The notes beneath the pieces were generated by a model that was given only the letters and a program-made list of their open reading frames with translations, did not search any database and had not been told where the DNA came from. Position numbers and translations under genes: made by a program. From contig QCGL01000008.1 of assembly GCA_003279935.1 (NCBI GenBank), forward strand, positions 1-64,000: 64,000 nt of DNA, given 5' to 3'. The DNA is from Prochlorococcus sp. AG-388-A04. Lineage in GTDB: Bacteria > Cyanobacteriota > Cyanobacteriia > PCC-6307 > Cyanobiaceae. Below, piece after piece: positions 1-64,000 of the stretch. Each line of letters opens with the position of its first letter. The stretch's first letter is position 1.

Positions 1-1
1 C

Positions 2-2317
2 AGTTCTGATAATATTCCAGGAATAAAAGGTGTAGGACCAAAAACAGCTATTAATTTATTAAAAGAGAATGATACCTTAGACGGGATTTATAAAGCCTTG
101 GATATTATTCAAAAAGATGAAGATAAAAAATATCAAGGTTTTATAAAAGGAGCCGTTAGGGAAAAGCTAAAAAATGATAAATTCAACGCTTATCTTTCAA
201 GAGATTTAGCAACGATAGATGTTGAAGTACCTCTGGTATTAAGCAATGGATATGAACTAAATCAAATAAACCAAGCTGCTCTATCCGAATCTTTACAAAA
301 ACTTGAATTATCAACTTTACTTAGGCAAGTTGATATTTTTAATTCAGCATTTAGTAAAGGTGGTTTTAATAAAAATAATGCGGAAAAACAAAACGAAAAA
401 GAATCAAAAGTTTCAGCTTCAAAAGATTTAGAAGAAACAGAAAATGAAATCCCAAAAATCAAAGTAAATATAGTTAATGATTTTAAATTACTAGATCAAC
501 TAGTTAAAAAATTAGAGATTACCAAGGAGATGGTTGCGATAGATACTGAGACAAATAGTTTAAATCCTCTAGAGGCAGAACTTGTAGGTATAGGTTTTTG
601 TCTTGGTGAAGATCTTAATGATTTATTTTATATACCGATTGCTCATCAATCACAAAAAAATGAGTTAAATCAATTATCAATTGAAGATATATTCTCTAAT
701 TTAAGATCATGGATAGAAAATCCAGATAAAGAAAAAACACTTCAAAATTGTAAGTTTGATAGACAAATATTTTATAACCATGGGCTAAATCTTAAAGGAG
801 TTATTTTTGATACCCTGTTAGCAGATTACATTCTAAATAATCAGGAAAAACATGGATTAAATGAAATTAGTTTTAGAGAATTTGGATTTAAGCCCCCAAC
901 TTTTAAAGAAACAGTTGGAAAAAATAAAGATTTTTCATTTGTCGAAATTAATGATGCAAGTATTTATTGTGGTTATGATGTATTTCTAACTTACAAGATC
1001 GCGAAAAAATTTAAAGAAAGATTTAATAATGAAAATAAGGATTTAACAACATTATTTAAAGAAATCGAATTACCTTTAGAGCCAGTCTTATCAGAAATGG
1101 AGATGAATGGTATCAGAGTAGATACCACTTATTTAAATGAACTTTCTGAAGAATTAAAAAGTACATTAGAAAATATTGAGGGAAATGTTTTTGAAATAGC
1201 AAAGCAAGAATTTAATTTATCCTCTCCAAAACAACTTGGTGAAATATTGTTTGAGAAGTTAAATCTTGATAAAAAAAAATCAAGGAAAACAAAAACAGGT
1301 TGGAGTACTGATGCAGTTGTTCTTGAAAGATTAGTAGAAGAACATGAGATAATTCCCTATCTAATAAAATACAGAACTCTTAGTAAACTTTTAAGTACAT
1401 ATATTGATGCTCTTCCCAATCTTATTAGTGAAAAAACTGGAAGAGTTCATACTAACTTTAATCAAGCAGCTACCGCCACTGGGAGATTAAGCAGTAGTAA
1501 TCCTAATCTTCAGAATATCCCTGTCAGAACAGAATTCAGTAGAAGAATAAGAAAAGCCTTCTTGCCAGAAAAAGGTTGGAAATTACTATCGGCAGATTAT
1601 TCTCAAATTGAATTAAGAATACTTGCTCACTTAGCTAACGAAGAAATTCTTATAAATGCATTCCACAAAAATGATGATATTCACTCTTTAACAGCACGAT
1701 TGATTTTTGAAAAGGAAGATATAAATTCTGACGAACGAAGAGTTGGTAAAACCATTAATTTTGGAGTCATTTATGGAATGGGAATAAAAAAGTTTGCACG
1801 CTCTACAGGGGTAAGTACGACTGAAGCAAAAGAATTTTTGATTAAATATAAAGAAAGGTATGCCAAAATTTTTAAATTTCTAGAACTTCAAGAAAGGCTT
1901 GCTCTCTCGAAAGGTTATGTAGAGACGATTTTTGGAAGGAAGAGAGAATTTAAATTTGATAAAAATGGACTTGGTAGATTAATAGGAAAAGATCCGTATG
2001 AAATAGATTTGCAAACTGCTAGGAAAGCTGGAATGGAGGCTCAGTCATTAAGAGCCGCCGCAAATGCTCCTATTCAGGGTTCTAGTGCTGACATTATTAA
2101 AATAGCTATGGTTCAATTAAACAAAAAATTATTAGATATGAATATTCCAGTTAAGATGCTTTTACAGGTTCATGATGAATTATTGTTCGAAGTCCAACCA
2201 GATTTCTTAGAAGTCACAAAGCAATTGGTAAAAGAAACTATGGAAGATTGTGTGAAATTAAACGTACCACTTCTAGTCGATATCGGAGTTGGAGATAATT
2301 GGATGGAAACCAAATAA
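2..2317 (+). CDS. polA: DNA polymerase I, 5' end missing
   Basis: DNA polymerase I fills gaps and removes primers in replication and repair. The frame is open from base 2, so the start codon and most of the 5'-3' exonuclease domain lie upstream of the window. The first visible residues are the helix-hairpin-helix end of that domain (SDNIPGIKGVGPKTA). A proofreading domain follows with all three exonuclease motifs: DTET (about nt 541), NCKFD, and YCGYD. The polymerase domain has motif A (DYSQIELR, nt 1595), motif B (RRVGKTINFGVIYG) and motif C (VHDELL, about nt 2168). The 3'-5' exonuclease therefore looks active, unlike in some family A polymerases. The TTG at 98 is an internal codon, not the start. 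cysS follows after 24 nt on the same strand. Confidence 0.97.
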   Translation, partial: SSDNIPGIKGVGPKTAINLLKENDTLDGIYKALDIIQKDEDKKYQGFIKGAVREKLKNDKFNAYLSRDLATIDVEVPLVLSNGYELNQINQAALSESLQKLELSTLLRQVDIFNSAFSKGGFNKNNAEKQNEKESKVSASKDLEETENEIPKIKVNIVNDFKLLDQLVKKLEITKEMVAIDTETNSLNPLEAELVGIGFCLGEDLNDLFYIPIAHQSQKNELNQLSIEDIFSNLRSWIENPDKEKTLQNCKFDRQIFYNHGLNLKGVIFDTLLADYILNNQEKHGLNEISFREFGFKPPTFKETVGKNKDFSFVEINDASIYCGYDVFLTYKIAKKFKERFNNENKDLTTLFKEIELPLEPVLSEMEMNGIRVDTTYLNELSEELKSTLENIEGNVFEIAKQEFNLSSPKQLGEILFEKLNLDKKKSRKTKTGWSTDAVVLERLVEEHEIIPYLIKYRTLSKLLSTYIDALPNLISEKTGRVHTNFNQAATATGRLSSSNPNLQNIPVRTEFSRRIRKAFLPEKGWKLLSADYSQIELRILAHLANEEILINAFHKNDDIHSLTARLIFEKEDINSDERRVGKTINFGVIYGMGIKKFARSTGVSTTEAKEFLIKYKERYAKIFKFLELQERLALSKGYVETIFGRKREFKFDKNGLGRLIGKDPYEIDLQTARKAGMEAQSLRAAANAPIQGSSADIIKIAMVQLNKKLLDMNIPVKMLLQVHDELLFEVQPDFLEVTKQLVKETMEDCVKLNVPLLVDIGVGDNWMETK

Positions 2318-2341
2318 TCTTCAAATAAATACTTTTTTAAT

Positions 2342-3820
2342 ATGATCAAATTATTTAATACTTTAAGTAAAAACATTGAAGTTTTTAAACCAATAGATGA
2401 AGTAGTAAAGATATATTGTTGTGGTGTAACTGTTTATGATTTATGTCATCTTGGGCATGCAAGAAGTTACATAGCTTGGGATATCTTGAGAAGATTCTTA
2501 ATTTATAGTGATTACAAAGTTAAGTATGTTCAGAATTTTACTGATATCGACGATAAGATTTTAAAAAGAGCAAAAGAAGAAAATAGCTCTATGAGAGAGG
2601 TTTCAGAAAAAAATATCACTGAATTCCATAAGGACATGGATATTCTAGGAATTATGAGGCCGGATAGCATGCCAAAGGCTACAAATCATATTTGTAATAT
2701 TTGCTCATTTATAAAAGTTCTTGAGGATAAAGGTTTTGCATATGAAAGAGGTGGAGATGTTTATTATTCTGTTTTTAAAAATAAAAATTATGGGAAACTA
2801 AGTAATCAAAATATCCTAGAGCAAAATATAAATCAACAAGGCAGGATGACTACAGATGAAAGTAATAAAAAAGATAATCCCCAAGATTTTGCTCTATGGA
2901 AAAAAGCAAAAGAGAATGAACCATTTTTTGATTCGCCTTGGGGGAAAGGCAGACCAGGATGGCATATTGAATGTTCTGCGATGGTAAAAGATGAATTAGG
3001 AGAAACAATTGATATCCATTTAGGAGGTTCTGATCTTATTTTTCCTCACCATGAAAATGAGATTGCACAATCTGAATCAGCTAATAATAAAAAGCTCGCA
3101 AACTATTGGCTTCATAACGGAATGGTAAATGTAAACGGACAAAAGATGAGTAAATCATTGAAAAACTTCACCACGATAAGAGACTTATTAGAATCAGGAA
3201 CAAGTCCAATGGCTTTAAGATATTTTGTTTTAACTGTAAACTACAGAAAACCACTTGACTTTACAGATGAGGCTTTGAAAAGCGCCTCCGAAGCATGGAA
3301 AAATATTAATGTTGCTCTTTCTTTTTTTGATATTACTAAAAAAGAAAATCTATCGATTGAGGTAAATGAAACTAATGAATTTGTTGAAGAAACGTATAAA
3401 GATATGATCAATTATGAAATATCTCAAAAAAAGATAAAGTTTACTAATGCTTTAAATAACGACCTTAATACAGCAGGAGCAATTGCAATCATTTATGAAT
3501 TAGCCAAACCACTAAAAAACTTTATAAATCAATTCCAAAGAATTAAAAACCTTAAAATAAATACTAATGAAAAATTTCATCTCAGAGAAACTTTAAAAAC
3601 ACTCGAAGAACTGACCGAAGTGCTTGGATTAAAAAAAGAAGCAATAATAATCGAAAACAAAATCAACGAAGATCAAATACTATCCCTTATTAATAAAAGA
3701 TTGTTAGCCAAAAAGGAAAAAGATTATGCAGAGGCCGATAAAATAAGAAATTCATTAAAGGAAAAAGGCGTAGAACTCATAGATCAATCCCCTGAACTTA
3801 CAACATGGGTTAGGATCTAA
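2342..3820 (+). CDS. cysS: Cysteinyl-tRNA synthetase
   Basis: This class I aminoacyl-tRNA synthetase charges tRNA-Cys in the cytoplasm. The 492-aa length is normal for the family. The HIGH-type motif is HLGH at residues 36-39 and KMSKS is at 268-272. The zinc site that discriminates cysteine is visible as CCGVTVYD (C26/C27), WHIECSAM and HHENEIAQSE. The C-terminal part carries the usual helical anticodon-binding region. It starts at ATG 24 nt after polA and probably shares its transcript. Identification is certain from the motifs. Confidence 0.98.
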   Translation: MIKLFNTLSKNIEVFKPIDEVVKIYCCGVTVYDLCHLGHARSYIAWDILRRFLIYSDYKVKYVQNFTDIDDKILKRAKEENSSMREVSEKNITEFHKDMDILGIMRPDSMPKATNHICNICSFIKVLEDKGFAYERGGDVYYSVFKNKNYGKLSNQNILEQNINQQGRMTTDESNKKDNPQDFALWKKAKENEPFFDSPWGKGRPGWHIECSAMVKDELGETIDIHLGGSDLIFPHHENEIAQSESANNKKLANYWLHNGMVNVNGQKMSKSLKNFTTIRDLLESGTSPMALRYFVLTVNYRKPLDFTDEALKSASEAWKNINVALSFFDITKKENLSIEVNETNEFVEETYKDMINYEISQKKIKFTNALNNDLNTAGAIAIIYELAKPLKNFINQFQRIKNLKINTNEKFHLRETLKTLEELTEVLGLKKEAIIIENKINEDQILSLINKRLLAKKEKDYAEADKIRNSLKEKGVELIDQSPELTTWVRI

Positions 3821-3902
3821 ATTTTAAGAAAAAACCCAATTTAAAATTTTTATTTTTTAAATTCACCTTTAAGTGGGAAAATATTATAAATATTAGAGAA
3901 AA

Positions 3903-5132
3903 TTGAAATACATCACTGTGCTGGGTTCAACAGGTTCAATTGGAACTCAAACTCTCGAAATAGTAAGTGAACTTCCTGATAAATTCAAAGTAGTGGCTCT
4001 TTCAGCAGGAAGAAATATAGACTTATTGACGGAGCAAGTTAGTCAACATACACCAGAAGTTATTGCTATAGAGGATGAAAATCTTTTAACAGATTTAAAA
4101 AATAATATTAACAATTTAGGAATAAGTAATCCTCCAATAGTTTTAGGTGGTCGAGAGGCAATTAATTCCTTGGCAGCATGGGATTCTGCCGATACTGTAA
4201 TTACTGGGATAGTAGGATGTGCTGGACTTATTCCGACGATGTCAGCAATTAAGGCTGGTAAAAATATTGCGCTTGCCAATAAAGAAACCTTAATTGCCGC
4301 GGGGTCTGTTGTTATACCTGCTTTAAAGGAAAACAAAAGTAGACTTTTACCTGCAGACTCTGAGCATTCAGCTATCTTTCAATGCATACAAGGATTACCT
4401 AATTATGAAAATGCCGATTTTTCAACAGGTCAAATCCCTAATGGTTTAAAAGCTATTCATTTAACAGCCTCAGGAGGTGCTTTTAGAGATTGGGCAGTAG
4501 AGGATTTAAAAAATGTCACAGTGGAAGATGCGACTTCCCATCCAAATTGGAGTATGGGGAGAAAAATAACTGTAGATTCTGCCACTCTTATGAACAAAGG
4601 ATTAGAGGTTATCGAAGCACATTATCTTTTTGGGACATCCTACGAAAATATTGAAATTGTTATTCATCCTCAAAGTATTATTCATTCAATGATTGAGATG
4701 GAAGATTCTTCTGTCTTAGCTCAATTAGGATGGCCTGATATGAAGCTCCCAATTTTATATGCAATGAGTTGGCCAGAAAGATTCAAAACTAATTGGAAAA
4801 GATTTAATTTAACGGAGATTGGTCAACTTACATTTAAAAAACCGGACGAAGTAAAATATCCATGTATGGGACTTGCATATTCAGCTGGCAAATGTTCAGG
4901 AACAATGCCTGCAGTACTAAATGCTGCAAATGAAATGGCGGTAGATCAATTTCTAAAAGAAAAAATTTCTTTTCAAGAAATTCCTATCTTTATAAATAAA
5001 ACTTGTGAATCACATTTGAATAAACTCAACTTAAGTCCAACATTAGAAGATATTCTAGAAATCGATAATTGGGCGAGGATTTTTGTTCAAGAAGAGATAA
5101 AAAAAGGAAAAAAATATATCAACGTAGGTTAA
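3903..5132 (+). CDS. dxr: 1-deoxy-D-xylulose 5-phosphate reductoisomerase
   Basis: It converts DXP to MEP with NADPH, the committed step of the plastid-type isoprenoid pathway that supplies carotenoids, phytol and quinone tails. The N-terminus has the NADPH-binding GSTGSIG loop (about residues 7-13). The metal and substrate motifs [22 protein letters not shown] and [15 protein letters not shown] are intact. The length of 409 aa is normal. The start is TTG at 3903, since the glycine loop must lie near the N-terminus and no ATG precedes it in frame. A 2Fe-2S protein begins 4 nt after the stop. Confidence 0.97.
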
Positions 5133-5136
5133 AAAA

Positions 5137-5466
5137 GTGAACGTTCAAAAGCACCTATTACTTTGTGCAACTCCTACAAAACAAAAATGTTTTAAAGGAG
5201 ATGAAGGTAATAAGACTTGGGAATGTCTTAAAAAGACTTTGAAAAATTATGAGAAGGATTCTTCTTCAAAAAATATTCAAATATTGAGATCTAAAGTTGA
5301 TTGTTTAAGAATATGTAATAACGGCCCAATTCTTCTTATTTGGCCTGATGGTGTTTGGTATGAAAAAGTTTCTCCAGAAAAAGTATCAGAAATTTTCACC
5401 TCTCATATTATTAATGGTTACCCAATCGAAAAGTGGATTTTAAAAAAAACTCCTTTTGAAAAATAA
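5137..5466 (+). CDS. Thioredoxin-like 2Fe-2S ferredoxin
   Basis: A small protein (109 aa) of the thioredoxin-like 2Fe-2S ferredoxin family, related to the NuoE/HoxE fold and Aquifex-type ferredoxins. Four cysteines fit the family pattern: C10, C18, C56 and C60, the last pair in DCLRICNNGP. The electron partner is unknown. It starts at GTG 5137, 4 nt after dxr, so it is probably co-transcribed with it. That placement might suggest a link to the reductively driven isoprenoid enzymes IspG/IspH, but this is only inference. It converges on the YheT-type hydrolase gene. Confidence 0.85.
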   Translation: MNVQKHLLLCATPTKQKCFKGDEGNKTWECLKKTLKNYEKDSSSKNIQILRSKVDCLRICNNGPILLIWPDGVWYEKVSPEKVSEIFTSHIINGYPIEKWILKKTPFEK

Positions 5467-5483
5467 TTTTAAAGATATATTTC

Positions 5484-6575
5484 TTAAATGCTTAGAAGCC
5501 AATTCTTAACTGCTTCATCAGACCAACAACCATTATTTGAATGAAAACCATTATGCCCACCTTTATTAGTTATTAGAATAGTTAATTTATCAAATGATTC
5601 ATTCAAAGAATTTTTCAAATTTAAAGTAGATTGATATGGAACCCAAGGATCATCCTTAGCATGGATTAAAAGAGTAGGAGGAAGATTCTTAATTAAATTT
5701 TGAATCCTAAATAAAGGTGAAGATTGATAATAATAATCCTCTAAAGATTTGAACCCCCAACTAGGTGCCGTGAAATTTGCATCAAATTCTCCTATCGTTT
5801 TTAAACCTTTAATTTTTTTACTCAAGCTACTTTTAGGAAATAAAATCCCTTCGTTTTTAAATCCATCCCATAATTGCCTTTTCAAACGTTGCATTAACCA
5901 TTTTTGATATAAAAAATTTCGAGGTCTTTCTATACAATTGCTGCAGGATAATAAATCTAAAGGGCTACTAACGCAAGCCAATCCATCTAATAATTTTCTA
6001 CTGTTTTTTGAGCTGAAGTCTAAGCAGGCATTGAGAAGAATAGTTCCTCCTAGAGATAATCCAACTCCAAATATAGGAATATCTTCTTTATATTTTAAAG
6101 AATCTTTTAATTCAAAATTAAGAAGTTGTCTAAAATTTTTGAGCGCAGAAATAATATCATTCGAACATCTTGCGGAATAATTCCCTTTTGCCAAATATCT
6201 TGCTGAACCAGCTCCTCTAAGATTTAATTTAAGAACTCCAAATCCATTATTTACTAATTTTCTAGCAATTCGTTTTAAACCAAAACGCCTAGTAGAACCT
6301 CCTAATCCATGAGTAATCAGAGCAATTCCTTTTAAACGATCAAATTTTTCTGGTAACTCTAATAAACCTAAAAGATAATCACCCTCAAAATTTTCTGAGG
6401 GGATATTATTTATTGGTAAAAGTATTTTTTTATTTGTTTTTGCTTGGAGGAGATCAAAAATAAATGTATCTCTTAAAGTTTGAAGGTCCCCTCCAATCCA
6501 TGGGAAAGCCTGATTAAAAGGTCTATCGTTAATATAATCTGAGAACTTAAATGAGATATTACTATTTATCGCCAA
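5484..6575 (-). CDS. YheT-type alpha/beta hydrolase
   Basis: Predicted serine hydrolase of the YheT/ABHD family (363 aa); the substrate is unknown. The oxyanion strand ends in THGLGGS (H89-G90), the nucleophile elbow is GLSLGG with Ser174, an acid is in HAKDDPWVP (about D308/D309), and the catalytic histidine is in GGHNGFH (about H341), so the triad looks complete. The first 14 nt overlap the end of pntB, which suggests translational coupling to the transhydrogenase operon. No signal peptide is evident, so it should be cytoplasmic or peripheral. Confidence 0.88.
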   Translation of the reverse strand: MAINSNISFKFSDYINDRPFNQAFPWIGGDLQTLRDTFIFDLLQAKTNKKILLPINNIPSENFEGDYLLGLLELPEKFDRLKGIALITHGLGGSTRRFGLKRIARKLVNNGFGVLKLNLRGAGSARYLAKGNYSARCSNDIISALKNFRQLLNFELKDSLKYKEDIPIFGVGLSLGGTILLNACLDFSSKNSRKLLDGLACVSSPLDLLSCSNCIERPRNFLYQKWLMQRLKRQLWDGFKNEGILFPKSSLSKKIKGLKTIGEFDANFTAPSWGFKSLEDYYYQSSPLFRIQNLIKNLPPTLLIHAKDDPWVPYQSTLNLKNSLNESFDKLTILITNKGGHNGFHSNNGCWSDEAVKNWLLSI

Positions 6576-7998
6576 CTCCTAGATCCTTTAATTCTCCTAT
6601 TAACTCACTTAAAACTTTCTTGGCATCACCAAAAACCATAGAAGTGTTTGGCAAGTCAAACAAATCATTTTTTATCCCCGAATAACCAGCGCTCATTCCT
6701 CTTTTTATTACAAAAACTGTTCTTGCTTCTTGTACATCAAGAACAGGCATTCCATATAAGGGAGAACTCTTATCATTTTTTGCTTGAGGATTAACAACAT
6801 CATTTGCTCCTAAGACCAAAACAACATCTGTTGCAGGGAATTCAGGGTTAACAACATCCATTTCTTTGAGTTGCTCATAAGGAACATCTGCTTCTGCTAA
6901 AAGAACATTCATATGTCCTGGCATTCTGCCTGCTACAGGATGAATTGCATATACAACTTCAATACCATTTTGTTCTAGTTTTTTTGTTACTTCTCTCAAA
7001 GTATGTTGGGCTTGAGCTACAGCAAGTCCATAACCAGGAACAACTATTACCCTATTTGCTGCTTCCAATGTTAATGCGCATTCTTCAACACTACAGGAGG
7101 TAATATTTGTATATTCTCCTGAGCCAGAAGATGTTGTAGTTTGTGCAGATAAAGAGCCTCCAAAAAGCACAGAAACCAGAGATCTGTTCATTCCTTTGCA
7201 CATTACCTGAGTTAATATCAAGCCTGCTGCTCCCACCATTGCACCTGCTACGATTAAAAGCTGACTGTCTACAACGAAACCTGCAGCTGCAGCTGCAATC
7301 CCTGAATAGCTATTTAAAAGAGAAATAACAACTGGCATATCTGCTCCACCTATTGGCAAAGTTACCCCAATCCCTAAAAGAGTAGAGGCTATAACCAAAA
7401 GCCAAATCGAACTAATATTCCCACTTATTAGGTATATGAAAGCTACTAATGAAGTGACCCCAAAAACAACATTTACAAAATGCCTTGCTTTTACCTGAGT
7501 CCATCCAGGGGTGGAAAGCCAACCTTGTAGTTTTGCCATAGCCACAATTGATCCTGAAAAAGTAATGGCACCAACAAATATTGAAACTGAAATTGAAGCA
7601 TCATTAATAAAAGGTTCTAAAGATCCTGCTTTCGCTACTTCATTAAAAGGGAATAAAAATGCACCAATAGCTACCAATAGAGAAGACATTCCACCAAAAC
7701 CATTGAACAAAGCTACAGTCTCTGGCATTGATGTCATTGGAACCTTCTTAGCAAGTAAAGTTCCTAACAAACTTCCCACTAAGGATCCAACAATGATCCA
7801 TGCCCATGATTGAGCTGAGATTCCAGAAGTACCTAGATAATAGGAGAGTAAACCTACAACAGAAAGCAACATAGCAAATGCTGCTAATATATTTGCTTCT
7901 CTAGCAGACCTAACTTTTGATAACCCTTTTATACCAAGTGCTAATAAAAGAACTGCTAGAAGATCTATAACGAATTTTATAATATCAGGAAGATTCAT
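6562..7998 (-). CDS. pntB: NAD(P) transhydrogenase beta subunit
   Basis: It is the beta subunit of the proton-translocating transhydrogenase, which moves hydride between NAD(H) and NADP(H) using the proton gradient. The 478-aa protein has an N-terminal bundle of about nine membrane helices (roughly residues 1-270) and a C-terminal NADP-binding domain III containing VVPGYGLAVAQAQHTLRE, the HPVAGRMPGHMNVLLAEA segment and VLVLGANDVVNPQA. It is third in the operon pntA1-pntA2-pntB on the minus strand and overlaps the downstream hydrolase by 14 nt. Confidence 0.97.
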   Translation of the reverse strand: MNLPDIIKFVIDLLAVLLLALGIKGLSKVRSAREANILAAFAMLLSVVGLLSYYLGTSGISAQSWAWIIVGSLVGSLLGTLLAKKVPMTSMPETVALFNGFGGMSSLLVAIGAFLFPFNEVAKAGSLEPFINDASISVSIFVGAITFSGSIVAMAKLQGWLSTPGWTQVKARHFVNVVFGVTSLVAFIYLISGNISSIWLLVIASTLLGIGVTLPIGGADMPVVISLLNSYSGIAAAAAGFVVDSQLLIVAGAMVGAAGLILTQVMCKGMNRSLVSVLFGGSLSAQTTTSSGSGEYTNITSCSVEECALTLEAANRVIVVPGYGLAVAQAQHTLREVTKKLEQNGIEVVYAIHPVAGRMPGHMNVLLAEADVPYEQLKEMDVVNPEFPATDVVLVLGANDVVNPQAKNDKSSPLYGMPVLDVQEARTVFVIKRGMSAGYSGIKNDLFDLPNTSMVFGDAKKVLSELIGELKDLGVGDK

Positions 7999-8011
7999 TT
8001 TGTGTAATTAA

Positions 8012-8308
8012 TTATTTATTATTTTTGGTAGGTTTACGACTAAACATGGCAAGCATTCTGTCCGTTACAAAAAAACCACCTACTACGTTAAAAAGAGCAA
8101 ATCCAAGAGATATTGATCCGATTATTAATAATGGACTATTTGGCTCTGCTTTTATAATTGCAGTTAATGCTGCCAACATTGTTATACCTGAGATGGCATT
8201 TGCCCCACTCATTAAAGGTGTATGAAGTGTTGGAGGTACTTTTCCTATTAACTCCAAACCTAATAAACTTCCAAGCAACAAAACCCAGAGCAAGCTATCA
8301 AAATTCAT
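8012..8308 (-). CDS. pntA2: NAD(P) transhydrogenase alpha subunit, membrane part
   Basis: This 98-aa protein corresponds to the membrane end of PntA, encoded as a separate gene as in many cyanobacteria and alphaproteobacteria. Three hydrophobic helices are visible: around residues 5-20, 33-52 and 58-82, with the typical SGANAISGI motif between the first two. It lies between pntA1 (15 nt upstream) and pntB (13 nt downstream) and should assemble with both in the membrane. Confidence 0.93.
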   Translation of the reverse strand: MNFDSLLWVLLLGSLLGLELIGKVPPTLHTPLMSGANAISGITMLAALTAIIKAEPNSPLLIIGSISLGFALFNVVGGFFVTDRMLAMFSRKPTKNNK

Positions 8309-8323
8309 AATTTAATTGAGACC

Positions 8324-9454
8324 TCAATTTTCAAAAACTTTATTTTGAAGGATAACTCCTTCATTACTTAATAAACAGCCAGAGATTAATTCATCCTCTT
8401 TATCTAGATTAATTACACCATCTTTTATGAAAGGTGTAATCAAAGATGTTAGGTTTTTAGCATAAAGTGTACTTGCATCATAAGGAACAGATGATGGTAA
8501 CTCGCCAGCTCCTATTAGCTTTACGCCATTCCTAATAATAGTTTCATTAGATTTTGTTCCTTCGCAATTACCTCCTTGAGATACGGCCAAATCAATCACT
8601 ACTGCTCCAGGTCGCATCTTTTCAATCATATTAGAATCGATTAAAACAGGAGCTTTTTTACCTAAGACTTGTGCAGTACAAACAGCAACATCAGCTTCGG
8701 ATAAATATTTAGTTAACGTAGCCTTTTGTTTAGAGAGGAATTCAGGCGTAACTGCTTTTGCATAACCACCTGATTCTCCTGGTTTTTCGTCAATTTCAGG
8801 AAGTTCTATAAATCTTGCTCCAAGAGATTCAACTTGCTCTTTTACAGCTGGCCTAATATCTGAGACGAAAACAATAGCTCCAAGTCTTTTTGCAGTGGCA
8901 ACTGCCTGCAATCCTGCAACTCCTCCACCAAGAACAACAACTTTCGCAGGCTGTACAGTTCCTGCTGCAGTCATAAGCATGGGGAAATATCTATCAAGTT
9001 CACTTGCTGCTAAAAGAACTGCTTTATATCCAGCTATATTGGCTTGAGAAGAAAGTACATCCGATGATTGAGCTCTACTAATCCTTGGAAGTAATTCCAT
9101 TGATAAAGCTGAGATCTTTTTACTAGTTATAGTTTTTTGAAGTTTTTCATTAGCATATGGATTTAAAAGGCCTAGCAGAATAGCACCTTTTTTTAACTTG
9201 CTTAAATTAGATTCAGAAGGAGGTTGAACACAAAAAACAACATCAGCATTCTCCCAAATATTTATATTAGATTTACTAACAATTTCACCTCCAGATTCTT
9301 TGTATAAAGTGTCGTTAAACCCTGATAGTTCTCCAGCTGAACTTTCTACAAAAACTTCGCATCCAAGACCCTTTAATTTTTTTACAGCTGAGGGAGTAGC
9401 TGAAACTCTTCTCTCTCCAGAGGCTGTTTCAATAGGAATGAGTATCTTTGTCAA
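8324..9454 (-). CDS. pntA1: NAD(P) transhydrogenase alpha subunit, NAD-binding part
   Basis: This is the soluble domain I of transhydrogenase, which binds NAD(H) (376 aa). The alanine dehydrogenase/PNT N-terminal domain begins with IPIETASGERRVSATP, and the Rossmann fold has GGGVAGLQAVATAKRLGA near residue 175. The PNT RQD-loop equivalent is not obvious by eye. It is the first gene of the three-gene minus-strand operon. The 97-nt region to the divergent 204-aa gene should hold its promoter. Confidence 0.96.
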   Translation of the reverse strand: MTKILIPIETASGERRVSATPSAVKKLKGLGCEVFVESSAGELSGFNDTLYKESGGEIVSKSNINIWENADVVFCVQPPSESNLSKLKKGAILLGLLNPYANEKLQKTITSKKISALSMELLPRISRAQSSDVLSSQANIAGYKAVLLAASELDRYFPMLMTAAGTVQPAKVVVLGGGVAGLQAVATAKRLGAIVFVSDIRPAVKEQVESLGARFIELPEIDEKPGESGGYAKAVTPEFLSKQKATLTKYLSEADVAVCTAQVLGKKAPVLIDSNMIEKMRPGAVVIDLAVSQGGNCEGTKSNETIIRNGVKLIGAGELPSSVPYDASTLYAKNLTSLITPFIKDGVINLDKEDELISGCLLSNEGVILQNKVFEN

Positions 9455-9551
9455 TTTATAGTAGTTTTAAACATACTAAAGATAATTTGAATAAAGTCAA
9501 AAGTCTTGGAGTTTGAGTTTTGTTAAAAATATATTTTCTTTTTTTTAAATC

Positions 9552-10166
9552 ATGGCTATGAAAAAATATATAAGTATTAATAATCTAATGAGCATAAAAG
9601 CTATCGAATGCCCAGATGGAGTTTGTCATAGTCATCATGGCGGCCATGCTGTTCCAAGACAAACCATGCAGAGAAACTTAGAAAAACATGGTAAAGACTG
9701 GTGTGAAAAACTGGCTGAAAGAATTTATGAAATGTCAGTTGATACATATTCTCAAACAGTAATGCCTAGCCTTCATTCCTCAGGATGGCAAAGAAGACAT
9801 CTAGATTGGGAATTTAAATTAGCCGAAAATGACTCTGAACCTGATGAAGCTCTTGTTGAAGGAATCATAAATGCTACTGAAAGTTTTCTAAGAAGCAGTG
9901 AGGTGCATAGATTATTCATACAAGAACTCGTACAGGGTACGTTTGAAGAAGCGAATGATAAAAAAATAATTTCTAAAGCTATAAAGTCTATTATCGAAGA
10001 GGAAATAGTTATTTCTTTAAGAGAAAAAAAAGAAATTCTTTTAAGAAAGATATCATCAAAATTAGTTTCTGAAGAAAAAGTTAGCGAGGAGCTTGCAATA
10101 AATTCAGCGAAAGAAGGATTTGATGAAGTTGAAAGGTTACTCGTGAATCATACAGAGGCAGTTTAG
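9552..10166 (+). CDS. Conserved cyanobacterial protein with Cys/His-rich N-terminus
   Basis: I recognise this only as a conserved picocyanobacterial protein of unknown function (204 aa as listed). Its N-terminus carries CPDGVCHSHHGGHAVPR, a cluster of two cysteines and four histidines that could bind a metal. A segment around SLHSSGWQRRHLDWEFKLAEND follows, and the second half is mostly charged helix. No signal peptide or membrane helix is seen. The start at 9552 is the longest; an internal ATG at 9588 (MSIKAIECPDG) matches the N-terminus I recall for homologues and is an equally good start. It is divergent from pntA1. Confidence 0.8.
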   Translation: MAMKKYISINNLMSIKAIECPDGVCHSHHGGHAVPRQTMQRNLEKHGKDWCEKLAERIYEMSVDTYSQTVMPSLHSSGWQRRHLDWEFKLAENDSEPDEALVEGIINATESFLRSSEVHRLFIQELVQGTFEEANDKKIISKAIKSIIEEEIVISLREKKEILLRKISSKLVSEEKVSEELAINSAKEGFDEVERLLVNHTEAV

Positions 10167-10321
10167 ACCTAATTCTTTATATTTTCTTTATATTCACAAC
10201 AAATATAGGGTCAAATATTAACTAATTATTAAATTATTGTTTGAAAGTACAAAGTTGTAACTTATTAGACAATGATCAAAGCAATCCATATGCTTACCTA
10301 TAGTCAATTCCAAACCAGGAA

Positions 10322-10558
10322 ATGACTAATTTTATAAGAAAAAGAATTGATGTAGCAACCTGTTGGGCAACCAACAGGATATCAGTAATGGATACTCTTG
10401 AAAAATACGAGGATAGTTACGCAATTGCAGAGGAGTTCAGAGAATGGATATTGCATATTGGTGAAGAAAATGAAAACCTAAAAAGTTCTGTATTAAATTT
10501 TCCTAATGAATTAAAAGAATTATTAAATCAAAAGATTAATGAGAACTTAATCGAGTGA
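10322..10558 (+). CDS. Small hypothetical protein
   Basis: A 78-aa protein with no recognised domain. It is soluble and mixed-charge, with a helical middle (TLEKYEDSYAIAEEFREW) and no signal peptide or cysteine motif. It sits on the same strand between the Cys/His-rich protein and the thioredoxin reductase, 156 nt and 56 nt away respectively. Codon use and spacing look like a genuine gene, but the function is unknown. Confidence 0.6.
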   Translation: MTNFIRKRIDVATCWATNRISVMDTLEKYEDSYAIAEEFREWILHIGEENENLKSSVLNFPNELKELLNQKINENLIE

Positions 10559-10614
10559 AATCCGACCTTCATAAATCGGGTTAATTGATTAATATTAGAG
10601 AAATAAATATTTAA

Positions 10615-11991
10615 ATGGAAACAAAAGTAAAAGAAGAAAATGTTGAAAATTTAGTAATAATAGGTTCTGGTCCAGCAGGTTATACAGCTGCTATATACGC
10701 AGCACGTGCAAACCTTCAACCTCTTTTAGTAACGGGATTTAATTCTGGTGGAATTCCAGGTGGGCAATTAATGACAACTACTTTTGTTGAAAACTATCCT
10801 GGCTTTCCTGATGGAGTATTAGGTCCTGAATTAATGGATTTAATGAAAGCTCAAGCCGAAAGATGGGGTACAAATTTATACGAAAGTGATGTTATTTCAA
10901 TAGATACCAGTAAAAGACCTTTTGAGTTAAAAACCTTAGAAGGAAGCATTAAATCCAATTCAATTATTATCGCAACTGGCGCAAGTGCTAATAGGTTAGG
11001 TGTTATAAATGAAGATAAATTTTGGAGCAAAGGGATAAGTGCTTGCGCAATTTGTGATGGAGCGACGCCACAGTTTAGAGATGAAGAATTAGCAGTTATT
11101 GGAGGCGGTGATTCTGCATGTGAAGAAGCTGCATATCTCACAAAATATGGTAGCAAGGTGCATTTACTCGTTAGATCCGAAAAACTGAGAGCTAGTGCCG
11201 CAATGATAGATAGAGTAAAAGCTAATTCAAAGATTGAAATACACTGGAACACAAAAGTAGAGAAAGCTAATGGTACTGATTGGCTTGAAAACGTTGAAAC
11301 CATTAATTCACAAAAAGGTAACGTCGAAATTAAAGTTAAAGGACTTTTTTATGCGATTGGACACACACCTAATACAAAGTTTTTAAATAATAAAATTGAA
11401 TTAGATAAAAAAGGATATATTGCTTGTAATTCAGGAAGACCAGAAACATCAATAGAAGGTATATTTGCAGCTGGCGATGTTGTAGATTCTGAGTGGAGAC
11501 AAGGTGTTACAGCTGCTGGGACAGGATGTATGGCAGCATTAGCTGCTGAAAGATGGTTAGCAGAGAAGAATTTATCAAAAATAATTGTTAGAGAAACAAC
11601 CGAACCAGAGAAAACATTGTCTTCATCAAGTTTTATTGAAGAGGAGACAAATGAAGATACTTTTGATTTAAATTCTGAATGGCAAAAAGGTAGTTATGCA
11701 TTGAGGAAGCTTTATCATGAGAGTAATAAACCACTATTAGTTATTTTTAGCTCACCAAGTTGTGGACCATGCCATGTATTAAAACCACAACTTAAAAGAG
11801 TGATTAAGGAATTTAATGGAGCTGTGCAAGGTATAGAAATTGATATAGATAAAGATCAAGAAATAGCTAAACAAGCAGGAATAAATGGAACTCCTACAAT
11901 ACAATTATTTAAAGACAAATTACTTAAAAAACAATGGCAGGGTGTTAAACAACGTAGTGAATTCAAAGAAGCGATACAAAATATCATCTAA
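10615..11991 (+). CDS. NADPH-thioredoxin reductase with C-terminal thioredoxin (NTRC type)
   Basis: A bifunctional redox enzyme in which the reductase passes electrons from NADPH to its own thioredoxin domain; in plants and cyanobacteria NTRC reduces 2-Cys peroxiredoxin. The reductase half has the FAD loop [10 protein letters not shown] (about residues 17-26), the redox pair CAIC (C144, C147) and the NADPH loop [10 protein letters not shown]. The C-terminal thioredoxin domain (about 345-458) has the classical CGPC (C383, C386) and the cis-proline segment GTPTIQ. The 458-aa length agrees with an intact fusion. It is monocistronic-looking and converges on infA. Confidence 0.95.
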
Positions 11992-12007
11992 GTAAATTAA
12001 ATATTAT

Positions 12008-12274
12008 TTATTTATTTCTTGCATTATTTTTGGTATTTCCAGTTCTCGGACCGCCACCGCCTGCATTTCTCTCACGATAGGTAATCCTTCCTCTTGTTAG
12101 ATCATAAGGACTTATTTCCACCAGTACTTTATCTCCGGCTAACAATTTAATTCTAAATTTAGTTAACTTTCCTGCTGCTCTGCATAAACATTGGTGACCT
12201 TCAGGTTGCTCTAAAGTAACCAAATAAAAACCATTTCCTTGTTCTTTTTCTATAACACCAGATGTTTCGATCAT
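12008..12274 (-). CDS. infA: Translation initiation factor IF-1
   Basis: IF-1 binds the ribosomal A site during initiation. The sequence is the S1/OB fold (VIEKEQGNGFYLVTLE, then GDKVLVEISPYDLTRGRITYR). At 88 aa it is longer than the 72-aa bacterial norm because of a glycine-, asparagine- and lysine-rich tail after residue 70 (GGGGPRTGNTKNNARNK). The start at 12274 gives the normal short beta-strand N-terminus. Outside the usual ribosomal-protein operon, it lies here between NTRC and the ycf39 group. Confidence 0.9.
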   Translation of the reverse strand: MIETSGVIEKEQGNGFYLVTLEQPEGHQCLCRAAGKLTKFRIKLLAGDKVLVEISPYDLTRGRITYRERNAGGGGPRTGNTKNNARNK

Positions 12275-12372
12275 TAAATAATTTATTTTCTAGATTTATA
12301 TTATCAGAAAAGAATAAACAAAATTTACCTCAATATAATTACGTCAGATGAATTAAGTTTATTACAAAGATT

Positions 12373-12585
12373 CTAAATAAAAAATTTAATCTCATTAATT
12401 ATTTGCAACTGACCATAGTAAAAATTTGCCTTTGCAATTTTCTCAGGATCATCTAGTTGATCGAAAAAGACAAATCCTAAACTCTCCCATAAAGATGATC
12501 CACAAACATTGTTTAATTCATTAGTTGCCTCTTGAGCAATATTATTTAACTTACGTTCAAGATTTTTAGATTTGGAAATTGACAT
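12373..12585 (-). CDS. Small hypothetical protein
   Basis: A 70-aa protein starting at ATG 12585 (MSISKSKNLERKLNN). The frame is open further upstream, but the extra residues overlap the end of ycf39 and look non-coding, so the shorter start is preferred. It contains a helical segment (IAQEATNELNN) and a conserved-looking CGSSLWESLGFVFFDQLDDP. There is no signal peptide. It probably follows ycf39 in one transcript. I do not recognise the family. Confidence 0.55.
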   Translation of the reverse strand: MSISKSKNLERKLNNIAQEATNELNNVCGSSLWESLGFVFFDQLDDPEKIAKANFYYGQLQIINEIKFFI

Positions 12586-12637
12586 CAGGAAAACTATATA
12601 TAGTACAAATATACTATAAAATCTACTTAATGCAACC

Positions 12638-13600
12638 TTAGAAAGGGAGTCTCTTTTTTTCTTCAATATTTAGATCAGCTTCCATTTCTTTAAGTCTTTT
12701 TAAAATCTGCTGATAATATTCTTTAATGTAATTTTCTAGAGAAGTCGAATCTTCTTTCTTTAGTTCTAACACTTCATAAGTATTACTCATATCAGCGTCT
12801 AAGGGGACTCCACTACTAGTAACTTCAGCAAAGGCCAATCTCTCAGAAACATTTAGTGCATCCTGAAAAAATGAAACCAAGTTCTGGGTTACTTTTATTA
12901 GAAAAGGCGAAACTCTAAAGATCTTTGCCTTCTTATTACTATATTTTTCGCATAGAGAAATTACTTCATCAGAATCCCAAGCCCTTGGTCCAACTAAAGG
13001 AAGGGAAAGCTTATAAGATCTAGGGTTGTTTATTGAGGAAACAATAATTTTAGCCATATCTTGTGTGTTCATGTAAGCAATTTTAGTGGGCGTGCCACTC
13101 ATCCAGACGGCTTGACTGTCTAAAACCGGAATAGCGAACTGACTAATAACTCCTTGCATAAAAGCAGCACATTTAAAAATCGTGTAGTCGAAGTTAGATT
13201 TCTCTAGAAGTTTTTCAGTACAATATTTAACATCCATTAAAGGTACATTTCTAAACTTTTCTGTTAATAAAATTGAGAGAAAAATAACCCTTTTTATTTT
13301 TTTCAATTCACAAGCATTAAAAAGATTAAGTTTCCCATCCCAGTCAGTCTCATATATACTTTTGGAATCTTCGGGTCTACCAGTTGCACTATCAATAACT
13401 ACTTCAATGTCTTGTAGAGCATACTCTATATCTGCAGAGTTGAGTAAATTTCCCTTTGTAAGTTCACAACCCCATTCTTGAAGAAAAGAAGCTTTCCTTG
13501 GATTCCTAACAAAACATCTAACTTCATGCCCTTCCTCAATAGCTTGCTTCGCTATCTGCCTTCCAAGAGTTCCAGTTGCACCTACTAAAAGAATCTTCAT
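12638..13600 (-). CDS. ycf39: Ycf39-type NAD(P)-binding photosystem II assembly factor
   Basis: A 320-aa atypical short-chain dehydrogenase of the NmrA/Ycf39 (HCF244) family. Members act with high-light-inducible proteins in early photosystem II assembly and delivery of chlorophyll to D1. The N-terminal nucleotide loop is GATGTLGRQIA (about residues 7-17), followed by EVRCFVRNPRKASF and the D-rich second strand. No transmembrane helix is seen, so it should sit at the thylakoid surface. petM lies just upstream on the same strand, which supports a photosynthetic role. Confidence 0.88.
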   Translation of the reverse strand: MKILLVGATGTLGRQIAKQAIEEGHEVRCFVRNPRKASFLQEWGCELTKGNLLNSADIEYALQDIEVVIDSATGRPEDSKSIYETDWDGKLNLFNACELKKIKRVIFLSILLTEKFRNVPLMDVKYCTEKLLEKSNFDYTIFKCAAFMQGVISQFAIPVLDSQAVWMSGTPTKIAYMNTQDMAKIIVSSINNPRSYKLSLPLVGPRAWDSDEVISLCEKYSNKKAKIFRVSPFLIKVTQNLVSFFQDALNVSERLAFAEVTSSGVPLDADMSNTYEVLELKKEDSTSLENYIKEYYQQILKRLKEMEADLNIEEKKRLPF

Positions 13601-13658
13601 ACTTAAGGATGTACTTAACCTGTCGAGATTAACTCACTTTCTATGGTATTCGTGAGAA

Positions 13659-13757
13659 TCAATCTCCTTGAAATTTTAATAATAAGGCACCACCAACCAA
13701 TCCAATTGGTATCAATATCCAAAAAACAGCAGCAATACTAAAAATTTCTTTAGCCAT
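13659..13757 (-). CDS. petM: Cytochrome b6f complex subunit PetM
   Basis: A 32-aa membrane peptide that fits subunit VII of the cytochrome b6f complex. Reading the minus strand from ATG at 13757 gives [20 protein letters not shown], then [12 protein letters not shown] and a TGA stop at 13659-13661. It is one transmembrane helix with a short N-terminus, as expected for PetM. It is 58 nt upstream of ycf39 on the same strand. It is short enough to be missed by ordinary ORF cut-offs. Confidence 0.9.
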
Positions 13758-13870
13758 AGGAAACTTAATCATTTATTATAATTTAACGTTTATATGCATT
13801 TTTTTGTAAAAAAAATAACTAATGCAAATATCTTTAAATTATTTTAAGAAGGGGATAAAGGTTTATTTAT

Positions 13871-14815
13871 ATGAACTCTATCTATAAATCAGGAGAAGGA
13901 GACGAATCTTATTACTGGAATTGGAATGGATTCAAAATATTTTGGAGTGTTAAAGGGGAAGAGAATATACATCCTATGATCTTGCTTCATGGGTTCGGAG
14001 CAAGCAGTAAACATTGGAGAAATAATTCTTACTACTTTGCACAAAAAGGATATTCTGTTTACTCAATAGATTTAATTGGATTTGGTAATTCAGCACAACC
14101 AGGAATTAGAGACATCGGGAAATTAGATAATGGAGTTTGGTGTAATCAAGTCAGTGATTTTATTAAACAAGTAATAAGGCCAAAGACATCTAAAAAGATT
14201 ATTTTAATAGGAAATTCTTTAGGTTCTTTAGTAGCTTTAACCTGCGCAGTTTATTTAAATAATGAAATATTATCTGTTATTGCGTCTCCTCTCCCTGATC
14301 CTCTGATAATTACAAAAAGGGAATCAAAGCTTAATTCGATTTTTGAAAAATTTAGAACCAAACTTATAAAAATATTCTTTAGAGTGTTTCCTTTAGAAAT
14401 AGTTCTATTTTTAATAAATAAACTAGGAATAATAAAATTAGGACTTAATTCTGCATATTTCAAAAAAGATAAAGTAGATAAAGAATTAATAAATATTGTA
14501 AGAAAACCAGTTTTAAGAAAGACTTCCGCAAGAGCACTAAGAGCTATGTGTATTGGCATGGCAACAAGGGATGATAACTTAAAGGCCTCTTACCTTTTAG
14601 AACAACTTAGTCTTTCAAAAAAAGTTCCTTTTTTATTGTTATGGGGAGAAAAAGATAATTTCATACCTTTATTTCTTGGCAAAAAGATTGCAAAATTCCA
14701 TAGATGGGTAGAATTGAAAATAATATCCAATTCAGGGCATTGTGTTCATGATGAAGATCCTTCATTATTTAATAAAATTTCTCATGAATGGATTAGAGAT
14801 TTAAAAACCTATTAA
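13871..14815 (+). CDS. Alpha/beta hydrolase
   Basis: Predicted serine hydrolase of 314 aa. It has the oxyanion motif LLHGFGASSKHWR (about residues 38-50), the strand DLIGFGNSAQPG, the nucleophile elbow GNSLGS with Ser116, and a catalytic histidine in SGHCVHDEDP near the C-terminus. The overall layout resembles plastid and cyanobacterial hydrolases related to pheophytinase or haloalkane dehalogenase, but the substrate cannot be told. ilvN starts 3 nt after its stop, so the two are probably co-transcribed. Confidence 0.85.
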   Translation: MNSIYKSGEGDESYYWNWNGFKIFWSVKGEENIHPMILLHGFGASSKHWRNNSYYFAQKGYSVYSIDLIGFGNSAQPGIRDIGKLDNGVWCNQVSDFIKQVIRPKTSKKIILIGNSLGSLVALTCAVYLNNEILSVIASPLPDPLIITKRESKLNSIFEKFRTKLIKIFFRVFPLEIVLFLINKLGIIKLGLNSAYFKKDKVDKELINIVRKPVLRKTSARALRAMCIGMATRDDNLKASYLLEQLSLSKKVPFLLLWGEKDNFIPLFLGKKIAKFHRWVELKIISNSGHCVHDEDPSLFNKISHEWIRDLKTY

Positions 14816-14818
14816 AAG

Positions 14819-15343
14819 ATGAAACATACATTATCTGTACTTGTTGAAGACGAATCAGGGGCATTAAGTAGAATCTCAGGCCTTTTTGCAAGAAGAGGTT
14901 TTAATATCGATAGTCTCGCTGTTGGGCCTGCCGAAACTAAAGGAATTTCTAGATTAACAATGGTAGTAGAAGGTGATAATGAAACCCTTCAACAAATGAC
15001 AAAGCAACTCAATAAATTATTCAATGTTCTTGGAGTTGTAGATTTTACTAATCTTGCTGCAGTTGAAAGGGAATTAATGCTTCTTAAAGTATCGTCAAAA
15101 GAGGATACAAGAAGTAATATTTTGGATATCGTTCAAATATTCAGAGCAAAAGTGGTAGACGTTTCAGATATTGCTTTAACCCTCGAAGTGGTAGGAGATC
15201 CAGGGAAATTAGTTGCTTTAGAAAAGCTTCTTGAACCATATGGAATACTTGAGATCGCGAGAACAGGTAAAGTTGCCCTTAAGCGATCATCGGGAGTTAA
15301 TACCGAAATGTTAAAAATAAATAAATACTCTTTAGAAATTTAA
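14819..15343 (+). CDS. ilvN: Acetolactate synthase small (regulatory) subunit
   Basis: The regulatory subunit of acetohydroxyacid synthase, giving valine feedback control of branched-chain amino acid synthesis. The N-terminal ACT domain is clear ([20 protein letters not shown], then [15 protein letters not shown]), and the second ACT-like domain follows (about residues 80-160). At 174 aa the length is normal (often gene symbol ilvH in cyanobacteria). The stop overlaps the stop of the convergent cyclophilin-like gene by 4 nt. Confidence 0.96.
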
Positions 15344-15999
15344 TTAGAAATTATAATTTCATAAATCAAATCTTCTTTATCTATATTTTTTAATATTTCT
15401 ATTCCTTTTACAACTTTTCCAAATATTGAATACCTTCCATCTAATTCAGGAAATTTATTAGTTACAAAGAAAAACTCAGTAGAAGAAGAGATCCTTTCTC
15501 CACTTTTTACCATTGCTAATGATCCCTTTTCAAAAAAATTAGTAAGATTTACAATTTCTGAAGGGTTTAAGATTTGGTAACCATATTTTGGTTCAATTTC
15601 TTTTTTTAATTTTATTTCCAAGGGAATATTTCTTCTTAGTTTGTTTGAGCTTTCATTTTCTTTTTTGTAATAATTTTTTTCTGGATAAGTTCCCGAATGA
15701 ATTAATTGAACTTGAGGAAAATTAATTATTTTATAAAACCTTTTATTTTTATAAATATTTTTTTTTACATTTTGAATAAAATTACTTACTGTTACTGGCT
15801 TATTTTTTCCATATAATTGCACATCAATATTACCTTTTGAAGTCTTGAAAACTACTCTTTGGTTCTTTTTTATACAATTAAGATCAAGCTTTTTACAGTA
15901 ATAATTAGAATCAAAAGAACTTTTATTACTGCAACCTGTAATTAATAATAAAAATATTTTTAAAAATATAAGTGGTTTTAATAAATAAAATCTTCTTAT
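15340..15999 (-). CDS. Cyclophilin-like lipoprotein (peptidyl-prolyl isomerase family)
   Basis: The cyclophilin fold is evident from [26 protein letters not shown] and [16 protein letters not shown]. The shortest start is GTG at 15822, but this cuts off the first beta strand. The frame stays open upstream and encodes a lipoprotein signal: [18 protein letters not shown] then ITGC, with the lipid-attached Cys23. The only start-like codon is ATA at 15997-15999, six bases after GGAGGG and overlapping the ycf4 stop as ATAA. From there the protein is 219 aa. The usual catalytic Arg of FHR is Lys (FYK) and the QGGD motif is changed, so isomerase activity is doubtful. Confidence 0.75.
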
Positions 16000-16553
16000 T
16001 TTAAACCCTCCAAATTTACATTTAAAAATTTGGCTAATCTTGCTCCTTCCTCTTCAACTTGAAGCAGCGGTTTAAGTTCTCCTGCTCCGCTTAAAGGAAG
16101 TGCTTTTTTTCTGCCTTTAAGAACTAATGCAATTCTTCTTCTTGGATTAAATCCTTCACTTATATCAAGTTTTACTGACTTTATTTCGTCAAAATTTAAT
16201 TTAACTTCAATATCCTTAAATAATCCTTTTCTTTTAATTTCAACAGATTGAGAATCCTTATCAAAAAAGTTATAACCCGAGCCGAAATTTATAAAAACTA
16301 AATACCATAGATAAATATTAAGCAAATTCGCTATTAGTCCATAAGCTCCCATTATTATTCCCTGAGGGATAAAAAGTAAGGTTGAAGGATTACCCAAAGG
16401 GAGCAAATCTTTTCCTGTATAACTTGAAATCGCAGCTAAAATAAAACCTATACCGCCAATAGTTAACATTCCTCCAATGAGGTAGTTTGATATTTTTCTT
16501 GAACCATTGATTTTTTGTTCAATTTTGTTAAAGGGTGAGAGATTTGATTGCAT
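15996..16553 (-). CDS. ycf4: Photosystem I assembly protein Ycf4
   Basis: A 185-aa thylakoid protein that helps assemble photosystem I. Two hydrophobic helices occur around residues 22-42 and 60-90 (GGMLTIGGIGFILAA and IIMGAYGLIANLLNIYLWYL), followed by the conserved soluble domain with SGYNFFDKDSQSVEIKRKG and the ISEGFNPRRRIALVLKGR segment. The length and both helices agree with the family. It is divergent from psbD and overlaps the following lipoprotein gene by 4 nt. Confidence 0.95.
   Translation of the reverse strand: MQSNLSPFNKIEQKINGSRKISNYLIGGMLTIGGIGFILAAISSYTGKDLLPLGNPSTLLFIPQGIIMGAYGLIANLLNIYLWYLVFINFGSGYNFFDKDSQSVEIKRKGLFKDIEVKLNFDEIKSVKLDISEGFNPRRRIALVLKGRKKALPLSGAGELKPLLQVEEEGARLAKFLNVNLEGLK
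16006..16011 (-). promoter_or_regulatory. Shine-Dalgarno site for the ATA-initiated lipoprotein
   Basis: On the minus strand this reads GGAGGG, inside the last ycf4 codons. A six-base spacer separates it from the ATA codon at 15997-15999. Strong Shine-Dalgarno sites are rare in this window, so this one decides the start of the cyclophilin-like lipoprotein. Confidence 0.55.
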
Positions 16554-16643
16554 AATATACTTATTTTAGATGCCTACTCCTATTAATTTAACCATTAATA
16601 TAGAGTATTAATACCTAATTTTTAACATAAAAGTTAGGAAAGC

Positions 16644-16672
16644 TTTACAAGGCATTTCATATATAAAGATAT
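16644..16672 (+). promoter_or_regulatory. Possible psbD promoter
   Basis: In the 184-nt ycf4/psbD spacer, TTTACA at 16644-16649 is followed 17 nt later by AGATAT (16667-16672), with TATAAA also at 16662. The match to a sigma-70 promoter is weak, but the site is the best upstream of psbD and would leave a leader of about 55-60 nt. Confidence 0.3.
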
Positions 16673-16737
16673 TTCCCCAATTTACTCTCAATCTTTGTTA
16701 CAGTCTCAGCGTATCCCGAAGCTAAAAACGATTTCTC

Positions 16738-17814
16738 ATGACGATCGCCGTTGGAAGCGCCCCACAGAGAGGATGGTTTGATGTCCTCGATGATTGGTTA
16801 AAGCGCGACAGGTTTGTATTTATTGGTTGGTCCGGTTTACTTCTTCTACCCTGTGCATATCTTGCAATAGGTGGATGGTTTGTCGGAACAACATTTGTTA
16901 CCTCTTGGTACACACACGGAATTGCATCTTCATATCTTGAAGGAGCAAACTTTTTGACAGCAGCTGTAAGTACCCCTGGAGATGCCATGGGACACAGTCT
17001 TCTATTTTTATGGGGTCCTGAAGCCCAAGGTAGTTTCGTAAGATGGCTACAGCTTGGTGGACTTTGGAACTTTGTTGCATTACATGGAGTATTTGGCCTT
17101 ATCGGTTTCATGCTTCGTCAATTTGAAATCGCTGGTCTTGTAGGTATCAGACCTTACAACGCACTTGCTTTTTCAGCTGTAATTGCAGTATTTACAAGTA
17201 TTTTCCTTATCTACCCATTGGGACAGCATAGTTGGTTCTTTGCACCTTCATTTGGTGTTGCAGCAATCTTCCGCTACATACTATTTATTCAAGGTTTTCA
17301 CAACATTACTTTAAATCCTTTTCATATGATGGGTGTTGCTGGAATTCTTGGTGGTGCTTTACTTTGCGCTATCCACGGAGCTACAGTTCAAAACACATTG
17401 TATGAAGATACAAGTATTTATACAGACGGTAAAGTACAAAGTTCAACTTTTAGAGCTTTCGATCCTACCCAAGAAGAAGAAACCTATTCAATGATTACAG
17501 CGAATAGATTTTGGAGCCAAATTTTTGGTATCGCTTTCTCTAATAAGCGTTTCCTTCACTTCTTGATGTTATTTGTACCTGTAATGGGTATGTGGACATC
17601 TTCAATTGGTATTGTTGGTTTAGCACTTAACTTAAGAGCTTACGATTTCGTTAGCCAAGAGATACGTGCTGCAGAAGATCCAGAATTTGAAACTTTCTAC
17701 ACAAAGAATATACTTTTGAACGAAGGTATGAGAGCATGGATGTCTTCTGTGGATCAACCACACGAAAATTTTGTATTCCCTGAGGAGGTTCTTCCGCGTG
17801 GAAACGCCCTTTAA
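16738..17814 (+). CDS. psbD: Photosystem II D2 protein
   Basis: D2 is one of the two reaction-centre core subunits of photosystem II and binds chlorophyll, pheophytin, QA and non-heme iron. The 358-aa sequence starts [20 protein letters not shown]. It has the five-helix D1/D2 fold with the [20 protein letters not shown] segment, the helix D histidine in [12 protein letters not shown] and the iron-site histidine in [14 protein letters not shown]. It ends ...EVLPRGNAL. psbC begins inside its last codons in another frame. Confidence 0.98.
17782..17788 (+). promoter_or_regulatory. Shine-Dalgarno site for psbC
   Basis: GAGGAGG within the psbD coding sequence, nine bases before the GTG at 17798. 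It sets the psbC start inside psbD, as known in cyanobacteria and plastids. Confidence 0.85.
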
Positions 17815-19180
17815 TAATTTACTAAGAGCTCCTAACCAGAGTATTGAAGAAACTGGTTACGCTTGGTACGTAGGTAACGCTAGATTAATTAATTTATCTG
17901 GACGTTTACTTGGAGCACACATTGCACACTCAGGACTTATCGTCTTTTGGGCTGGAGCAATGATGCTCTTTGAGGTTAATCATTTTACATTTGATAAACC
18001 AATGTGGGAGCAAGGCTTAATCTGTATGCCACATGTTGCTATGTTTGGTTACGGAATTGGACCTGGAGGTGAAGTAACTGACATCATGCCTTTCTTTCAG
18101 GCTGGTGTAGTTCATCTGATAGCTTCTGCAGTTCTTGGCTTTGGTGGAATTTATCACTCATTGGCTGGACCTGAAAAGCTTGAAGAAGATTTTCCTTTCT
18201 TCTCAACTGATTGGAGAGACAAAAATCAAATGACTAACATACTTGGTTATCATTTGATTGTTTTAGGTGTAGGTGCATTGGCGTGGTCAGTAAACTGGTG
18301 TTTTATTGGCGGTGCTTATGATACTTGGGCCCCTGGTGGGGGAGAAGTTAGACTTGTTAACCCAACACTTGATCCAAGAGTAATTCTTGGTTATTTGTTT
18401 AGATCTCCTTGGGGAGGCGCTGGTTCAATTATCGGTGTTAACTCAATAGAAGATATTGTTGGTGGGCATGTCTATGTGGGTATTACTGCAATTATTGGAG
18501 GTATATTTCACATCTTTACCAAACCTTTTGGATGGGCTAGAAGAGCATTCATTTGGAATGGAGAAGGACTTTTAAGTTATGCACTTGGTGGAATTTGTGT
18601 TGCGAGTTTCATTGCATCAACCTTCATCTGGTTTAACAACACTGCATACCCTTCAGAGTTCTACGGCCCAACAAATGCTGAAGCTTCACAGGCCCAAAGC
18701 TTTACTTTCCTTGTGAGAGATCAAAGAATTGGAGCTAATGTAGGTTCAACGATGGGACCAACAGGATTAGGTAAGTATCTCATGAGATCTCCTACAGGAG
18801 AAATTATATTTGGTGGTGAAACAATGAGATTTTGGGACTTCAGAGGACCATGGTTAGAGCCTTTAAGAGGACCTAACGGTTTGAGCCTTGAGAAAATTCA
18901 AAATGATATTCAGCCTTGGCAAGTAAGAAGAGCAGCTGAATATATGACTCATGCACCTAATGCTTCTATCAACTCTGTTGGTGGTATCATTACTGAGCCT
19001 AACGCTGTTAACTTTGTGAACTTAAGACAATGGTTAGCTGCAGCTCAATTCTTCCTAGGATGGTTTACATTCATTGGTCACCTTTGGCATGCAGGTCGTG
19101 CTAGAGCAGCCGCTGCCGGTTTCGAAAAAGGAATTGACAGAAAGAGTGAGCCAGCTCTAGAAATGTCAGATTTAGATTAA
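17798..19180 (+). CDS. psbC: Photosystem II CP43 chlorophyll protein
   Basis: CP43 is an inner light-harvesting antenna of photosystem II and supplies a ligand to the Mn4CaO5 cluster. The start is GTG at 17798 ([14 protein letters not shown]), giving 460 aa and a 17-nt overlap with psbD; a TTG further upstream has no support. Six membrane helices with chlorophyll-binding histidines are visible (for example [17 protein letters not shown]). The large lumenal loop includes [20 protein letters not shown], containing the residues near the oxygen-evolving cluster. A strong terminator follows. Confidence 0.98.
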
Positions 19181-19198
19181 TTTTTAAATCAAAAAAAG

Positions 19199-19225
19199 AC
19201 CCTATCTTTTGATAGGGTTTTTTTT
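19199..19225. terminator. Bidirectional rho-independent terminator after psbC and maf
   Basis: The 8-bp stem ACCCTATC/GATAGGGT with a TTTT loop is followed by a run of T on the plus strand and preceded by a run of A. It therefore works in both directions between the convergent psbC and maf genes. Confidence 0.9.
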
Positions 19226-19227
19226 GT

Positions 19228-19848
19228 TTAATTTTCTTGTTTATATAAATTTTTTCTGAGCCATGGCAAACTCAACCCCATTACATTACTAAAACAACCA
19301 TCTATCTTCTCGATATATTTACCTCCTTTCCCTTCTAAGGCAAAACCTCCAGCACAATATAATGGTTCAAGAGAGTCAACATAACTTTTTATCTCTTCAT
19401 CTCGCAATTTAGAGAAATATACTTTAGAACTTACTGTTTTTTTAATTTTCTTTGTCACTTTTAGTATTTCAGATTCAAGATCAAAAATACTAAAAAGTAA
19501 TGTATGTCCTGTATGGAGAAAACCAAATTCTCCAGACATTTCAGACCATCTTCTATATGCTTCTTCTTTATCTGATGGTTTTCCGAAAGCTTTTCCTTTA
19601 AATTCGAAGATTGAATCACAACCAAGAATTTCGAAAGAACTATTTTTATACTTTTCTAGTATGTCTATTTCTCGAATATTAAGAGCAATGCTGTTAGCTT
19701 TTTGAAAAGATAATTCGACGGCCAAATTAGAAATATCATTCTCTTTTACTAAAGATTCGTCAAAATTACTTGATATTTGAATAAATTCAATTTGAGAATT
19801 TTCTAGTAATTTCTTTCTAGATTGAGAAGCAGAGGCTAGAATTAACAC
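19228..19848 (-). CDS. maf: Maf-like nucleoside triphosphate pyrophosphatase
   Basis: Maf proteins hydrolyse modified or non-canonical nucleoside triphosphates (house-cleaning) and some are implicated in septum formation. The 206-aa protein starts [14 protein letters not shown], the family signature (ASxSxRRxxLL), followed by [22 protein letters not shown] and the HTGH motif. The length is normal. It converges on psbC and is divergent from cobQ across 66 nt. Confidence 0.92.
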
Positions 19849-19914
19849 AAACTTTTAACCAAATTATAATCCAATTTACTAATCAATAAATCTCAAAATT
19901 AATATAAATTACTG

Positions 19915-21444
19915 ATGGAGTTAGAAGGGAAATTACATGAAATCAAGAAACCAATAATGGTCCTGGGCACCTCCAGTGGAGCAGGGAAGTCGTTAACGGT
20001 TACTGCTATTTGCAGGATTCTTAAAAATTCAGGAGAAGAGCCAATACCTTTTAAGGGACAAAATATGAGTAATAACGCTTGGGTTGATTGGGAAGGTGGA
20101 GAGATGGCATATTCACAAGCACTTCAAGCTTTTGCTTGTGGTATTATTCCTTCTTCAGAGATGAATCCCATTTTATTAAAACCGCAAGGCAATTCTACAA
20201 GTGAGGTGATTCACCTTGGCAAAAGTATAGGAATAACAACTGCCAAAAATTACTACAAAGATTGGTTTATTCCAGGTTGGGAAGTAATAAGAAAAAGTCT
20301 AAATTCTATTTATAAAAAAAATCCAAATTGTCGTTTAATTATCGAAGGGGCTGGTAGTCCAGTAGAAATGAATTTGATTCATAGAGATCTCACTAATTTA
20401 AGAGTTGCTAAGTATTTAAATGCAAATTGCATTTTGGTTACTGATATTGAAAGGGGAGGCGTGTTTGCACAAATCATCGGAACTCTTGAATTAATGAAAC
20501 CTGAAGAAAAGAAACTTATTAAAGGAATAATTATAAATAGATTCAGAGGAGACCTTTCATTATTTGAAGAAGGAAAAAAATGGATTGAGAGCAAAACTCA
20601 GATTCCTGTTTTAGGAATAATTCCTTGGCTCAAGGATAAATTTCCTCCAGAAGATTCTTTAGATTTACTAGAAAAGAAATCATATGCAACAAACCCTGAA
20701 ATAAAAGTTGGAATCATAAAATTGCCATCTATTAGTAATTTTTCAGATTTTGACCCATTAGAAAATGAAGAATCCATATTAATTAAGTGGGTAATAGAAT
20801 CCCAAAACTTGAATCAATATGATTTTATTATTCTTCCTGGAAGTAAACAAACTATTAAAGATCAACTTTTTCTTATAAATTCAGGCCTATCACAAGATAT
20901 AAAAGATTATGCAAAAAATAATGGCAACATATTTGGGATTTGTGGAGGATTACAAATGTTGGGAACAATTCTTGAAGACCCATATTGTAAGGAAGGGTCA
21001 AAATTAAATCTAGATAAATCAATTAAGGGAATTGGATTACTACCTTTAAAAACAACTTTTCTTGAAAGCAAGATAACCAGACAAATTAATTCCGAATCAA
21101 TTTGGCCGAACTTAACAGAAATCAATGGGTTTGAAATACATAATGGAGTAACTGAATTAGACAGTAGTCAAAATACTTTAAAAATAAAACCTATTTTTAA
21201 AGATTTAGATCTTGGTTGGTATAAAGAAAATAGTCAAGGAGGTGCTATTGCAGGTAGCTATATTCATGGGATCTTTGAAAATGATAAATGGAGAAATCAA
21301 TATATAAACTTAATTAGAAAGAGTAAAAACCTTCCTATGCCATCAAAAAAAACAAGCTCATATAAAATGAAAAGAGAATCAATTATTGATAATCTCGCTA
21401 ATGAATTTAAAAAACACTTAAATATTTCATCACTATTAATTTGA
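19915..21444 (+). CDS. cobQ: Cobyric acid synthase
   Basis: It amidates four side chains of adenosylcobyrinic acid diamide using glutamine and ATP, a step of cobalamin (pseudocobalamin) synthesis. The 509-aa protein has an N-terminal dethiobiotin-synthetase-like ATPase domain with GTSSGAGKS (about residues 18-26). The C-terminal glutamine amidotransferase-like domain has its cysteine in GICGGLQMLG and its histidine in YIHGIFEN. The stop overlaps the start of a ferredoxin gene (TTGA), suggesting translational coupling. Confidence 0.96.
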   Translation: MELEGKLHEIKKPIMVLGTSSGAGKSLTVTAICRILKNSGEEPIPFKGQNMSNNAWVDWEGGEMAYSQALQAFACGIIPSSEMNPILLKPQGNSTSEVIHLGKSIGITTAKNYYKDWFIPGWEVIRKSLNSIYKKNPNCRLIIEGAGSPVEMNLIHRDLTNLRVAKYLNANCILVTDIERGGVFAQIIGTLELMKPEEKKLIKGIIINRFRGDLSLFEEGKKWIESKTQIPVLGIIPWLKDKFPPEDSLDLLEKKSYATNPEIKVGIIKLPSISNFSDFDPLENEESILIKWVIESQNLNQYDFIILPGSKQTIKDQLFLINSGLSQDIKDYAKNNGNIFGICGGLQMLGTILEDPYCKEGSKLNLDKSIKGIGLLPLKTTFLESKITRQINSESIWPNLTEINGFEIHNGVTELDSSQNTLKIKPIFKDLDLGWYKENSQGGAIAGSYIHGIFENDKWRNQYINLIRKSKNLPMPSKKTSSYKMKRESIIDNLANEFKKHLNISSLLI

Positions 21445-21686
21445 AACAATCAAAAATTAAAATCACATGGCCAAATAATATTGAGACATATGCCTCCGAG
21501 AATGATGATTGGTTTTTACTTGCGAGGAGGGCAGGTTATGAAATTCCTACTGGATGTTTAACTGGTAGCTGTGGTGCTTGTGAAATAGATGTAAATGGAG
21601 AAACTGTGAGAGCTTGTATAAGTAATATTAAAAGTAAAAAAGATTGCTCATTAAGAGTTTCTTTGACATCAGATCCATTTTGGTAA
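21441..21686 (+). CDS. Plant-type 2Fe-2S ferredoxin
   Basis: A short ferredoxin (81 aa) with ligands C39, C44, C47 and C59 in the order C-x4-C-x2-C-x11-C (GCLTGSCGACEID, then ETVRAC). In canonical plant ferredoxins the last cysteine lies about 29 residues further on, so this is the shorter type seen in oxygenase or biosynthetic ferredoxins. The TTG start overlaps the cobQ stop by 4 nt. Its partner is unknown; a reductive step of cobalamin synthesis is only a guess. It is the last clear core gene before the surface-glycan island. Confidence 0.85.
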   Translation: MKQSKIKITWPNNIETYASENDDWFLLARRAGYEIPTGCLTGSCGACEIDVNGETVRACISNIKSKKDCSLRVSLTSDPFW

Positions 21687-21744
21687 ATCAGAAGTATTAA
21701 ACCTAATTTAACAATAATTTGAAAAATTATTAAAATCCCAACAA

Positions 21745-21773
21745 TTGATTTAAATTTATAAAGTATCTATAAT
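21745..21773 (+). promoter_or_regulatory. Sigma-70 type promoter at the island edge
   Basis: TTGATT (21745-21750), a 17-nt spacer and TATAAT (21768-21773), a near-consensus promoter. Transcription would start near 21780. An AAGGA ribosome site lies just before the ATG at 21810. Confidence 0.6.
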
Positions 21774-21809
21774 GCAATTCATAAAAGATTTGAATTTGAA
21801 AGGATTTTA

Positions 21810-22817
21810 ATGTTTCCTAAAAAAAAAGCTTGTCCATTATGTAAATCTACCAACTTTATTAATTTAAAATCTAGTTATAAAAATGTTTATTCAGAACTAC
21901 TTTCTAAAGAATTATCCGTAGGAGAAGAAGTACTTTTAAATACCAAATATAAATCTGCGAGATGTACAAATTGTTTAACTTTGTTTTGGCATCAACCAAT
22001 AAGTGAAGAAATAAGGATAAAGTTATATACTGAAATTTTGCCTACACACCCAAAAGGGGAGGATTCCACGGGTAAATATTTTTCTTTAGAAGGATTTAAA
22101 AAAAAAATAAATGGCTTATCTAAATTATCCCAAAAAAGAAAGCGCATATTAGAAGGATATATCTCCTCTATGATTTTCAATAATTCCATAGAGAAAAGAA
22201 TAGTTCTTGAAGGATTTGATAAAAATACTAATAACGAATTATTTATGAGGACAATAGAAAAGATTTTCAAACGTGGGGCTCAGCCCTATTCTAGACATAT
22301 TGGATTTCGCAATACAGATTTAAATTCTAAAATTTTAAAACTAACTAATAGTTTCAAGCCTGAACAATATAACTACATTGAATATGGATGCATTGACTGG
22401 GGGCCAATAAATGTTTTTAACAAATCAAGTCTTAAATGTCTCTCAATAATCCCCAAAAATAGTATTTTTTGGGATTGTTCAAAAGAAGCTTTATGTGAAA
22501 AGAAACCGCATTTAGTTTTACACGAGGGTGATCCGATTTTTAGAGAAAAAAGTTTTAAAAATTCAATTTTAGGATTATTTTTAGTATTAGATCATGTAGA
22601 TAGTCCATTAGATTTTATAAGTTACTTCCTCAACAAAGGAGTGTCAGCAATAGTAATTCTGTTGGAAAAAGATGAAGGTAAGGGGATTCCAATACAGCAT
22701 CTTACTCTTTGGTCAGAAGAAAGCCTACTTTATTTAGCTAAAAAATTTTCCATGAATATTGAATTTCCTTCTTTAGAAAGTGAAAAATATATATCTGCAA
22801 TATTAACGAAAAAATGA
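21810..22817 (+). CDS. Zinc-ribbon methyltransferase-like protein
   Basis: A 335-aa protein beginning with a CxxC zinc ribbon (CPLCKS) paired with CTNC about 45 residues later. This layout is seen in C-methyltransferases of deoxysugar pathways. The central region does not show a clear glycine-rich SAM loop (NYIEYGCIDWGPINVF may be its degenerate form). The C-terminal part (LGLFLVLDHVDSPLDFISYF, then TLWSEESLLYLAKKFSM) follows the methyltransferase order of a D/H motif before the last strands. Activity is therefore uncertain. It is the first island gene, with its own good promoter. Confidence 0.6.
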   Translation: MFPKKKACPLCKSTNFINLKSSYKNVYSELLSKELSVGEEVLLNTKYKSARCTNCLTLFWHQPISEEIRIKLYTEILPTHPKGEDSTGKYFSLEGFKKKINGLSKLSQKRKRILEGYISSMIFNNSIEKRIVLEGFDKNTNNELFMRTIEKIFKRGAQPYSRHIGFRNTDLNSKILKLTNSFKPEQYNYIEYGCIDWGPINVFNKSSLKCLSIIPKNSIFWDCSKEALCEKKPHLVLHEGDPIFREKSFKNSILGLFLVLDHVDSPLDFISYFLNKGVSAIVILLEKDEGKGIPIQHLTLWSEESLLYLAKKFSMNIEFPSLESEKYISAILTKK

Positions 22818-22907
22818 TTATTTTTTTAGTTCTTAAAAAAAGAAAGCGCGTTAGTAAAGTTTGAGAATCTTTAAATTATTGGACTTTAGATAATCAAATA
22901 AAAAGTT

Positions 22908-23882
22908 TTAGTAAACATTTAGACATAAGATTCCCGTCAAAATGAAGAGAAAATACATAATGAAAATTGTTTTTTTATAACTTATCCCGACATTCAATAA
23001 TCTGTAGTGGAAGTGTCTCCTGTCCCCTTGAAAAGGTGACTGAAGTGAAATCAACCGGGAAAAGATAACAAAACCCATATCTAAAAGTGGGACAAGAAAC
23101 AACATTAAAATTCTTTCGAAATAAAAAATTTCTTGATTACTAAAGACCAGAAGAGAAGCTATGGCTAAAGAAAAGCCCAAGAAATTGGAACCAGAATCTC
23201 CCATCAGAATTTTAGATGGATAAAAATTATATATCAAAAATGATGATGAAGTGCCTAATATTAGCGTTGAGATAATTAGTGCGAGTGGGTTAGAAATTTG
23301 AAAACTTATAATTATAAGAACAAAAGATGAAATACTTGCAAAACCTGCTGCTAGGCCATCTAATCCATCAAGCCAATTAAACGCATTAATTAATCCAGTA
23401 ATCCATAACATTGTGATTACGTAACTCCAAAAAACAAAAAAGCTATCGCTTCCTGATATAAATTGAAAAAGGCTAATCTGTTTAATATTAATCAACAATC
23501 CAAATTTACATGTAAAAAAAGAAATCAGAAATTGAAAAATTAATCTAATTAAAGGAGAAAGTTTATAAATATCGTCCAAAAGTCCCAAAAGAAAAATAGA
23601 GGGTATGAATAAAAATAGGATTAAAAGAATTTGAGTATTAATATTAAAATTAAGAGTTAGGATAAACAAACCAAGTAAAGCTGATATTAAATAACTTATA
23701 AATATAGAAATCCCTCCTATTCTTACTTTAGGGATACTTTTTTGTTTATTTGGTTCATGAATATCTAATATTCCTTTTTTTTCTCCAAATTTAATTGTAA
23801 ATGGTAATAATTGTAAATTTATAAATAAGGAAGAGATTAAAGCAAATAAACCACTCAATATCACATATATTTTGAAATCCAA
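22908..23882 (-). CDS. Polyprenyl-phosphate HexNAc-1-phosphate transferase (WecA/MraY-like)
   Basis: An integral membrane enzyme (324 aa, about ten helices) that would load the first sugar-1-phosphate onto undecaprenyl phosphate. The family motifs are present: PKVRIGGISI, the aspartate pair in LLDDIYKLSP (D103-D104), NAFNWLDGLDGLAAG (166-180) and MGDSGSNFLG, plus the cytoplasmic His-rich loop DRRHFHYRLL. The motif set fits WecA-type enzymes better than MraY, and a glycan context supports it. The upstream divergent stretch holds a decayed Wzz-like gene. Confidence 0.88.
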   Translation of the reverse strand: MDFKIYVILSGLFALISSLFINLQLLPFTIKFGEKKGILDIHEPNKQKSIPKVRIGGISIFISYLISALLGLFILTLNFNINTQILLILFLFIPSIFLLGLLDDIYKLSPLIRLIFQFLISFFTCKFGLLINIKQISLFQFISGSDSFFVFWSYVITMLWITGLINAFNWLDGLDGLAAGFASISSFVLIIISFQISNPLALIISTLILGTSSSFLIYNFYPSKILMGDSGSNFLGFSLAIASLLVFSNQEIFYFERILMLFLVPLLDMGFVIFSRLISLQSPFQGDRRHFHYRLLNVGISYKKTIFIMYFLFILTGILCLNVY

Positions 23883-23936
23883 AATTCTTTCTTTAAATAT
23901 TAATAAATTAGATAATGATAATACATTAAAAAAAAG

Positions 23937-24823
23937 TTGAACGCAATAAATAAGTTAATAAAAAGCGATGAAGACAAAGAGATAAATTTAAGAGAATTTT
24001 TCAATTTTTTTTTAAAATAAAATTACTATTTCATTTATAACAATAATTAGTTTTTATATCTTCATTAAGATTAGTAAGTGTACAGAAAAAAATATGGCAA
24101 GGAGAATTTGATATAGTCCTCAATAACTAAAAACAGGCTTCCCTAAATCTAAATTTTTCTAAATCAGGGCAAATTAAATTATGGAATAGTAAGAATTAAA
24201 TTGCCGCAGATTTTGAAATTATTAAAAGTTCTTCTTTTCTTTTTGATATTTTCTCTTAAGTTTAATTGGGGGAAACTAAATTAGATCCAGCTTATAAAAA
24301 TCTCAACTTCCAAAACTGGAGAGATAATTCGCTCTTAATATAAATAAAAGCTGGAACATCAGTCGTTAATTTCAAATATAAAGATCATCACAAATAAATT
24401 ATTTTACGGTTGATCATCAAATTAAATGAGGTTTTTCAAAAATTTTTCAACGTAAAAAGGAAATCAGAAAGCATAATTCTTGCAGAAAGATATTTCAAAA
24501 ACGAAGTTGATAAATATTGAGAAAAAAGCAAGAAATCATTAACAGGTTTTCAAGTTTTTTCTATCGAGAATAATTTATCTACAACTATGACAGAAAAAAA
24601 TTACTAGGAGTAATTCAATCCTAAAAAATAATCAAGACTTGAAAATTACATCAAATATATTAATGATGTTAAGTCAAGAAACTTATTATTAATAACAGAA
24701 TTAGGCGTTAAGAAGTTTGGATAAAGCAATTATTTGATGAATTCTTCAATAATCAAAAGACCTTTAATACTTGGATTCTTAGCTATTTCTTAATTTCATA
24801 AAAGGGATATTAACTCGATTTAA
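23937..24823 (+). pseudogene. Decayed Wzz-like chain-length determinant gene
   Basis: No open frame of any length survives here, yet plus-strand translation gives an ordered series of segments typical of cyanobacterial Wzz-like proteins: an acidic start EDKEINLREFFNFF, then after a one-base shift KKIWQGEFDIVL, then AADFEIIKSSSFLFDIF, KNLNFQNWRDNSLL, AGTSVVNFKYKDH, LIIKLNEVFQKFF, and SLTGFQVFSIENNLS. From about 24096 on these lie in one frame interrupted by about a dozen stop codons. An SSIIKRPLILGFLAIS segment near the end resembles the final membrane-proximal part. I infer a dead polysaccharide co-polymerase gene. Confidence 0.72.
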
Positions 24824-25997
24824 TTAAGCTTTTTTTTAAATCTATCTCAAGCAACCCCGCAGATGCGATAGTTGCAAAGATTAATTGACCAGGTCCAGAG
24901 AATAAAATAGGATAATGTATACTTCCCAAAAGCATTAAAGCCAAAGGATATCTAGCATAATTCAATCTAATTTTTAGTATCAAGTATGCATAAAATAATA
25001 TTGATAATAAACCTGTTCTAGCCAACATATCAATTAAGATGAAATCCCCATGGAATGCACCAAGACCCTTAATATTTTCTGCAGATTCCTTTAATTGTAT
25101 TTCTCCCCCAAAAAGAAAGCCAAAGAAACTTGAACTTGATAAATAATCCCTAATAATGTCTAATTTAAAATTAATAACCATTAAAAGATAATCAAATTTG
25201 AAATTCACGAAACCTTTATATTTATCAATAAGGTTATAAGAAGCCAAAACTATAAAAACAGAAAAACCAATTACTACGAATAATCTGTATATTTTAATTT
25301 TACTAAAAGTTGTTGCATCATAAAAAGCAACTAATGTTTCTTTAAAAAGATAAGTACTAAAAATTACAAAAAATATGAATGCGGATGTAGCAGATCCTGC
25401 TATTAAAGAAGAGAAAATAGTTATTAAACGATGAAAAAGTGGAGCTTTAATAAGTACAAGTAAAACAAATAAGGCTAATAAACAAACTCCTGTTATTGAT
25501 CTACTCCCTCCAAAAGATAAAACGCCAGAAAAAAAACTTGTTGTATAGAAAGGATTATAAGTAAATTCAAACATAGTTGATAGTTTATCTGAATAAATAT
25601 ATTGAGGAAAATTAAAAACAACAATATCTGAATTTATAGTCAATAAAACTCTTTCCAATAAAGTTAAAAAAGATAATAATAATGCAAGAGACAAAAAAAA
25701 TTGCCTTGAAATTATCTTTGGGAAATAAAGAAAGAATGACAATAAGAGCAAAGGGCCAAGATATAAACGATAAGAAAAAAGTACAGAAAAAAAGTCAAAA
25801 CCACTATTTATAAATGTCAAAATAAAGCATAAGAAACATATAGAACCAAGTTGTATAACTAATGGTATTGGTTTCTTTATAAACTTAATTGAGACAAAAA
25901 TAATTGCTAAGAAATACCCAAAAAAAGAAATAAATAATCTATAGAACCCAAAATAATAATAAAAAATAAATGAAAATATTATGTAAACACTTGCCAT
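24810..25997 (-). CDS. Probable O-antigen/polysaccharide polymerase (Wzy-like)
   Basis: A 395-aa protein made almost entirely of membrane helices (about ten to eleven). A larger polar loop lies in the second half (roughly residues 285-325, with FFGFLFGGEIQLKES and GLGAFHGDFILIDMLARTG). This layout, with a GxHxDxI-type loop motif, is typical of Wzy/WaaL-type polymerases and ligases, whose sequences are poorly conserved. Its neighbours are the WecA-like transferase, a decayed Wzz gene and an exporter, which fits Wzy. A ligase cannot be excluded. Confidence 0.7.
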   Translation of the reverse strand: MASVYIIFSFIFYYYFGFYRLFISFFGYFLAIIFVSIKFIKKPIPLVIQLGSICFLCFILTFINSGFDFFSVLFSYRLYLGPLLLLSFFLYFPKIISRQFFLSLALLLSFLTLLERVLLTINSDIVVFNFPQYIYSDKLSTMFEFTYNPFYTTSFFSGVLSFGGSRSITGVCLLALFVLLVLIKAPLFHRLITIFSSLIAGSATSAFIFFVIFSTYLFKETLVAFYDATTFSKIKIYRLFVVIGFSVFIVLASYNLIDKYKGFVNFKFDYLLMVINFKLDIIRDYLSSSSFFGFLFGGEIQLKESAENIKGLGAFHGDFILIDMLARTGLLSILFYAYLILKIRLNYARYPLALMLLGSIHYPILFSGPGQLIFATIASAGLLEIDLKKSLIKSS

Positions 25998-26144
25998 ATT
26001 GTTTTAGATTAAAACTTATAAAAATAAAACTTTAACTTAAAGATTCACTATTTCATATATAATTCAGCAACTAAAATAACAAAACATTTTTTTGAAATTG
26101 TTAATCATTTTTAAAAAAAAATGAATAATCGAAATTAACTTTTC

Positions 26145-26174
26145 TTGACAAAATTTACCTCAAACAATTAAATA
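26145..26174 (+). promoter_or_regulatory. Probable promoter of the ABC exporter
   Basis: Consensus TTGACA at 26145-26150 with TAAATA 18 nt downstream (26169-26174). It is 22 nt before the ATG of the ABC gene. Confidence 0.45.
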
Positions 26175-26195
26175 GTTCTAATAACAGAACTTTAA

Positions 26196-27983
26196 ATGAT
26201 ATTTTCGTTAATACAAAAGGCAAATAGAATTAGCTACGATTCCACAAAAATCATTTTTTTTCTTTGGAAAAAATTTAAAAAAAAGAGAAAACTACAGATA
26301 ATATCCTCAATATTCCTAATTCTTATAAGTGGGATTTCTGAAATGATTTCTTTGGGTTTAGTTGTACCCTTTCTAACTATCTTAATTGATCCTAATTCTC
26401 TATTCGAAATTAATTCACTTTCCTTTATGATTAATTTCTTTAATATTGATAAATTAGATAATTTAAGACTAATCTTTACTTGCCTTTTTGGCATATCAAG
26501 CGTTTTAGCAAACTCCATAAGATTACTTACAATCTGGGTAATTACCAACTTATCGCAGAGGATAGGCAATGATCTTAGCTCAGAAGCATTTTATAGGACA
26601 TTAAAACAACCTTACTCTACTCATATCAATAGAAATAGCAGTTTAATTTTAAATGGTCTAACCCATCATGTTTTACAAACTATAGTAGCTATAAACTTCT
26701 CTCTCCAATTAGTAGCTGCAATAATAATATTAATTTTCTTGATAACAACGTTAATATTTTTTGAACCCTCTTTAGCAATCTTCTCTATTTTGTTATTCTC
26801 GATTTCTTACCTTGTAATAGGCTTTAAATTTAAAAAGAAACTTGCAGAAAACAGTAAACTGGTGACAGAAACGACTAATAAGATATTAAAAATAATACAA
26901 GAATCACTTGGTAGCATAAGAGATATTATTATTAATAACAAAACTAATTATTTCTTTAGAGTTCATAAAGAATTCGATTTAAATTTAAGATTATTAAATA
27001 CAGAAAATATCTTTTTAACAAGTATTCCTAGATATGCAATGGAGGCAATTGGAATTTGTTTTATTTGTACATTTTCCTATTTAATGATTGTCAATTCAAA
27101 GGTCACAAATATTATTCCCTTATTAGGTGTCCTAGCGTTATCATCTCAAAGAATGCTGCCTGCATTGTATCTAGTATTTAAAAGTTGGTCTGCGATACAA
27201 ATAGCTAAAGATTCAGTAGTAGAGTTAACAAAGTTACTTGATCAACCTATATATCAAAAGCCTTTAGATTCTGAAAAGCAAAAGTTTATTTTTAAAAGTC
27301 ATATAGAATTTAAGAATGTTGATTTCAGATACCAAGATGATGATTCAATTGTCCTTAAAGGAATAAACTTCAGAATCAAAAAAGGCTCAAGAGTTGGCAT
27401 AATTGGAGAAACAGGTAGTGGTAAAAGCACAACTGTAGATCTTCTTATGGGATTGCTTAACCCTACTTCAGGTTCCATACTTATTGATAATAAAGAACTA
27501 CATGACAAGAGAAATCCTGATTTATTACATCAATGGAGAAACAGCATAGCTCACGTACCTCAACATATATACATTTCTGACGCATCATTTGCGGAAAATA
27601 TAGCTTTCGGCATTGATTATGAATTTATTGATATGAAGAGGGTCAAAGAGTCTGCAAGTTTAGCTAGGATCAGTGAATTTATTGATTCTAATCCAAAGAA
27701 ATATAGAACCCCCTTGGGAGAAAGAGGTGTTAATTTAAGTGGAGGACAACTACAAAGAATTGGAATTGCTCGTTCATTATATTTAGACAGGAAGATTTTA
27801 GTTTTTGATGAAGCAACAAGCTCACTGGATACAAAAACAGAGGATAGGATTATGCAGTCTTTGCAAAAACTTTCAAAAGAAATAACTATAGTTATTATTT
27901 CTCATAGACATTCTTCTTTAAAACAATGTGATCAAATATTTCTAGTGAAAGATGGATGCCTTCAAGAAACATTAATTCAATAG
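26196..27983 (+). CDS. MsbA-like ABC exporter (fused permease and ATPase)
   Basis: A 595-aa half-transporter with an N-terminal six-helix membrane domain (about residues 30-330) and a C-terminal ATPase. Walker A is GETGSGKST (404-412), the signature is LSGGQ (514-518), Walker B ends in DE (538-539), and the switch histidine is in VVIISHRHS. It would act as a homodimer to move a lipid-linked glycan or lipid across the inner membrane. In this island it is the only obvious flippase candidate, since no Wzx-like gene is seen. The substrate is inference. Confidence 0.88.
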   Translation: MIFSLIQKANRISYDSTKIIFFLWKKFKKKRKLQIISSIFLILISGISEMISLGLVVPFLTILIDPNSLFEINSLSFMINFFNIDKLDNLRLIFTCLFGISSVLANSIRLLTIWVITNLSQRIGNDLSSEAFYRTLKQPYSTHINRNSSLILNGLTHHVLQTIVAINFSLQLVAAIIILIFLITTLIFFEPSLAIFSILLFSISYLVIGFKFKKKLAENSKLVTETTNKILKIIQESLGSIRDIIINNKTNYFFRVHKEFDLNLRLLNTENIFLTSIPRYAMEAIGICFICTFSYLMIVNSKVTNIIPLLGVLALSSQRMLPALYLVFKSWSAIQIAKDSVVELTKLLDQPIYQKPLDSEKQKFIFKSHIEFKNVDFRYQDDDSIVLKGINFRIKKGSRVGIIGETGSGKSTTVDLLMGLLNPTSGSILIDNKELHDKRNPDLLHQWRNSIAHVPQHIYISDASFAENIAFGIDYEFIDMKRVKESASLARISEFIDSNPKKYRTPLGERGVNLSGGQLQRIGIARSLYLDRKILVFDEATSSLDTKTEDRIMQSLQKLSKEITIVIISHRHSSLKQCDQIFLVKDGCLQETLIQ

Positions 27984-28072
27984 AGATTTTGATATTAATT
28001 TAATACAAAATATGGAGACATCGAATAATTAATTTTTAATAATAAATTACTTTTAAATACAAAAAGATTAAA

Positions 28073-28101
28073 TTTAAGTTGAACTCTTGATTATGTATAA
28101 T
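28073..28101 (+). promoter_or_regulatory. Possible promoter of the FAD-NeuB fusion gene
   Basis: A perfect TATAAT (28096-28101) with TTTAAG 17 nt upstream (28073-28078). The leader would be about 75 nt to the ATG at 28183. Confidence 0.4.
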
Positions 28102-28182
28102 GTGGATTGGATAAATAGAAAATGTATACATTGCCTAAAACAAATATGAATTATTTTTTAAGGTCTAATTTGTAAAGAATTT

Positions 28183-30633
28183 ATGATTCATATAATTGGG
28201 GCTGGTCCTGCAGGCATATCACTCGCATATTATGCTTTCCGTAAAGGTATTAAGAAGATAACCTTATATGAAAAGACAAATTTTATTGGGGGCATGTCCA
28301 GATCTTGGAAGCATGATAATTTTATTTTAGATACTGGTCCTCATATTTTTCATACTAGTGATAATGAAATAGCTTCTGATTGGGAAACGATTGGTAAAGA
28401 TATTCTCGTTGCAGGAAGTTTCAATTCTTGCAATATTTTATCAAATTATCCTAATAAACTTTTTCATTATCCTTTGTCAATATCGACTTTAAAAAAGAAT
28501 CTTGATGAAAAAGAATTTAGAAAAATTGAGATAGAACTTCAAGTACTTAAAGAGATTGACAATTCAGGCACCGCTTCAAACTTTAAAAATTTTTTAGAAG
28601 CAAAAGTTGGAAAAACTCTTACAGAGATGTTTTTCACACACTACCCTCAAAAAGTTTGGGGTTTAAAAACTGATCAAATGCTTGCAGACTGGGCTCCTCA
28701 AAGGATTTCTTTAAGAGATAAAGATGCCAATTTTTATACTAAACCTTTTGTGGCTGTAGGGCTGAATGGCACTGGTTGTTTCTATGATCGAATAATTAAT
28801 TTATTAACTGAACAGTCAGACTTTAAAATATTATTTGGCAAAGATCTCACTGGAATTGATAAAAACGCTCACTTTATAGATAGGCTAGTTTTTAACAATG
28901 AAGAAAAAATCAAAGTCGGTAAAAATGATCATGTCTTTTCAACTATTCCAGCAACAAATCTAGCCAAAATATTTAGCTTAGATTTATCTTTAAAATTTAG
29001 AGGTGTAAGGTCGCAATATTTCTTCTTCAAAAATGACAGGATAATCCCAAAAGGTTATAACTGGGTTTATTGTAGCGACTCTAATGTCTCATTTAATAGA
29101 ATAACCGAACCTTCAACAATGACTCCTGGAGTCTCACCTAAAGGTTATTCTTTTGTTTGTGTGGAAACAACCTTTGGAGATAATTGGGAAAGAGAACTTA
29201 ATCAACCTAATTCAGAATTTATTGATTGGTTAACATTAAATCCAAAGTTTAATTCAAAAGGTTACATCAAAGAACTTAACACGCAGAATTTTGAAAGATA
29301 CGTATATCCAATACAAGACAAAGATTTTCGCTCATCCTTATCTAAATATAATTCTTTAATTTCACAATATAAAAACTTAAGTGTTCTTGGAACAGGAGGC
29401 GAATTTCATTACTCTGATATGCAAATAATTTTTAGAAAAAGTAAAACATTAATAGATAGTTATCTACAAAATTATTCAAATAAAGGAATATCTCCAATTC
29501 CCTTAATTAAGAATTTCGAGCAAGAGTATAAAAAGAATCATACAGATACTCATACAATTAAAAAAAACGAATCAAATTATTTAAAAACATCAAAATTACA
29601 TTCCATTTCAAATGTATTAATCCCCTTAATTGCTGAAATAGGCATAAACCATAATGGAGACCTTAATCTTGCAAAAAAAATGATGCTAGCAGCAAAAAAC
29701 GCAGGGGCTCATTTTGCAAAATTTCAATATTATAAAAAAGATTCCAGAGTTCAAAAAAATAATCTTACTGAATACTTGCATGAGACTGCAGATGGTACTG
29801 AAATGTCTCTTAATGATATTTTTGAAAGAGCAAGATTAAACAAATATAAATGTAAAGAATTAATTGAATATGGTAAAGAGATAAATATCCCAGTCTTTTT
29901 TACAGTTTTTGATATTGAATCTGCAGCCGAGATAAAAGAACTTAACCAAAAAATTGTGAAAGTTGCATCTATGGATTGCAATAATCTTAGGCTACACAAT
30001 GAGCTTAATTCTCTAAAATTTGAGAGTATTATTATATCTACAGGTATGAGCAATATATCTGAAATAAAAAGATCATTGTCAATTTATAAAAATAGAAAAG
30101 ATATTCTATTAATGAGTTGTCGCAGTTCATATCCTGCACGATTTGAAGATATAGATTTTGGCGAGATAAATTACTTAAAAAATGAAACAAACTGTATGGT
30201 AGGCTTCTCAGATCATACTGAGGGCGATTTAGCTAGTCTAATTTCAATAGCCTCTGGTGCTACCTTCATTGAAAGACACTTTACAACTAATAAGTTCTTG
30301 CCAGGACCAGATAATAGAATGTCCATAGATCATCAAGAGACCTTAGAGTTATCAAAAAAACTTCAAATAGTTGCCGAGTCTATGAGCAAAGAGCAAAAAA
30401 TTATCCATCCAAGTGAACAGACAACTTTTGCTATGCAAAAAAGATCACTAAGATTTCCAATCTCCAAGAAAAAAGGAGACACAATACACACAGATGAGTT
30501 GATTAGTGTAGCCCCTCCAGAAGGTTATAGTATTTTTCAAGCAACACTTCCCAGAACAAACTTGAGAGTAATCAAAGATGTAGTTGAAGGTGAGCCAGTG
30601 AACGAATTAAATGTAACTTTTAGGAGTGAATAA
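28183..30633 (+). CDS. Fusion of UDP-galactopyranose-mutase-like FAD protein and NeuB-type nonulosonate synthase
   Basis: An 816-aa fusion. Residues 1 to about 440 are an FAD protein: dinucleotide loop HIIGAGPAGISLAY, GGMSRSW, and DTGPHIFHT, as in UDP-galactopyranose mutase (HIFHT), ending in GTGGEFHYSDMQ. A linker of about 35 residues follows. From about 480 comes a NeuB fold (LIAEIGINHNGDLNLAKKM, then FAKFQYYKKDSR, GFSDHTEGDLASLISIASGA and IERHFTTNK), which condenses PEP with an N-acyl sugar. Residues from about 753 look like the C-terminal SAF (antifreeze-like) domain. No stop or frameshift separates the parts. The Rossmann-fold gene starts 2 nt after it. Confidence 0.88.
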   Translation: MIHIIGAGPAGISLAYYAFRKGIKKITLYEKTNFIGGMSRSWKHDNFILDTGPHIFHTSDNEIASDWETIGKDILVAGSFNSCNILSNYPNKLFHYPLSISTLKKNLDEKEFRKIEIELQVLKEIDNSGTASNFKNFLEAKVGKTLTEMFFTHYPQKVWGLKTDQMLADWAPQRISLRDKDANFYTKPFVAVGLNGTGCFYDRIINLLTEQSDFKILFGKDLTGIDKNAHFIDRLVFNNEEKIKVGKNDHVFSTIPATNLAKIFSLDLSLKFRGVRSQYFFFKNDRIIPKGYNWVYCSDSNVSFNRITEPSTMTPGVSPKGYSFVCVETTFGDNWERELNQPNSEFIDWLTLNPKFNSKGYIKELNTQNFERYVYPIQDKDFRSSLSKYNSLISQYKNLSVLGTGGEFHYSDMQIIFRKSKTLIDSYLQNYSNKGISPIPLIKNFEQEYKKNHTDTHTIKKNESNYLKTSKLHSISNVLIPLIAEIGINHNGDLNLAKKMMLAAKNAGAHFAKFQYYKKDSRVQKNNLTEYLHETADGTEMSLNDIFERARLNKYKCKELIEYGKEINIPVFFTVFDIESAAEIKELNQKIVKVASMDCNNLRLHNELNSLKFESIIISTGMSNISEIKRSLSIYKNRKDILLMSCRSSYPARFEDIDFGEINYLKNETNCMVGFSDHTEGDLASLISIASGATFIERHFTTNKFLPGPDNRMSIDHQETLELSKKLQIVAESMSKEQKIIHPSEQTTFAMQKRSLRFPISKKKGDTIHTDELISVAPPEGYSIFQATLPRTNLRVIKDVVEGEPVNELNVTFRSE

Positions 30634-30635
30634 AA

Positions 30636-31631
30636 ATGGAAAGGATAATCGTACTTTCAAATACAGTTGGAAGAAATTTTGATAAATCTGTTAAAACAAC
30701 TGCTATAAGGGAAATTGAAGGATTTGAAGTTGTTTCTTTATTAACATCAAATGAATGTGATTATGATAGTTTGGTCAAGAAAATAATTAAAACCTCTTCA
30801 CATTTATTTGTCGATCTTGAAAAAAAGCAACCTTTAAATATAACCAATCAATTTGATCAAAAGGGTAATTTATTTAATAGCATTTTTAATTCAATAAAAC
30901 AAAATAATCTCCAAAATAAGTTGAATTTATATCCAATAAAACTCAATGACATCACCGTTAATGCAACTTGGAAGCATCTCAATAGAATTTATCAAGATAT
31001 TTCCGGACTAAAAATAGGATTAATTGGAACAGGTAATATTGGTTCAAAATTGGTTAATACGCTAACTGAATCAGGAGTAAAGGTAAGATGTTTTAATAGA
31101 GATATTAATAAAGCAATATCAGTTGTAAATAATGTCATATTAACTAAGCCAGAGCAAGTAATAGTTTCTCCTGATGTTGTGAGATGTATTGAACATTCGA
31201 TAATCAACACTTCAGGTTTAATAATTTCTTGTAGTGATATCTCCGACGACCTTTCAGATTATATTTCTTTAATACATGGAGAATACAAAATTTTTTTAAT
31301 AGGTCATTCAATACTTAAAGAAAATGCCCTAAAAAAGTTCCAAGAGAAGAATATAGATGTTCAAAGAATTGATGTTGGGAAAGAACTACTTTCATTTATT
31401 ATTGGTACTTTGAAAACAAATAATTATGATGTCTTTGGTAAAAAAACCTTCAATGAATACGAAGTATGCTCGGGAGGTTTTATTGGAGAAAAAGATAATT
31501 TAATAGTTGATAACTACAAAGACCCTAAATGGTACATAGCTTCATCTAATGGGAAAGGAGGGGTAAATTACGAAAAAAATATTGGAGGGCTAAAAAGCCT
31601 TACTGAATTAGATGATTTATACAATGGATAA
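30636..31631 (+). CDS. NAD(P)-binding Rossmann protein of unknown function
   Basis: A 331-aa protein whose middle holds a clear dinucleotide-binding loop, GLKIGLIGTGNIGSKLVNTL (about residues 124-143), as in 2-hydroxyacid or shikimate-type dehydrogenases. The first 110 residues and the C-terminal 80 (FNEYEVCSGGFIGEKDN, SSNGKGGVNYEKNIGG) match no family I know. It follows the FAD-NeuB fusion by 2 nt and almost certainly shares its transcript. A redox step in making or modifying the same nonulosonate is likely, but inferred only from position. Confidence 0.65.
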   Translation: MERIIVLSNTVGRNFDKSVKTTAIREIEGFEVVSLLTSNECDYDSLVKKIIKTSSHLFVDLEKKQPLNITNQFDQKGNLFNSIFNSIKQNNLQNKLNLYPIKLNDITVNATWKHLNRIYQDISGLKIGLIGTGNIGSKLVNTLTESGVKVRCFNRDINKAISVVNNVILTKPEQVIVSPDVVRCIEHSIINTSGLIISCSDISDDLSDYISLIHGEYKIFLIGHSILKENALKKFQEKNIDVQRIDVGKELLSFIIGTLKTNNYDVFGKKTFNEYEVCSGGFIGEKDNLIVDNYKDPKWYIASSNGKGGVNYEKNIGGLKSLTELDDLYNG

Positions 31632-31648
31632 ATCTTTAAAATTTTTTT

Positions 31649-32344
31649 TTAAAATTTTTGTCTATATATTTGCGTTTCCGCAAACTCAAGATCCTGAGGA
31701 TAATCGATATCAACTATGTAACGATCGTCAGACACAAAGAAGCCAGTCTTATCATGCATATATGACTTGTATTTGAATAAAGAATTAATTGTCGCTATGT
31801 AAAAATTTCCACTGATAAAGTAAAAATCATCTTTAAATTCTTGTCTATTCGTAGCTCCCTTTGGGCCTTGAACTAAATATTTCCAGTCATTTGTTGATTC
31901 ACTTAACTGAATACATTCACAAGGATGCTCTTTCATTTTTGTAAGTGCTACAACAGACTCAAAATCTGAATTTTCAAAGAGTTTAATCCCATTTTTTATA
32001 TCATCTAAATCTCGAATAAGAAAAGTAGGCTGAAGTATTAGAAGAGAATTAAAAGAAGCTTTTTTACTATTAATAACTTCTGAAGCATGTAAAAGGGTAT
32101 CAATTATTCTAGATTTATCAGTAGCTAGTTTGTCAGGACGCAGAATATTATTAACTCCATGGATCTTCCCTCTTTCAAGAATATTCTTATCGTCACTAGT
32201 AATAAATATTTCCAATTCAAGAAGTTTTGCGAACTCTATTGTGTAATCAATTAAAGGTTTATTTTTAATTAGAATTAAGTTTTTATTAGGTATTCCTTTA
32301 GACCCCCCCCTTGCAGGAATGATTACAGCAATATTATTCATCAA
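31649..32344 (-). CDS. neuA: Acylneuraminate (nonulosonate) cytidylyltransferase
   Basis: It activates a nonulosonic acid as its CMP sugar. The 231-aa protein begins IAVIIPARGGSKGIPNKN, the family signature, and later has TSDD, LQPTFLIRDLDDI and DIDYPQDLEFAE, with the metal-binding aspartate in the last motif. It overlaps the upstream aminotransferase gene by 11 nt on the minus strand. It faces the FAD-NeuB fusion across a convergent 17-nt gap, so the two probably belong to one pathway. Confidence 0.92.
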   Translation of the reverse strand: MMNNIAVIIPARGGSKGIPNKNLILIKNKPLIDYTIEFAKLLELEIFITSDDKNILERGKIHGVNNILRPDKLATDKSRIIDTLLHASEVINSKKASFNSLLILQPTFLIRDLDDIKNGIKLFENSDFESVVALTKMKEHPCECIQLSESTNDWKYLVQGPKGATNRQEFKDDFYFISGNFYIATINSLFKYKSYMHDKTGFFVSDDRYIVDIDYPQDLEFAETQIYRQKF

Positions 32345-33476
32345 TTTTTAATATCTCAAAAATAGATTGAGCCAATTCCCGATAGTCATTGAGTGTATTT
32401 TTTACAAAAATTGGAATGGCTACTGATTTTTCCAAATACTCTAATGTTTTTTTGGAATGATGCACTTGAATATCATCAAGTGCATGACCCCAATATGCAG
32501 AACAGTGCCATTCCATAGCATCAGGAAGAATCTTTGTACCAAAGCCAAGTTCTCCAAGCTTGGAAATAACTCTTTCTCTTTTATCAATATTTTTAACTTT
32601 AAATATAAAAGTATCATAACTACCAGAATGAGACTCGAATTCCCCCCTAACATGAACTAATGATTCCAAAGAATCTTTTAGTATCATGTATCTTTGTTTA
32701 TTTTCTTCAACTAGTCCTTCTAACTTATCTAATTGAACACTCGCAATAGTTGCTTGCAGTTCTGTCATTCTATAGTTAAAACCTGGCATTACTCTGTTAT
32801 CGTGGCCTCTCTCTAGATTGGGATTATTTTCATGACCATGATCAATATATTGCTTTATATAAGTACCATATACATCATTATCAGTAAGTGTTAATCCTCC
32901 TTCGCCACAAGTAATCATTTTGGCGAAGTCAAAGCTAAAAATTCCAATATCACCAATAGTTCCATAATGTTTTCCATTTACTTTACCCCCAATTGCTTCA
33001 CATGCATCTTCTAGGAGGACAAGATTATTCTTTTTACAATAATCTTTCAACTCTAATATAGGACCTCCTAAACCAAGCATATGAACAGCTAGAACGGCCT
33101 TTGTTTTTTTAGTAACTTTTTGTTCAAGATCATTCATATCAAGGTGCAAATTTTCATCAACATTACAAATTATTGGTTTGGCTCCCACGTCTATTACGGC
33201 TTCAACACATGCAATAAAGTTAAATGCTTGAGTAATTACCTCATCTCCGGGCTTAACTCCTGCGGCCTTAAGCGCACATTTTATTGCAGCAGTACCTGAT
33301 GAGACAGCAGAACAATTAGTTGAATTGAAGTAGTCTTGACATTTAGTATTAAATTCACGAACATAAAAATGTTTTCTTTTATTCTCAAATGATCTGTGAA
33401 AAAGAACTCCTCCTTCCTCAAATATCTTTAAGGTAGCATTTTTTTCTTCTTCCCCAATGACTTCATAACCTGGCAT
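32334..33476 (-). CDS. DegT/DnrJ/EryC1-type aminotransferase
   Basis: A PLP-dependent sugar aminotransferase (380 aa) that would install an amine on a keto-sugar. The PLP lysine is K186 in SFDFAKMITCGEGG, the cofactor aspartate is D157 in LLEDACEAIGG, and the substrate loop SSGTAAIKCALK is intact. It overlaps neuA by 11 nt. In nonulosonate pathways such enzymes make the amino sugar precursor; a role elsewhere in the island is also possible. The start MPGYEVIGEEE is normal for the family. Confidence 0.92.
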   Translation of the reverse strand: MPGYEVIGEEEKNATLKIFEEGGVLFHRSFENKRKHFYVREFNTKCQDYFNSTNCSAVSSGTAAIKCALKAAGVKPGDEVITQAFNFIACVEAVIDVGAKPIICNVDENLHLDMNDLEQKVTKKTKAVLAVHMLGLGGPILELKDYCKKNNLVLLEDACEAIGGKVNGKHYGTIGDIGIFSFDFAKMITCGEGGLTLTDNDVYGTYIKQYIDHGHENNPNLERGHDNRVMPGFNYRMTELQATIASVQLDKLEGLVEENKQRYMILKDSLESLVHVRGEFESHSGSYDTFIFKVKNIDKRERVISKLGELGFGTKILPDAMEWHCSAYWGHALDDIQVHHSKKTLEYLEKSVAIPIFVKNTLNDYRELAQSIFEILKIDE

Positions 33477-33526
33477 AAAAAAACATTAAATTCGGTTTTT
33501 ATCATAACTAATAAAGTACCTTTTTT

Positions 33527-34297
33527 TTATTGATTGCGATTCCTTTTAACCATTTCCTCATACCATTCTTTATGACCTGCTTTTATAAAGTCATTTACGG
33601 AGTGAAGGGATAATCTTACAACTATGACTCTATCAGAATCACTAGGAACTGCATCGGCAAAATGAACACTTGTAGAATGATGGATGGTACAATCTCCTAT
33701 GTTGTAAGAGGGATTAAATATAGGGAGCTTTTCATAATTTTTATTTTTTACAGTAAGTGAAAACCCAGGTTCAGAACTAGACTCATGTTCGAGAGTTGGT
33801 CCTATTGGAATTTTATAATATTTCAATCCTCCTTTGTCAGGATACTGTGGATTGAGAGATATATAAAAAGTGAGGGACTTACTTCTTTTTAGTCCAAAAT
33901 ATGCATTATCCTGATGAGGCGGAATTGGAGTCCCATATGCGCATCTAGAATGTATTTCAAAAGCTTGTAAAAATACTTCTTCTTTTAGTAGATATCTACC
34001 AATATTAAAAATATGTGAAACTATAAATTTACTAAATAATTGATAATTACAACTTAGTGGTTTATCAAAATATTTTATAAATTTTCTATTTTCAATTTCG
34101 TCTACTACCATGCCCCTTTTATCATCTTTGTAGGTCTCGATTAGATCTTGTTCATTATTTAATATATATCTATTAGTTTCCTCACATAAATCTTGAGAGT
34201 ATAAATTTGATATCTTGACTGCTGAAAAATTTTTAAAAGAATTTCCTAGTTCATCAAAGACTAATTTATTCGAATCGAACTGTTGTTTGATAAACAT
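33527..34297 (-). CDS. Phytanoyl-CoA dioxygenase-like Fe(II)/2-oxoglutarate oxygenase
   Basis: A 256-aa jelly-roll dioxygenase. The iron-binding HxD is PHQD (H128, D130), a distal histidine lies in TIHHSTSVHFA (206, 207 or 212), and Arg228 in RVIVVRLS can bind 2-oxoglutarate. It would hydroxylate or otherwise oxidise a small substrate or sugar side chain. It lies 50 nt upstream of the aminotransferase-neuA pair on the same strand, so a modification of the nonulosonate or its acyl group is a reasonable inference. Confidence 0.85.
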   Translation of the reverse strand: MFIKQQFDSNKLVFDELGNSFKNFSAVKISNLYSQDLCEETNRYILNNEQDLIETYKDDKRGMVVDEIENRKFIKYFDKPLSCNYQLFSKFIVSHIFNIGRYLLKEEVFLQAFEIHSRCAYGTPIPPHQDNAYFGLKRSKSLTFYISLNPQYPDKGGLKYYKIPIGPTLEHESSSEPGFSLTVKNKNYEKLPIFNPSYNIGDCTIHHSTSVHFADAVPSDSDRVIVVRLSLHSVNDFIKAGHKEWYEEMVKRNRNQ

Positions 34298-34412
34298 TAC
34301 TTAGTTTAAAAAGCTGAGAATTTATAAAACTTTATTTATCTTAATAGTACTAATATAAATAGCATTTTTAATCAAAACGGTCAAGAACTTATTAGAAAGA
34401 ATAATTATAAAG

Positions 34413-36020
34413 TCAAATAATTTTAAGGTTGGGTGAATTTATATATACCTCCTGAATAGGAGGACTATATGAATAAGAAATTTTTATTGCTATTACTTTG
34501 CAATTCATAGATATTGATTGATTAATAGTAGATGAATGGCCAAATATACAATATTCTGAATTAATCATTGATTCTTGAAGAGATTCTTTTTGGGGATCGA
34601 TAAATTTAATCTTTAAATTAGGAAAAGAATTATTCTTTTTAAATTTTTCAATATAAAATTTAGCTTTATTTATTCCTATTAAAGGATGAAGTCTTATTGA
34701 TAAAGAAGTTTCTTCATTTTTAAGATAAGAAAAATCTTTATTATTAAAAAATCTCAAAAGTACTAGATATATTTCTTTGGGATTTCCATCTGTTAAATAA
34801 ATAAACTTTCTTTTAGGAATAGTTTTCTTGACATTATTCAAAATAATAAAATCCTTAAGCCTCTTTAAACTTTTTTGAGCGATTGTCAATTTATAATCAA
34901 TATCTAGATCAGATAAAGCTAGAGTTAATTCTTCATATGAGGCTTTATCTTGCACAATAAAATTATTCATCCCCCAGAAGCCGTTTTTCATTTCAAAAAG
35001 ATCTGGTTTCCGATGTGGGCAATAATTATTAGAGTAAGAAGTGCCAATAAATGAATAAACAAAAATACTTTTTAGATTATGCTTTTTAAAATATTGAAAT
35101 AAGGATAAGTTTATCGTTCTTTGACAAAATTGATTTTCTGACCAAATAAAAATTTTTTTTGGATTTTTTTCTTGAATTAAATTTGGAATAGCATGAAATG
35201 ATAAAAGAGCAAATAATCTTCTATTTATATTCCTTATATTAAAAAAATTTAGAGATAACTCTGAATAATTAAAACCTTTAACTTTTCTAATATCTATAAA
35301 ATAGATTTTCAAAAGATCTTTTATTGCAAAAAAAAGTTGCCTATAATCAAGAAAATCAATTGGTGTAACAAAATAATTTTTCTTTAATGCATCCAGAATA
35401 CCTCTAGAAATAAATCTACAATTTGCAAATTCAATTATTAAAGCAAGTTTTGATTTTTTTAGAAAGAAATCAGGATAGTAGTATTTAGCCGAGCTGTTTC
35501 CTTTTTGTATCCAATAAAAAATGGTATAAAGATTATTTATAGAACATTTATTATTATCTGATTTCAAGAATAGATTTATAAACTTTCTCCAGGTTATATT
35601 TAATAATGAGTAAAAAATTATTATAAAAAAATCAATTACAGAAATTGAAAACAATATTAACCATTTAAGAGAGATATAGATTATCTGAATGAAAAAAGAA
35701 AAACTTAACTTTTTAAAATTTAAAGAAATAAGTATCCCAAAATTATATGAAAATAATTGACTATAAGAAAGACAATTTTCCAAGTCGTTTGTTAATTTAA
35801 AATTTAACCTGCCAATTAAATATGCTGTTTTAAGGTCACAAGTTTCATATGCAAAAATATCCCTTTCAAAAACAGCCGTGAGGAAAAGTAAATTATTATT
35901 TTTATTTATAATAATTTCCTTTTTCTTTCTTTTATTTCTATGCCTACATAAAATTTTGTAGATATAGGATGCTTCATTAATTCCAATTTTCTTATTATTT
36001 TTAAGAAATTTATTAAACAT
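34413..36020 (-). CDS. Putative surface carbohydrate glycosyltransferase (GT-B-like)
   Basis: A 535-aa protein, very lysine- and asparagine-rich. A hydrophobic stretch at about residues 118-150 may anchor it to the membrane. The C-terminal half looks like a GT-B type nucleotide-sugar or polymer-glycosyl fold: VYSFIGTSYSNNYCPHRKPD, IRLHPLIG, and the late IFGHSSTINQSISMNCKVIA motif, which resembles the loop of CDP-glycerol and capsule transferases. The precise activity is not recognisable. It lies between the dioxygenase and deacetylase genes. Confidence 0.6.
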   Translation of the reverse strand: MFNKFLKNNKKIGINEASYIYKILCRHRNKRKKKEIIINKNNNLLFLTAVFERDIFAYETCDLKTAYLIGRLNFKLTNDLENCLSYSQLFSYNFGILISLNFKKLSFSFFIQIIYISLKWLILFSISVIDFFIIIFYSLLNITWRKFINLFLKSDNNKCSINNLYTIFYWIQKGNSSAKYYYPDFFLKKSKLALIIEFANCRFISRGILDALKKNYFVTPIDFLDYRQLFFAIKDLLKIYFIDIRKVKGFNYSELSLNFFNIRNINRRLFALLSFHAIPNLIQEKNPKKIFIWSENQFCQRTINLSLFQYFKKHNLKSIFVYSFIGTSYSNNYCPHRKPDLFEMKNGFWGMNNFIVQDKASYEELTLALSDLDIDYKLTIAQKSLKRLKDFIILNNVKKTIPKRKFIYLTDGNPKEIYLVLLRFFNNKDFSYLKNEETSLSIRLHPLIGINKAKFYIEKFKKNNSFPNLKIKFIDPQKESLQESMINSEYCIFGHSSTINQSISMNCKVIAIKISYSYSPPIQEVYINSPNLKII

Positions 36021-36226
36021 AACTTTATCGATTAATTTTAGGTTTAAGTTGAATTAGTTATCATAATAAATAATTTATAATCAAAATAGTTTTTAATAAT
36101 ATTTTAAAAGCTAAAACTAAATCATTTTTATAATTAATTATCTAAATTATTTAAGCAATTATTCTATAAGGCAGCTCTTACTTCTTAATTTAGAAAGAGG
36201 TTAAATGAATGTGAAGATCATATTTA

Positions 36227-36937
36227 TTAATTTTTTAAAAAAATCAATTTTAATTTTTTATAAATCTTCGGCTTTATTAACTTTTTAAAAAATTCCATGA
36301 GTACAAGTTTCAATCTAAATAATAAATTTAGTTTACCTTGAAGAACAGACTTTATAAATAGAATATTTTGATGGTTCGATTTGTGTATGGATAATCTAGG
36401 AATCAATTTCTTTTTTGATTTCAAGTATGGATTAGAAATTGCAACAAATTGATAAAAATCAAAGCATGTTTTTAAAACATTTTTTGAATAATTTCCAAAA
36501 GGAATAGATAATTCAGTTATTTCTTTGCCGATGATTTTTGAAAGTAAAAACTTAGAATGTTTTAATTCATAAATTAATTTCTGCTGATTTAATTTTGAAA
36601 GATCGATATGCGAATGACTATGAGATCCTATATTTGTTCCTAATTTGTGAAGACCTAAAATATCAGCTTCTGAGAGATATCCTCTGGAATTTATCTTACT
36701 TGTAATTATGTAAGCTTTAGTTTTGAAGCCTAACAAATTAGCATATTTTATTGCAGGGATTATTGAAAAATAACCATCATCAAAAGTTAAGGTAATTTTA
36801 TTTGGATTTAATTCTTTAGATAAATCATATATCAATTTCTTAAATTCCAATAAAGTAAGATCATAGAAATTATCTTCGTTATTTGAACAATCAAAACTAT
36901 GGAATAGTAATGCGGTTTTGTTTTTTATTACGTTCAT
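36227..36937 (-). CDS. NodB-type polysaccharide deacetylase
   Basis: A 236-aa carbohydrate esterase 4 domain that would remove N- or O-acetyl groups from a glycan. Motif 1 is TFDDGYFS with the catalytic base pair DD, and motif 2 is SHSHSHIDLS with the metal-binding histidines. The start is within a run of hydrophobic residues (NKTALLFHSF) typical of the first strand. No clear signal peptide is seen, so it may act on an intracellular precursor. It is 206 nt from the next minus-strand gene. Confidence 0.85.
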   Translation of the reverse strand: MNVIKNKTALLFHSFDCSNNEDNFYDLTLLEFKKLIYDLSKELNPNKITLTFDDGYFSIIPAIKYANLLGFKTKAYIITSKINSRGYLSEADILGLHKLGTNIGSHSHSHIDLSKLNQQKLIYELKHSKFLLSKIIGKEITELSIPFGNYSKNVLKTCFDFYQFVAISNPYLKSKKKLIPRLSIHKSNHQNILFIKSVLQGKLNLLFRLKLVLMEFFKKLIKPKIYKKLKLIFLKN

Positions 36938-37090
36938 ATATTTCTTATTTTAGTTTTTTTATTAAAAATATTTTACAATAAAATGAATTGAGAATATTAT
37001 GGAATGATAAAAATAATTTCCAAATAAGGTAAAAGAATTTTAAAAAATTGAATCTTTTGAATAGATCTCTTTATTAAAAATAATTTGCTA

Positions 37091-38491
37091 ATGATAAATA
37101 TTTTAAAAAAATTCTCAAAAAAAATACTAAAAAAAAGGGTTATCCTATTCCATATTGATGAAGAAGCAAGAGATACCTTGGTAGCTAAAAGTTTAGTAAC
37201 TGTAAGTAAAAATAAAAATCAATTAATGATATTTTCCAGTAGATTAACATCTAAATTATATAAGTTTTTCAGGATTGATAATTTTTTAGACAGCATTATT
37301 ATTCCAAAACCATATTTCGTTGATTTATATACCAGAAATTACAAAAAAAGAGTTTTTTCATTATTACCAACAGAAGCTTTGGGTCATATAAGTTATTCTA
37401 AAGGAGGAATACTAGACCATTTTGTTCCATTTGGACCAAATGCCGATCAAAAAAAAATTGAAAATATTTCAAATGTGATCCATTTGCATTTTTTATGGGG
37501 TAAGGATGTTGAGAAATCAGTCAGAGAGCTAACTCCTATAAAAAAATCTAAGTTATTCACTGTAGGACATCCCCGCTATTTTAATCATGATTCTTCTAAA
37601 TCAAAAAAGAAACCTTCAAACATCTCAAAAGATAGAAAGTTAAGAATCGGTTTTTCTTCTAGATTTGATTCGTTAAATAGTTATAATTTCAGACAAAACT
37701 CTAGCTTAATAGAAACAATAATATTTAACGAAAGTTGTATGAAATGGTTAAGAAAAGAAGAAATTGAAGCGGGGATAGGTATAAAAGAAAGACTTTATAA
37801 AGATATTCAGGATCTTAGAAATATGTTTTTAATAATTGAAGCTTTAGAAGAAAACAGTCTAGTTGATATTTTATTCAGACCCCATCCAAGAGAAGATATA
37901 TACAACTGGAAAAACATTGCAAAAAGATCTAATTCAAAAAAAATAAAGTGGTGTTTAGATATAACTAAACAGTCTTTTACCAGTTGGTTAAATGAAATTG
38001 ATATAATAGTTTCTCCTCCATCCACAACATTTTATGATTGTATGTTTTTAGGAGTTTATCCAATCTCCACAGCAAACTTAGTAAAGGGTAGAAGTAAATT
38101 ATTAAACTATCATTGGGATGATACAAATAAGATAAATTCATTTATAAATTGCCCTTACTCAATAAAAGAATTATTAAATTTAATTAAAAATATAACTTCC
38201 TCTTATAATGAATATGTGCCTAATTTCTGGTCTAAAGAAAAAATTGATTCAGTAAATGGTGAAGTTGATTTCATGAAATCTAAGAGCTCGGTAGCACTTG
38301 TTGTAGAAACAATTGATAAGGAAACTCCATATCACAAATTAGGTTTCATTCGCTTTTTATATATTTATCCAATTGTAATTTTTGTTGAATGTATTGGATG
38401 TTTAGGAAATTTTTTATTATTTCTGACAAAACAAAGATCATCTAGTTATTTTTTCTTCTCTTTAAGAGAACGCTTCAAAATTCATAAGTGA
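37091..38491 (+). CDS. Surface carbohydrate biosynthesis protein (GT-B-like)
   Basis: A 466-aa member of the surface-carbohydrate biosynthesis family with RPHPREDIYNWK and VSPPSTTFYDCMFLGVYPI, typical of capsule/CDP-glycerol-type GT-B transferases, and a glycine-poor first half (VILFHIDEEARDT). The C-terminus has a hydrophobic helix (FLYIYPIVIFVECIGCLGN) that may anchor it. ATG at 37091 is preferred over TTG at 37085. Its 3' end overlaps the convergent metallo-beta-lactamase gene by 10 nt. Confidence 0.65.
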   Translation: MINILKKFSKKILKKRVILFHIDEEARDTLVAKSLVTVSKNKNQLMIFSSRLTSKLYKFFRIDNFLDSIIIPKPYFVDLYTRNYKKRVFSLLPTEALGHISYSKGGILDHFVPFGPNADQKKIENISNVIHLHFLWGKDVEKSVRELTPIKKSKLFTVGHPRYFNHDSSKSKKKPSNISKDRKLRIGFSSRFDSLNSYNFRQNSSLIETIIFNESCMKWLRKEEIEAGIGIKERLYKDIQDLRNMFLIIEALEENSLVDILFRPHPREDIYNWKNIAKRSNSKKIKWCLDITKQSFTSWLNEIDIIVSPPSTTFYDCMFLGVYPISTANLVKGRSKLLNYHWDDTNKINSFINCPYSIKELLNLIKNITSSYNEYVPNFWSKEKIDSVNGEVDFMKSKSSVALVVETIDKETPYHKLGFIRFLYIYPIVIFVECIGCLGNFLLFLTKQRSSSYFFFSLRERFKIHK

Positions 38492-39738
38492 AGGAACTGA
38501 AGCATAGTCATGGCATCGTACTCATAGATATTTGGGATTCTAGAAAAACTTATATGGCACCCTATTTGAGCATCATCAAAGAAAGCTTTTCTGTTAATTA
38601 TATTACTTAATAAGCGCAGATCCATTGAAATTTTTAATTCGCAAAAAGATGAGTCTCCTTCAGATAAAACGATTTGATTTGAATTATCTATTTCAAGAAC
38701 AATATTAGTTTTTACATGACCTCCTCCATATTTATCCCATCTACTTTTCATAAGATCTTTAGCCTTATGGATTATTGGGATAAGATCTTTTTGATTAGGA
38801 GAAGGATCTTTAAAGTATGGAATTTCTATTGCTTTATCCTTTTTTTTAACATGAGTGGCATTCAAATTAATAGTTATCTCGCCTGATTCAAGATTTAGAA
38901 TTTGAGACTCTCTGATCATTATGGATTTTAAGCCATGACTATTTATAAGATCATTAGCCTCTTGAATATCAATATGACCAAGGGATTTCGTGATCCCCCC
39001 CTCCTTATCAAGTTCTTCATTTATTTTATAGTTACCTGATGTCGGAATGACAAATTTGGGGTTAATGAGTTTAAGTGATTTGATAGTGTTATTTAAACAT
39101 CTGAGTCCAACTTCTCTTGAGAGTTTTATCTTATCTTTTGAATTAAAGTTTTTAAAGCATGAAGGATATGGACCTGCAGGATTATAATTTATAAGCACAC
39201 AATCTGGACTCATACCGTCTAAGTTAAACTTTTTTACTGAATCCTCATTAAGCTTATTATCATTTACATGCAAAAAACTTTGATTATTACTTGTGAATAA
39301 GCATGAACTATCAATAATATTTCCCAATTTTGTATCAATTTCAAAAGGGTGTTTTGTAAAGGGGCCAAACATAGTAAGAGAAAGATTCTTATCTTTAAAT
39401 TCAACTTTTTCTTTGGCTTCTAACTCTATAAAACGATTAAATCCTATTGACTTTAAAACACGCTTAACAAAACCCCCTTTATCTTTATGTAAAATTACAC
39501 TTATATTTTTATTGATATTATCAAGAAATTTAATATCTAAATGATCAGAATGAACGTGAGAAATATACATTAGATCATCTTCAGATAATTCAAGATTTTG
39601 ATATTGATATTTTAGAGGAGGCGAATGAATCCATGATCCTAAATAAATGCCATCCGTAATCCAAGGATCGATTAGTATTTTAGGCCCTGCATCTAGGTGG
39701 ATAATACAGCCACTATTGCTAATATACTGCAGCTTCAT
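38482..39738 (-). CDS. Metallo-beta-lactamase fold protein, CMAH-like, without Rieske domain
   Basis: A 418-aa metallo-hydrolase of the UlaG-like type. The metal motif is HVHSDH (H61, H63, D65, H66). The preceding ILIDPWITDGIYLGSWIHSP and LMYISHVHSDHLD resemble the matching segments of CMP-N-acetylneuraminate hydroxylase (CMAH), but the protein starts directly at the first strand and has no Rieske domain. A separate C-terminal region (about 280-418) is unassigned. It overlaps the upstream methyltransferase gene by 4 nt (ATGA). A role on a CMP-linked sugar or its product is only inferred. Confidence 0.75.
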   Translation of the reverse strand: MKLQYISNSGCIIHLDAGPKILIDPWITDGIYLGSWIHSPPLKYQYQNLELSEDDLMYISHVHSDHLDIKFLDNINKNISVILHKDKGGFVKRVLKSIGFNRFIELEAKEKVEFKDKNLSLTMFGPFTKHPFEIDTKLGNIIDSSCLFTSNNQSFLHVNDNKLNEDSVKKFNLDGMSPDCVLINYNPAGPYPSCFKNFNSKDKIKLSREVGLRCLNNTIKSLKLINPKFVIPTSGNYKINEELDKEGGITKSLGHIDIQEANDLINSHGLKSIMIRESQILNLESGEITINLNATHVKKKDKAIEIPYFKDPSPNQKDLIPIIHKAKDLMKSRWDKYGGGHVKTNIVLEIDNSNQIVLSEGDSSFCELKISMDLRLLSNIINRKAFFDDAQIGCHISFSRIPNIYEYDAMTMLQFLHL

Positions 39739-40841
39739 ATTGGGGCTATTATTTGCTTTGTGAAGTTAGAGAGTATTTTATTCATTACTTTATGTCGACC
39801 AATTCTTTTTGTCTCCATATAGTATTCACATTCACTAGGTTTATAGGGGCGAGTTAGGTTATACAAAGATAAAGTTAGAAGTACTATTTCATCACTAGAA
39901 ACCTCACCTAGTTCATACCTCATTCTAATTTCTTTGGCCAAATCAATATTTTCTGAAATTATGCTTTCCTTATAATTAACTTCAGTAATTTGATCAATTC
40001 CAGTTTTAGTTATAAGATTTTTAGAAATTTCTTCAATTTCATAATTAGATTCTTTTTCTTTAGAAATATAAATCCTATCTCCACCTATTGAAAAATATTC
40101 ATTGGACTCATGATTATACTCTCGGAAATCATTATCAAAATAAAAAACGGAAGCTCCTAGTTTTTTAATATCCGAAATAATATCATTGGGATGGAATTTA
40201 TGCATACAAGGGATGAAAAAATCATCCATAAGTCTTGAAGTTTGGTAATGATTTAATTCTCCAAATGATTCTAATATTGCACCATATTTTTTTACTTTAG
40301 AAAACATATTTTCTTCCAAAAGAATTCTAATTATTGCAATTACGAAATATTTCCATTCACCACTTCTATAAAAACCCATATACATCTTCCCTTTTGGTTT
40401 AAGAGATTTAACAATCCTTGCTAAGGCATCAGAAGGATTTTTTATATGTTGATATATACCGCAGAGAAAAATTATATCAAATTTGTTGCTAGGTAAATGA
40501 TTGTACTCTTGAATATTTGCATTAATAACGTTTATATTTTTTATTGATTTGTTTTCACAGTATTTAATAACGTTCTTCGTATTTTCAGGACAAATATCTA
40601 GGTAAGTAACGCTCTTAGCACCTTTTTTCTGAAAATAAATGCTCTCCCTACCAACACCTATATTGAAAATATCTAAGTTTTTCATGTCATCATCACCAAC
40701 ACCCATAACCTCTAGACTCTCTTCTATGTATATGGAACTATCGCTATCAGTAAACTCTAAAGGTGGTAAATCTCCCTGTCTAAATAGGGGGCCCCATGCA
40801 TGTCTACCATAAATATATTGAGTAAATCTTTGATAATCCAT
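39735..40841 (-). CDS. SAM-dependent methyltransferase
   Basis: A 368-aa class I methyltransferase with the SAM loop LDIFNIGVGRESIYFQKKGA (about residues 56-75), the acidic strand TYLDICPENTKN, and FDIIFLCGIYQHIKNP. The C-terminal third has no recognised domain. Its stop overlaps the start of the CMAH-like gene by 4 nt, so they are translationally coupled. The pair sits next to the CDP-hexose genes. The methyl acceptor is unknown. Confidence 0.78.
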   Translation of the reverse strand: MDYQRFTQYIYGRHAWGPLFRQGDLPPLEFTDSDSSIYIEESLEVMGVGDDDMKNLDIFNIGVGRESIYFQKKGAKSVTYLDICPENTKNVIKYCENKSIKNINVINANIQEYNHLPSNKFDIIFLCGIYQHIKNPSDALARIVKSLKPKGKMYMGFYRSGEWKYFVIAIIRILLEENMFSKVKKYGAILESFGELNHYQTSRLMDDFFIPCMHKFHPNDIISDIKKLGASVFYFDNDFREYNHESNEYFSIGGDRIYISKEKESNYEIEEISKNLITKTGIDQITEVNYKESIISENIDLAKEIRMRYELGEVSSDEIVLLTLSLYNLTRPYKPSECEYYMETKRIGRHKVMNKILSNFTKQIIAPI

Positions 40842-40952
40842 TGAATTTTTTCTAGTAATATAGCAAACCGAAATACCTTCTAATTTATCTTGTATAGAAG
40901 AAATTTATTTTGTAGTAAATTGCAAAAAATAATCAATATTATTAGGATTCCA

Positions 40953-41894
40953 TTAATTCTTAAACTTTGAATAAATACTGCTGCTGAAATTTAGCATTGA
41001 GAGTAACTCCTTCTCTATATTTTGAGTTAGATTAAAGCCAGAATCTTTAATTTTTTTTATTGAAAAATTGAAATTTTCATCAATATTCCTTAATTTATTT
41101 TGATCTATAATAATTTCAACTTCTTCTCCAAAATTATCAAAATTAATTTTCCTAATCAATTTTGCTAAATCATAAATTTTCATCATTTGTCCAGAAGCAA
41201 AGTTGTATATTCCTGATTCAAAAACTTCTTGATTCAATAAGAAATATTTAATAAATTCATTTAACTGAGAAATTGCAACAAAATCTCTTTTGATATTTGG
41301 ATTAGATTTAAGAACTAAAGATTTACTTTTTTTAAGTTCTTTGCAAAGACTATTTGGAAGTAAATGCCAACATCTTGTTTCGCTATTAATAGGAGTGGCA
41401 ATAATATTTGATAATCTCAGTATTAGATATTTTGTATTTGATTTGTAAAGATTAGCCTGTAATAATTTTTCAGCCACATATTTAGAAAAGCCGTAAGGGT
41501 GAGAGCTATTTGGGATAGATTCTTCAGTTATCAATCCATTTAAATTATTTCCATAGGCATGAATACTTGAAAAAAAAATAAAATTTTTTACTTTATTTAA
41601 AGCACATAATTCTGATAATTTCCCTGTTAAATAGCTATTAAATCTCAAAGCCTCAATAGGATCTAATTCACATTGATATGCATTAATTCCTGCACAATGT
41701 ATAAATAGATCAATTTCTTTATGAGAATTAAATATAGAATCTAAATTATTCCAATTAAGCTCAGAAAACTTAATTCCATCTATTTTCTGTTGTACTGATC
41801 TACCAAAAAGATGTACATCATATCCTAAATTGCCAAGGAAACTGGCAATATTTGTTGCCAACAAACCTCTACCACCAGTTAAAAAGATTTTCAC
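40953..41894 (-). CDS. NAD-dependent epimerase/dehydratase (deoxysugar 4-reductase-like)
   Basis: An extended SDR of 313 aa with the NAD loop VKIFLTGGRGLLATNIA at the N-terminus and the catalytic YGFSKYVAE. The start is GTG at 41894, seven bases after the stop of the cytidylyltransferase; a longer frame to 41945 overlaps that gene. As last in the CDP-hexose group it probably reduces or epimerises the 4-keto intermediate. The exact product cannot be deduced. Confidence 0.82.
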   Translation of the reverse strand: MKIFLTGGRGLLATNIASFLGNLGYDVHLFGRSVQQKIDGIKFSELNWNNLDSIFNSHKEIDLFIHCAGINAYQCELDPIEALRFNSYLTGKLSELCALNKVKNFIFFSSIHAYGNNLNGLITEESIPNSSHPYGFSKYVAEKLLQANLYKSNTKYLILRLSNIIATPINSETRCWHLLPNSLCKELKKSKSLVLKSNPNIKRDFVAISQLNEFIKYFLLNQEVFESGIYNFASGQMMKIYDLAKLIRKINFDNFGEEVEIIIDQNKLRNIDENFNFSIKKIKDSGFNLTQNIEKELLSMLNFSSSIYSKFKN

Positions 41895-41901
41895 TATATG
41901 A

Positions 41902-42672
41902 TTATTGTTTAAGCCAAGGGGCTCCCTTTGAAAATAAATTTTCAAGAAGTATTTTATCTCTCATTGTATCCATGCACTGCCAGAAACCAGTATGTTTATA
42001 AGCCATTACTTCAGAATTTTGAGTTAAATTTTCTATAGGATCTCTTTCTAACATTACATTTTTATCTGGAATAAAATCAAAAAATTTTGGTTCAACTACA
42101 AAAAAACCTCCATTGATCCAACCTTCATGAAGTTGAGGCTTTTCTTTAAAACTTTTAACTTTATTATCGTTGATTTCAAGCTCGCCAAATCTAGCAGGAG
42201 GTCTTACAGCGGTCATTGTTAGTATTTTTTTATGATTTTCGTGAAAACTAATCAAAGAATCAATATTTACATCTGACAAACCATCGCCGTATGTCAACAG
42301 AAATGTTTCATCATTCAAATATTTTTGCATCAATTTTATTCTTTTTCCTGTAAGAGAGTTTATTCCAGTATTTATTAAAGTTACGTTCCAATCGTTCATA
42401 GGAATCTCTTTTTCAAAGAAAGAGACTTTTCCACTTTTTAAATTTATTGAAAAATCCCTATTAATCTTGGAATAATTTAAGAAATAATCCTTAATTACTT
42501 CGCTTTTATATCCTAGAGCTATATAAAAATCCTTATGGCCATAAGAAGCATAAATATTCATAATATGCATCAGTATAGGAATTTGCCCAATACTAACCAT
42601 TGGTTTTGGAATTGATTCAGTATATTCGGAGAGTCTGGTACCAAGTCCTCCTGCTAATATAAGAACTTTCAT
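41902..42672 (-). CDS. rfbF: Glucose-1-phosphate cytidylyltransferase
   Basis: It makes CDP-glucose from glucose-1-phosphate and CTP, the first step of CDP-6-deoxyhexose synthesis. The 256-aa protein starts MKVLILAGGLGTRLSEYTES with the nucleotide-binding GGLGTRL, and has SIPKPMVSIG, the LTYGDGLSDV metal motif and HTGFWQCMDTMRD near the end, all typical of RfbF/DdhA. It is downstream of the cupin and dehydratase genes, 49 nt away on the same strand. Confidence 0.96.
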   Translation of the reverse strand: MKVLILAGGLGTRLSEYTESIPKPMVSIGQIPILMHIMNIYASYGHKDFYIALGYKSEVIKDYFLNYSKINRDFSINLKSGKVSFFEKEIPMNDWNVTLINTGINSLTGKRIKLMQKYLNDETFLLTYGDGLSDVNIDSLISFHENHKKILTMTAVRPPARFGELEINDNKVKSFKEKPQLHEGWINGGFFVVEPKFFDFIPDKNVMLERDPIENLTQNSEVMAYKHTGFWQCMDTMRDKILLENLFSKGAPWLKQ

Positions 42673-42721
42673 TAAGTTTTTTTAATAAATTTAAATCGCA
42701 AAATTAACAAGTGCAATTAAT

Positions 42722-43135
42722 TCACCAATCATAACTAATTTCTTCAAAATTTCTTCTTTCTATTTCTTCTTCATTGAAAATCAAATTTGTGAGACTTAGA
42801 ATATCTGAAGACTTATCTTTTTCTCCCTTGAATCCATACCATATTCTTGGTGGAACAACAATTCTTTTTGGAACGTTTGAGGCGGTTTGTATTTCTTTAA
42901 ATTCCTTACCATTATAGAAAACAAACTTTACAGCGCCAGAAACTACTATTAAATTAAGAGTCATTTCATTATGATATTTCCAAGCTTTTATAATCCCATT
43001 TTCAACAGAGGAAATATATAGTTCTCCAAAACCTTTGAATTCATTATCGTTGGAATTAATAAATTTTTTTATAGAGCCACCCTTGGCACTTACTTCTTTA
43101 ATATCAATGATTTTAATTAATTCTAAATCAATCAT
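42722..43135 (-). CDS. RmlC-like cupin, sugar 3,5-epimerase family
   Basis: A 137-aa single-domain cupin with the double-psi features of dTDP-4-keto-rhamnose 3,5-epimerases: IKAWKYHNEMTLNLIVVSGA, and VVPPRIWYGFKG. It overlaps the dehydratase gene by 8 nt, so it probably acts next on the CDP-4-keto-6-deoxyhexose. At 137 aa it is shorter than RmlC (about 180-190 aa), but similar short cupins occur in CDP and dTDP pathways. Whether it catalyses epimerisation or isomerisation is not clear. Confidence 0.8.
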   Translation of the reverse strand: MIDLELIKIIDIKEVSAKGGSIKKFINSNDNEFKGFGELYISSVENGIIKAWKYHNEMTLNLIVVSGAVKFVFYNGKEFKEIQTASNVPKRIVVPPRIWYGFKGEKDKSSDILSLTNLIFNEEEIERRNFEEISYDW

Positions 43136-44216
43136 TATTACTTAAAACTTTTTTGAAAAATAATTCAGTATATACATTTATTTGATCTGTTGTAATAGAT
43201 ACTATTCTACTGGGGTTGTCATAAAAATTTTTATACCATGTTGCTGTAAAAGATATTGTTTCTTCAAAGCCAAGACATGATTTCCAATTTAAATTATGTA
43301 ATGCTTTATCGCAATTGAGCTTTAAAAGATTTGATTCATAAAATAATTGTTTTTCCTTACTTTCTACATTGTATTCAATTTTTTCCCAATATTTAGAAAT
43401 TTCATTTACAACATCCATAACGTTGTAGTTCTTTTCAAGATTAGGTCCAAAATTGAATGATTCTCCATTCAATTCTTTTCTTTCTGATAATGCCAGAGCC
43501 AACAACATATACCCTCCAATTGGTTCTAAAACATGTTGCCAGGGTCTCGTTGAAAAAGGATTTCTTAAATCAACACATTCATTGTTTGCCCATGCTTTAA
43601 CACAATCTGGTATTAATCTATTTGCTGACCAATCCCCTCCTCCAATAACATTGCCAGCCCTAGCTGAGGCTAAGCGTATATTAGAATCTTTTTTAAAATA
43701 TGATCTAAAATATGAACTAATTGCAAGTTCAGCAGCTCCCTTTGACGCACTGTAAGGGTCAGGGCCGCCTAATTTATCTGTCTCTCTATAGCCCCATGTC
43801 CACTCCACATTATCGTAACATTTATCGCTAGTAATAAAAATTGCAATACATTTATTATCTATATATCTTAGACTGTCAAGAACGTTTATAGTTCCTATTA
43901 AGTTTGTTTCCCAAGTTAACCTTGGATCTTCATAAGAAAAATTTACTAAAGACTGAGCAGCCAAGTGAAATAAATAATCTGGTTTTATTTTTGAAACATA
44001 ATTTTTAAAAGAATTAGCATCTCTAATATCACATTCAATATCCTCTTCGAAAAAAGATTTTATAAAATTAAAATGTGATGGTTGTGTAGGTACATTATTT
44101 GAAATACCATAAACTTTTGCCCCCACTAAAGAAAGCCAAGTTGATAGCCAACTACCTTTAAAACCGGTATGACCAGTAACTATAATTTTCTTATTACGAA
44201 AATCCTCTAATTTCAT
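43128..44216 (-). CDS. rfbG: CDP-glucose 4,6-dehydratase
   Basis: It converts CDP-glucose to CDP-4-keto-6-deoxyglucose. The 362-aa extended SDR has the NAD loop IIVTGHTGFKGSWLSTWL, the LAAQSLV strand, FITSDKCYDN and the catalytic DPYSASKGAAE, with NVIGGGDWSANRLIPD, all matching RfbG/DdhB. It is the first gene of the CDP-hexose group on the minus strand, with the divergent unknown gene starting 90 nt upstream. Confidence 0.97.
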   Translation of the reverse strand: MKLEDFRNKKIIVTGHTGFKGSWLSTWLSLVGAKVYGISNNVPTQPSHFNFIKSFFEEDIECDIRDANSFKNYVSKIKPDYLFHLAAQSLVNFSYEDPRLTWETNLIGTINVLDSLRYIDNKCIAIFITSDKCYDNVEWTWGYRETDKLGGPDPYSASKGAAELAISSYFRSYFKKDSNIRLASARAGNVIGGGDWSANRLIPDCVKAWANNECVDLRNPFSTRPWQHVLEPIGGYMLLALALSERKELNGESFNFGPNLEKNYNVMDVVNEISKYWEKIEYNVESKEKQLFYESNLLKLNCDKALHNLNWKSCLGFEETISFTATWYKNFYDNPSRIVSITTDQINVYTELFFKKVLSNND

Positions 44217-44306
44217 TTAAGATTTTTTTTTATTTTACAACATATATATTTCTACAATTGATGTATTATTAATAATCAAGTAAAGAAAAATATATTTGAT
44301 CAATCC

Positions 44307-45140
44307 ATGACATGCTATTTTCCTATTCCGCCCTCAATAAAAGAGAGCAATTTAGAAGATAAAATTTTAGGTTCTTTAACTTTACTAAACTTCCCTAATA
44401 ACTTTAAAAAAAGTAATCAAAAAAAAATATATAAGGGTAATATTTTTTTGGGTATTTATATCCTAGAAAAAAATTCATGGAAACTATTAAAAGTATTCAA
44501 AATTGCTTATAAGGAATTCAAAGAAATTGAGAGAGAAAAATTAAATATCTCTGACAATGAAATGGCTGTAGTCGTTATTAGTAAAAATAATAATTTTCCA
44601 TCCTCATGTACCAATTTACCAAATCCAAGTTCATTAAGAATAGATGAATCTCCTATAGCTGAAAGAGCCTCATATAATTTTTCTTATCAAGGCAAACAAA
44701 CTTCCTTTCAGGGAGAATACCCAAAAAAAATGGCATCGTTATCAAAAGCATCTTTTTTTGGATTTGACACAATAAAGGGACTGAAAACAAATGGTAAAAT
44801 TATAAATTTTATTTTATTTATTAATCTAAATAATTGTTCTGAAAGACAATCAAATGACATTATAAATATTTATGATCCTAAGAAAAAAAATATCTTATTT
44901 GAATTAAAAACAAGAGAAAATATGATATCAGTACACAATTTATCCTTACTTTATTCAAAAATTAACAATAAAACATTATTCCTAAGTTCAAAAAGCAAAG
45001 CTTATATTGCTCTAATTCTTTCTATAGATTTAGAAACATATAATTTATCTTTAGAACACACTCATCCTCCTGCAGAAATGGCAATAGGTATGGATAGACA
45101 TCTAATCGTAAAGCCAATAAAAAATAATTGGGTTATATGA
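44307..45140 (+). CDS. Unknown protein, first of a coupled pair
   Basis: A 277-aa protein that I do not recognise. It has no signal peptide or membrane helix and reads as a series of short beta strands. Notable segments are RIDESPIAERASYNFSYQGK, TSFQGEYPKKMASLSKASF and the C-terminal LSLEHTHPPAEMAIGMDRH with three histidines. Its TGA overlaps the ATG of the next gene (ATGA), indicating translational coupling. Position between CDP-hexose genes and an AsnB-type amidotransferase suggests a glycan role. The pair may be described under names I do not know. Confidence 0.6.
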   Translation: MTCYFPIPPSIKESNLEDKILGSLTLLNFPNNFKKSNQKKIYKGNIFLGIYILEKNSWKLLKVFKIAYKEFKEIEREKLNISDNEMAVVVISKNNNFPSSCTNLPNPSSLRIDESPIAERASYNFSYQGKQTSFQGEYPKKMASLSKASFFGFDTIKGLKTNGKIINFILFINLNNCSERQSNDIINIYDPKKKNILFELKTRENMISVHNLSLLYSKINNKTLFLSSKSKAYIALILSIDLETYNLSLEHTHPPAEMAIGMDRHLIVKPIKNNWVI

Positions 45141-45946
45141 AAATCTTTGACAAAAAGAGATTACCTTATAATTTAAGAATTCTAGGGTCTCATATTTTTA
45201 AAAATTCTTTCAATCCGTTTAGTTTAAAATCGAGATTATTTAGCCCTGATAAAGTCTCAGATTTTTTCATCTGGTCCCCAAATTTTGAAAAAATAGAATT
45301 TATTGCAGAAAATATTAATGCTCTTGTTTCTGGGAAAGTGCAAGAAGTCGTTCATAACTTCATTTTTTATAATTCAAGCGGCGAATTTATCAGAGAATAT
45401 AAATATGAAACAAAAGAATTTTTCTCCAAAATTATATTACCGACAAATATAAGTCGGGATAAATATATCTCATTTTTGCACTTTGCGAACTCAAAATCTT
45501 CGTTGAAAGATATCCTCAAAAAAGTAGGTACTAAAAAGAAATTGAAGATTTCAAAACAAAGTCGTGGTTATACTATTTTTTCAGCAAAAAAAGGTTTTAT
45601 TGGCTCAACAGTTCATGGTAATTTAGGTGGTATAACATCTAATAATGAAAAAACATTAAAACAAAGATCTTTATTTATATATACGCCAGCATATCTTTTC
45701 AGTCATGAAAATATTTATGAATTAGTTTTTAATAATCCTACAGATAGAAATCTTTTGATTAAAGTAACCTCACTATCTAGTCAAAATTTAAGAGAAATAA
45801 TAATTAAACCAATGGGTACAGATTTTATACAAATTAAAAATTTTGAAGGAGGAATAAATATTGAATCAAAACTACCAATTTGTAGACCGTTTATTTTCAA
45901 AAATAGTCCCCCAAGTAATTTAGGTTTCGATGTATTTCATGGATGA
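45137..45946 (+). CDS. Unknown protein, second of a coupled pair
   Basis: A 269-aa protein of unknown family, starting at ATG 45137 inside the preceding gene's stop (ATGA). It looks beta-rich: FIFYNSSGEFIREYKYETKE, a glycine-rich GFIGSTVHGNLGGITSNN, NNPTDRNLLIKVTSL and a final PPSNLGFDVFHG. The order of strands suggests an all-beta sandwich, perhaps substrate-recognising, with no visible catalytic motif. It has no signal peptide. Coupling implies that it works in stoichiometric amount with the upstream protein. Confidence 0.6.
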   Translation: MKIFDKKRLPYNLRILGSHIFKNSFNPFSLKSRLFSPDKVSDFFIWSPNFEKIEFIAENINALVSGKVQEVVHNFIFYNSSGEFIREYKYETKEFFSKIILPTNISRDKYISFLHFANSKSSLKDILKKVGTKKKLKISKQSRGYTIFSAKKGFIGSTVHGNLGGITSNNEKTLKQRSLFIYTPAYLFSHENIYELVFNNPTDRNLLIKVTSLSSQNLREIIIKPMGTDFIQIKNFEGGINIESKLPICRPFIFKNSPPSNLGFDVFHG

Positions 45947-46068
45947 TTAATATATTTATTTATAAAAAATTTTTTGTATTTATGTAGATCTTTCTTAAAA
46001 GGAATAAAATATAAAAGTTTTTTTATAAATACTCATAGAGTAATATATCAATATATTGAATTATTGAA

Positions 46069-47934
46069 ATGTGTGGCATAGCAGGATACTTACTTAATGA
46101 GTTACCAGATAATCTTGATTTACTCCATGAAAAAATTATTCATAGAGGAAGAGATGACCAAGGTATTTATAAAACTGATTTAAATGATGGTTATTTGGGC
46201 TTCTACCACAGAAGGCTATCAATTTATGATTTGAGTAAAAAAGCTGCTCAGCCAAAAATTACAAGAGATAGAAGAAAAGTTTTTGTTTTTAACGGTTCAA
46301 TTTATAATTATAAAAAATTATGGAATTCAATAACAGGAGATCCCTTTTATAAGCCAAATGGGGATACAGAAGTATTATCTGAAGCTTTAAGTAAGTGGGA
46401 CTCCATAAAAACATGGAGAGAATGTAATGGGATGTTTTCAGTAGCAATTTTTGATAAAGATCAAGAATCTCTTAAAATTGTAAGAGATAGAGCTGGGCAG
46501 AAACCTTTGTTTTATGTTCTAAATCCAAAAATAAAAGGTAAAAGATATAAAGGAATTATTTTTGCGAGTGAAATCAAAGCAATCTTATCAATAATTGATA
46601 CCAAAATTGATAAAAATTTTATTTATGAATATTTAATTCTCGGCAGAGTAGAGAGTTCAACAAATACGCTTTATGAAGATATAAAAAGATTAAAGCCAGG
46701 GAATGAAATGTTTTATAAATTAGACCAAAAAGAACCAAAGTTTCATTCGTTTTGGAATATCTATGGAGAAGCTCAAAAAATAATTTCTAATGAAAGCATT
46801 TCAGAAATCAATCAGAAATGTAAAGCATATATTGGAAATTCAGTAAATATGCAAATTACAGGTGATAGAAAGTTAGGAATCATGCTTAGTAGTGGAGTTG
46901 ACTCTACAGTAATCGCTTCATTAATGAGAAAATATTCAAATAAGAATATTTTCTCATTTACTTATGATTTCAAAAACTCTGATTTAGGTGAATCGTCAAT
47001 ATCACAAAGAACTTCCGAAGTTTTAGAACTTAACTATATTGATTCTGAAAGGATAGATACCAATTACATCAAAGAAAATCTAGTAAAAGTAATTAGACAA
47101 CAGGATGAGCCAATAACATCAATAAGAACAATAGCGCAGCACTATATTCATGAAATTGCATCAAGTGTTGACTGTAGAATAATCATTGAAGGAAATGGCG
47201 GTGATGAGATATTCGGAGGATATGAATACTATGATTTCGGGAGATTATTAGATAATTTACAAGATCCAAATATAAATACAGAAAATATTCATTTGAAAAA
47301 CAATAATAAAGATCTTCTTGTAGGTATAAGATCAATCTTACTTCAAGGAATATGTTCCAAAGATGGAACTGAATCAAGAAATTTAGATAATCTACAAAAT
47401 TGGTTAAAAGAAAATTCTTTCAATTTAGAATGGAGAAAACTTAATGAGAAAGGAATTAATTTATCCGGATGGAGAATAAATGCACAATTAAATGATTTTC
47501 TTTCTATTCTATTGCCACGTTCATTAAGGTATGTGGATAGAGCCTCAATGGCTTCTGGTAATGAAGCAAGAGCTCCTTTATTAGATCATAATGTTATCGA
47601 ATATGGAATTGCATCTTCAATACTTAATTACTCTAAAGATGGGAAAAGAGCCTTATTAAGATCAATGGGCAATGTTAAAGCATTAAATATTGCAGGTTCT
47701 CATAAGAAAACTATTGTTGACCCTCAAAGAGATTGGCTATATGGAGAACTTTTTCCATGGGCTATTGAGTTAATATTAAATAGTAAAGAAAAAATTCAGG
47801 AATACTACAAAGTTGAAAATCTATTGAATAATTTGAATTTCGAAAAAGAAAAATGGGCTAACTCAAGACAAGGAAATAGTGGTGCTTTCATGCAAGCAAT
47901 AAACCTAGCAGTATTATTGAACTTAGAAAAATAA
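46069..47934 (+). CDS. AsnB-type glutamine-dependent amidotransferase
   Basis: A 621-aa asparagine-synthetase-like enzyme with the N-terminal nucleophile glutaminase (MCGIAGYLL, Cys2; HRGRDDQGIY; YNYKKLW) and the PP-loop synthetase domain (GIMLSSGVDSTVIASL). Within polysaccharide islands such enzymes (for example WbpS-type) amidate sugar carboxyl groups such as uronic acids or nonulosonates. A free-standing asparagine synthetase is the alternative. It is longer than the E. coli enzyme (554 aa). It converges on the 191-aa gene with 3 nt between them. Confidence 0.88.
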   Translation: MCGIAGYLLNELPDNLDLLHEKIIHRGRDDQGIYKTDLNDGYLGFYHRRLSIYDLSKKAAQPKITRDRRKVFVFNGSIYNYKKLWNSITGDPFYKPNGDTEVLSEALSKWDSIKTWRECNGMFSVAIFDKDQESLKIVRDRAGQKPLFYVLNPKIKGKRYKGIIFASEIKAILSIIDTKIDKNFIYEYLILGRVESSTNTLYEDIKRLKPGNEMFYKLDQKEPKFHSFWNIYGEAQKIISNESISEINQKCKAYIGNSVNMQITGDRKLGIMLSSGVDSTVIASLMRKYSNKNIFSFTYDFKNSDLGESSISQRTSEVLELNYIDSERIDTNYIKENLVKVIRQQDEPITSIRTIAQHYIHEIASSVDCRIIIEGNGGDEIFGGYEYYDFGRLLDNLQDPNINTENIHLKNNNKDLLVGIRSILLQGICSKDGTESRNLDNLQNWLKENSFNLEWRKLNEKGINLSGWRINAQLNDFLSILLPRSLRYVDRASMASGNEARAPLLDHNVIEYGIASSILNYSKDGKRALLRSMGNVKALNIAGSHKKTIVDPQRDWLYGELFPWAIELILNSKEKIQEYYKVENLLNNLNFEKEKWANSRQGNSGAFMQAINLAVLLNLEK

Positions 47935-47937
47935 TTT

Positions 47938-48513
47938 TTAACTTAAAAAAATTGTATTTCTGGACTGTAAGAAAGAGGGCAAATTTAAACTTGAAGGCAA
48001 AAAATCTTTACGGAATTTCTTTTCTTTTGGGTAAACAATTAAAGTTTGACACCCAATATCATAATTAGTTCTAATGGAATAATCATCAAAAAGCTTTTCA
48101 TCATGTATAAAAATCTTATTAACCTTCATTGAAGTACAAATATTTTGCATAGTTTGAAAATAGATACTTTTATGCTCATGCAGAAATTCAAAATCACAAA
48201 TATCAACAATTGGTTTTAAAAGTTTTGATAGAATAGTATCTAAAATATATTCCTCAATTTGATAATCTTTTAAATTTTTTTTTATATTACATTTCAATTC
48301 AGAAAGCTTTATGGCATAAATTTCAATAAGTTTAAATCTTGCTTCTACCGAACTATTCTTAAGAAGAGACTCAAGAATAGTTCCTAAAGATACAAGATCA
48401 TTATTTAAAACAGCAAATGGATGATTATGTTTAAAAACTATATCTTCATCTGATATTAACTTTGGATTTTTTTCAAAATTTAACTCACAAAAATTAAAAA
48501 CTCTTATCCACAT
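47938..48513 (-). CDS. Unknown 191-aa protein in the NeuB-NeuA operon
   Basis: No domain is recognised. The protein is helical in the middle (SVEARFKLIEIYAIKLSEL), with HEHKSIYFQTMQNICTSMKV and a C-terminal DIGCQTLIVYPKEKKFRKDF. It has no signal peptide. It starts 2 nt after the CMP-sugar synthetase stop, making it the third gene of neuB-neuA-unknown on the minus strand, so it likely acts on the same nonulosonate or belongs to its transferase machinery. Confidence covers the gene, not its function. Confidence 0.6.
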   Translation of the reverse strand: MWIRVFNFCELNFEKNPKLISDEDIVFKHNHPFAVLNNDLVSLGTILESLLKNSSVEARFKLIEIYAIKLSELKCNIKKNLKDYQIEEYILDTILSKLLKPIVDICDFEFLHEHKSIYFQTMQNICTSMKVNKIFIHDEKLFDDYSIRTNYDIGCQTLIVYPKEKKFRKDFLPSSLNLPSFLQSRNTIFLS

Positions 48514-48515
48514 AA

Positions 48516-49115
48516 TTAAATATCTGATTTTAAGTGAACATCTCTCAAATTAATTTTGAAAGTAGTCAAATAAGTACTTAATGAATTTTGAAATACAGTA
48601 GCAATATTCATTATTCTTACTGCACCATTCTGATCACCATTTTCATCAATTGATACTGTTTCGCGATAAACAGTATCATTTATTAATGCATGATGAGAAT
48701 AAATTTCATTTAGGATTTTTGTTGTTATGTCAGGAGAATTAGCTTGCAATGAAATTACGTAATTAGGAAGATAGCCTTCTTTTTCATAAAGATTTAAACA
48801 CGCATCTGATATAACCTCTTGCTTTGGGGCACTATCAGAGCCTAAGTAAGGTTTCCGAATCAAATACTCAATTTTATATTTTTCACAAATAGATGCATAT
48901 CTCAAAGAATCAACAGAGATTACGACTCTAGGATTTACTACCATATTTAGTGCAGCCTTGGCTGCCTTTATCATCATTGGTAATCCATATATTGGATATA
49001 TATTTTTATCTTTAAACCTTTTAGATCCTGATCTTGCTGGAATTACTACCAGAATATTTAATTTATCACTTTTAGATAAATATCTTACAATTTCAGGATC
49101 CCTTTTTGTATTCAT
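48516..49115 (-). CDS. neuA: Acylneuraminate cytidylyltransferase-like protein
   Basis: A 199-aa CMP-sugar synthetase with ILVVIPARSGSKRFKDKNIYPI at the N-terminus, the signature of the family, plus YVISLQANSPDITTKI and VVISVDSLRYASICEK. It is about 30 residues shorter than usual at the C-terminus, where the DxDxxxD-type last metal motif is not visible, so activity should be treated with caution. It lies 4 nt after the second NeuB gene on the minus strand. Confidence 0.78.
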   Translation of the reverse strand: MNTKRDPEIVRYLSKSDKLNILVVIPARSGSKRFKDKNIYPIYGLPMMIKAAKAALNMVVNPRVVISVDSLRYASICEKYKIEYLIRKPYLGSDSAPKQEVISDACLNLYEKEGYLPNYVISLQANSPDITTKILNEIYSHHALINDTVYRETVSIDENGDQNGAVRIMNIATVFQNSLSTYLTTFKINLRDVHLKSDI

Positions 49116-49119
49116 AAAT

Positions 49120-50082
49120 CTATTCTACTTTCTCCCAATTAAAAAAAGTACTCCCATCATTCCTAAAATTCCAATATCTTCCTTGGTAGTAATCTCTATT
49201 TAATAATTCAGTATCGCTAAGCTCTCTTAGAGGATCTCCTAAGAGATCATTAACTTCTATATTTTTAGACTCTAGGTATGCAAGTTGTTCTGAATTACTT
49301 GTTTTAAATAAATAAGATAATTCCTTGAATTGATCTGGGTTAGTAGATACTGGCCCATCCTTAGTTTTATCTTTTGGGAGAATAGTAAAATGTTTTTCAA
49401 TAACATTGGCACCCAATAAACTCGATGCCGCAGGAATAATGTTAAAACAATCTTCTGGATTTGAATGGTCGCTTACTCCAACACAACTTGTAAGTTTTGA
49501 TAAGTATCCGATTCTGGACAAATGTGACTCTTTTAAAGGAGTAGGATATATTGAAACACAATGAAGTAAAGCTGGATCAGGATGCTTATTTAGGATTTTA
49601 GATGCCTTCTCTATTTCTCTTCTATAAGAGCATCCTGTAGAAATAATTAGCGTATCAATTTTTGATGTGGCTAACTTTTCAATAAAAGGAGTACTTATAC
49701 AATCAAAACTTGAAAGTTTTATATTTTTGTAACCCATTGCCAATACTTCTTCAATATTATCAATTGTAAATAAAGTAATCATTGGCTTAACTTTGTATTT
49801 CCTACATAAATCTAGAAATATTGAGTAAGCCTTATTATCGAGATCTAGTTTAGATAATCTTTCATATTCGTCATTAAAAGGTCTTTTAATGACTTTAATT
49901 CTTCCACCTTCAACCAATCCAGAATCGAATCTACCTCTCTTAGAAAGACTTTTTGAGAATACATACTGCATTTTAACAAAATCAGCCCCTGCATCTGATG
50001 CTGCCGATACAAGTTCATCCAGCAAACTTTGTTCACCATTATGATTTTGGCAAAGTTCTGCAATAACTGACTTTTTCTCCAT
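49120..50082 (-). CDS. neuB: NeuB-type nonulosonate synthase (second copy)
   Basis: A 320-aa NeuB-fold protein starting MEKKSVIAELCQNHNGEQSL, the diagnostic N-terminal motif, with KMQYVFSKSLSKRG, GVSDHSNPED, NVIEKHFTILPKDKTKDGPV and NPDQFKEL. Unlike the fusion it is a stand-alone domain and the SAF domain appears absent or reduced, as it ends at about residue 320. A GGAGG ribosome site lies about nine bases before its ATG. It heads the operon neuB-neuA-unknown. Confidence 0.9.
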   Translation of the reverse strand: MEKKSVIAELCQNHNGEQSLLDELVSAASDAGADFVKMQYVFSKSLSKRGRFDSGLVEGGRIKVIKRPFNDEYERLSKLDLDNKAYSIFLDLCRKYKVKPMITLFTIDNIEEVLAMGYKNIKLSSFDCISTPFIEKLATSKIDTLIISTGCSYRREIEKASKILNKHPDPALLHCVSIYPTPLKESHLSRIGYLSKLTSCVGVSDHSNPEDCFNIIPAASSLLGANVIEKHFTILPKDKTKDGPVSTNPDQFKELSYLFKTSNSEQLAYLESKNIEVNDLLGDPLRELSDTELLNRDYYQGRYWNFRNDGSTFFNWEKVE

Positions 50083-50262
50083 TCTAAATTAACCTCCAAT
50101 GATGAATATCTAAAAAATTAATATACAACTTTTATGAATTCTTCAGGAACTAAATTATAAGAATTTATCATATTAAAATATCATTCTCAATATGTTAAAC
50201 ATAATAATGTACTATTTACATAAACAAAATTTAATTGTGTATTGATTTTTAAAATAAAAAAT

Positions 50263-51399
50263 TTATAAAAATTTTTGAGCTTTTAAAAAATTACATAAAT
50301 CTAATTCGCCTTGAATTGAAACATTGGTATTAGTTAAAGATTGATATATGCTTTGATAATCATTATTTATAAATTCATCAATTTCATAGATTAATTCTTT
50401 TATCATTTGGTTAGGATCAAGTGATTTACAAAAATTATTTGACTTTGCGAATTCTATATTCCAAGCTATTTCAGGATTATCAGTCTCTTTAATTAATAAT
50501 GCTGGGATTTTGTAAGCAATTACCTCTGACAATGTATTACATCCCCCTCTTGCTACTACTAGATCAGAATTTAACATAGTTTTATGCATTTCTTTTAAAC
50601 CTGATACAGGAATCATATTTGTACTTTCTACTACAGTAGTTTTAGCTCTTTCGGACAAACTATCAATTCCGACAAAGAAGCGAAACCTTTCTGATTTGAT
50701 TAATTCTGGTAAGGCTTTCTCTATAAGATTACTAAGCGTATTAGTTCCATTATCCATTAGTAAACATTTATATTGACTTCTACCATCATTATTTTCTAAC
50801 AAAGAATTATTTGATTTATTTTGAAGTATTAATCCAATACGATGAATGTTCTTATCTGGGAAAAAGCCAATATTTTTAGATGGAGTCAAATATCCAAAAA
50901 CATAATGATCAAATTTTGAGTATAAATCCAAGAAAATTTTAGATTCTTCAGGTTGATTCTCTATCATATTTATCCAGAACCAGTCCCAAGTAAAATGGGA
51001 TAAATTTATGATTATTGCATTACTAATATTTTTTGCAAGAGAAAGTTGGGGTATAGAATCTCCAATTAAAATATCATGAGAAAATGCATTTAATAATTTT
51101 GCTTTCTTTAGCCAATCAAGAATACCGAAATTAGCGATATTAATAAAATGTTCATTTGTAAGATTAACGTCAAGGCCTCCAGAATCAGTTTTAAATGTTC
51201 TAATTAAATTATTTAGATAATGATATTTAATTGAATTTCCTAGTCGGCTTTTTATTAGAGAAAGTCGTACGCCAGAATAAATATGAATTTCTACATTATG
51301 GAATGTCTCAAGAATATTTCTTATAATAGTTATCTGTCTTACTGCATGTCCGTAACCTTCATCAGCAATAAATACCCCAATAGAAATAATACTTTTCAT
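50263..51399 (-). CDS. GT-B glycosyltransferase (GT28/MurG-like)
   Basis: A 378-aa GT-B fold. The N-terminal half has the GYGHAVRQI motif that resembles the acceptor loop of MurG/PseG-type enzymes, and a hydrophobic NISNAIIINLSHFTWDWFW. The C-terminal half has VVARGGCNTLSEVIAYKIPAL, the GGxxT/SEV donor-binding signature, followed by PEIAWNIEFAKSNN. It would transfer a sugar from a nucleotide donor, or hydrolyse a UDP-sugar as PseG does. Lying upstream of neuB2, it may act in the same pathway. Confidence 0.75.
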   Translation of the reverse strand: MKSIISIGVFIADEGYGHAVRQITIIRNILETFHNVEIHIYSGVRLSLIKSRLGNSIKYHYLNNLIRTFKTDSGGLDVNLTNEHFINIANFGILDWLKKAKLLNAFSHDILIGDSIPQLSLAKNISNAIIINLSHFTWDWFWINMIENQPEESKIFLDLYSKFDHYVFGYLTPSKNIGFFPDKNIHRIGLILQNKSNNSLLENNDGRSQYKCLLMDNGTNTLSNLIEKALPELIKSERFRFFVGIDSLSERAKTTVVESTNMIPVSGLKEMHKTMLNSDLVVARGGCNTLSEVIAYKIPALLIKETDNPEIAWNIEFAKSNNFCKSLDPNQMIKELIYEIDEFINNDYQSIYQSLTNTNVSIQGELDLCNFLKAQKFL

Positions 51400-51521
51400 A
51401 CTTACTAAATTTCAAAGAATTATTTAAAACATCTTGTTTATTTTATAAATCTACAAGAAAATAGAAACTAATACATCATTTAATTAATTTGTATTAATAT
51501 TAAATTACTTCCTTAATCCAT

Positions 51522-52346
51522 TTGTTAATTCATCCTTTAAGAAAAATCCTTAATTTACCTTTTAGAATTATACGAAAGTTAATCAAACTTTCTAGAAATG
51601 AAATTATTGAAATTATTTCGCCAAGATCAAATAGACTTAAAGATTTAGAAAAATCTTACAGACTTTTAAACATAAATGAAAAAAGAGATTCAATAATTGC
51701 AAGACTTAATTCTTGTCTTTTATCTTTAGATCTTCCTGAATATTCTGAAGATAATGGTATGTATTCAGAACACTTAATAATTTTTGCAGCTTTATCTAAT
51801 TCTTCATTTAAACCAAAAAGAATTTTAGAATTAGGTACCTATTTAGGAATTACAACAGTAGTACTATCAAAGTTATTTCCAGATTCTGAAATATCAACAA
51901 TTGATTTAAAAGATGATGATCCACTTTTCAAAAACACCTACAAGAGAAAAGGATCCTTAGAAGAATTTATAAGAAAAAGGGATAAATTGATTAAAAATAA
52001 CAAAAAGATTAATTTCATACAAAATAATTCGCTTTTCTTAACATTCCCATCTGACTTGGATGGCCAAGATTTGATTTGGGTTGATGGAGCTCATGGGTAT
52101 CCAGTTGTAACGAGTGATATAACAAATTGTTTAAGATTAATAAACAAAAAAGGTATTCTAATGTGTGATGATATTTGGAAATCTATAAACAAAAGTGATC
52201 ATATGTACTCATCAATTGCTGGTTATGAAACTCTAAATTCTTTTTCTGAAGCAGGCCTAATAAAAACAATTCTTTTTAGAAAAAGAATTAGTAAGAAATA
52301 TAATGGGAACTATAAGTTTGTAAGTTTATCTAGGCTAATAAATTAA
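51522..52346 (+). CDS. Class I SAM-dependent methyltransferase
   Basis: A 274-aa methyltransferase with RILELGTYLGITTVVLSKLF (about residues 106-125), STIDLKDDD and QDLIWVDGAHGYPVVTSDI, matching O-methyltransferases that act on sugars or small molecules (Methyltransf_24 type). The start is TTG at 51522; no ATG gives the N-terminal basic segment. It is divergent from the GT-B gene and leads a plus-strand run with a glycosyltransferase and a sulfotransferase. Confidence 0.8.
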   Translation: MLIHPLRKILNLPFRIIRKLIKLSRNEIIEIISPRSNRLKDLEKSYRLLNINEKRDSIIARLNSCLLSLDLPEYSEDNGMYSEHLIIFAALSNSSFKPKRILELGTYLGITTVVLSKLFPDSEISTIDLKDDDPLFKNTYKRKGSLEEFIRKRDKLIKNNKKINFIQNNSLFLTFPSDLDGQDLIWVDGAHGYPVVTSDITNCLRLINKKGILMCDDIWKSINKSDHMYSSIAGYETLNSFSEAGLIKTILFRKRISKKYNGNYKFVSLSRLIN

Positions 52347-52438
52347 AATATATAAAAAAAATATTCATATTAATTTAAAATCACTCTCAACGTCTATTAT
52401 GGTTAATCAAAGTGTTATTGAAAATTATATTTAATTAG

Positions 52439-53254
52439 ATGAAAGAATTTTCTGTTGGAGTAGTGATGTCCTTTTGGGATGGAGATGATCCATTACAACT
52501 TAAAGAGTCAATTTACTCCATACTTAATCAAACGAAGGTACCTGATGATTTTGTTTTAGTTCAAGATGGTCCTGTAAAAAAAGAATTAAAAACAACTGTA
52601 GAAGACTTTATCAAAAATAAATTAATTAAATATATAGTATTACCTGATAATAAAGGTAGAGGTATAGCAAGGCATACAGGAGTATTAAATTGTAATTCCG
52701 AAATTATTGCTTTGATGGATGCAGATGACATTTCTATGAATTTCCGTATAGAAAAGCAAGTAAATTTTTTACAAGAACATGTTTCTATAGATATTGTTGG
52801 AGGATATATTCAAGAAATAGATGGCGTAAATAAAAATATATTTAGAACTGTTCCTTTATCCCATAAGGAGATATTAAAAAAAGGTAGATTTTCGCAGCCC
52901 TTCAATCACGTCACTATTATGTTTAAAAAAGAAATTTATATCAAATCTGGAGGTTACAGTTTTTTGAAAATAATGGAAGATTATGAATACTTTCACAGAC
53001 TATATTTGGCAGGGGCAAAATTTGCAAATATTCCAGAAGTTTTAGTTAAGGTAAGAACTAATGGTCAACTTTGTCGCAGGCAGGGATACAAGTATTTTAG
53101 AGAGGAATTTTTATTACAACTAATAATGTATAAATCAAGGTATATTAATTTTGCAACAATGATGCGTAATATTTGCATGAGATTTTTGTTTCGATCTTTA
53201 CCTGGACGAATTCAGAGTTTTATAACCAAAAAATTACTCAGAGAAAGTAATTAA
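52439..53254 (+). CDS. Family 2 glycosyltransferase
   Basis: A 271-aa GT-A enzyme. The N-terminal strand SVGVVMSFWDGDD, the acceptor-site PLQLKESIYSILNQT, the donor-site DMD-like LMDADDISMNFRIEKQ (DxD) and VLVKVRTNGQLCRRQGYKY near the end are typical of capsule glycosyltransferases related to AmsE. It has no membrane helix. The sugar and linkage are unknown. Confidence 0.88.
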   Translation: MKEFSVGVVMSFWDGDDPLQLKESIYSILNQTKVPDDFVLVQDGPVKKELKTTVEDFIKNKLIKYIVLPDNKGRGIARHTGVLNCNSEIIALMDADDISMNFRIEKQVNFLQEHVSIDIVGGYIQEIDGVNKNIFRTVPLSHKEILKKGRFSQPFNHVTIMFKKEIYIKSGGYSFLKIMEDYEYFHRLYLAGAKFANIPEVLVKVRTNGQLCRRQGYKYFREEFLLQLIMYKSRYINFATMMRNICMRFLFRSLPGRIQSFITKKLLRESN

Positions 53255-53356
53255 AACTTTATATCCCGCTATTAGTCCAAATTTATAATTTATGAAAGCT
53301 TTTTTTCTCTTTTGTATTAAATATCTTAAACTATTTAAGGAATTATTTTTTGCTTA

Positions 53357-54646
53357 GTGGAATTAAACAAACTTGAAAAATCTCAATTAACTTTTTGTTT
53401 AAGCAAAGCAAACAATTTCATCATAATAACTACAGGTAGAGCAGGGACAGACTTTCTGCAATCATGTTATGATCAACATCCAGAAGTTGCCAGTACTTGC
53501 GAAAAAAGCGTTTCCCTAATTCAATTTATAAAGGAAAAAAAAGTATTATTGCCGGAATCTAGTGAGGTATTTTCAGCATTAGCTATAAAAGAATTATTAT
53601 TCTCATTTTCGCCATATATAAACCTTATTGAAGATTGGAGAATTAGCAAAAAAGATTTATACCTTAATGCCGATGTAAGAAGATTTATTGACGCATTAAG
53701 TTATCTTTTAAAAGACAAAAAAAACTTAAAAGATGAAATATCTATTATTAGATCAATCATTTTAAGTTTTAATTTTTCAATTAAAAAAGATATTACAAAA
53801 ATCAGCTCTATATTAATACACCTTCATAGCATAGAACTTTTAAAAGAAATTGATGCTCAAATAAGTGCAAATGATTTAGTTCTAATTTGTAGTAGAAACC
53901 CATATGATCTATTAGCATCAGGTGTCTTTCATTGGAGAAAATATTGGAAGAAAGTAAATCTATATGAGAAAATAAATGATATTAGTTTGTACAGAAAAGT
54001 TCTTAAAAGGACTTTGAGTGATTATGAAGATTTAAAAAAGTTTTTAATTATATCCAAACCAAAAATCTATTTAACAATTTTAGAAAAACTTTCGAAAAGA
54101 GATTATCTCAACTTAATAAATAAAAATCTTCAAATTAAAAAGTTTAGTACTTATCCAAACTCTACTGTATTGGGAATGAAACGAAGAGGAGATTTATTAT
54201 CAAACGATAAAAGAAATAGAGCTCTTGGAAAATACGATCCAAAATTGGTTAATAGAGGATCTCCTTTCCAACGGATTGGGATTCTAGATACATTAATAAT
54301 CACTCTAATTAGTAATGAGAGGATTAAAAAATATAATCTAAAGAGGGATTCAAAACTTTTAAAAGAGATTATTAATCTAAGTATAATTTTTAGATTTTCA
54401 TTACTAATAATTCTGATCCCATTTCCCACAAAAATAGAAATAATATATTTCCGCGATTTTTTTAGAAATATCCTTAAAATATTATTTCTTAAAATAAGTT
54501 TAAAAAAGAAATTAACAAAAATTATTTTTGGAGTATTCTATGTTTTCTTATATCCCGTAGAATACATAAGAATCAGATATTTAAAGTTATCTATTTTTAT
54601 TAGCAGCTTTAATTCATCAAGTTTTATAGATGAATTAAAATATTAA
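53357..54646 (+). CDS. Sulfotransferase-like protein
   Basis: A 429-aa protein with a 5'-PAPS loop, TTGRAGTDFLQSCYDQHPEV (about residues 25-44), and a 3'-phosphate motif, LVLICSRNPYDLLASGVFHWR. This pattern is that of PAPS-dependent sulfotransferases. Its C-terminal quarter is hydrophobic (FRFSLLIILIPFPT) and may associate with the membrane. The GTG at 53357 is the chosen start. It would sulfate an island glycan. A kinase-like alternative is unlikely because of the RNP motif spacing. Confidence 0.7.
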   Translation: MELNKLEKSQLTFCLSKANNFIIITTGRAGTDFLQSCYDQHPEVASTCEKSVSLIQFIKEKKVLLPESSEVFSALAIKELLFSFSPYINLIEDWRISKKDLYLNADVRRFIDALSYLLKDKKNLKDEISIIRSIILSFNFSIKKDITKISSILIHLHSIELLKEIDAQISANDLVLICSRNPYDLLASGVFHWRKYWKKVNLYEKINDISLYRKVLKRTLSDYEDLKKFLIISKPKIYLTILEKLSKRDYLNLINKNLQIKKFSTYPNSTVLGMKRRGDLLSNDKRNRALGKYDPKLVNRGSPFQRIGILDTLIITLISNERIKKYNLKRDSKLLKEIINLSIIFRFSLLIILIPFPTKIEIIYFRDFFRNILKILFLKISLKKKLTKIIFGVFYVFLYPVEYIRIRYLKLSIFISSFNSSSFIDELKY

Positions 54647-54680
54647 TATATTATTTAACTGACATAATTCAAAAGAAATC

Positions 54681-55751
54681 CTATCTATTTAACCAAACCT
54701 TCATCCCTGAATCAGTGATTTCATTCCTTTCAAGATCTGAGAATAATAATCCATCATTGAATAATTTATATCTATGAATCAACTCTTTTACTATTTCTAC
54801 ACTTAAAAGAGGTTTTTTCCCTATTGCTGTTTCTGCTGCCAATACTATTCCTGCAGCACCCATTTCTATTGTCCCTACAATATCATTTAACTCTGCTCTA
54901 GTGGGTAAATCACCTGTAATTAAACTTTCAAAGATATTTGTAGCTACAAAACAAGGTTTATCATAAGAATTAGCAACTTTTATTATTCCTCTCTGTGCGA
55001 ATGGTATGTCTAAAATATTAATCTCTCTTGTTAAATCTCCTCTATCTATAAGCAAAGAATCTGTAACTTGGCAAATACTATGCAAATTATGAATACTTGA
55101 TTTACTTTCAATTTTGCTAATAACTTTTACATTTGGAGAGATTTCTTTTACTTTTAAAATTGCTTCTTTAGATTTACAAAAAGAGATAAAAACATTTGAA
55201 ATGCCTAATTCATTTATCATTTTTAAAGATTGAATATCCTTTGTTGTAAAGTCTGGCAATTGAATATCTTTATTTAATACATCGACGCCTTTATTATTAC
55301 CAACTATTCCTGAAGTCATACATTTACATACAAGGTAATCACCATTATTTTCTTCAACTTTTACAGTAACACCATTAAAGTCTAGTCTTATAAGCGAATC
55401 AACTTTTAATTGATTGATTATATTCAAAGGATATAAAGCTAATTTTGAAGAATTTGTGTCTTTAACTGTATTTGAAATTTTAAACAGTTCTCCCTTTTTA
55501 AATGAAATATAATTTCCTGATTTCAATAATGTTCTAATTTGAGCTCCCTCAGTATCTAGCCCTATTGTAATGTTATTAGCCCTTCCGATTTTTGAATATT
55601 TAATAAGATCATCCAATGAAGAATGAGACATATTTACTCTAAAAATATTAACCCCTGCATTTTTTAGACTAATAAAATGATCTTTCGAATTGCAACTTGG
55701 TCCTATTGTTGCAACTATTGTAATTTCTTTGTTTGTGCTTTTAATATCCAT
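54681..55751 (-). CDS. Pyruvate kinase lacking the C-terminal domain
   Basis: A 356-aa protein with the A and B domains of pyruvate kinase and no C-terminal regulatory domain (normal length about 470 aa). Catalytic positions match by order and spacing: R38, N40, S42 (NIFRVNMSHS), D66-T67 (LDTEGAQIR), K213 and E215 (KIES), D239 (RGDLTREI) and T271 (ATNIFESL); the K to D distance of 26 equals that in E. coli PykF. PTRAELND is conserved. The canonical DTKG is DTEG. It is alone on the minus strand between glycan genes and divergent from the LIC12162-like gene. Confidence 0.85.
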   Translation of the reverse strand: MDIKSTNKEITIVATIGPSCNSKDHFISLKNAGVNIFRVNMSHSSLDDLIKYSKIGRANNITIGLDTEGAQIRTLLKSGNYISFKKGELFKISNTVKDTNSSKLALYPLNIINQLKVDSLIRLDFNGVTVKVEENNGDYLVCKCMTSGIVGNNKGVDVLNKDIQLPDFTTKDIQSLKMINELGISNVFISFCKSKEAILKVKEISPNVKVISKIESKSSIHNLHSICQVTDSLLIDRGDLTREINILDIPFAQRGIIKVANSYDKPCFVATNIFESLITGDLPTRAELNDIVGTIEMGAAGIVLAAETAIGKKPLLSVEIVKELIHRYKLFNDGLLFSDLERNEITDSGMKVWLNR

Positions 55752-55787
55752 AAGTACTAAAACTTACTATACTAAGATCCATTATAT

Positions 55788-57590
55788 ATGTTTGTTATAT
55801 TCATGAAACGACGTTTAATAGTCTCTCCTTGGAATTATAAAGATAATAATCCAGAAGATATATTTTTAGGAAAATGGGCAATACCTTATTCAAAGTTTGA
55901 AAAAAATATTAATTATAAAGTTTTACAATACCATTGGGATGACAGAACTAAAGCATATTTTGACTCGATATTTTTAAGTAATTTAAGAAAATCAATTATC
56001 AAAGAAATTTCAATTGAGTTGAATAAAGTTCATAATATTAACATTTCAGAAAGATCATGGAATATAGTTATTGGTTTTTGGCTAATACGTTTTTTAAGTG
56101 TAAGTTATGATCGTTGGTGTATGTTAGAAACTGCCAAAAAGAATTTCAAGGAGTTAACTTCGACATACAATAAAGTAGATATAAGAAAATTAATTCCTTC
56201 AGAAACAAAAGAAGCTTCAAAACAATTTAGAGATGATTATTGGAATTATCATTTTATTAATAAACTAATAACTTACTTCCCCTCAATTGAAATTGTTTCG
56301 ATAGATCAAAAGATAGATTCATATAAAAAAATTAAAAATTCCAATTTTTTATTTTCATATATTTTATTTTATAAAACATTAATTATATCCAAACTTGAAA
56401 GCTTAATTTTAAGTGCCTCAACCAAATTATTAAATTATCTTAAATTTGAGAAAAATATTTTTTTAATAACTGAACCACATCTTTCATTTAAAAACTTAAT
56501 CAAAATTTGTTTTAAGTTAAAAGGATTAACTCATTACAATAAAAATTTTCTAGATATAAAAAATTACACCTATGATAATAAATTTAGGAATTGGAAATTA
56601 GAATCAAAAAATTCCAATTCTAAGTTTGAAAATGTAATAAGAGAAATAATACCTCTTTTTATGCCAAGTATTTTTTTAGAAGGGTTTAAAAGACATTATC
56701 TTGATCAAAGTATTTATAAGATGAGGAATATCCCAAGAATTATTTTTACATCTAATAAACATATATTTGATGATGCTTTTAAAATTTTAGCAATAAGGTT
56801 TATTGAAAAAGGGAGCAAACTTATAATTGGTAATCATGGAGGGGGATCCCCGCTATTGTTTAATGACACAAAAGATTATGAAGCAGAGATTTCAGACTAT
56901 TTTCTTGTTACTGGATCACATAATCAAATATCAAAAAATTCTTATAACGTAGGACAATTTTGGTCTCGAATAAAAAATAATATTTATGATAGAAATGGTC
57001 AACTTTTAATAATATCAGGCATTCACCCTAGATATGCCATAGAAATTCACTCATACGCATTATCTAGTCAAATTTTAAATTACTTTCAGGATCAATTTTC
57101 TTTTTATCAAAATTTGCCTAAAAATATAAGAAGAGAAACAAAAGTAAGATTATATTTTAATGACTATGGTTGGGAAGAAAAAAAAAGATGGAAAGATAAT
57201 TGTGGGGATATTCAATTTGCCAACATTACAGAAAAATTAGCTGATCAAATCAAAAAATGTAGATTAGCTATAAGCACTTATAATGCGACTACCTATATAG
57301 AACTTTTAGCAGCAAATATCCCTGTAATGATTTTTTGGGACGAAGATATTTGGCAATGTTGCGAATCCTCAAAAATTGATTTCGAATTGTTAGAAAGCGT
57401 AGGCATTTTTCATAAAAGTCCTCATTCTGCCTCAAAAATGGTAGAAAAAGTTTGGAATAAAATTGATTTATGGTGGGAAAATGAAAATCTACAAAAAGTT
57501 AGAAGAGAATTTTGTGAAAAATACGGTAACAGAGAATTGAATAGTAAAGCAAAAATAATTAATATTTTTGAAGAAGTCTTAAAACACTAA
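55788..57590 (+). CDS. LIC12162-type transferase
   Basis: A 600-aa protein that resembles the LIC12162 family of putative transferases found in surface-glycan clusters. Features are LIVSPWNYKDNNPEDIFLGK near the start, the HWDDRTK motif, SYDRWCMLETAKK, and a C-terminal GT-B-like portion with NHGGGSPLLFND and AISTYNATTYIELLAANIPVM. The ATG at 55788 is used; ATG 55803 is equally likely. It starts a plus-strand run of five genes. Confidence 0.68.
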   Translation: MFVIFMKRRLIVSPWNYKDNNPEDIFLGKWAIPYSKFEKNINYKVLQYHWDDRTKAYFDSIFLSNLRKSIIKEISIELNKVHNINISERSWNIVIGFWLIRFLSVSYDRWCMLETAKKNFKELTSTYNKVDIRKLIPSETKEASKQFRDDYWNYHFINKLITYFPSIEIVSIDQKIDSYKKIKNSNFLFSYILFYKTLIISKLESLILSASTKLLNYLKFEKNIFLITEPHLSFKNLIKICFKLKGLTHYNKNFLDIKNYTYDNKFRNWKLESKNSNSKFENVIREIIPLFMPSIFLEGFKRHYLDQSIYKMRNIPRIIFTSNKHIFDDAFKILAIRFIEKGSKLIIGNHGGGSPLLFNDTKDYEAEISDYFLVTGSHNQISKNSYNVGQFWSRIKNNIYDRNGQLLIISGIHPRYAIEIHSYALSSQILNYFQDQFSFYQNLPKNIRRETKVRLYFNDYGWEEKKRWKDNCGDIQFANITEKLADQIKKCRLAISTYNATTYIELLAANIPVMIFWDEDIWQCCESSKIDFELLESVGIFHKSPHSASKMVEKVWNKIDLWWENENLQKVRREFCEKYGNRELNSKAKIINIFEEVLKH

Positions 57591-57605
57591 TTTATAATAA
57601 ATTAA

Positions 57606-58520
57606 ATGTTAAATAACAAAGAAATTAAAATATCAGTTGTAATTCCAACTTTCAATAATGGTCAACTTTTAAAGAGATGTATTAATTCAGTATTATCGCA
57701 GACATACAAAAATTTTGAAATAATCATAATAGATAATTATTCAAAAGACGAAACTTCAGAAATTATCACACGATTTAAAGATAAAAGAATATCTCATATA
57801 AAAATATACAATAATGGAATAATAGCTAAATCTAGGAACTTAGGAATAAAAAAATCTACTGGTCAATGGATTGCCTTCTTAGATTCAGATGATATTTGGT
57901 ATCCAAATAGACTAAAAAAAATAAGTAAATACTTTAATGAAAGATATAGATATGATCTAATTTCAACAAATGAATATATGGTCTATGAAAATAGCAATGT
58001 AAAAAAAAGACTTTTCTATGAATTAAATTCAAAAAACAACTATAAGACATTACTTTTATATGGCAATAAATTATCTCCTTCGGCATCAGTTGTAAGGAAA
58101 GAATTTTTAATTAAAAATTCTATTTATTTTAAAGAAGATAAAAATTTTATTACAGTAGAGGATTATGATTTTTGGTTAATAATTGCTTTAAATAAAGCAA
58201 GATTTAAATTCTTAGATAGTTTCGAAGGTGAATATTTAGTTCATTCGAATAATTCATCGAGTAAAAAAAATTTACATAATAATAACCTTTTTAATCTTAT
58301 TGAATTTCATACGTTAAATGTTCAAACATTCGAAAAGAACAAAAATGAACTTTTAAAAAAATTAATAAACTTAAGAAAATCTATTATTAAACTGAAATCT
58401 AGACAATTGAAAGAATTTTTATACGTATTTATACAATCTCCAATATTCATATTCAGAATAATTTTAGTAAAGTCTTTGTTTAAATTTAAAAAGGAATTTA
58501 TTTATATTTTAAAAAAATAG
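57606..58520 (+). CDS. Family 2 glycosyltransferase
   Basis: A 304-aa GT-A transferase with the canonical N-terminus ISVVIPTFNNGQLLKRCINS, IIIDNYSKDETSEI, SRNLGIKKSTGQWIAFLDSD and the DxD-type metal site in LDSDDIWYPNR. Near the C-terminus a hydrophobic segment (FLYVFIQSPIFIFRIILVKS) may anchor it to the membrane. It probably adds a sugar to the lipid-linked repeat unit. The donor is not evident. Confidence 0.9.
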   Translation: MLNNKEIKISVVIPTFNNGQLLKRCINSVLSQTYKNFEIIIIDNYSKDETSEIITRFKDKRISHIKIYNNGIIAKSRNLGIKKSTGQWIAFLDSDDIWYPNRLKKISKYFNERYRYDLISTNEYMVYENSNVKKRLFYELNSKNNYKTLLLYGNKLSPSASVVRKEFLIKNSIYFKEDKNFITVEDYDFWLIIALNKARFKFLDSFEGEYLVHSNNSSSKKNLHNNNLFNLIEFHTLNVQTFEKNKNELLKKLINLRKSIIKLKSRQLKEFLYVFIQSPIFIFRIILVKSLFKFKKEFIYILKK

Positions 58521-58527
58521 TAAACTC

Positions 58528-59661
58528 ATGAAAAAAAATATTCTTAATAGACCCTTTCCCAACTTAATTTTTATTTTTAAAAATTTATCATCTAGAAAAG
58601 AAGTAGACCAAGATTTATTTTTTTTTCAAACTGGAAGAGAAGCATTTATTTATGGCCTTGAAAAAATGGGAATTAGAAAAGGTTCTAAAATACTTTTACC
58701 AGCATTTATATGTGATTCACTAGCTGCATTTATAATTTCCGAGGGATATAAAATACGATACGTCGATATAAATATGGATATGAGTATAGACTTGTATGAA
58801 ATTGAATCTATATTTCAGTTAGAAAATATAAGCGCTTTTTTATTTGTTTATTTCTTTGGAATTTCTTTTGATATAAAACCTTTTTTAAAATTATGTAATA
58901 AGTATAATGTCCCTTTAATAGAAGATTGCTCGCATAGTTTTCAAACTAAAATCTTAAATAATAATATTGGAACTTTTGGAGATTTTACAATATACAGTTT
59001 TAGGAAAATTTTACCTACTTCTGATGGAGGCGCCATAAGATTTAAAAAAGAAATAAATAAATCTTATAAGAATAAAATAAGTTTTTCTTTGAAAAATGAT
59101 TTAATATATTTAATTGCAAGATTAGTTGAAATTTTTATTAGAAATGTTCTAAATATAAACATATATTCAAAAAAAATTACGAACCTTAAAAACAAAATAA
59201 GAAATTTAATACCGGTTAATAAAATAGAAAGGCAAAAATTAATTAAAAGTAAAAATAAAATATCATTTCTTTTAAATATCTTTTTAACTAACAAAAACTA
59301 TCTATCAGAAAATATAAAAATAAGAAATGATAATTTTAACTTTTTGCTAAAAGAGGTAAAAGCTATGGGTTTAAAACCATTTATCACAAAAATTAAAAAA
59401 TCAACATGTCCTCAATTTTTTATTATTAAGGATGATCATGGTGGATTAGTTGATAGGTTAAACTCTGGAGGTATTGGAGCTATTCAATGGCCTGGCGATG
59501 AACTACCCAAAGAAATATATGAGCATCCAATATTGTATCCTAATAGTATAAAACTTAATAAAATGCTCGTTTACATTCCTATACATCAAAATCTCAACAA
59601 AGAATCTTTCAAGGAGATGCTAATTCTATTAAGTAAATGGAAATTAAAAATTGAGAGCTAA
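58528..59661 (+). CDS. DegT/DnrJ/EryC1-family aminotransferase-like protein
   Basis: A 377-aa fold-type I PLP enzyme related to sugar aminotransferases. The PLP lysine appears to be K160 in YSFRKILPTSDGG, the cofactor aspartate D133 in LIEDCSHSFQ, and LLPAFICDS holds the usual early strand. The middle (about residues 175-265) is unusually rich in lysine and isoleucine and departs from the family, so activity may differ. It lies 7 nt after the GT2 gene and 3 nt before the FemAB-like gene. Confidence 0.78.
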   Translation: MKKNILNRPFPNLIFIFKNLSSRKEVDQDLFFFQTGREAFIYGLEKMGIRKGSKILLPAFICDSLAAFIISEGYKIRYVDINMDMSIDLYEIESIFQLENISAFLFVYFFGISFDIKPFLKLCNKYNVPLIEDCSHSFQTKILNNNIGTFGDFTIYSFRKILPTSDGGAIRFKKEINKSYKNKISFSLKNDLIYLIARLVEIFIRNVLNINIYSKKITNLKNKIRNLIPVNKIERQKLIKSKNKISFLLNIFLTNKNYLSENIKIRNDNFNFLLKEVKAMGLKPFITKIKKSTCPQFFIIKDDHGGLVDRLNSGGIGAIQWPGDELPKEIYEHPILYPNSIKLNKMLVYIPIHQNLNKESFKEMLILLSKWKLKIES

Positions 59662-59664
59662 AAT

Positions 59665-60660
59665 TTGAAAAGAAAAAAAACTTTTTGGAAAATAGAGAAT
59701 AAAGAAAATCAAATTTCAGGTCGTATATCTAAAAATTACGACCAATCGATTTTTAATTGTTACTCTTGGGATTTACATTTAAGAAATCTAGGATGGAAAT
59801 CTTATCTATGGAAAAATACTCTTCATAATAATGAATTGAGCTATGTAAAAACTTATGTAAAGTTTTATCCTTTTAAAATTGGAGTAGTTTGGATACCTGG
59901 AGGAATAATAGGGGAAAAAGAAAATATACATTCATTAAAAAACTCTATATGCTCCGAATTAAACATTCAAAATTGTTACTTAAGAATTAGATGTAGTATT
60001 GAAGATGGAATAGACGAAGAAATTAATTTTTTAAAAAACAAATGGAACAAGCCACTAATAAATTTAAATTCTAATTTAACTATGCTTCTTAATATTGAAG
60101 ATAATTTAGATATTATATATTCTAGATTCAGTAGAAATTGGAAAAGATCAATAAAGAAATCAATCAACAACAAAATTACTTACAAAAAAATAAATAATCA
60201 TTACGAAATAGCAAAAATTTATCAACAAATGCGTAAATTTAAATCTCTTAAACATAACGAAGTATTTACCAAAGAGATAATTAAAAGTATTATCGATAGT
60301 TTTGGAGAAAATATCATTATTTATGGAGCATTTAATTCTTACAATAAGTTACTAGCAATAAGGGGGGCAATTATTAATCGTGAGAAAGCTTTAGATATAT
60401 TCGCTGCCAGTACTGAAGAAGGTAAAGCTCTATCTGTATCAAATTCATTATTTTTTAAACTAATTGAAGAATGTAAAACTAAAAATTGCATTCTTTATGA
60501 TTTAAACGGTATAGATCCTTATAAAAATGAAGGAGTTTTTTTATTTAAAAAAGGAACAGGAGCAAGAATAATTAATACAATTGGAGAATTTGAATCCTCA
60601 ACAAATCAATTTTTGACATTTTTTATTAACTTTTTTATTTTTATAAAAAGATATATATAA
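59665..60660 (+). CDS. FemAB-like aminoacyl/GNAT-fold transferase
   Basis: A 331-aa protein of the FemAB/BioF2-like double GNAT fold. The second-domain segment YDLNGIDPYKNEGVFLFKKG resembles the conserved part of peptidoglycan bridge-forming enzymes, preceded by FSRNWKRSIKKSINNKITYK. In polysaccharide islands members probably attach an acyl or aminoacyl group to a sugar amine. The TTG start at 59665 lies 3 nt after the aminotransferase stop, so the pair may make and acylate one amino sugar. Confidence 0.72.
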   Translation: MKRKKTFWKIENKENQISGRISKNYDQSIFNCYSWDLHLRNLGWKSYLWKNTLHNNELSYVKTYVKFYPFKIGVVWIPGGIIGEKENIHSLKNSICSELNIQNCYLRIRCSIEDGIDEEINFLKNKWNKPLINLNSNLTMLLNIEDNLDIIYSRFSRNWKRSIKKSINNKITYKKINNHYEIAKIYQQMRKFKSLKHNEVFTKEIIKSIIDSFGENIIIYGAFNSYNKLLAIRGAIINREKALDIFAASTEEGKALSVSNSLFFKLIEECKTKNCILYDLNGIDPYKNEGVFLFKKGTGARIINTIGEFESSTNQFLTFFINFFIFIKRYI

Positions 60661-60674
60661 AATTAAAATAGAAT

Positions 60675-61403
60675 TTATCTAAAATTTTTTACTATGTAGT
60701 ATCTAGTAGTAAATGAATTAAAAAATTGAAAATTTATAGTACGAAATTTTTTCAAGTATCTATCTATAACTCTATAATCAAATCCCAAATGAGGTCCATA
60801 ATGTGTTTGATCAGGATCACGAAATCCTGAGATATCTTTGTTTAAAAGTAAAGCTTTAAGATAACTTAATTCAGGTTTTTTAAGTGTATATTTATCTTTA
60901 TAAAAAATTCTTTTTATTGAGAATTTCAGAAGACCTATAAGTCCAGTCTCTATAGGGACACTTATTATGAGTATTCCATTTTTTGTTATTGAATTTATTA
61001 AATTATCAATCCCATTAAAAATACATCCAACATGTTCTAAAGTCTCAAAACATGTTACGAGATCAAATTTTTCATTACAAGTATTAGGAATATTTAAATC
61101 ACAAAATTTAAATTCATATTCTGGATATTCTTTACTTGCCAATTCCAGATTTAGACTATGATCAAAGCCAACTGTTTTAGGGGACTTTATCTGTTTAGAA
61201 ATTATATTAGTAATAAATCCATTGGAACAGCCATAATCAGAGTAAGATTTAAAAGATTTATCATTAAATTTTTTTAAAATACTAATATGTTTTTTTAATC
61301 TTAAAATGTGCGGAATATTTCTTAATTTAAAATCTTTATATGTTTTAGAGTGATCAATCTGACTATATTTATTAATTTTCTTTGATTTCAATTTATTTTT
61401 CAT
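60675..61403 (-). CDS. SAM-dependent methyltransferase
   Basis: A 242-aa methyltransferase with SYSDYGCSNGFITNIISK (SAM loop, about residues 58-75), KTVGFDHSLN, FDLVTCFETLEHVGCI and a C-terminal tail of hydrophobic strands. It is preceded by a lysine-rich N-terminus. It is convergent with the FemAB-like gene, with 14 nt between the ends. The acceptor is unknown. Confidence 0.8.
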   Translation of the reverse strand: MKNKLKSKKINKYSQIDHSKTYKDFKLRNIPHILRLKKHISILKKFNDKSFKSYSDYGCSNGFITNIISKQIKSPKTVGFDHSLNLELASKEYPEYEFKFCDLNIPNTCNEKFDLVTCFETLEHVGCIFNGIDNLINSITKNGILIISVPIETGLIGLLKFSIKRIFYKDKYTLKKPELSYLKALLLNKDISGFRDPDQTHYGPHLGFDYRVIDRYLKKFRTINFQFFNSFTTRYYIVKNFR

Positions 61404-62247
61404 ATTTCATTAAATATAGTACCAAAAAAGCTTTTTTAATTTTTTTTTTAAACTTTTTTAGAATTTTTACATAGGCAGGCCTTAGGATAAGGAAATATTA
61501 CAAATAATAAAAAAGTATTTAAATATAAATTTTACAAATTTATCTCGAAAGTTTTATTACTCTTTAATCTATCTTAAATTTCAAGATGAACCCCCAGCTT
61601 TGATATTCAGGTTTAATTTCAAAAACAAATAGTCTTTAGTTTAAATTAAAAAAAGTTTTAATTCAAAAGATCCTAATTTTGCTTATAGCTATATATTCTT
61701 TTAAATTTTAAAATTCATCTCCCGTGATATGGAAATTGGAAATATTTGAAATCTTACTTCAAGGGGAAATTGCATCTAAAAATCATACGGGAAGCTAGAG
61801 AACTGTATTAAACTAAAAATTTAAAAATTAAATTAAATTATCCTAACCACTGAATTTACGGCACAAAAAGAAAGGTTTTTTAGCAACATTGAAAACTTAA
61901 TAAAAGTATTTATTTTTCATAAAAAACTTCTAATTATTAGAGATCTATTATGGATTTACAGAATTAAGTTTCTCTTTTAATTTATTATTTAATAAAACTA
62001 ATCCTGCAAACTTTTAAAACATTCCAAATATTTTTTTTTGTTGATTAGGCCTTATGGTAATACTTAAATGAGATTTTATAAAAATTATTTATTTAATGAT
62101 ATTTCATATAAAAAGGCTTAATTTAAAGAAAAAGTTTTCTTAAAAGCATTTGACTTCCGATTATCTTTAATTTATATAAATGCAAATTAGAAAGGTGAAA
62201 TTAGTTGGAATTGATATAATCATGTTAAACCTGATCCAAACCAACTT
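61404..62247. other. Long AT-rich gap without a recognisable gene
   Basis: These 844 bases hold no open frame of useful length on either strand, and I see no tRNA, hairpin terminator or repeat. Plus-strand reading near 62060-62247 shows fragmentary peptide-like stretches in one frame, but stop codons are as frequent as expected by chance, so I do not call a pseudogene. The stretch probably holds degraded DNA plus the promoter of the next gene. Confidence 0.4.
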
Positions 62248-63087
62248 ATGAAAAAAACTTATTGCTATTGCTGCAAAGGTGATTTCATACGGAAATGGAT
62301 TAAGAAAGATAAATATGAATTTTACATTTGTGGTGATTGCGGATATGCAGGATTGAATGAAACTTTAGAAGAGAAAGAACTGAAACTTAATTATAATGAG
62401 ACATATTATGATGAAAGATATTCAAATCAAGCTGAACTTACAATTTTGAGAGAAAGTCAGTATGCCTTAGATGTTGAATACCTAAATAAAATATGTAATT
62501 TTAAAGAATTAATAAATGTATTAGATTTTGGCTCGGGTACAGGAAAGTTTTTGAATAGACTTCCTGGTGTTTTAAAATATGGAGTTGAAGTAAATTCATC
62601 AGCCATTGAAAATGGTATCTATAGGAAAAATAACTTGAAGGTTGTATCTAATATTTTAGATTTACCTAATGAACTTAATTTTAATTTAATTACCATGAGA
62701 GGAGTGATTGAACATCTGAGCGACCCTATATCTATATTAAATAATTTGTCTAGAAAACTTAAGGATGGAGGCTATTTTTATATATGTGCTACTCCAGATA
62801 ATGATAGTCCTTGTGCAATGATCTTTAGGGAGAAATGGAATCAGTTTAATCCACCAGTGCATATTCATTATTTTTCAAGAAGATCAATTGTTCACTTAGC
62901 TGCTCAGGCTGGTTTACAACTTATAAGTTATGAGTGTGGATATATCGATACACCATACGCAAATTTAAAAAATGATGGCAAAAAGTTTATAAGTGCTGCT
63001 AAGCAATATCCAAAACTTCCTCCTTATTGCTCTCCCGCATATCCTGGTACAATGATGTCATTAATTTTTAAAAAAAATATTTCCTAA
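62248..63087 (+). CDS. Zinc-ribbon SAM-dependent methyltransferase
   Basis: A 279-aa protein with an N-terminal zinc ribbon (YCYCCKGDF, then FYICGDCGYAG) followed by a class I methyltransferase with LDFGSGTGKFLNRLP (SAM loop), GVEVNSSAIENG and TMRGVIEHLSDPISILNN. The HIHYFSRRSIVHLAAQAGLQ segment is typical of sugar methyltransferases of the TylF/Methyltransf_23 kind. It would methylate an activated sugar. A decayed methyltransferase fragment follows on the other strand. Confidence 0.82.
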   Translation: MKKTYCYCCKGDFIRKWIKKDKYEFYICGDCGYAGLNETLEEKELKLNYNETYYDERYSNQAELTILRESQYALDVEYLNKICNFKELINVLDFGSGTGKFLNRLPGVLKYGVEVNSSAIENGIYRKNNLKVVSNILDLPNELNFNLITMRGVIEHLSDPISILNNLSRKLKDGGYFYICATPDNDSPCAMIFREKWNQFNPPVHIHYFSRRSIVHLAAQAGLQLISYECGYIDTPYANLKNDGKKFISAAKQYPKLPPYCSPAYPGTMMSLIFKKNIS

Positions 63088-63097
63088 ATATTGCTAA

Positions 63098-63250
63098 TTA
63101 CATTATTTCTATATTTGTTTCTTTTTGAATACAACTCATTGTGTTACCGAAACCACAATCAAATTCAACAGAAGTTTTTATTTGATTTTGCTTTATGAAA
63201 TGCGAAAGAAAGTACCAATTAATTTCGAAAAATTTTTTTATGAAATAAAG
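63098..63250 (-). pseudogene. Fragment of a decayed methyltransferase gene
   Basis: The minus strand reads about 50 codons without a stop: FIKKFFEINWYFLSH, then VEFDCGFGNTMSCIQKET and NIEI. The second part resembles methyltransferase motif I (VLELGCGFGNT...), followed by a stop. No start codon or further domain remains. The 348-nt gap between 63087 and 63436 therefore holds at least one gene remnant and no intact gene. Confidence 0.4.
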
Positions 63251-63392
63251 TCAGAATTTGAATTTCTGAACATTTGAAACAACCTCAATAAAACTTAAAC
63301 GTGAAATATCCGGAGAGGGTGAAGTTATAGTCAATATATTATGAATAGACATGCAATGATATGAATAAGTAATTAAGCAGAAAAGTTATATT

Positions 63393-63405
63393 ATCCCAAA
63401 CACAT
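63393..63405 (+). repeat. 13-bp direct repeat, left copy
   Basis: ATCCCAAACACAT here is repeated exactly at 63978-63990, 585 bases on, flanking the GtrA-like gene. A related ACAAACACAT occurs at 63948. Confidence 0.5.
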
Positions 63406-63435
63406 CTTAAAAACTCTCCTGAAAAAAATAATTTA

Positions 63436-63840
63436 CTAAACAGGTTTAATAAATATATATTTTTTTTGAAAATAATATGAAATCAATACAAGAAAAGGGA
63501 TCGTAAATATTGCAGCTAAATTTTTATGGATTCCATTTTCATACATAAATCTAATTGATACATAATTCAGAGTCCAATTAAATGATGCTAATAAAATATA
63601 CTTACTGAATTCTTTATAAGTTAGATTCTTCATCTTGAAAACTTTTTTACCATATAAGAAAAAACCTATTATTAAATTAGTGATTTGACTAGTTATAGTG
63701 GCTAAAAATATAGGTATTACTAAGAGTAATAAATGAAGAACTGAATTTGTTATTAAAAAATTTGTAATTCCGTAAAATAAAAATAATCTTTTTCTACCTT
63801 TTGGTAATAGTTTAAAGTATTTAAAATCTATTTTTAACAT
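63436..63840 (-). CDS. GtrA-like membrane protein
   Basis: A 134-aa four-helix membrane protein of the GtrA family, whose members are thought to flip polyprenyl-linked monosaccharides or help glycan synthesis. Helices lie at about residues 22-42, 47-65, 80-100 and 107-125. Family features include GITNFLITNSVLHLL, GFFLYGKKVFK, and the basic end SYYFQKKYIFIK. Its length is normal. No GtrB-type glycosyltransferase gene is visible in the window beside it. It is flanked by 13-bp direct repeats. Confidence 0.82.
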   Translation of the reverse strand: MLKIDFKYFKLLPKGRKRLFLFYGITNFLITNSVLHLLLLVIPIFLATITSQITNLIIGFFLYGKKVFKMKNLTYKEFSKYILLASFNWTLNYVSIRFMYENGIHKNLAAIFTIPFLVLISYYFQKKYIFIKPV

Positions 63841-63977
63841 TACTGAATAACTTAATTAGTGATAAAGACAAGTGAAAATTTGAATATGAATTAATATGAA
63901 CCACTCGTTAAATGTAAAACATAATTTAGTAAAAAAATATTATTTTTACAAACACATTATGGAGACATCCAAAAAAC

Positions 63978-63990
63978 ATCCCAAACACAT
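63978..63990 (+). repeat. 13-bp direct repeat, right copy
   Basis: Exact copy of the 13-bp repeat at 63393-63405, close to the window end, so any larger repeat cannot be followed further. Confidence 0.5.
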
Positions 63991-64000
63991 TTGAAAAATT

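Follow-up and report, generated by a model that had tools for sequence, protein, structure and literature searches.

SpsE of Bacillus subtilis is a NeuB-type synthase. The legionaminic acid pathway of this bacterium comprises SpsM-C-D-G-E-F, with SpsF as a putative cytidylyltransferase, as described in PMC7439481. The locus described here resembles sps in combining a NeuB-type synthase with a cytidylyltransferase and further sugar enzymes, while sps has a separate SpsG step and no flavin domain is mentioned in that description. For NeuB of Nm, the site residues are listed in PMC6795526, where Arg314 is given as essential for N-acetylneuraminate synthesis, because its replacement by Ala yields an inactive mutant (Joseph 2013, cited therein). 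The second related system is UDP-galactopyranose mutase (UGM; Glf, PF03275), which opens the sugar ring via a flavin N5-iminium, as stated in PMC7662398; the active-site residues of Kp UGM were taken from Table 3 of PMC3624792. In the open literature that we searched, no description of a flavin-NeuB fusion enzyme was found.

Gene organization of the fusion locus

The window (the whole 64,000-nucleotide stretch of DNA analysed) comes from a draft genome of 41 contigs. In the ORF list, positions 28183-30633 of the forward strand form a single ORF with an ATG start, 816 amino acids and no internal stop, as the preliminary description had stated. Its TAA is followed by two bases and the ATG of a dehydrogenase ORF, so the reported spacing of 2 nt is also correct. 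The features of the locus are as follows:

28183..29472, + strand: UGM-like FAD half (aa 1-430), with GxGxxG, GPHIFHT, YPQKVWG, FNRITE, YPI and GEFHYSDMQ motifs
29473..29604, + strand: linker (aa 431-474), mostly of low model confidence and the fastest-evolving part of the fusion
29605..30396, + strand: barrel of a PEP-dependent, NeuB-type synthase (aa 475-738), in whose site Glu, Lys, Gln, Tyr, Ser-Asp-His and Glu-x-His are conserved
30415..30630, + strand: C-terminal tail (aa 745-816), aligning with the antifreeze-like domain of NeuB, with the equivalent of Nm Arg314 replaced
30636..31631, + strand: partner dehydrogenase (331 aa), two-domain NAD(P)-binding, with GTGNIGSK and VDLEKK motifs
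31649..32344, - strand: cytidylyltransferase (CTP_transf_3), also with the fusion in genome G728
32334..33476, - strand: DegT-type aminotransferase, also with the fusion in G728

The first half matches Pfam NAD_binding_8 (aa 4-62), Amino_oxidase (41.5 bits, cut-off 19.8) and GLF PF03275 (37.3 bits, cut-off 26.3), and NeuB PF03102 is found at aa 501-738 with 200.8 bits (cut-off 22.1). With GLF and NeuB both over cut-off and HIFHT at aa 54-58, the joining of a UGM-like FAD fold to NeuB is confirmed. The structure model of the fusion has a pTM of 0.55, with low confidence for most of the linker and part of the tail.

A homologue in another genome (L064) has 71% identity to the window fusion and the same architecture, and the fusion is present in two single-contig genomes (G551 and G666, 99% complete). 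Between the window and G728, amino-acid-changing differences per site amount to 0.20 in the FAD half and 0.13 in the NeuB half, with silent sites saturated. The fusion and its partner are almost certainly a real, conserved two-gene module.

An origin by assembly fusion or frameshift is ruled out: the 25 loci come from several phyla and include two in single-contig genomes.

Distribution and phylogeny

The preliminary description had proposed a search for homologues with both domains, and 25 loci were collected through FAD-half or full-length profiles. The FAD half alone as query gave 22 of them in genome contigs, from SAR11, Prochlorococcus, SAR116, Elusimicrobia and one archaeal bin; the others are the window and the two single-contig cyanobacterial genomes. 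NeuB, recognized in the locus table by two NeuB references, stands behind the FAD half in 25/25 loci, as one frame in 24 and as two frames in the same order in one (L088). Because of its split frame, L088 was left out of residue counts and trees, hence n = 24 fusions. The case in which all homologues would be separate genes, considered in the preliminary description, is not what was found: apart from L088, the close homologues are fused, one of them (G976) being assigned by frame length only.

The fusion is rare, occurring in 8/400 sampled genomes of the family and 8/397 sampled genomes of the SAR11 order. All 16 genomes have an FAD match with E ≤ 4.5e-91 in a frame of 792-835 aa, and NeuB was confirmed in 15 of them, that is, in all except G976. 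The next FAD matches drop to 1.8e-46 (family, 510-aa frame) and 9.0e-42 (SAR11 order, 470-aa frame), in frames too short for both halves. The whole window protein as a single query found no relative in genome contigs or viral contigs, probably because the search patterns sat in variable stretches. The FAD-half alignment found no related locus in viral contigs, and in phage and plasmid records no place covered 80% of the fusion query; the matches listed (for plasmids, the best 20 of 203 records) were NeuB-only or FAD-only. The module is spread patchily over distant lineages.

In the NeuB tree, one origin of the fusions is weakly supported (72/25, 68% of bootstraps). In the FAD tree, fusions and unfused cyanobacterial relatives fall on separate sides with 100/100 support; several long branches meet in this tree.

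The two halves might belong to one glycan pathway but act at unrelated steps of it, with co-expression as the only reason for their fusion. The linker, measured from D412 to E485, is of variable length (73 residues in the window fusion, 73-77 in 4/24 fusions and 54-59 in 20/24), and contact between the two sites is not proven, which both suit such an arrangement. It is nevertheless quite improbable, given that the scans of the family, the SAR11 order and the genome contigs turned up no unfused copy of the fusion's FAD clade, and that the fusion is the sole NeuB in G551 and G666.

Partner dehydrogenase and neighboring genes

The Rossmann protein behind the fusion had been called an orphan, which does not hold. 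It adjoins the fusion on the same strand, upstream or downstream, in 23/25 loci, and a scan of 400 family genomes (likely the identical draw to that of the FAD-half scan) gave at least 299 bits in exactly the eight fusion genomes and 31 bits for the next best. The partner shares a two-domain NAD(P)-binding architecture with dipicolinate synthase A, PylD, and shikimate and amino-acid dehydrogenases, but differs from them in its own invariant residues R25, D60, E62 and K64. By sequence, its matches among solved structures fall mainly in the NAD(P)-binding part. Against Pfam, only NAD-binding domains were matched, with Shikimate_DH in 7/8 members at E ≤ 0.001. At the same limit, NCBIfam dipicolinate synthase A was matched by 16/23 members and PylD by 10/23, and the window partner scored 23.7 of 381 bits against glutamyl-tRNA reductase (the score of one member). 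In structure comparison, the fold matched several families at similar Z, such as 3d4o (Z 16.2 over 149 residues, rmsd 4.4) and leucine dehydrogenase 7vid (Z 15.3 over 232 residues, rmsd 4.5).

By best BLAST matches to a small reference set, a cytidylyltransferase neighbors the fusion in 20/25 loci, an aminotransferase in 13/25 and an SDR in 13/25. Four loci (L065, L080, L085 and L087) have neither cytidylyltransferase nor aminotransferase, which could mean either that not every product is a CMP sugar or that the genes are located elsewhere; G666 carries further CTP_transf_3 genes at other places in its genome.

The FAD half

A profile search of solved structures with the FAD half returned UGMs as all of the best 25 matches (E 9.6e-25 to 4.4e-8). 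Like UGM, the FAD half has the FAD fold, the GPHIFHT loop and the equivalents of Kp H60, Y155, W160, R280, Y314 and Y349, which are conserved in 24/24 fusions. Unlike UGM, it is joined to NeuB, scores below the NCBIfam cut-off of TIGR00031 (65.3 bits against 303.75), has lost R343 in 24/24 fusions (T/A/S/C) and has Phe for Y185 in 24/24; R174 is Arg in 18/24 and another residue in 6/24. The comparison covered the Kp positions other than N84 and N270.

The best NCBIfam score was obtained with PRK07208 (NF005547; 141.9 bits), which links the FAD half to PRK07208-type cyanobacterial proteins but is far below the cut-off of 380, a value passed by 3/3 of the unfused controls scanned. In these 21 unfused controls, all cyanobacterial and selected from matches of the FAD-half scan, the second His of H-x-x-H is Tyr or Phe and the Asp of Y-x-D is Asn, whereas R343 is retained. 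It is somewhat favored that the FAD half acts on a nucleotide sugar by flavin chemistry of the UGM type, although its scores are higher for Amino_oxidase than for GLF in Pfam and for PRK07208 than for UGM in NCBIfam.

The same residues, including H-x-x-H and Y-x-D, would also fit a mutase that converts pyranose to furanose in the product of NeuB, either as such or nucleotide-activated (or in an NDP-sugar before NeuB), with the fusion serving channelling only. CMP-ulosonates carry one phosphate, however, while the residues contacting the diphosphate are conserved, and 5/25 loci are without cytidylyltransferase, which makes this mutase unlikely.

Slightly less doubtful is a true redox enzyme that oxidizes or desaturates the sugar or ulosonate, with the partner performing the reverse redox reaction or the one that follows; together they would fix a stereocentre or provide a keto group for transamination. 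The Amino_oxidase score above both its cut-off and GLF, the fold shared with protoporphyrinogen oxidases, the near-constant NAD(P)-type partner, and the frequency of aminotransferases and SDRs agree with this idea, whereas the UGM matches among solved structures and the conservation of most nucleotide-sugar contacts of UGM argue against it. FAD redox is possible but not implied, since most of the conserved residues are UGM residues, and in UGM the reduced flavin serves as a nucleophile and no net redox takes place.

The NeuB half

The NeuB half shares with NeuB/PseI/LegI synthases (PF03102) the barrel, the core PEP/metal site, the antifreeze-like tail (by alignment) and the frequent cytidylyltransferase neighbors. 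It differs in the FAD domain in front, in the tail Arg, and in scoring below the NCBIfam cut-offs of N-acetylneuraminate synthase (TIGR03569; 234.2 bits, cut-off 399.65) and pseudaminic acid synthase (TIGR03586; 185.6 bits, cut-off 340.25).

The equivalents of Nm E25, Q55, F112, K129, Y186, S213, H215 and E234 are conserved in 24/24 fusions, as are those of K53 and H236, which we take to be site residues as well. T110 corresponds to Thr in 22 fusions and Ser in two, and N184 to Ser in 24/24, with Asn found in just 1/41 unfused controls; the comparison covered the listed positions other than N74 and F288. At the position of Arg314, no fusion has Arg (0/24; Gly 15, Ala 5, Ser 2, Pro 2), compared with 35/41 unfused NeuBs (the others Lys 4, Ser 1, Cys 1, four of these six being NeuB-CTP fusions with doubtful tail alignment). 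The prevailing sequence of unfused NeuBs at this place is KRPGxG, and the window fusion has VAPPEG instead. The 41 controls consist of NeuBs from 33/34 control loci and eight from fusion loci, with matches over 230 residues; L006, the second NeuB of the window and the NeuB-CTP fusion of L069 stand outside this set.

The synthase had been described as complete, which is right for the core site residues but not for the Arg314 equivalent. Likewise, the conservation of both sites, raised earlier as a point to check, extends to the NeuB core and most UGM ligand residues and fails at R343, Y185 and Arg314, and in part at R174. With Arg314 missing in all 24 fusions, the normal N-acylhexosamine acceptor cannot be assumed. 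The NeuB half likely works as a PEP-dependent synthase that recognizes its acceptor in an altered way.

Epimerase genes in fusion genomes

Epimerase_2 was found over cut-off in 7/25 fusion genomes (2/8 and 5/17, many of them incomplete) versus 13/20 control genomes, which were hand-picked for an unfused NeuB and at least 92% completeness. In 10/13 of these control genomes, the match lies within 0.9 kb of a NeuB match. If only the cyanobacterial fusion genomes of at least 92% completeness are counted, the result is 2/5, not clearly below the controls, and a loose limit of E ≤ 0.001 raises the fusion counts to 4/8 and 7/17. Unfused NeuBs also occur in 5/8 cyanobacterial fusion genomes. Inside the fusion loci, one query sequence, with which distant members can be missed, detected an epimerase in 1/25 (L074), beside a separate NeuB, in agreement with the positions from the genome-wide Epimerase_2 scans. 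These data are weak evidence for a replacement of NeuC/LegG.

PseG (TIGR03590) was over its strict cut-off in 0/8 cyanobacterial fusion genomes, and the control search passed this cut-off in just 2/14 genomes. Weak PseG matches occur in 6/8 cyanobacterial fusion genomes, the best two (G673:C7 and G646:C5) near an unfused NeuB on contigs other than that of the fusion.

Proposed pathway

We propose, with a probability of roughly 40%, that the gene encodes a bifunctional enzyme of an unnamed ulosonic-acid pathway in which flavin chemistry feeds NeuB, every chemical step being deduced. The FAD half would bind a nucleotide sugar in its UGM-type site, and N5 of the reduced flavin would displace the nucleotide, with ring opening of the sugar to a flavin iminium. 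In its open form, the sugar might then pass to the NeuB half, where condensation with phosphoenolpyruvate would give an ulosonic acid. The FAD half would thereby replace the hydrolysing epimerase (NeuC/LegG), the normal supplier of free sugar to NeuB; such direct feeding is a tentative suggestion. The partner dehydrogenase may subsequently act on the product or its amine or keto form, an aminotransferase or SDR, where present, could decorate it, and the cytidylyltransferase would activate it as a CMP sugar for a surface glycan. Amination after condensation is known from Kdo8N.

A more specific version is rather doubtful: the N5-sugar iminium formed from a nucleotide sugar would yield the acceptor for PEP condensation within the same protein and, together with the PylD/dipicolinate-synthase-like partner, lead to a new class of ulosonic acid, which some SAR11 and Prochlorococcus cells would carry on their surface. 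Such a class would possibly lack the usual C2 N-acyl group or be imine-cyclised. The new flavin- and NAD(P)-linked route to a nonulosonic acid that the preliminary description envisaged is plausible.

Few marine cells are as abundant as SAR11 and Prochlorococcus, and how phages and grazers encounter them depends in part on their surface sugars. The module unites two catalytic halves, one from a family resembling covalent-flavin mutases and one from a family of PEP-dependent sugar-acid synthases, and predicts a pathway, perhaps also a sugar, that annotation by NeuB only would call sialic acid synthesis. It raises the question whether flavin N5-sugar chemistry can replace a hydrolysing epimerase in ulosonic acid synthesis. 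The fusion and its near-constant partner, present in a minor fraction of the most common bacteria of the ocean, suggest that a sugar acid is made by a route not yet described.

The fusion protein

The preliminary description had proposed an uninterrupted 816-codon frame with another gene beginning 2 nt downstream, and this arrangement was borne out: the stretch holds one 816-aa ORF, and a 331-aa ORF starts beyond a two-base gap.

28183-30633 (+), fusion of a UDP-galactopyranose mutase (UGM)-like FAD half (aa 1-430) with a NeuB half
30636-31631 (+), predicted NAD(P)-binding dehydrogenase, the partner of the fusion

By its Pfam matches, the fusion is assigned to two known families, with the FAD-binding, Amino_oxidase and UGM (GLF) domains each above cut-off in the N-terminal half and a NeuB domain at aa 501-738, while it scored below the curated NCBIfam equivalogs for sialic acid synthase, pseudaminic acid synthase, UGM and PRK07208. 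In the predicted structure (mean pLDDT 76, pTM 0.55), the top Foldseek matches were UGM 4dsg_A for the FAD part (E 4.6e-23) and 4ipj for the NeuB part (E 1.4e-23).

Distribution of the fusion

The fusion is real and conserved, and is patchily distributed across distant, mostly marine lineages. Within the window's genus, 3 of 266 genomes, the window's own included, gave full-length matches; genomes G183 and G190 are placed in this same genus. Among 400 genomes of the family, the FAD-half profile matched eight at E ≤ 3.1e-101, all in frames of 795-835 aa and all confirmed to carry both halves, and the next match (E 1.8e-46) lay in a 510-aa frame. Two of the eight, G551 and G666, are single-contig genomes. 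Scanning a collection of 84,980 species (one genome per species) with FAD-half motif patterns gave 36 pattern matches and, from these, 22 loci, which is a lower bound because the patterns are exact. These loci belong to Pelagibacteraceae (SAR11, 13), Prochlorococcus (four), Synechococcaceae (one), SAR116 (one), a further alphaproteobacterium (one), Elusimicrobia (one), and a contig binned as Nitrososphaerales (one), which could be misbinned. A sample of 397 genomes from the order that includes one SAR11 genome contained eight with the fusion, in frames of 792-820 aa, separated by the same score gap from weaker relatives (E ≥ 9.0e-42, frames 372-544 aa); seven of these eight were already among the 22 loci, and the eighth, G976, was assigned by frame length only.

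The joint set of 25 loci comprises the window, G551, G666 and the 22 scan loci, five of which come from genomes in the family sample. NeuB lies behind the FAD half in all 25, and 24 are single frames of 790-822 aa, the start of L080 being lost at a contig end. The exception, on an alphaproteobacterial contig (L088:5354-7748), carries the gene in two frames of 157 and 630 aa, for which decay and sequencing error cannot be told apart. Identity between pairs of the 24 one-frame fusions ranges from 28 to 85%. In the FAD-half tree, a branch with support of 100/100 separates the fusions from 21 unfused cyanobacterial relatives; the NeuB-half tree is compatible with a single origin, though not firmly (support 72/25).

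A search of the open literature, with most subscription papers and all preprints outside its reach, found no paper on an FAD-NeuB fusion among the entries listed, and a word search of one paper on Vibrionaceae nonulosonic clusters (PMC7371886) found no mention of fusion, fused, bifunctional or flavin.

Residues of the two halves

In the FAD half, the equivalents of Klebsiella pneumoniae UGM H60, Y155, W160, R280, Y314 and Y349 are invariant (24/24 fusions), that of R174 is present in 18/24, that of Y185 is Phe in all 24, and that of R343 is found in none. According to Table 3 of PMC3624792, from which the roles of UGM residues were taken, R343 contacts the FAD pyrophosphate. The unfused cyanobacterial relatives differ from the fusions in having Tyr or Phe at the second His, Asn at the YxD Asp, and Leu or Met at R174, whereas R343 is retained; the three of the 21 that were scanned were all PRK07208. 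Five of these relatives (L090, L095, L096, L097 and L102) have frames of 636-640 aa, about 130-150 residues longer than most of the others, and the additional C-terminal part of L090 appeared membrane-protein-like by eye.

Within the NeuB half, 24/24 fusions keep the counterparts of Neisseria meningitidis E25, Q55, F112, K129, Y186, S213, H215 and E234. The E134 equivalent is Asp in all fusions and in 10 of 41 unfused controls; the N184 equivalent is Ser in all fusions, a change that says little because only 1/41 controls has Asn. The feature that sets the fusions apart from unfused NeuBs is the arginine of the antifreeze-like tail (R314), which is present in 0/24 fusions versus 35/41 controls (for example, KGPAGG in a fusion versus mostly KRPGxG in controls). 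The R314A variant of N. meningitidis NeuB has no activity, and the arginine is presumed to position the N-acetyl group of ManNAc (PMC6795526); the fusion, which lacks it, therefore probably differs from an ordinary N-acetylneuraminate synthase. The residue signature of the fusions is consistent and distinct from that of known synthases.

The partner dehydrogenase

In 23/25 loci, the partner adjoins the fusion and shares its strand, upstream in some and downstream in others; over the 22 loci measured, the spacing runs from 14 nt of overlap to a gap of 57 nt. In L088, it sits before the first FAD fragment; in L071, it was not found within the 13 kb of the locus, and in L080, the upstream side of the fusion is beyond the contig end. 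In a draw of 400 family genomes, the eight that have the fusion, and no others, scored 299 bits or more with a profile of 23 partners; all remaining genomes stayed at or below 31 bits.

As modelled (pLDDT 90, pTM 0.84), the partner is a two-domain NAD(P)-binding dehydrogenase. By fold it comes closest to dipicolinate synthase A (Z 16.2 over 149 residues, rmsd 4.4), several further families score near Z 15, and the query-normalised TM-scores are low, the best among the matches listed being 0.43 (shikimate dehydrogenase 2hk7). R25, D60, E62, K64 and glycines 131, 133 and 281 are invariant (23/23). The most frequent NCBIfam matches were dipicolinate synthase A (16/23) and PylD (10/23, best E 3.3e-10), and sequence matches to solved structures lie mainly over the NAD(P)-binding part. 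Because it resembles PylD and dipicolinate synthase, the partner may, as a guess, act on an oxo-acid at a keto, amino or imine group.

Neighbouring genes

Neighbours were surveyed in the 25 loci over up to ~6 kb per side for most and over a 22-kb piece for the window, with labels from best BLAST hits and domain types of example genes checked by Pfam. A cytidylyltransferase occurs in 20/25 loci, an aminotransferase (class III HemL-like or DegT) in 13/25, and an SDR likewise in 13/25. The window and G728 have in common the set of fusion, partner, cytidylyltransferase and aminotransferase, at 71-76% identity. The aminotransferases would fit an amination step following condensation, and their acting there is a guess. 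The fusion is the sole NeuB found in G551, G666 and G728; the remaining five of the eight family fusion genomes have one or two extra NeuBs.

Two further observations concern the same cluster of the window, a glycan cluster holding two NeuB proteins, which use PEP.

48516-51399 (-), second sugar-acid set: 320-aa NeuB, short 199-aa cytidylyltransferase, and 378-aa protein with a GT28 C-terminal domain (Pfam)
54681-55751 (-), 356-aa protein whose sole domain is a pyruvate kinase barrel (PF00224, 202 bits, aa 8-318)

Other NeuB architectures were also observed. In L070, L072, L079 and L089, a NeuB-cytidylyltransferase fusion (580-590 aa) lies beside the FAD-NeuB fusion and partner, followed in 4/4 by a radical SAM/SPASM protein of 443-460 aa. 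In G183, the gene immediately upstream of the fusion (L028:11255-13531, -) encodes a 758-aa protein with CBS, NeuB and xylose-isomerase-like (AP_endonuc_2) parts, and several further NeuB matches in the window's genus lie in frames of 600-780 aa.

Proposed chemistry

The acceptor of NeuB is an open-chain sugar, which known pathways free via a hydrolysing epimerase or a PseG-type hydrolase. In UGM, the reduced flavin forms a covalent FAD-sugar iminium with an opened sugar ring (PMC7662398). A UGM-type domain releasing the opened sugar could take over this task of supplying the acceptor. PseG was over cut-off in 0/8 cyanobacterial fusion genomes. Epimerase_2 was over cut-off in 7/25 fusion genomes (2/8 plus 5/17; at E ≤ 0.001, 4/8 and 7/17), including 2/5 of the cyanobacterial ones at least 92% complete, and in 13/20 control genomes, which belong to the window's genus and have only unfused NeuB; for 10 of these 13, the match lies at most 0.9 kb from a NeuB match. 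The only Epimerase_2 seen in any fusion locus (L074) is beside a separate NeuB, with another gene between it and the fusion. The lower Epimerase_2 count in fusion genomes is suggestive only, and is in line with the UGM-type domain freeing the sugar.
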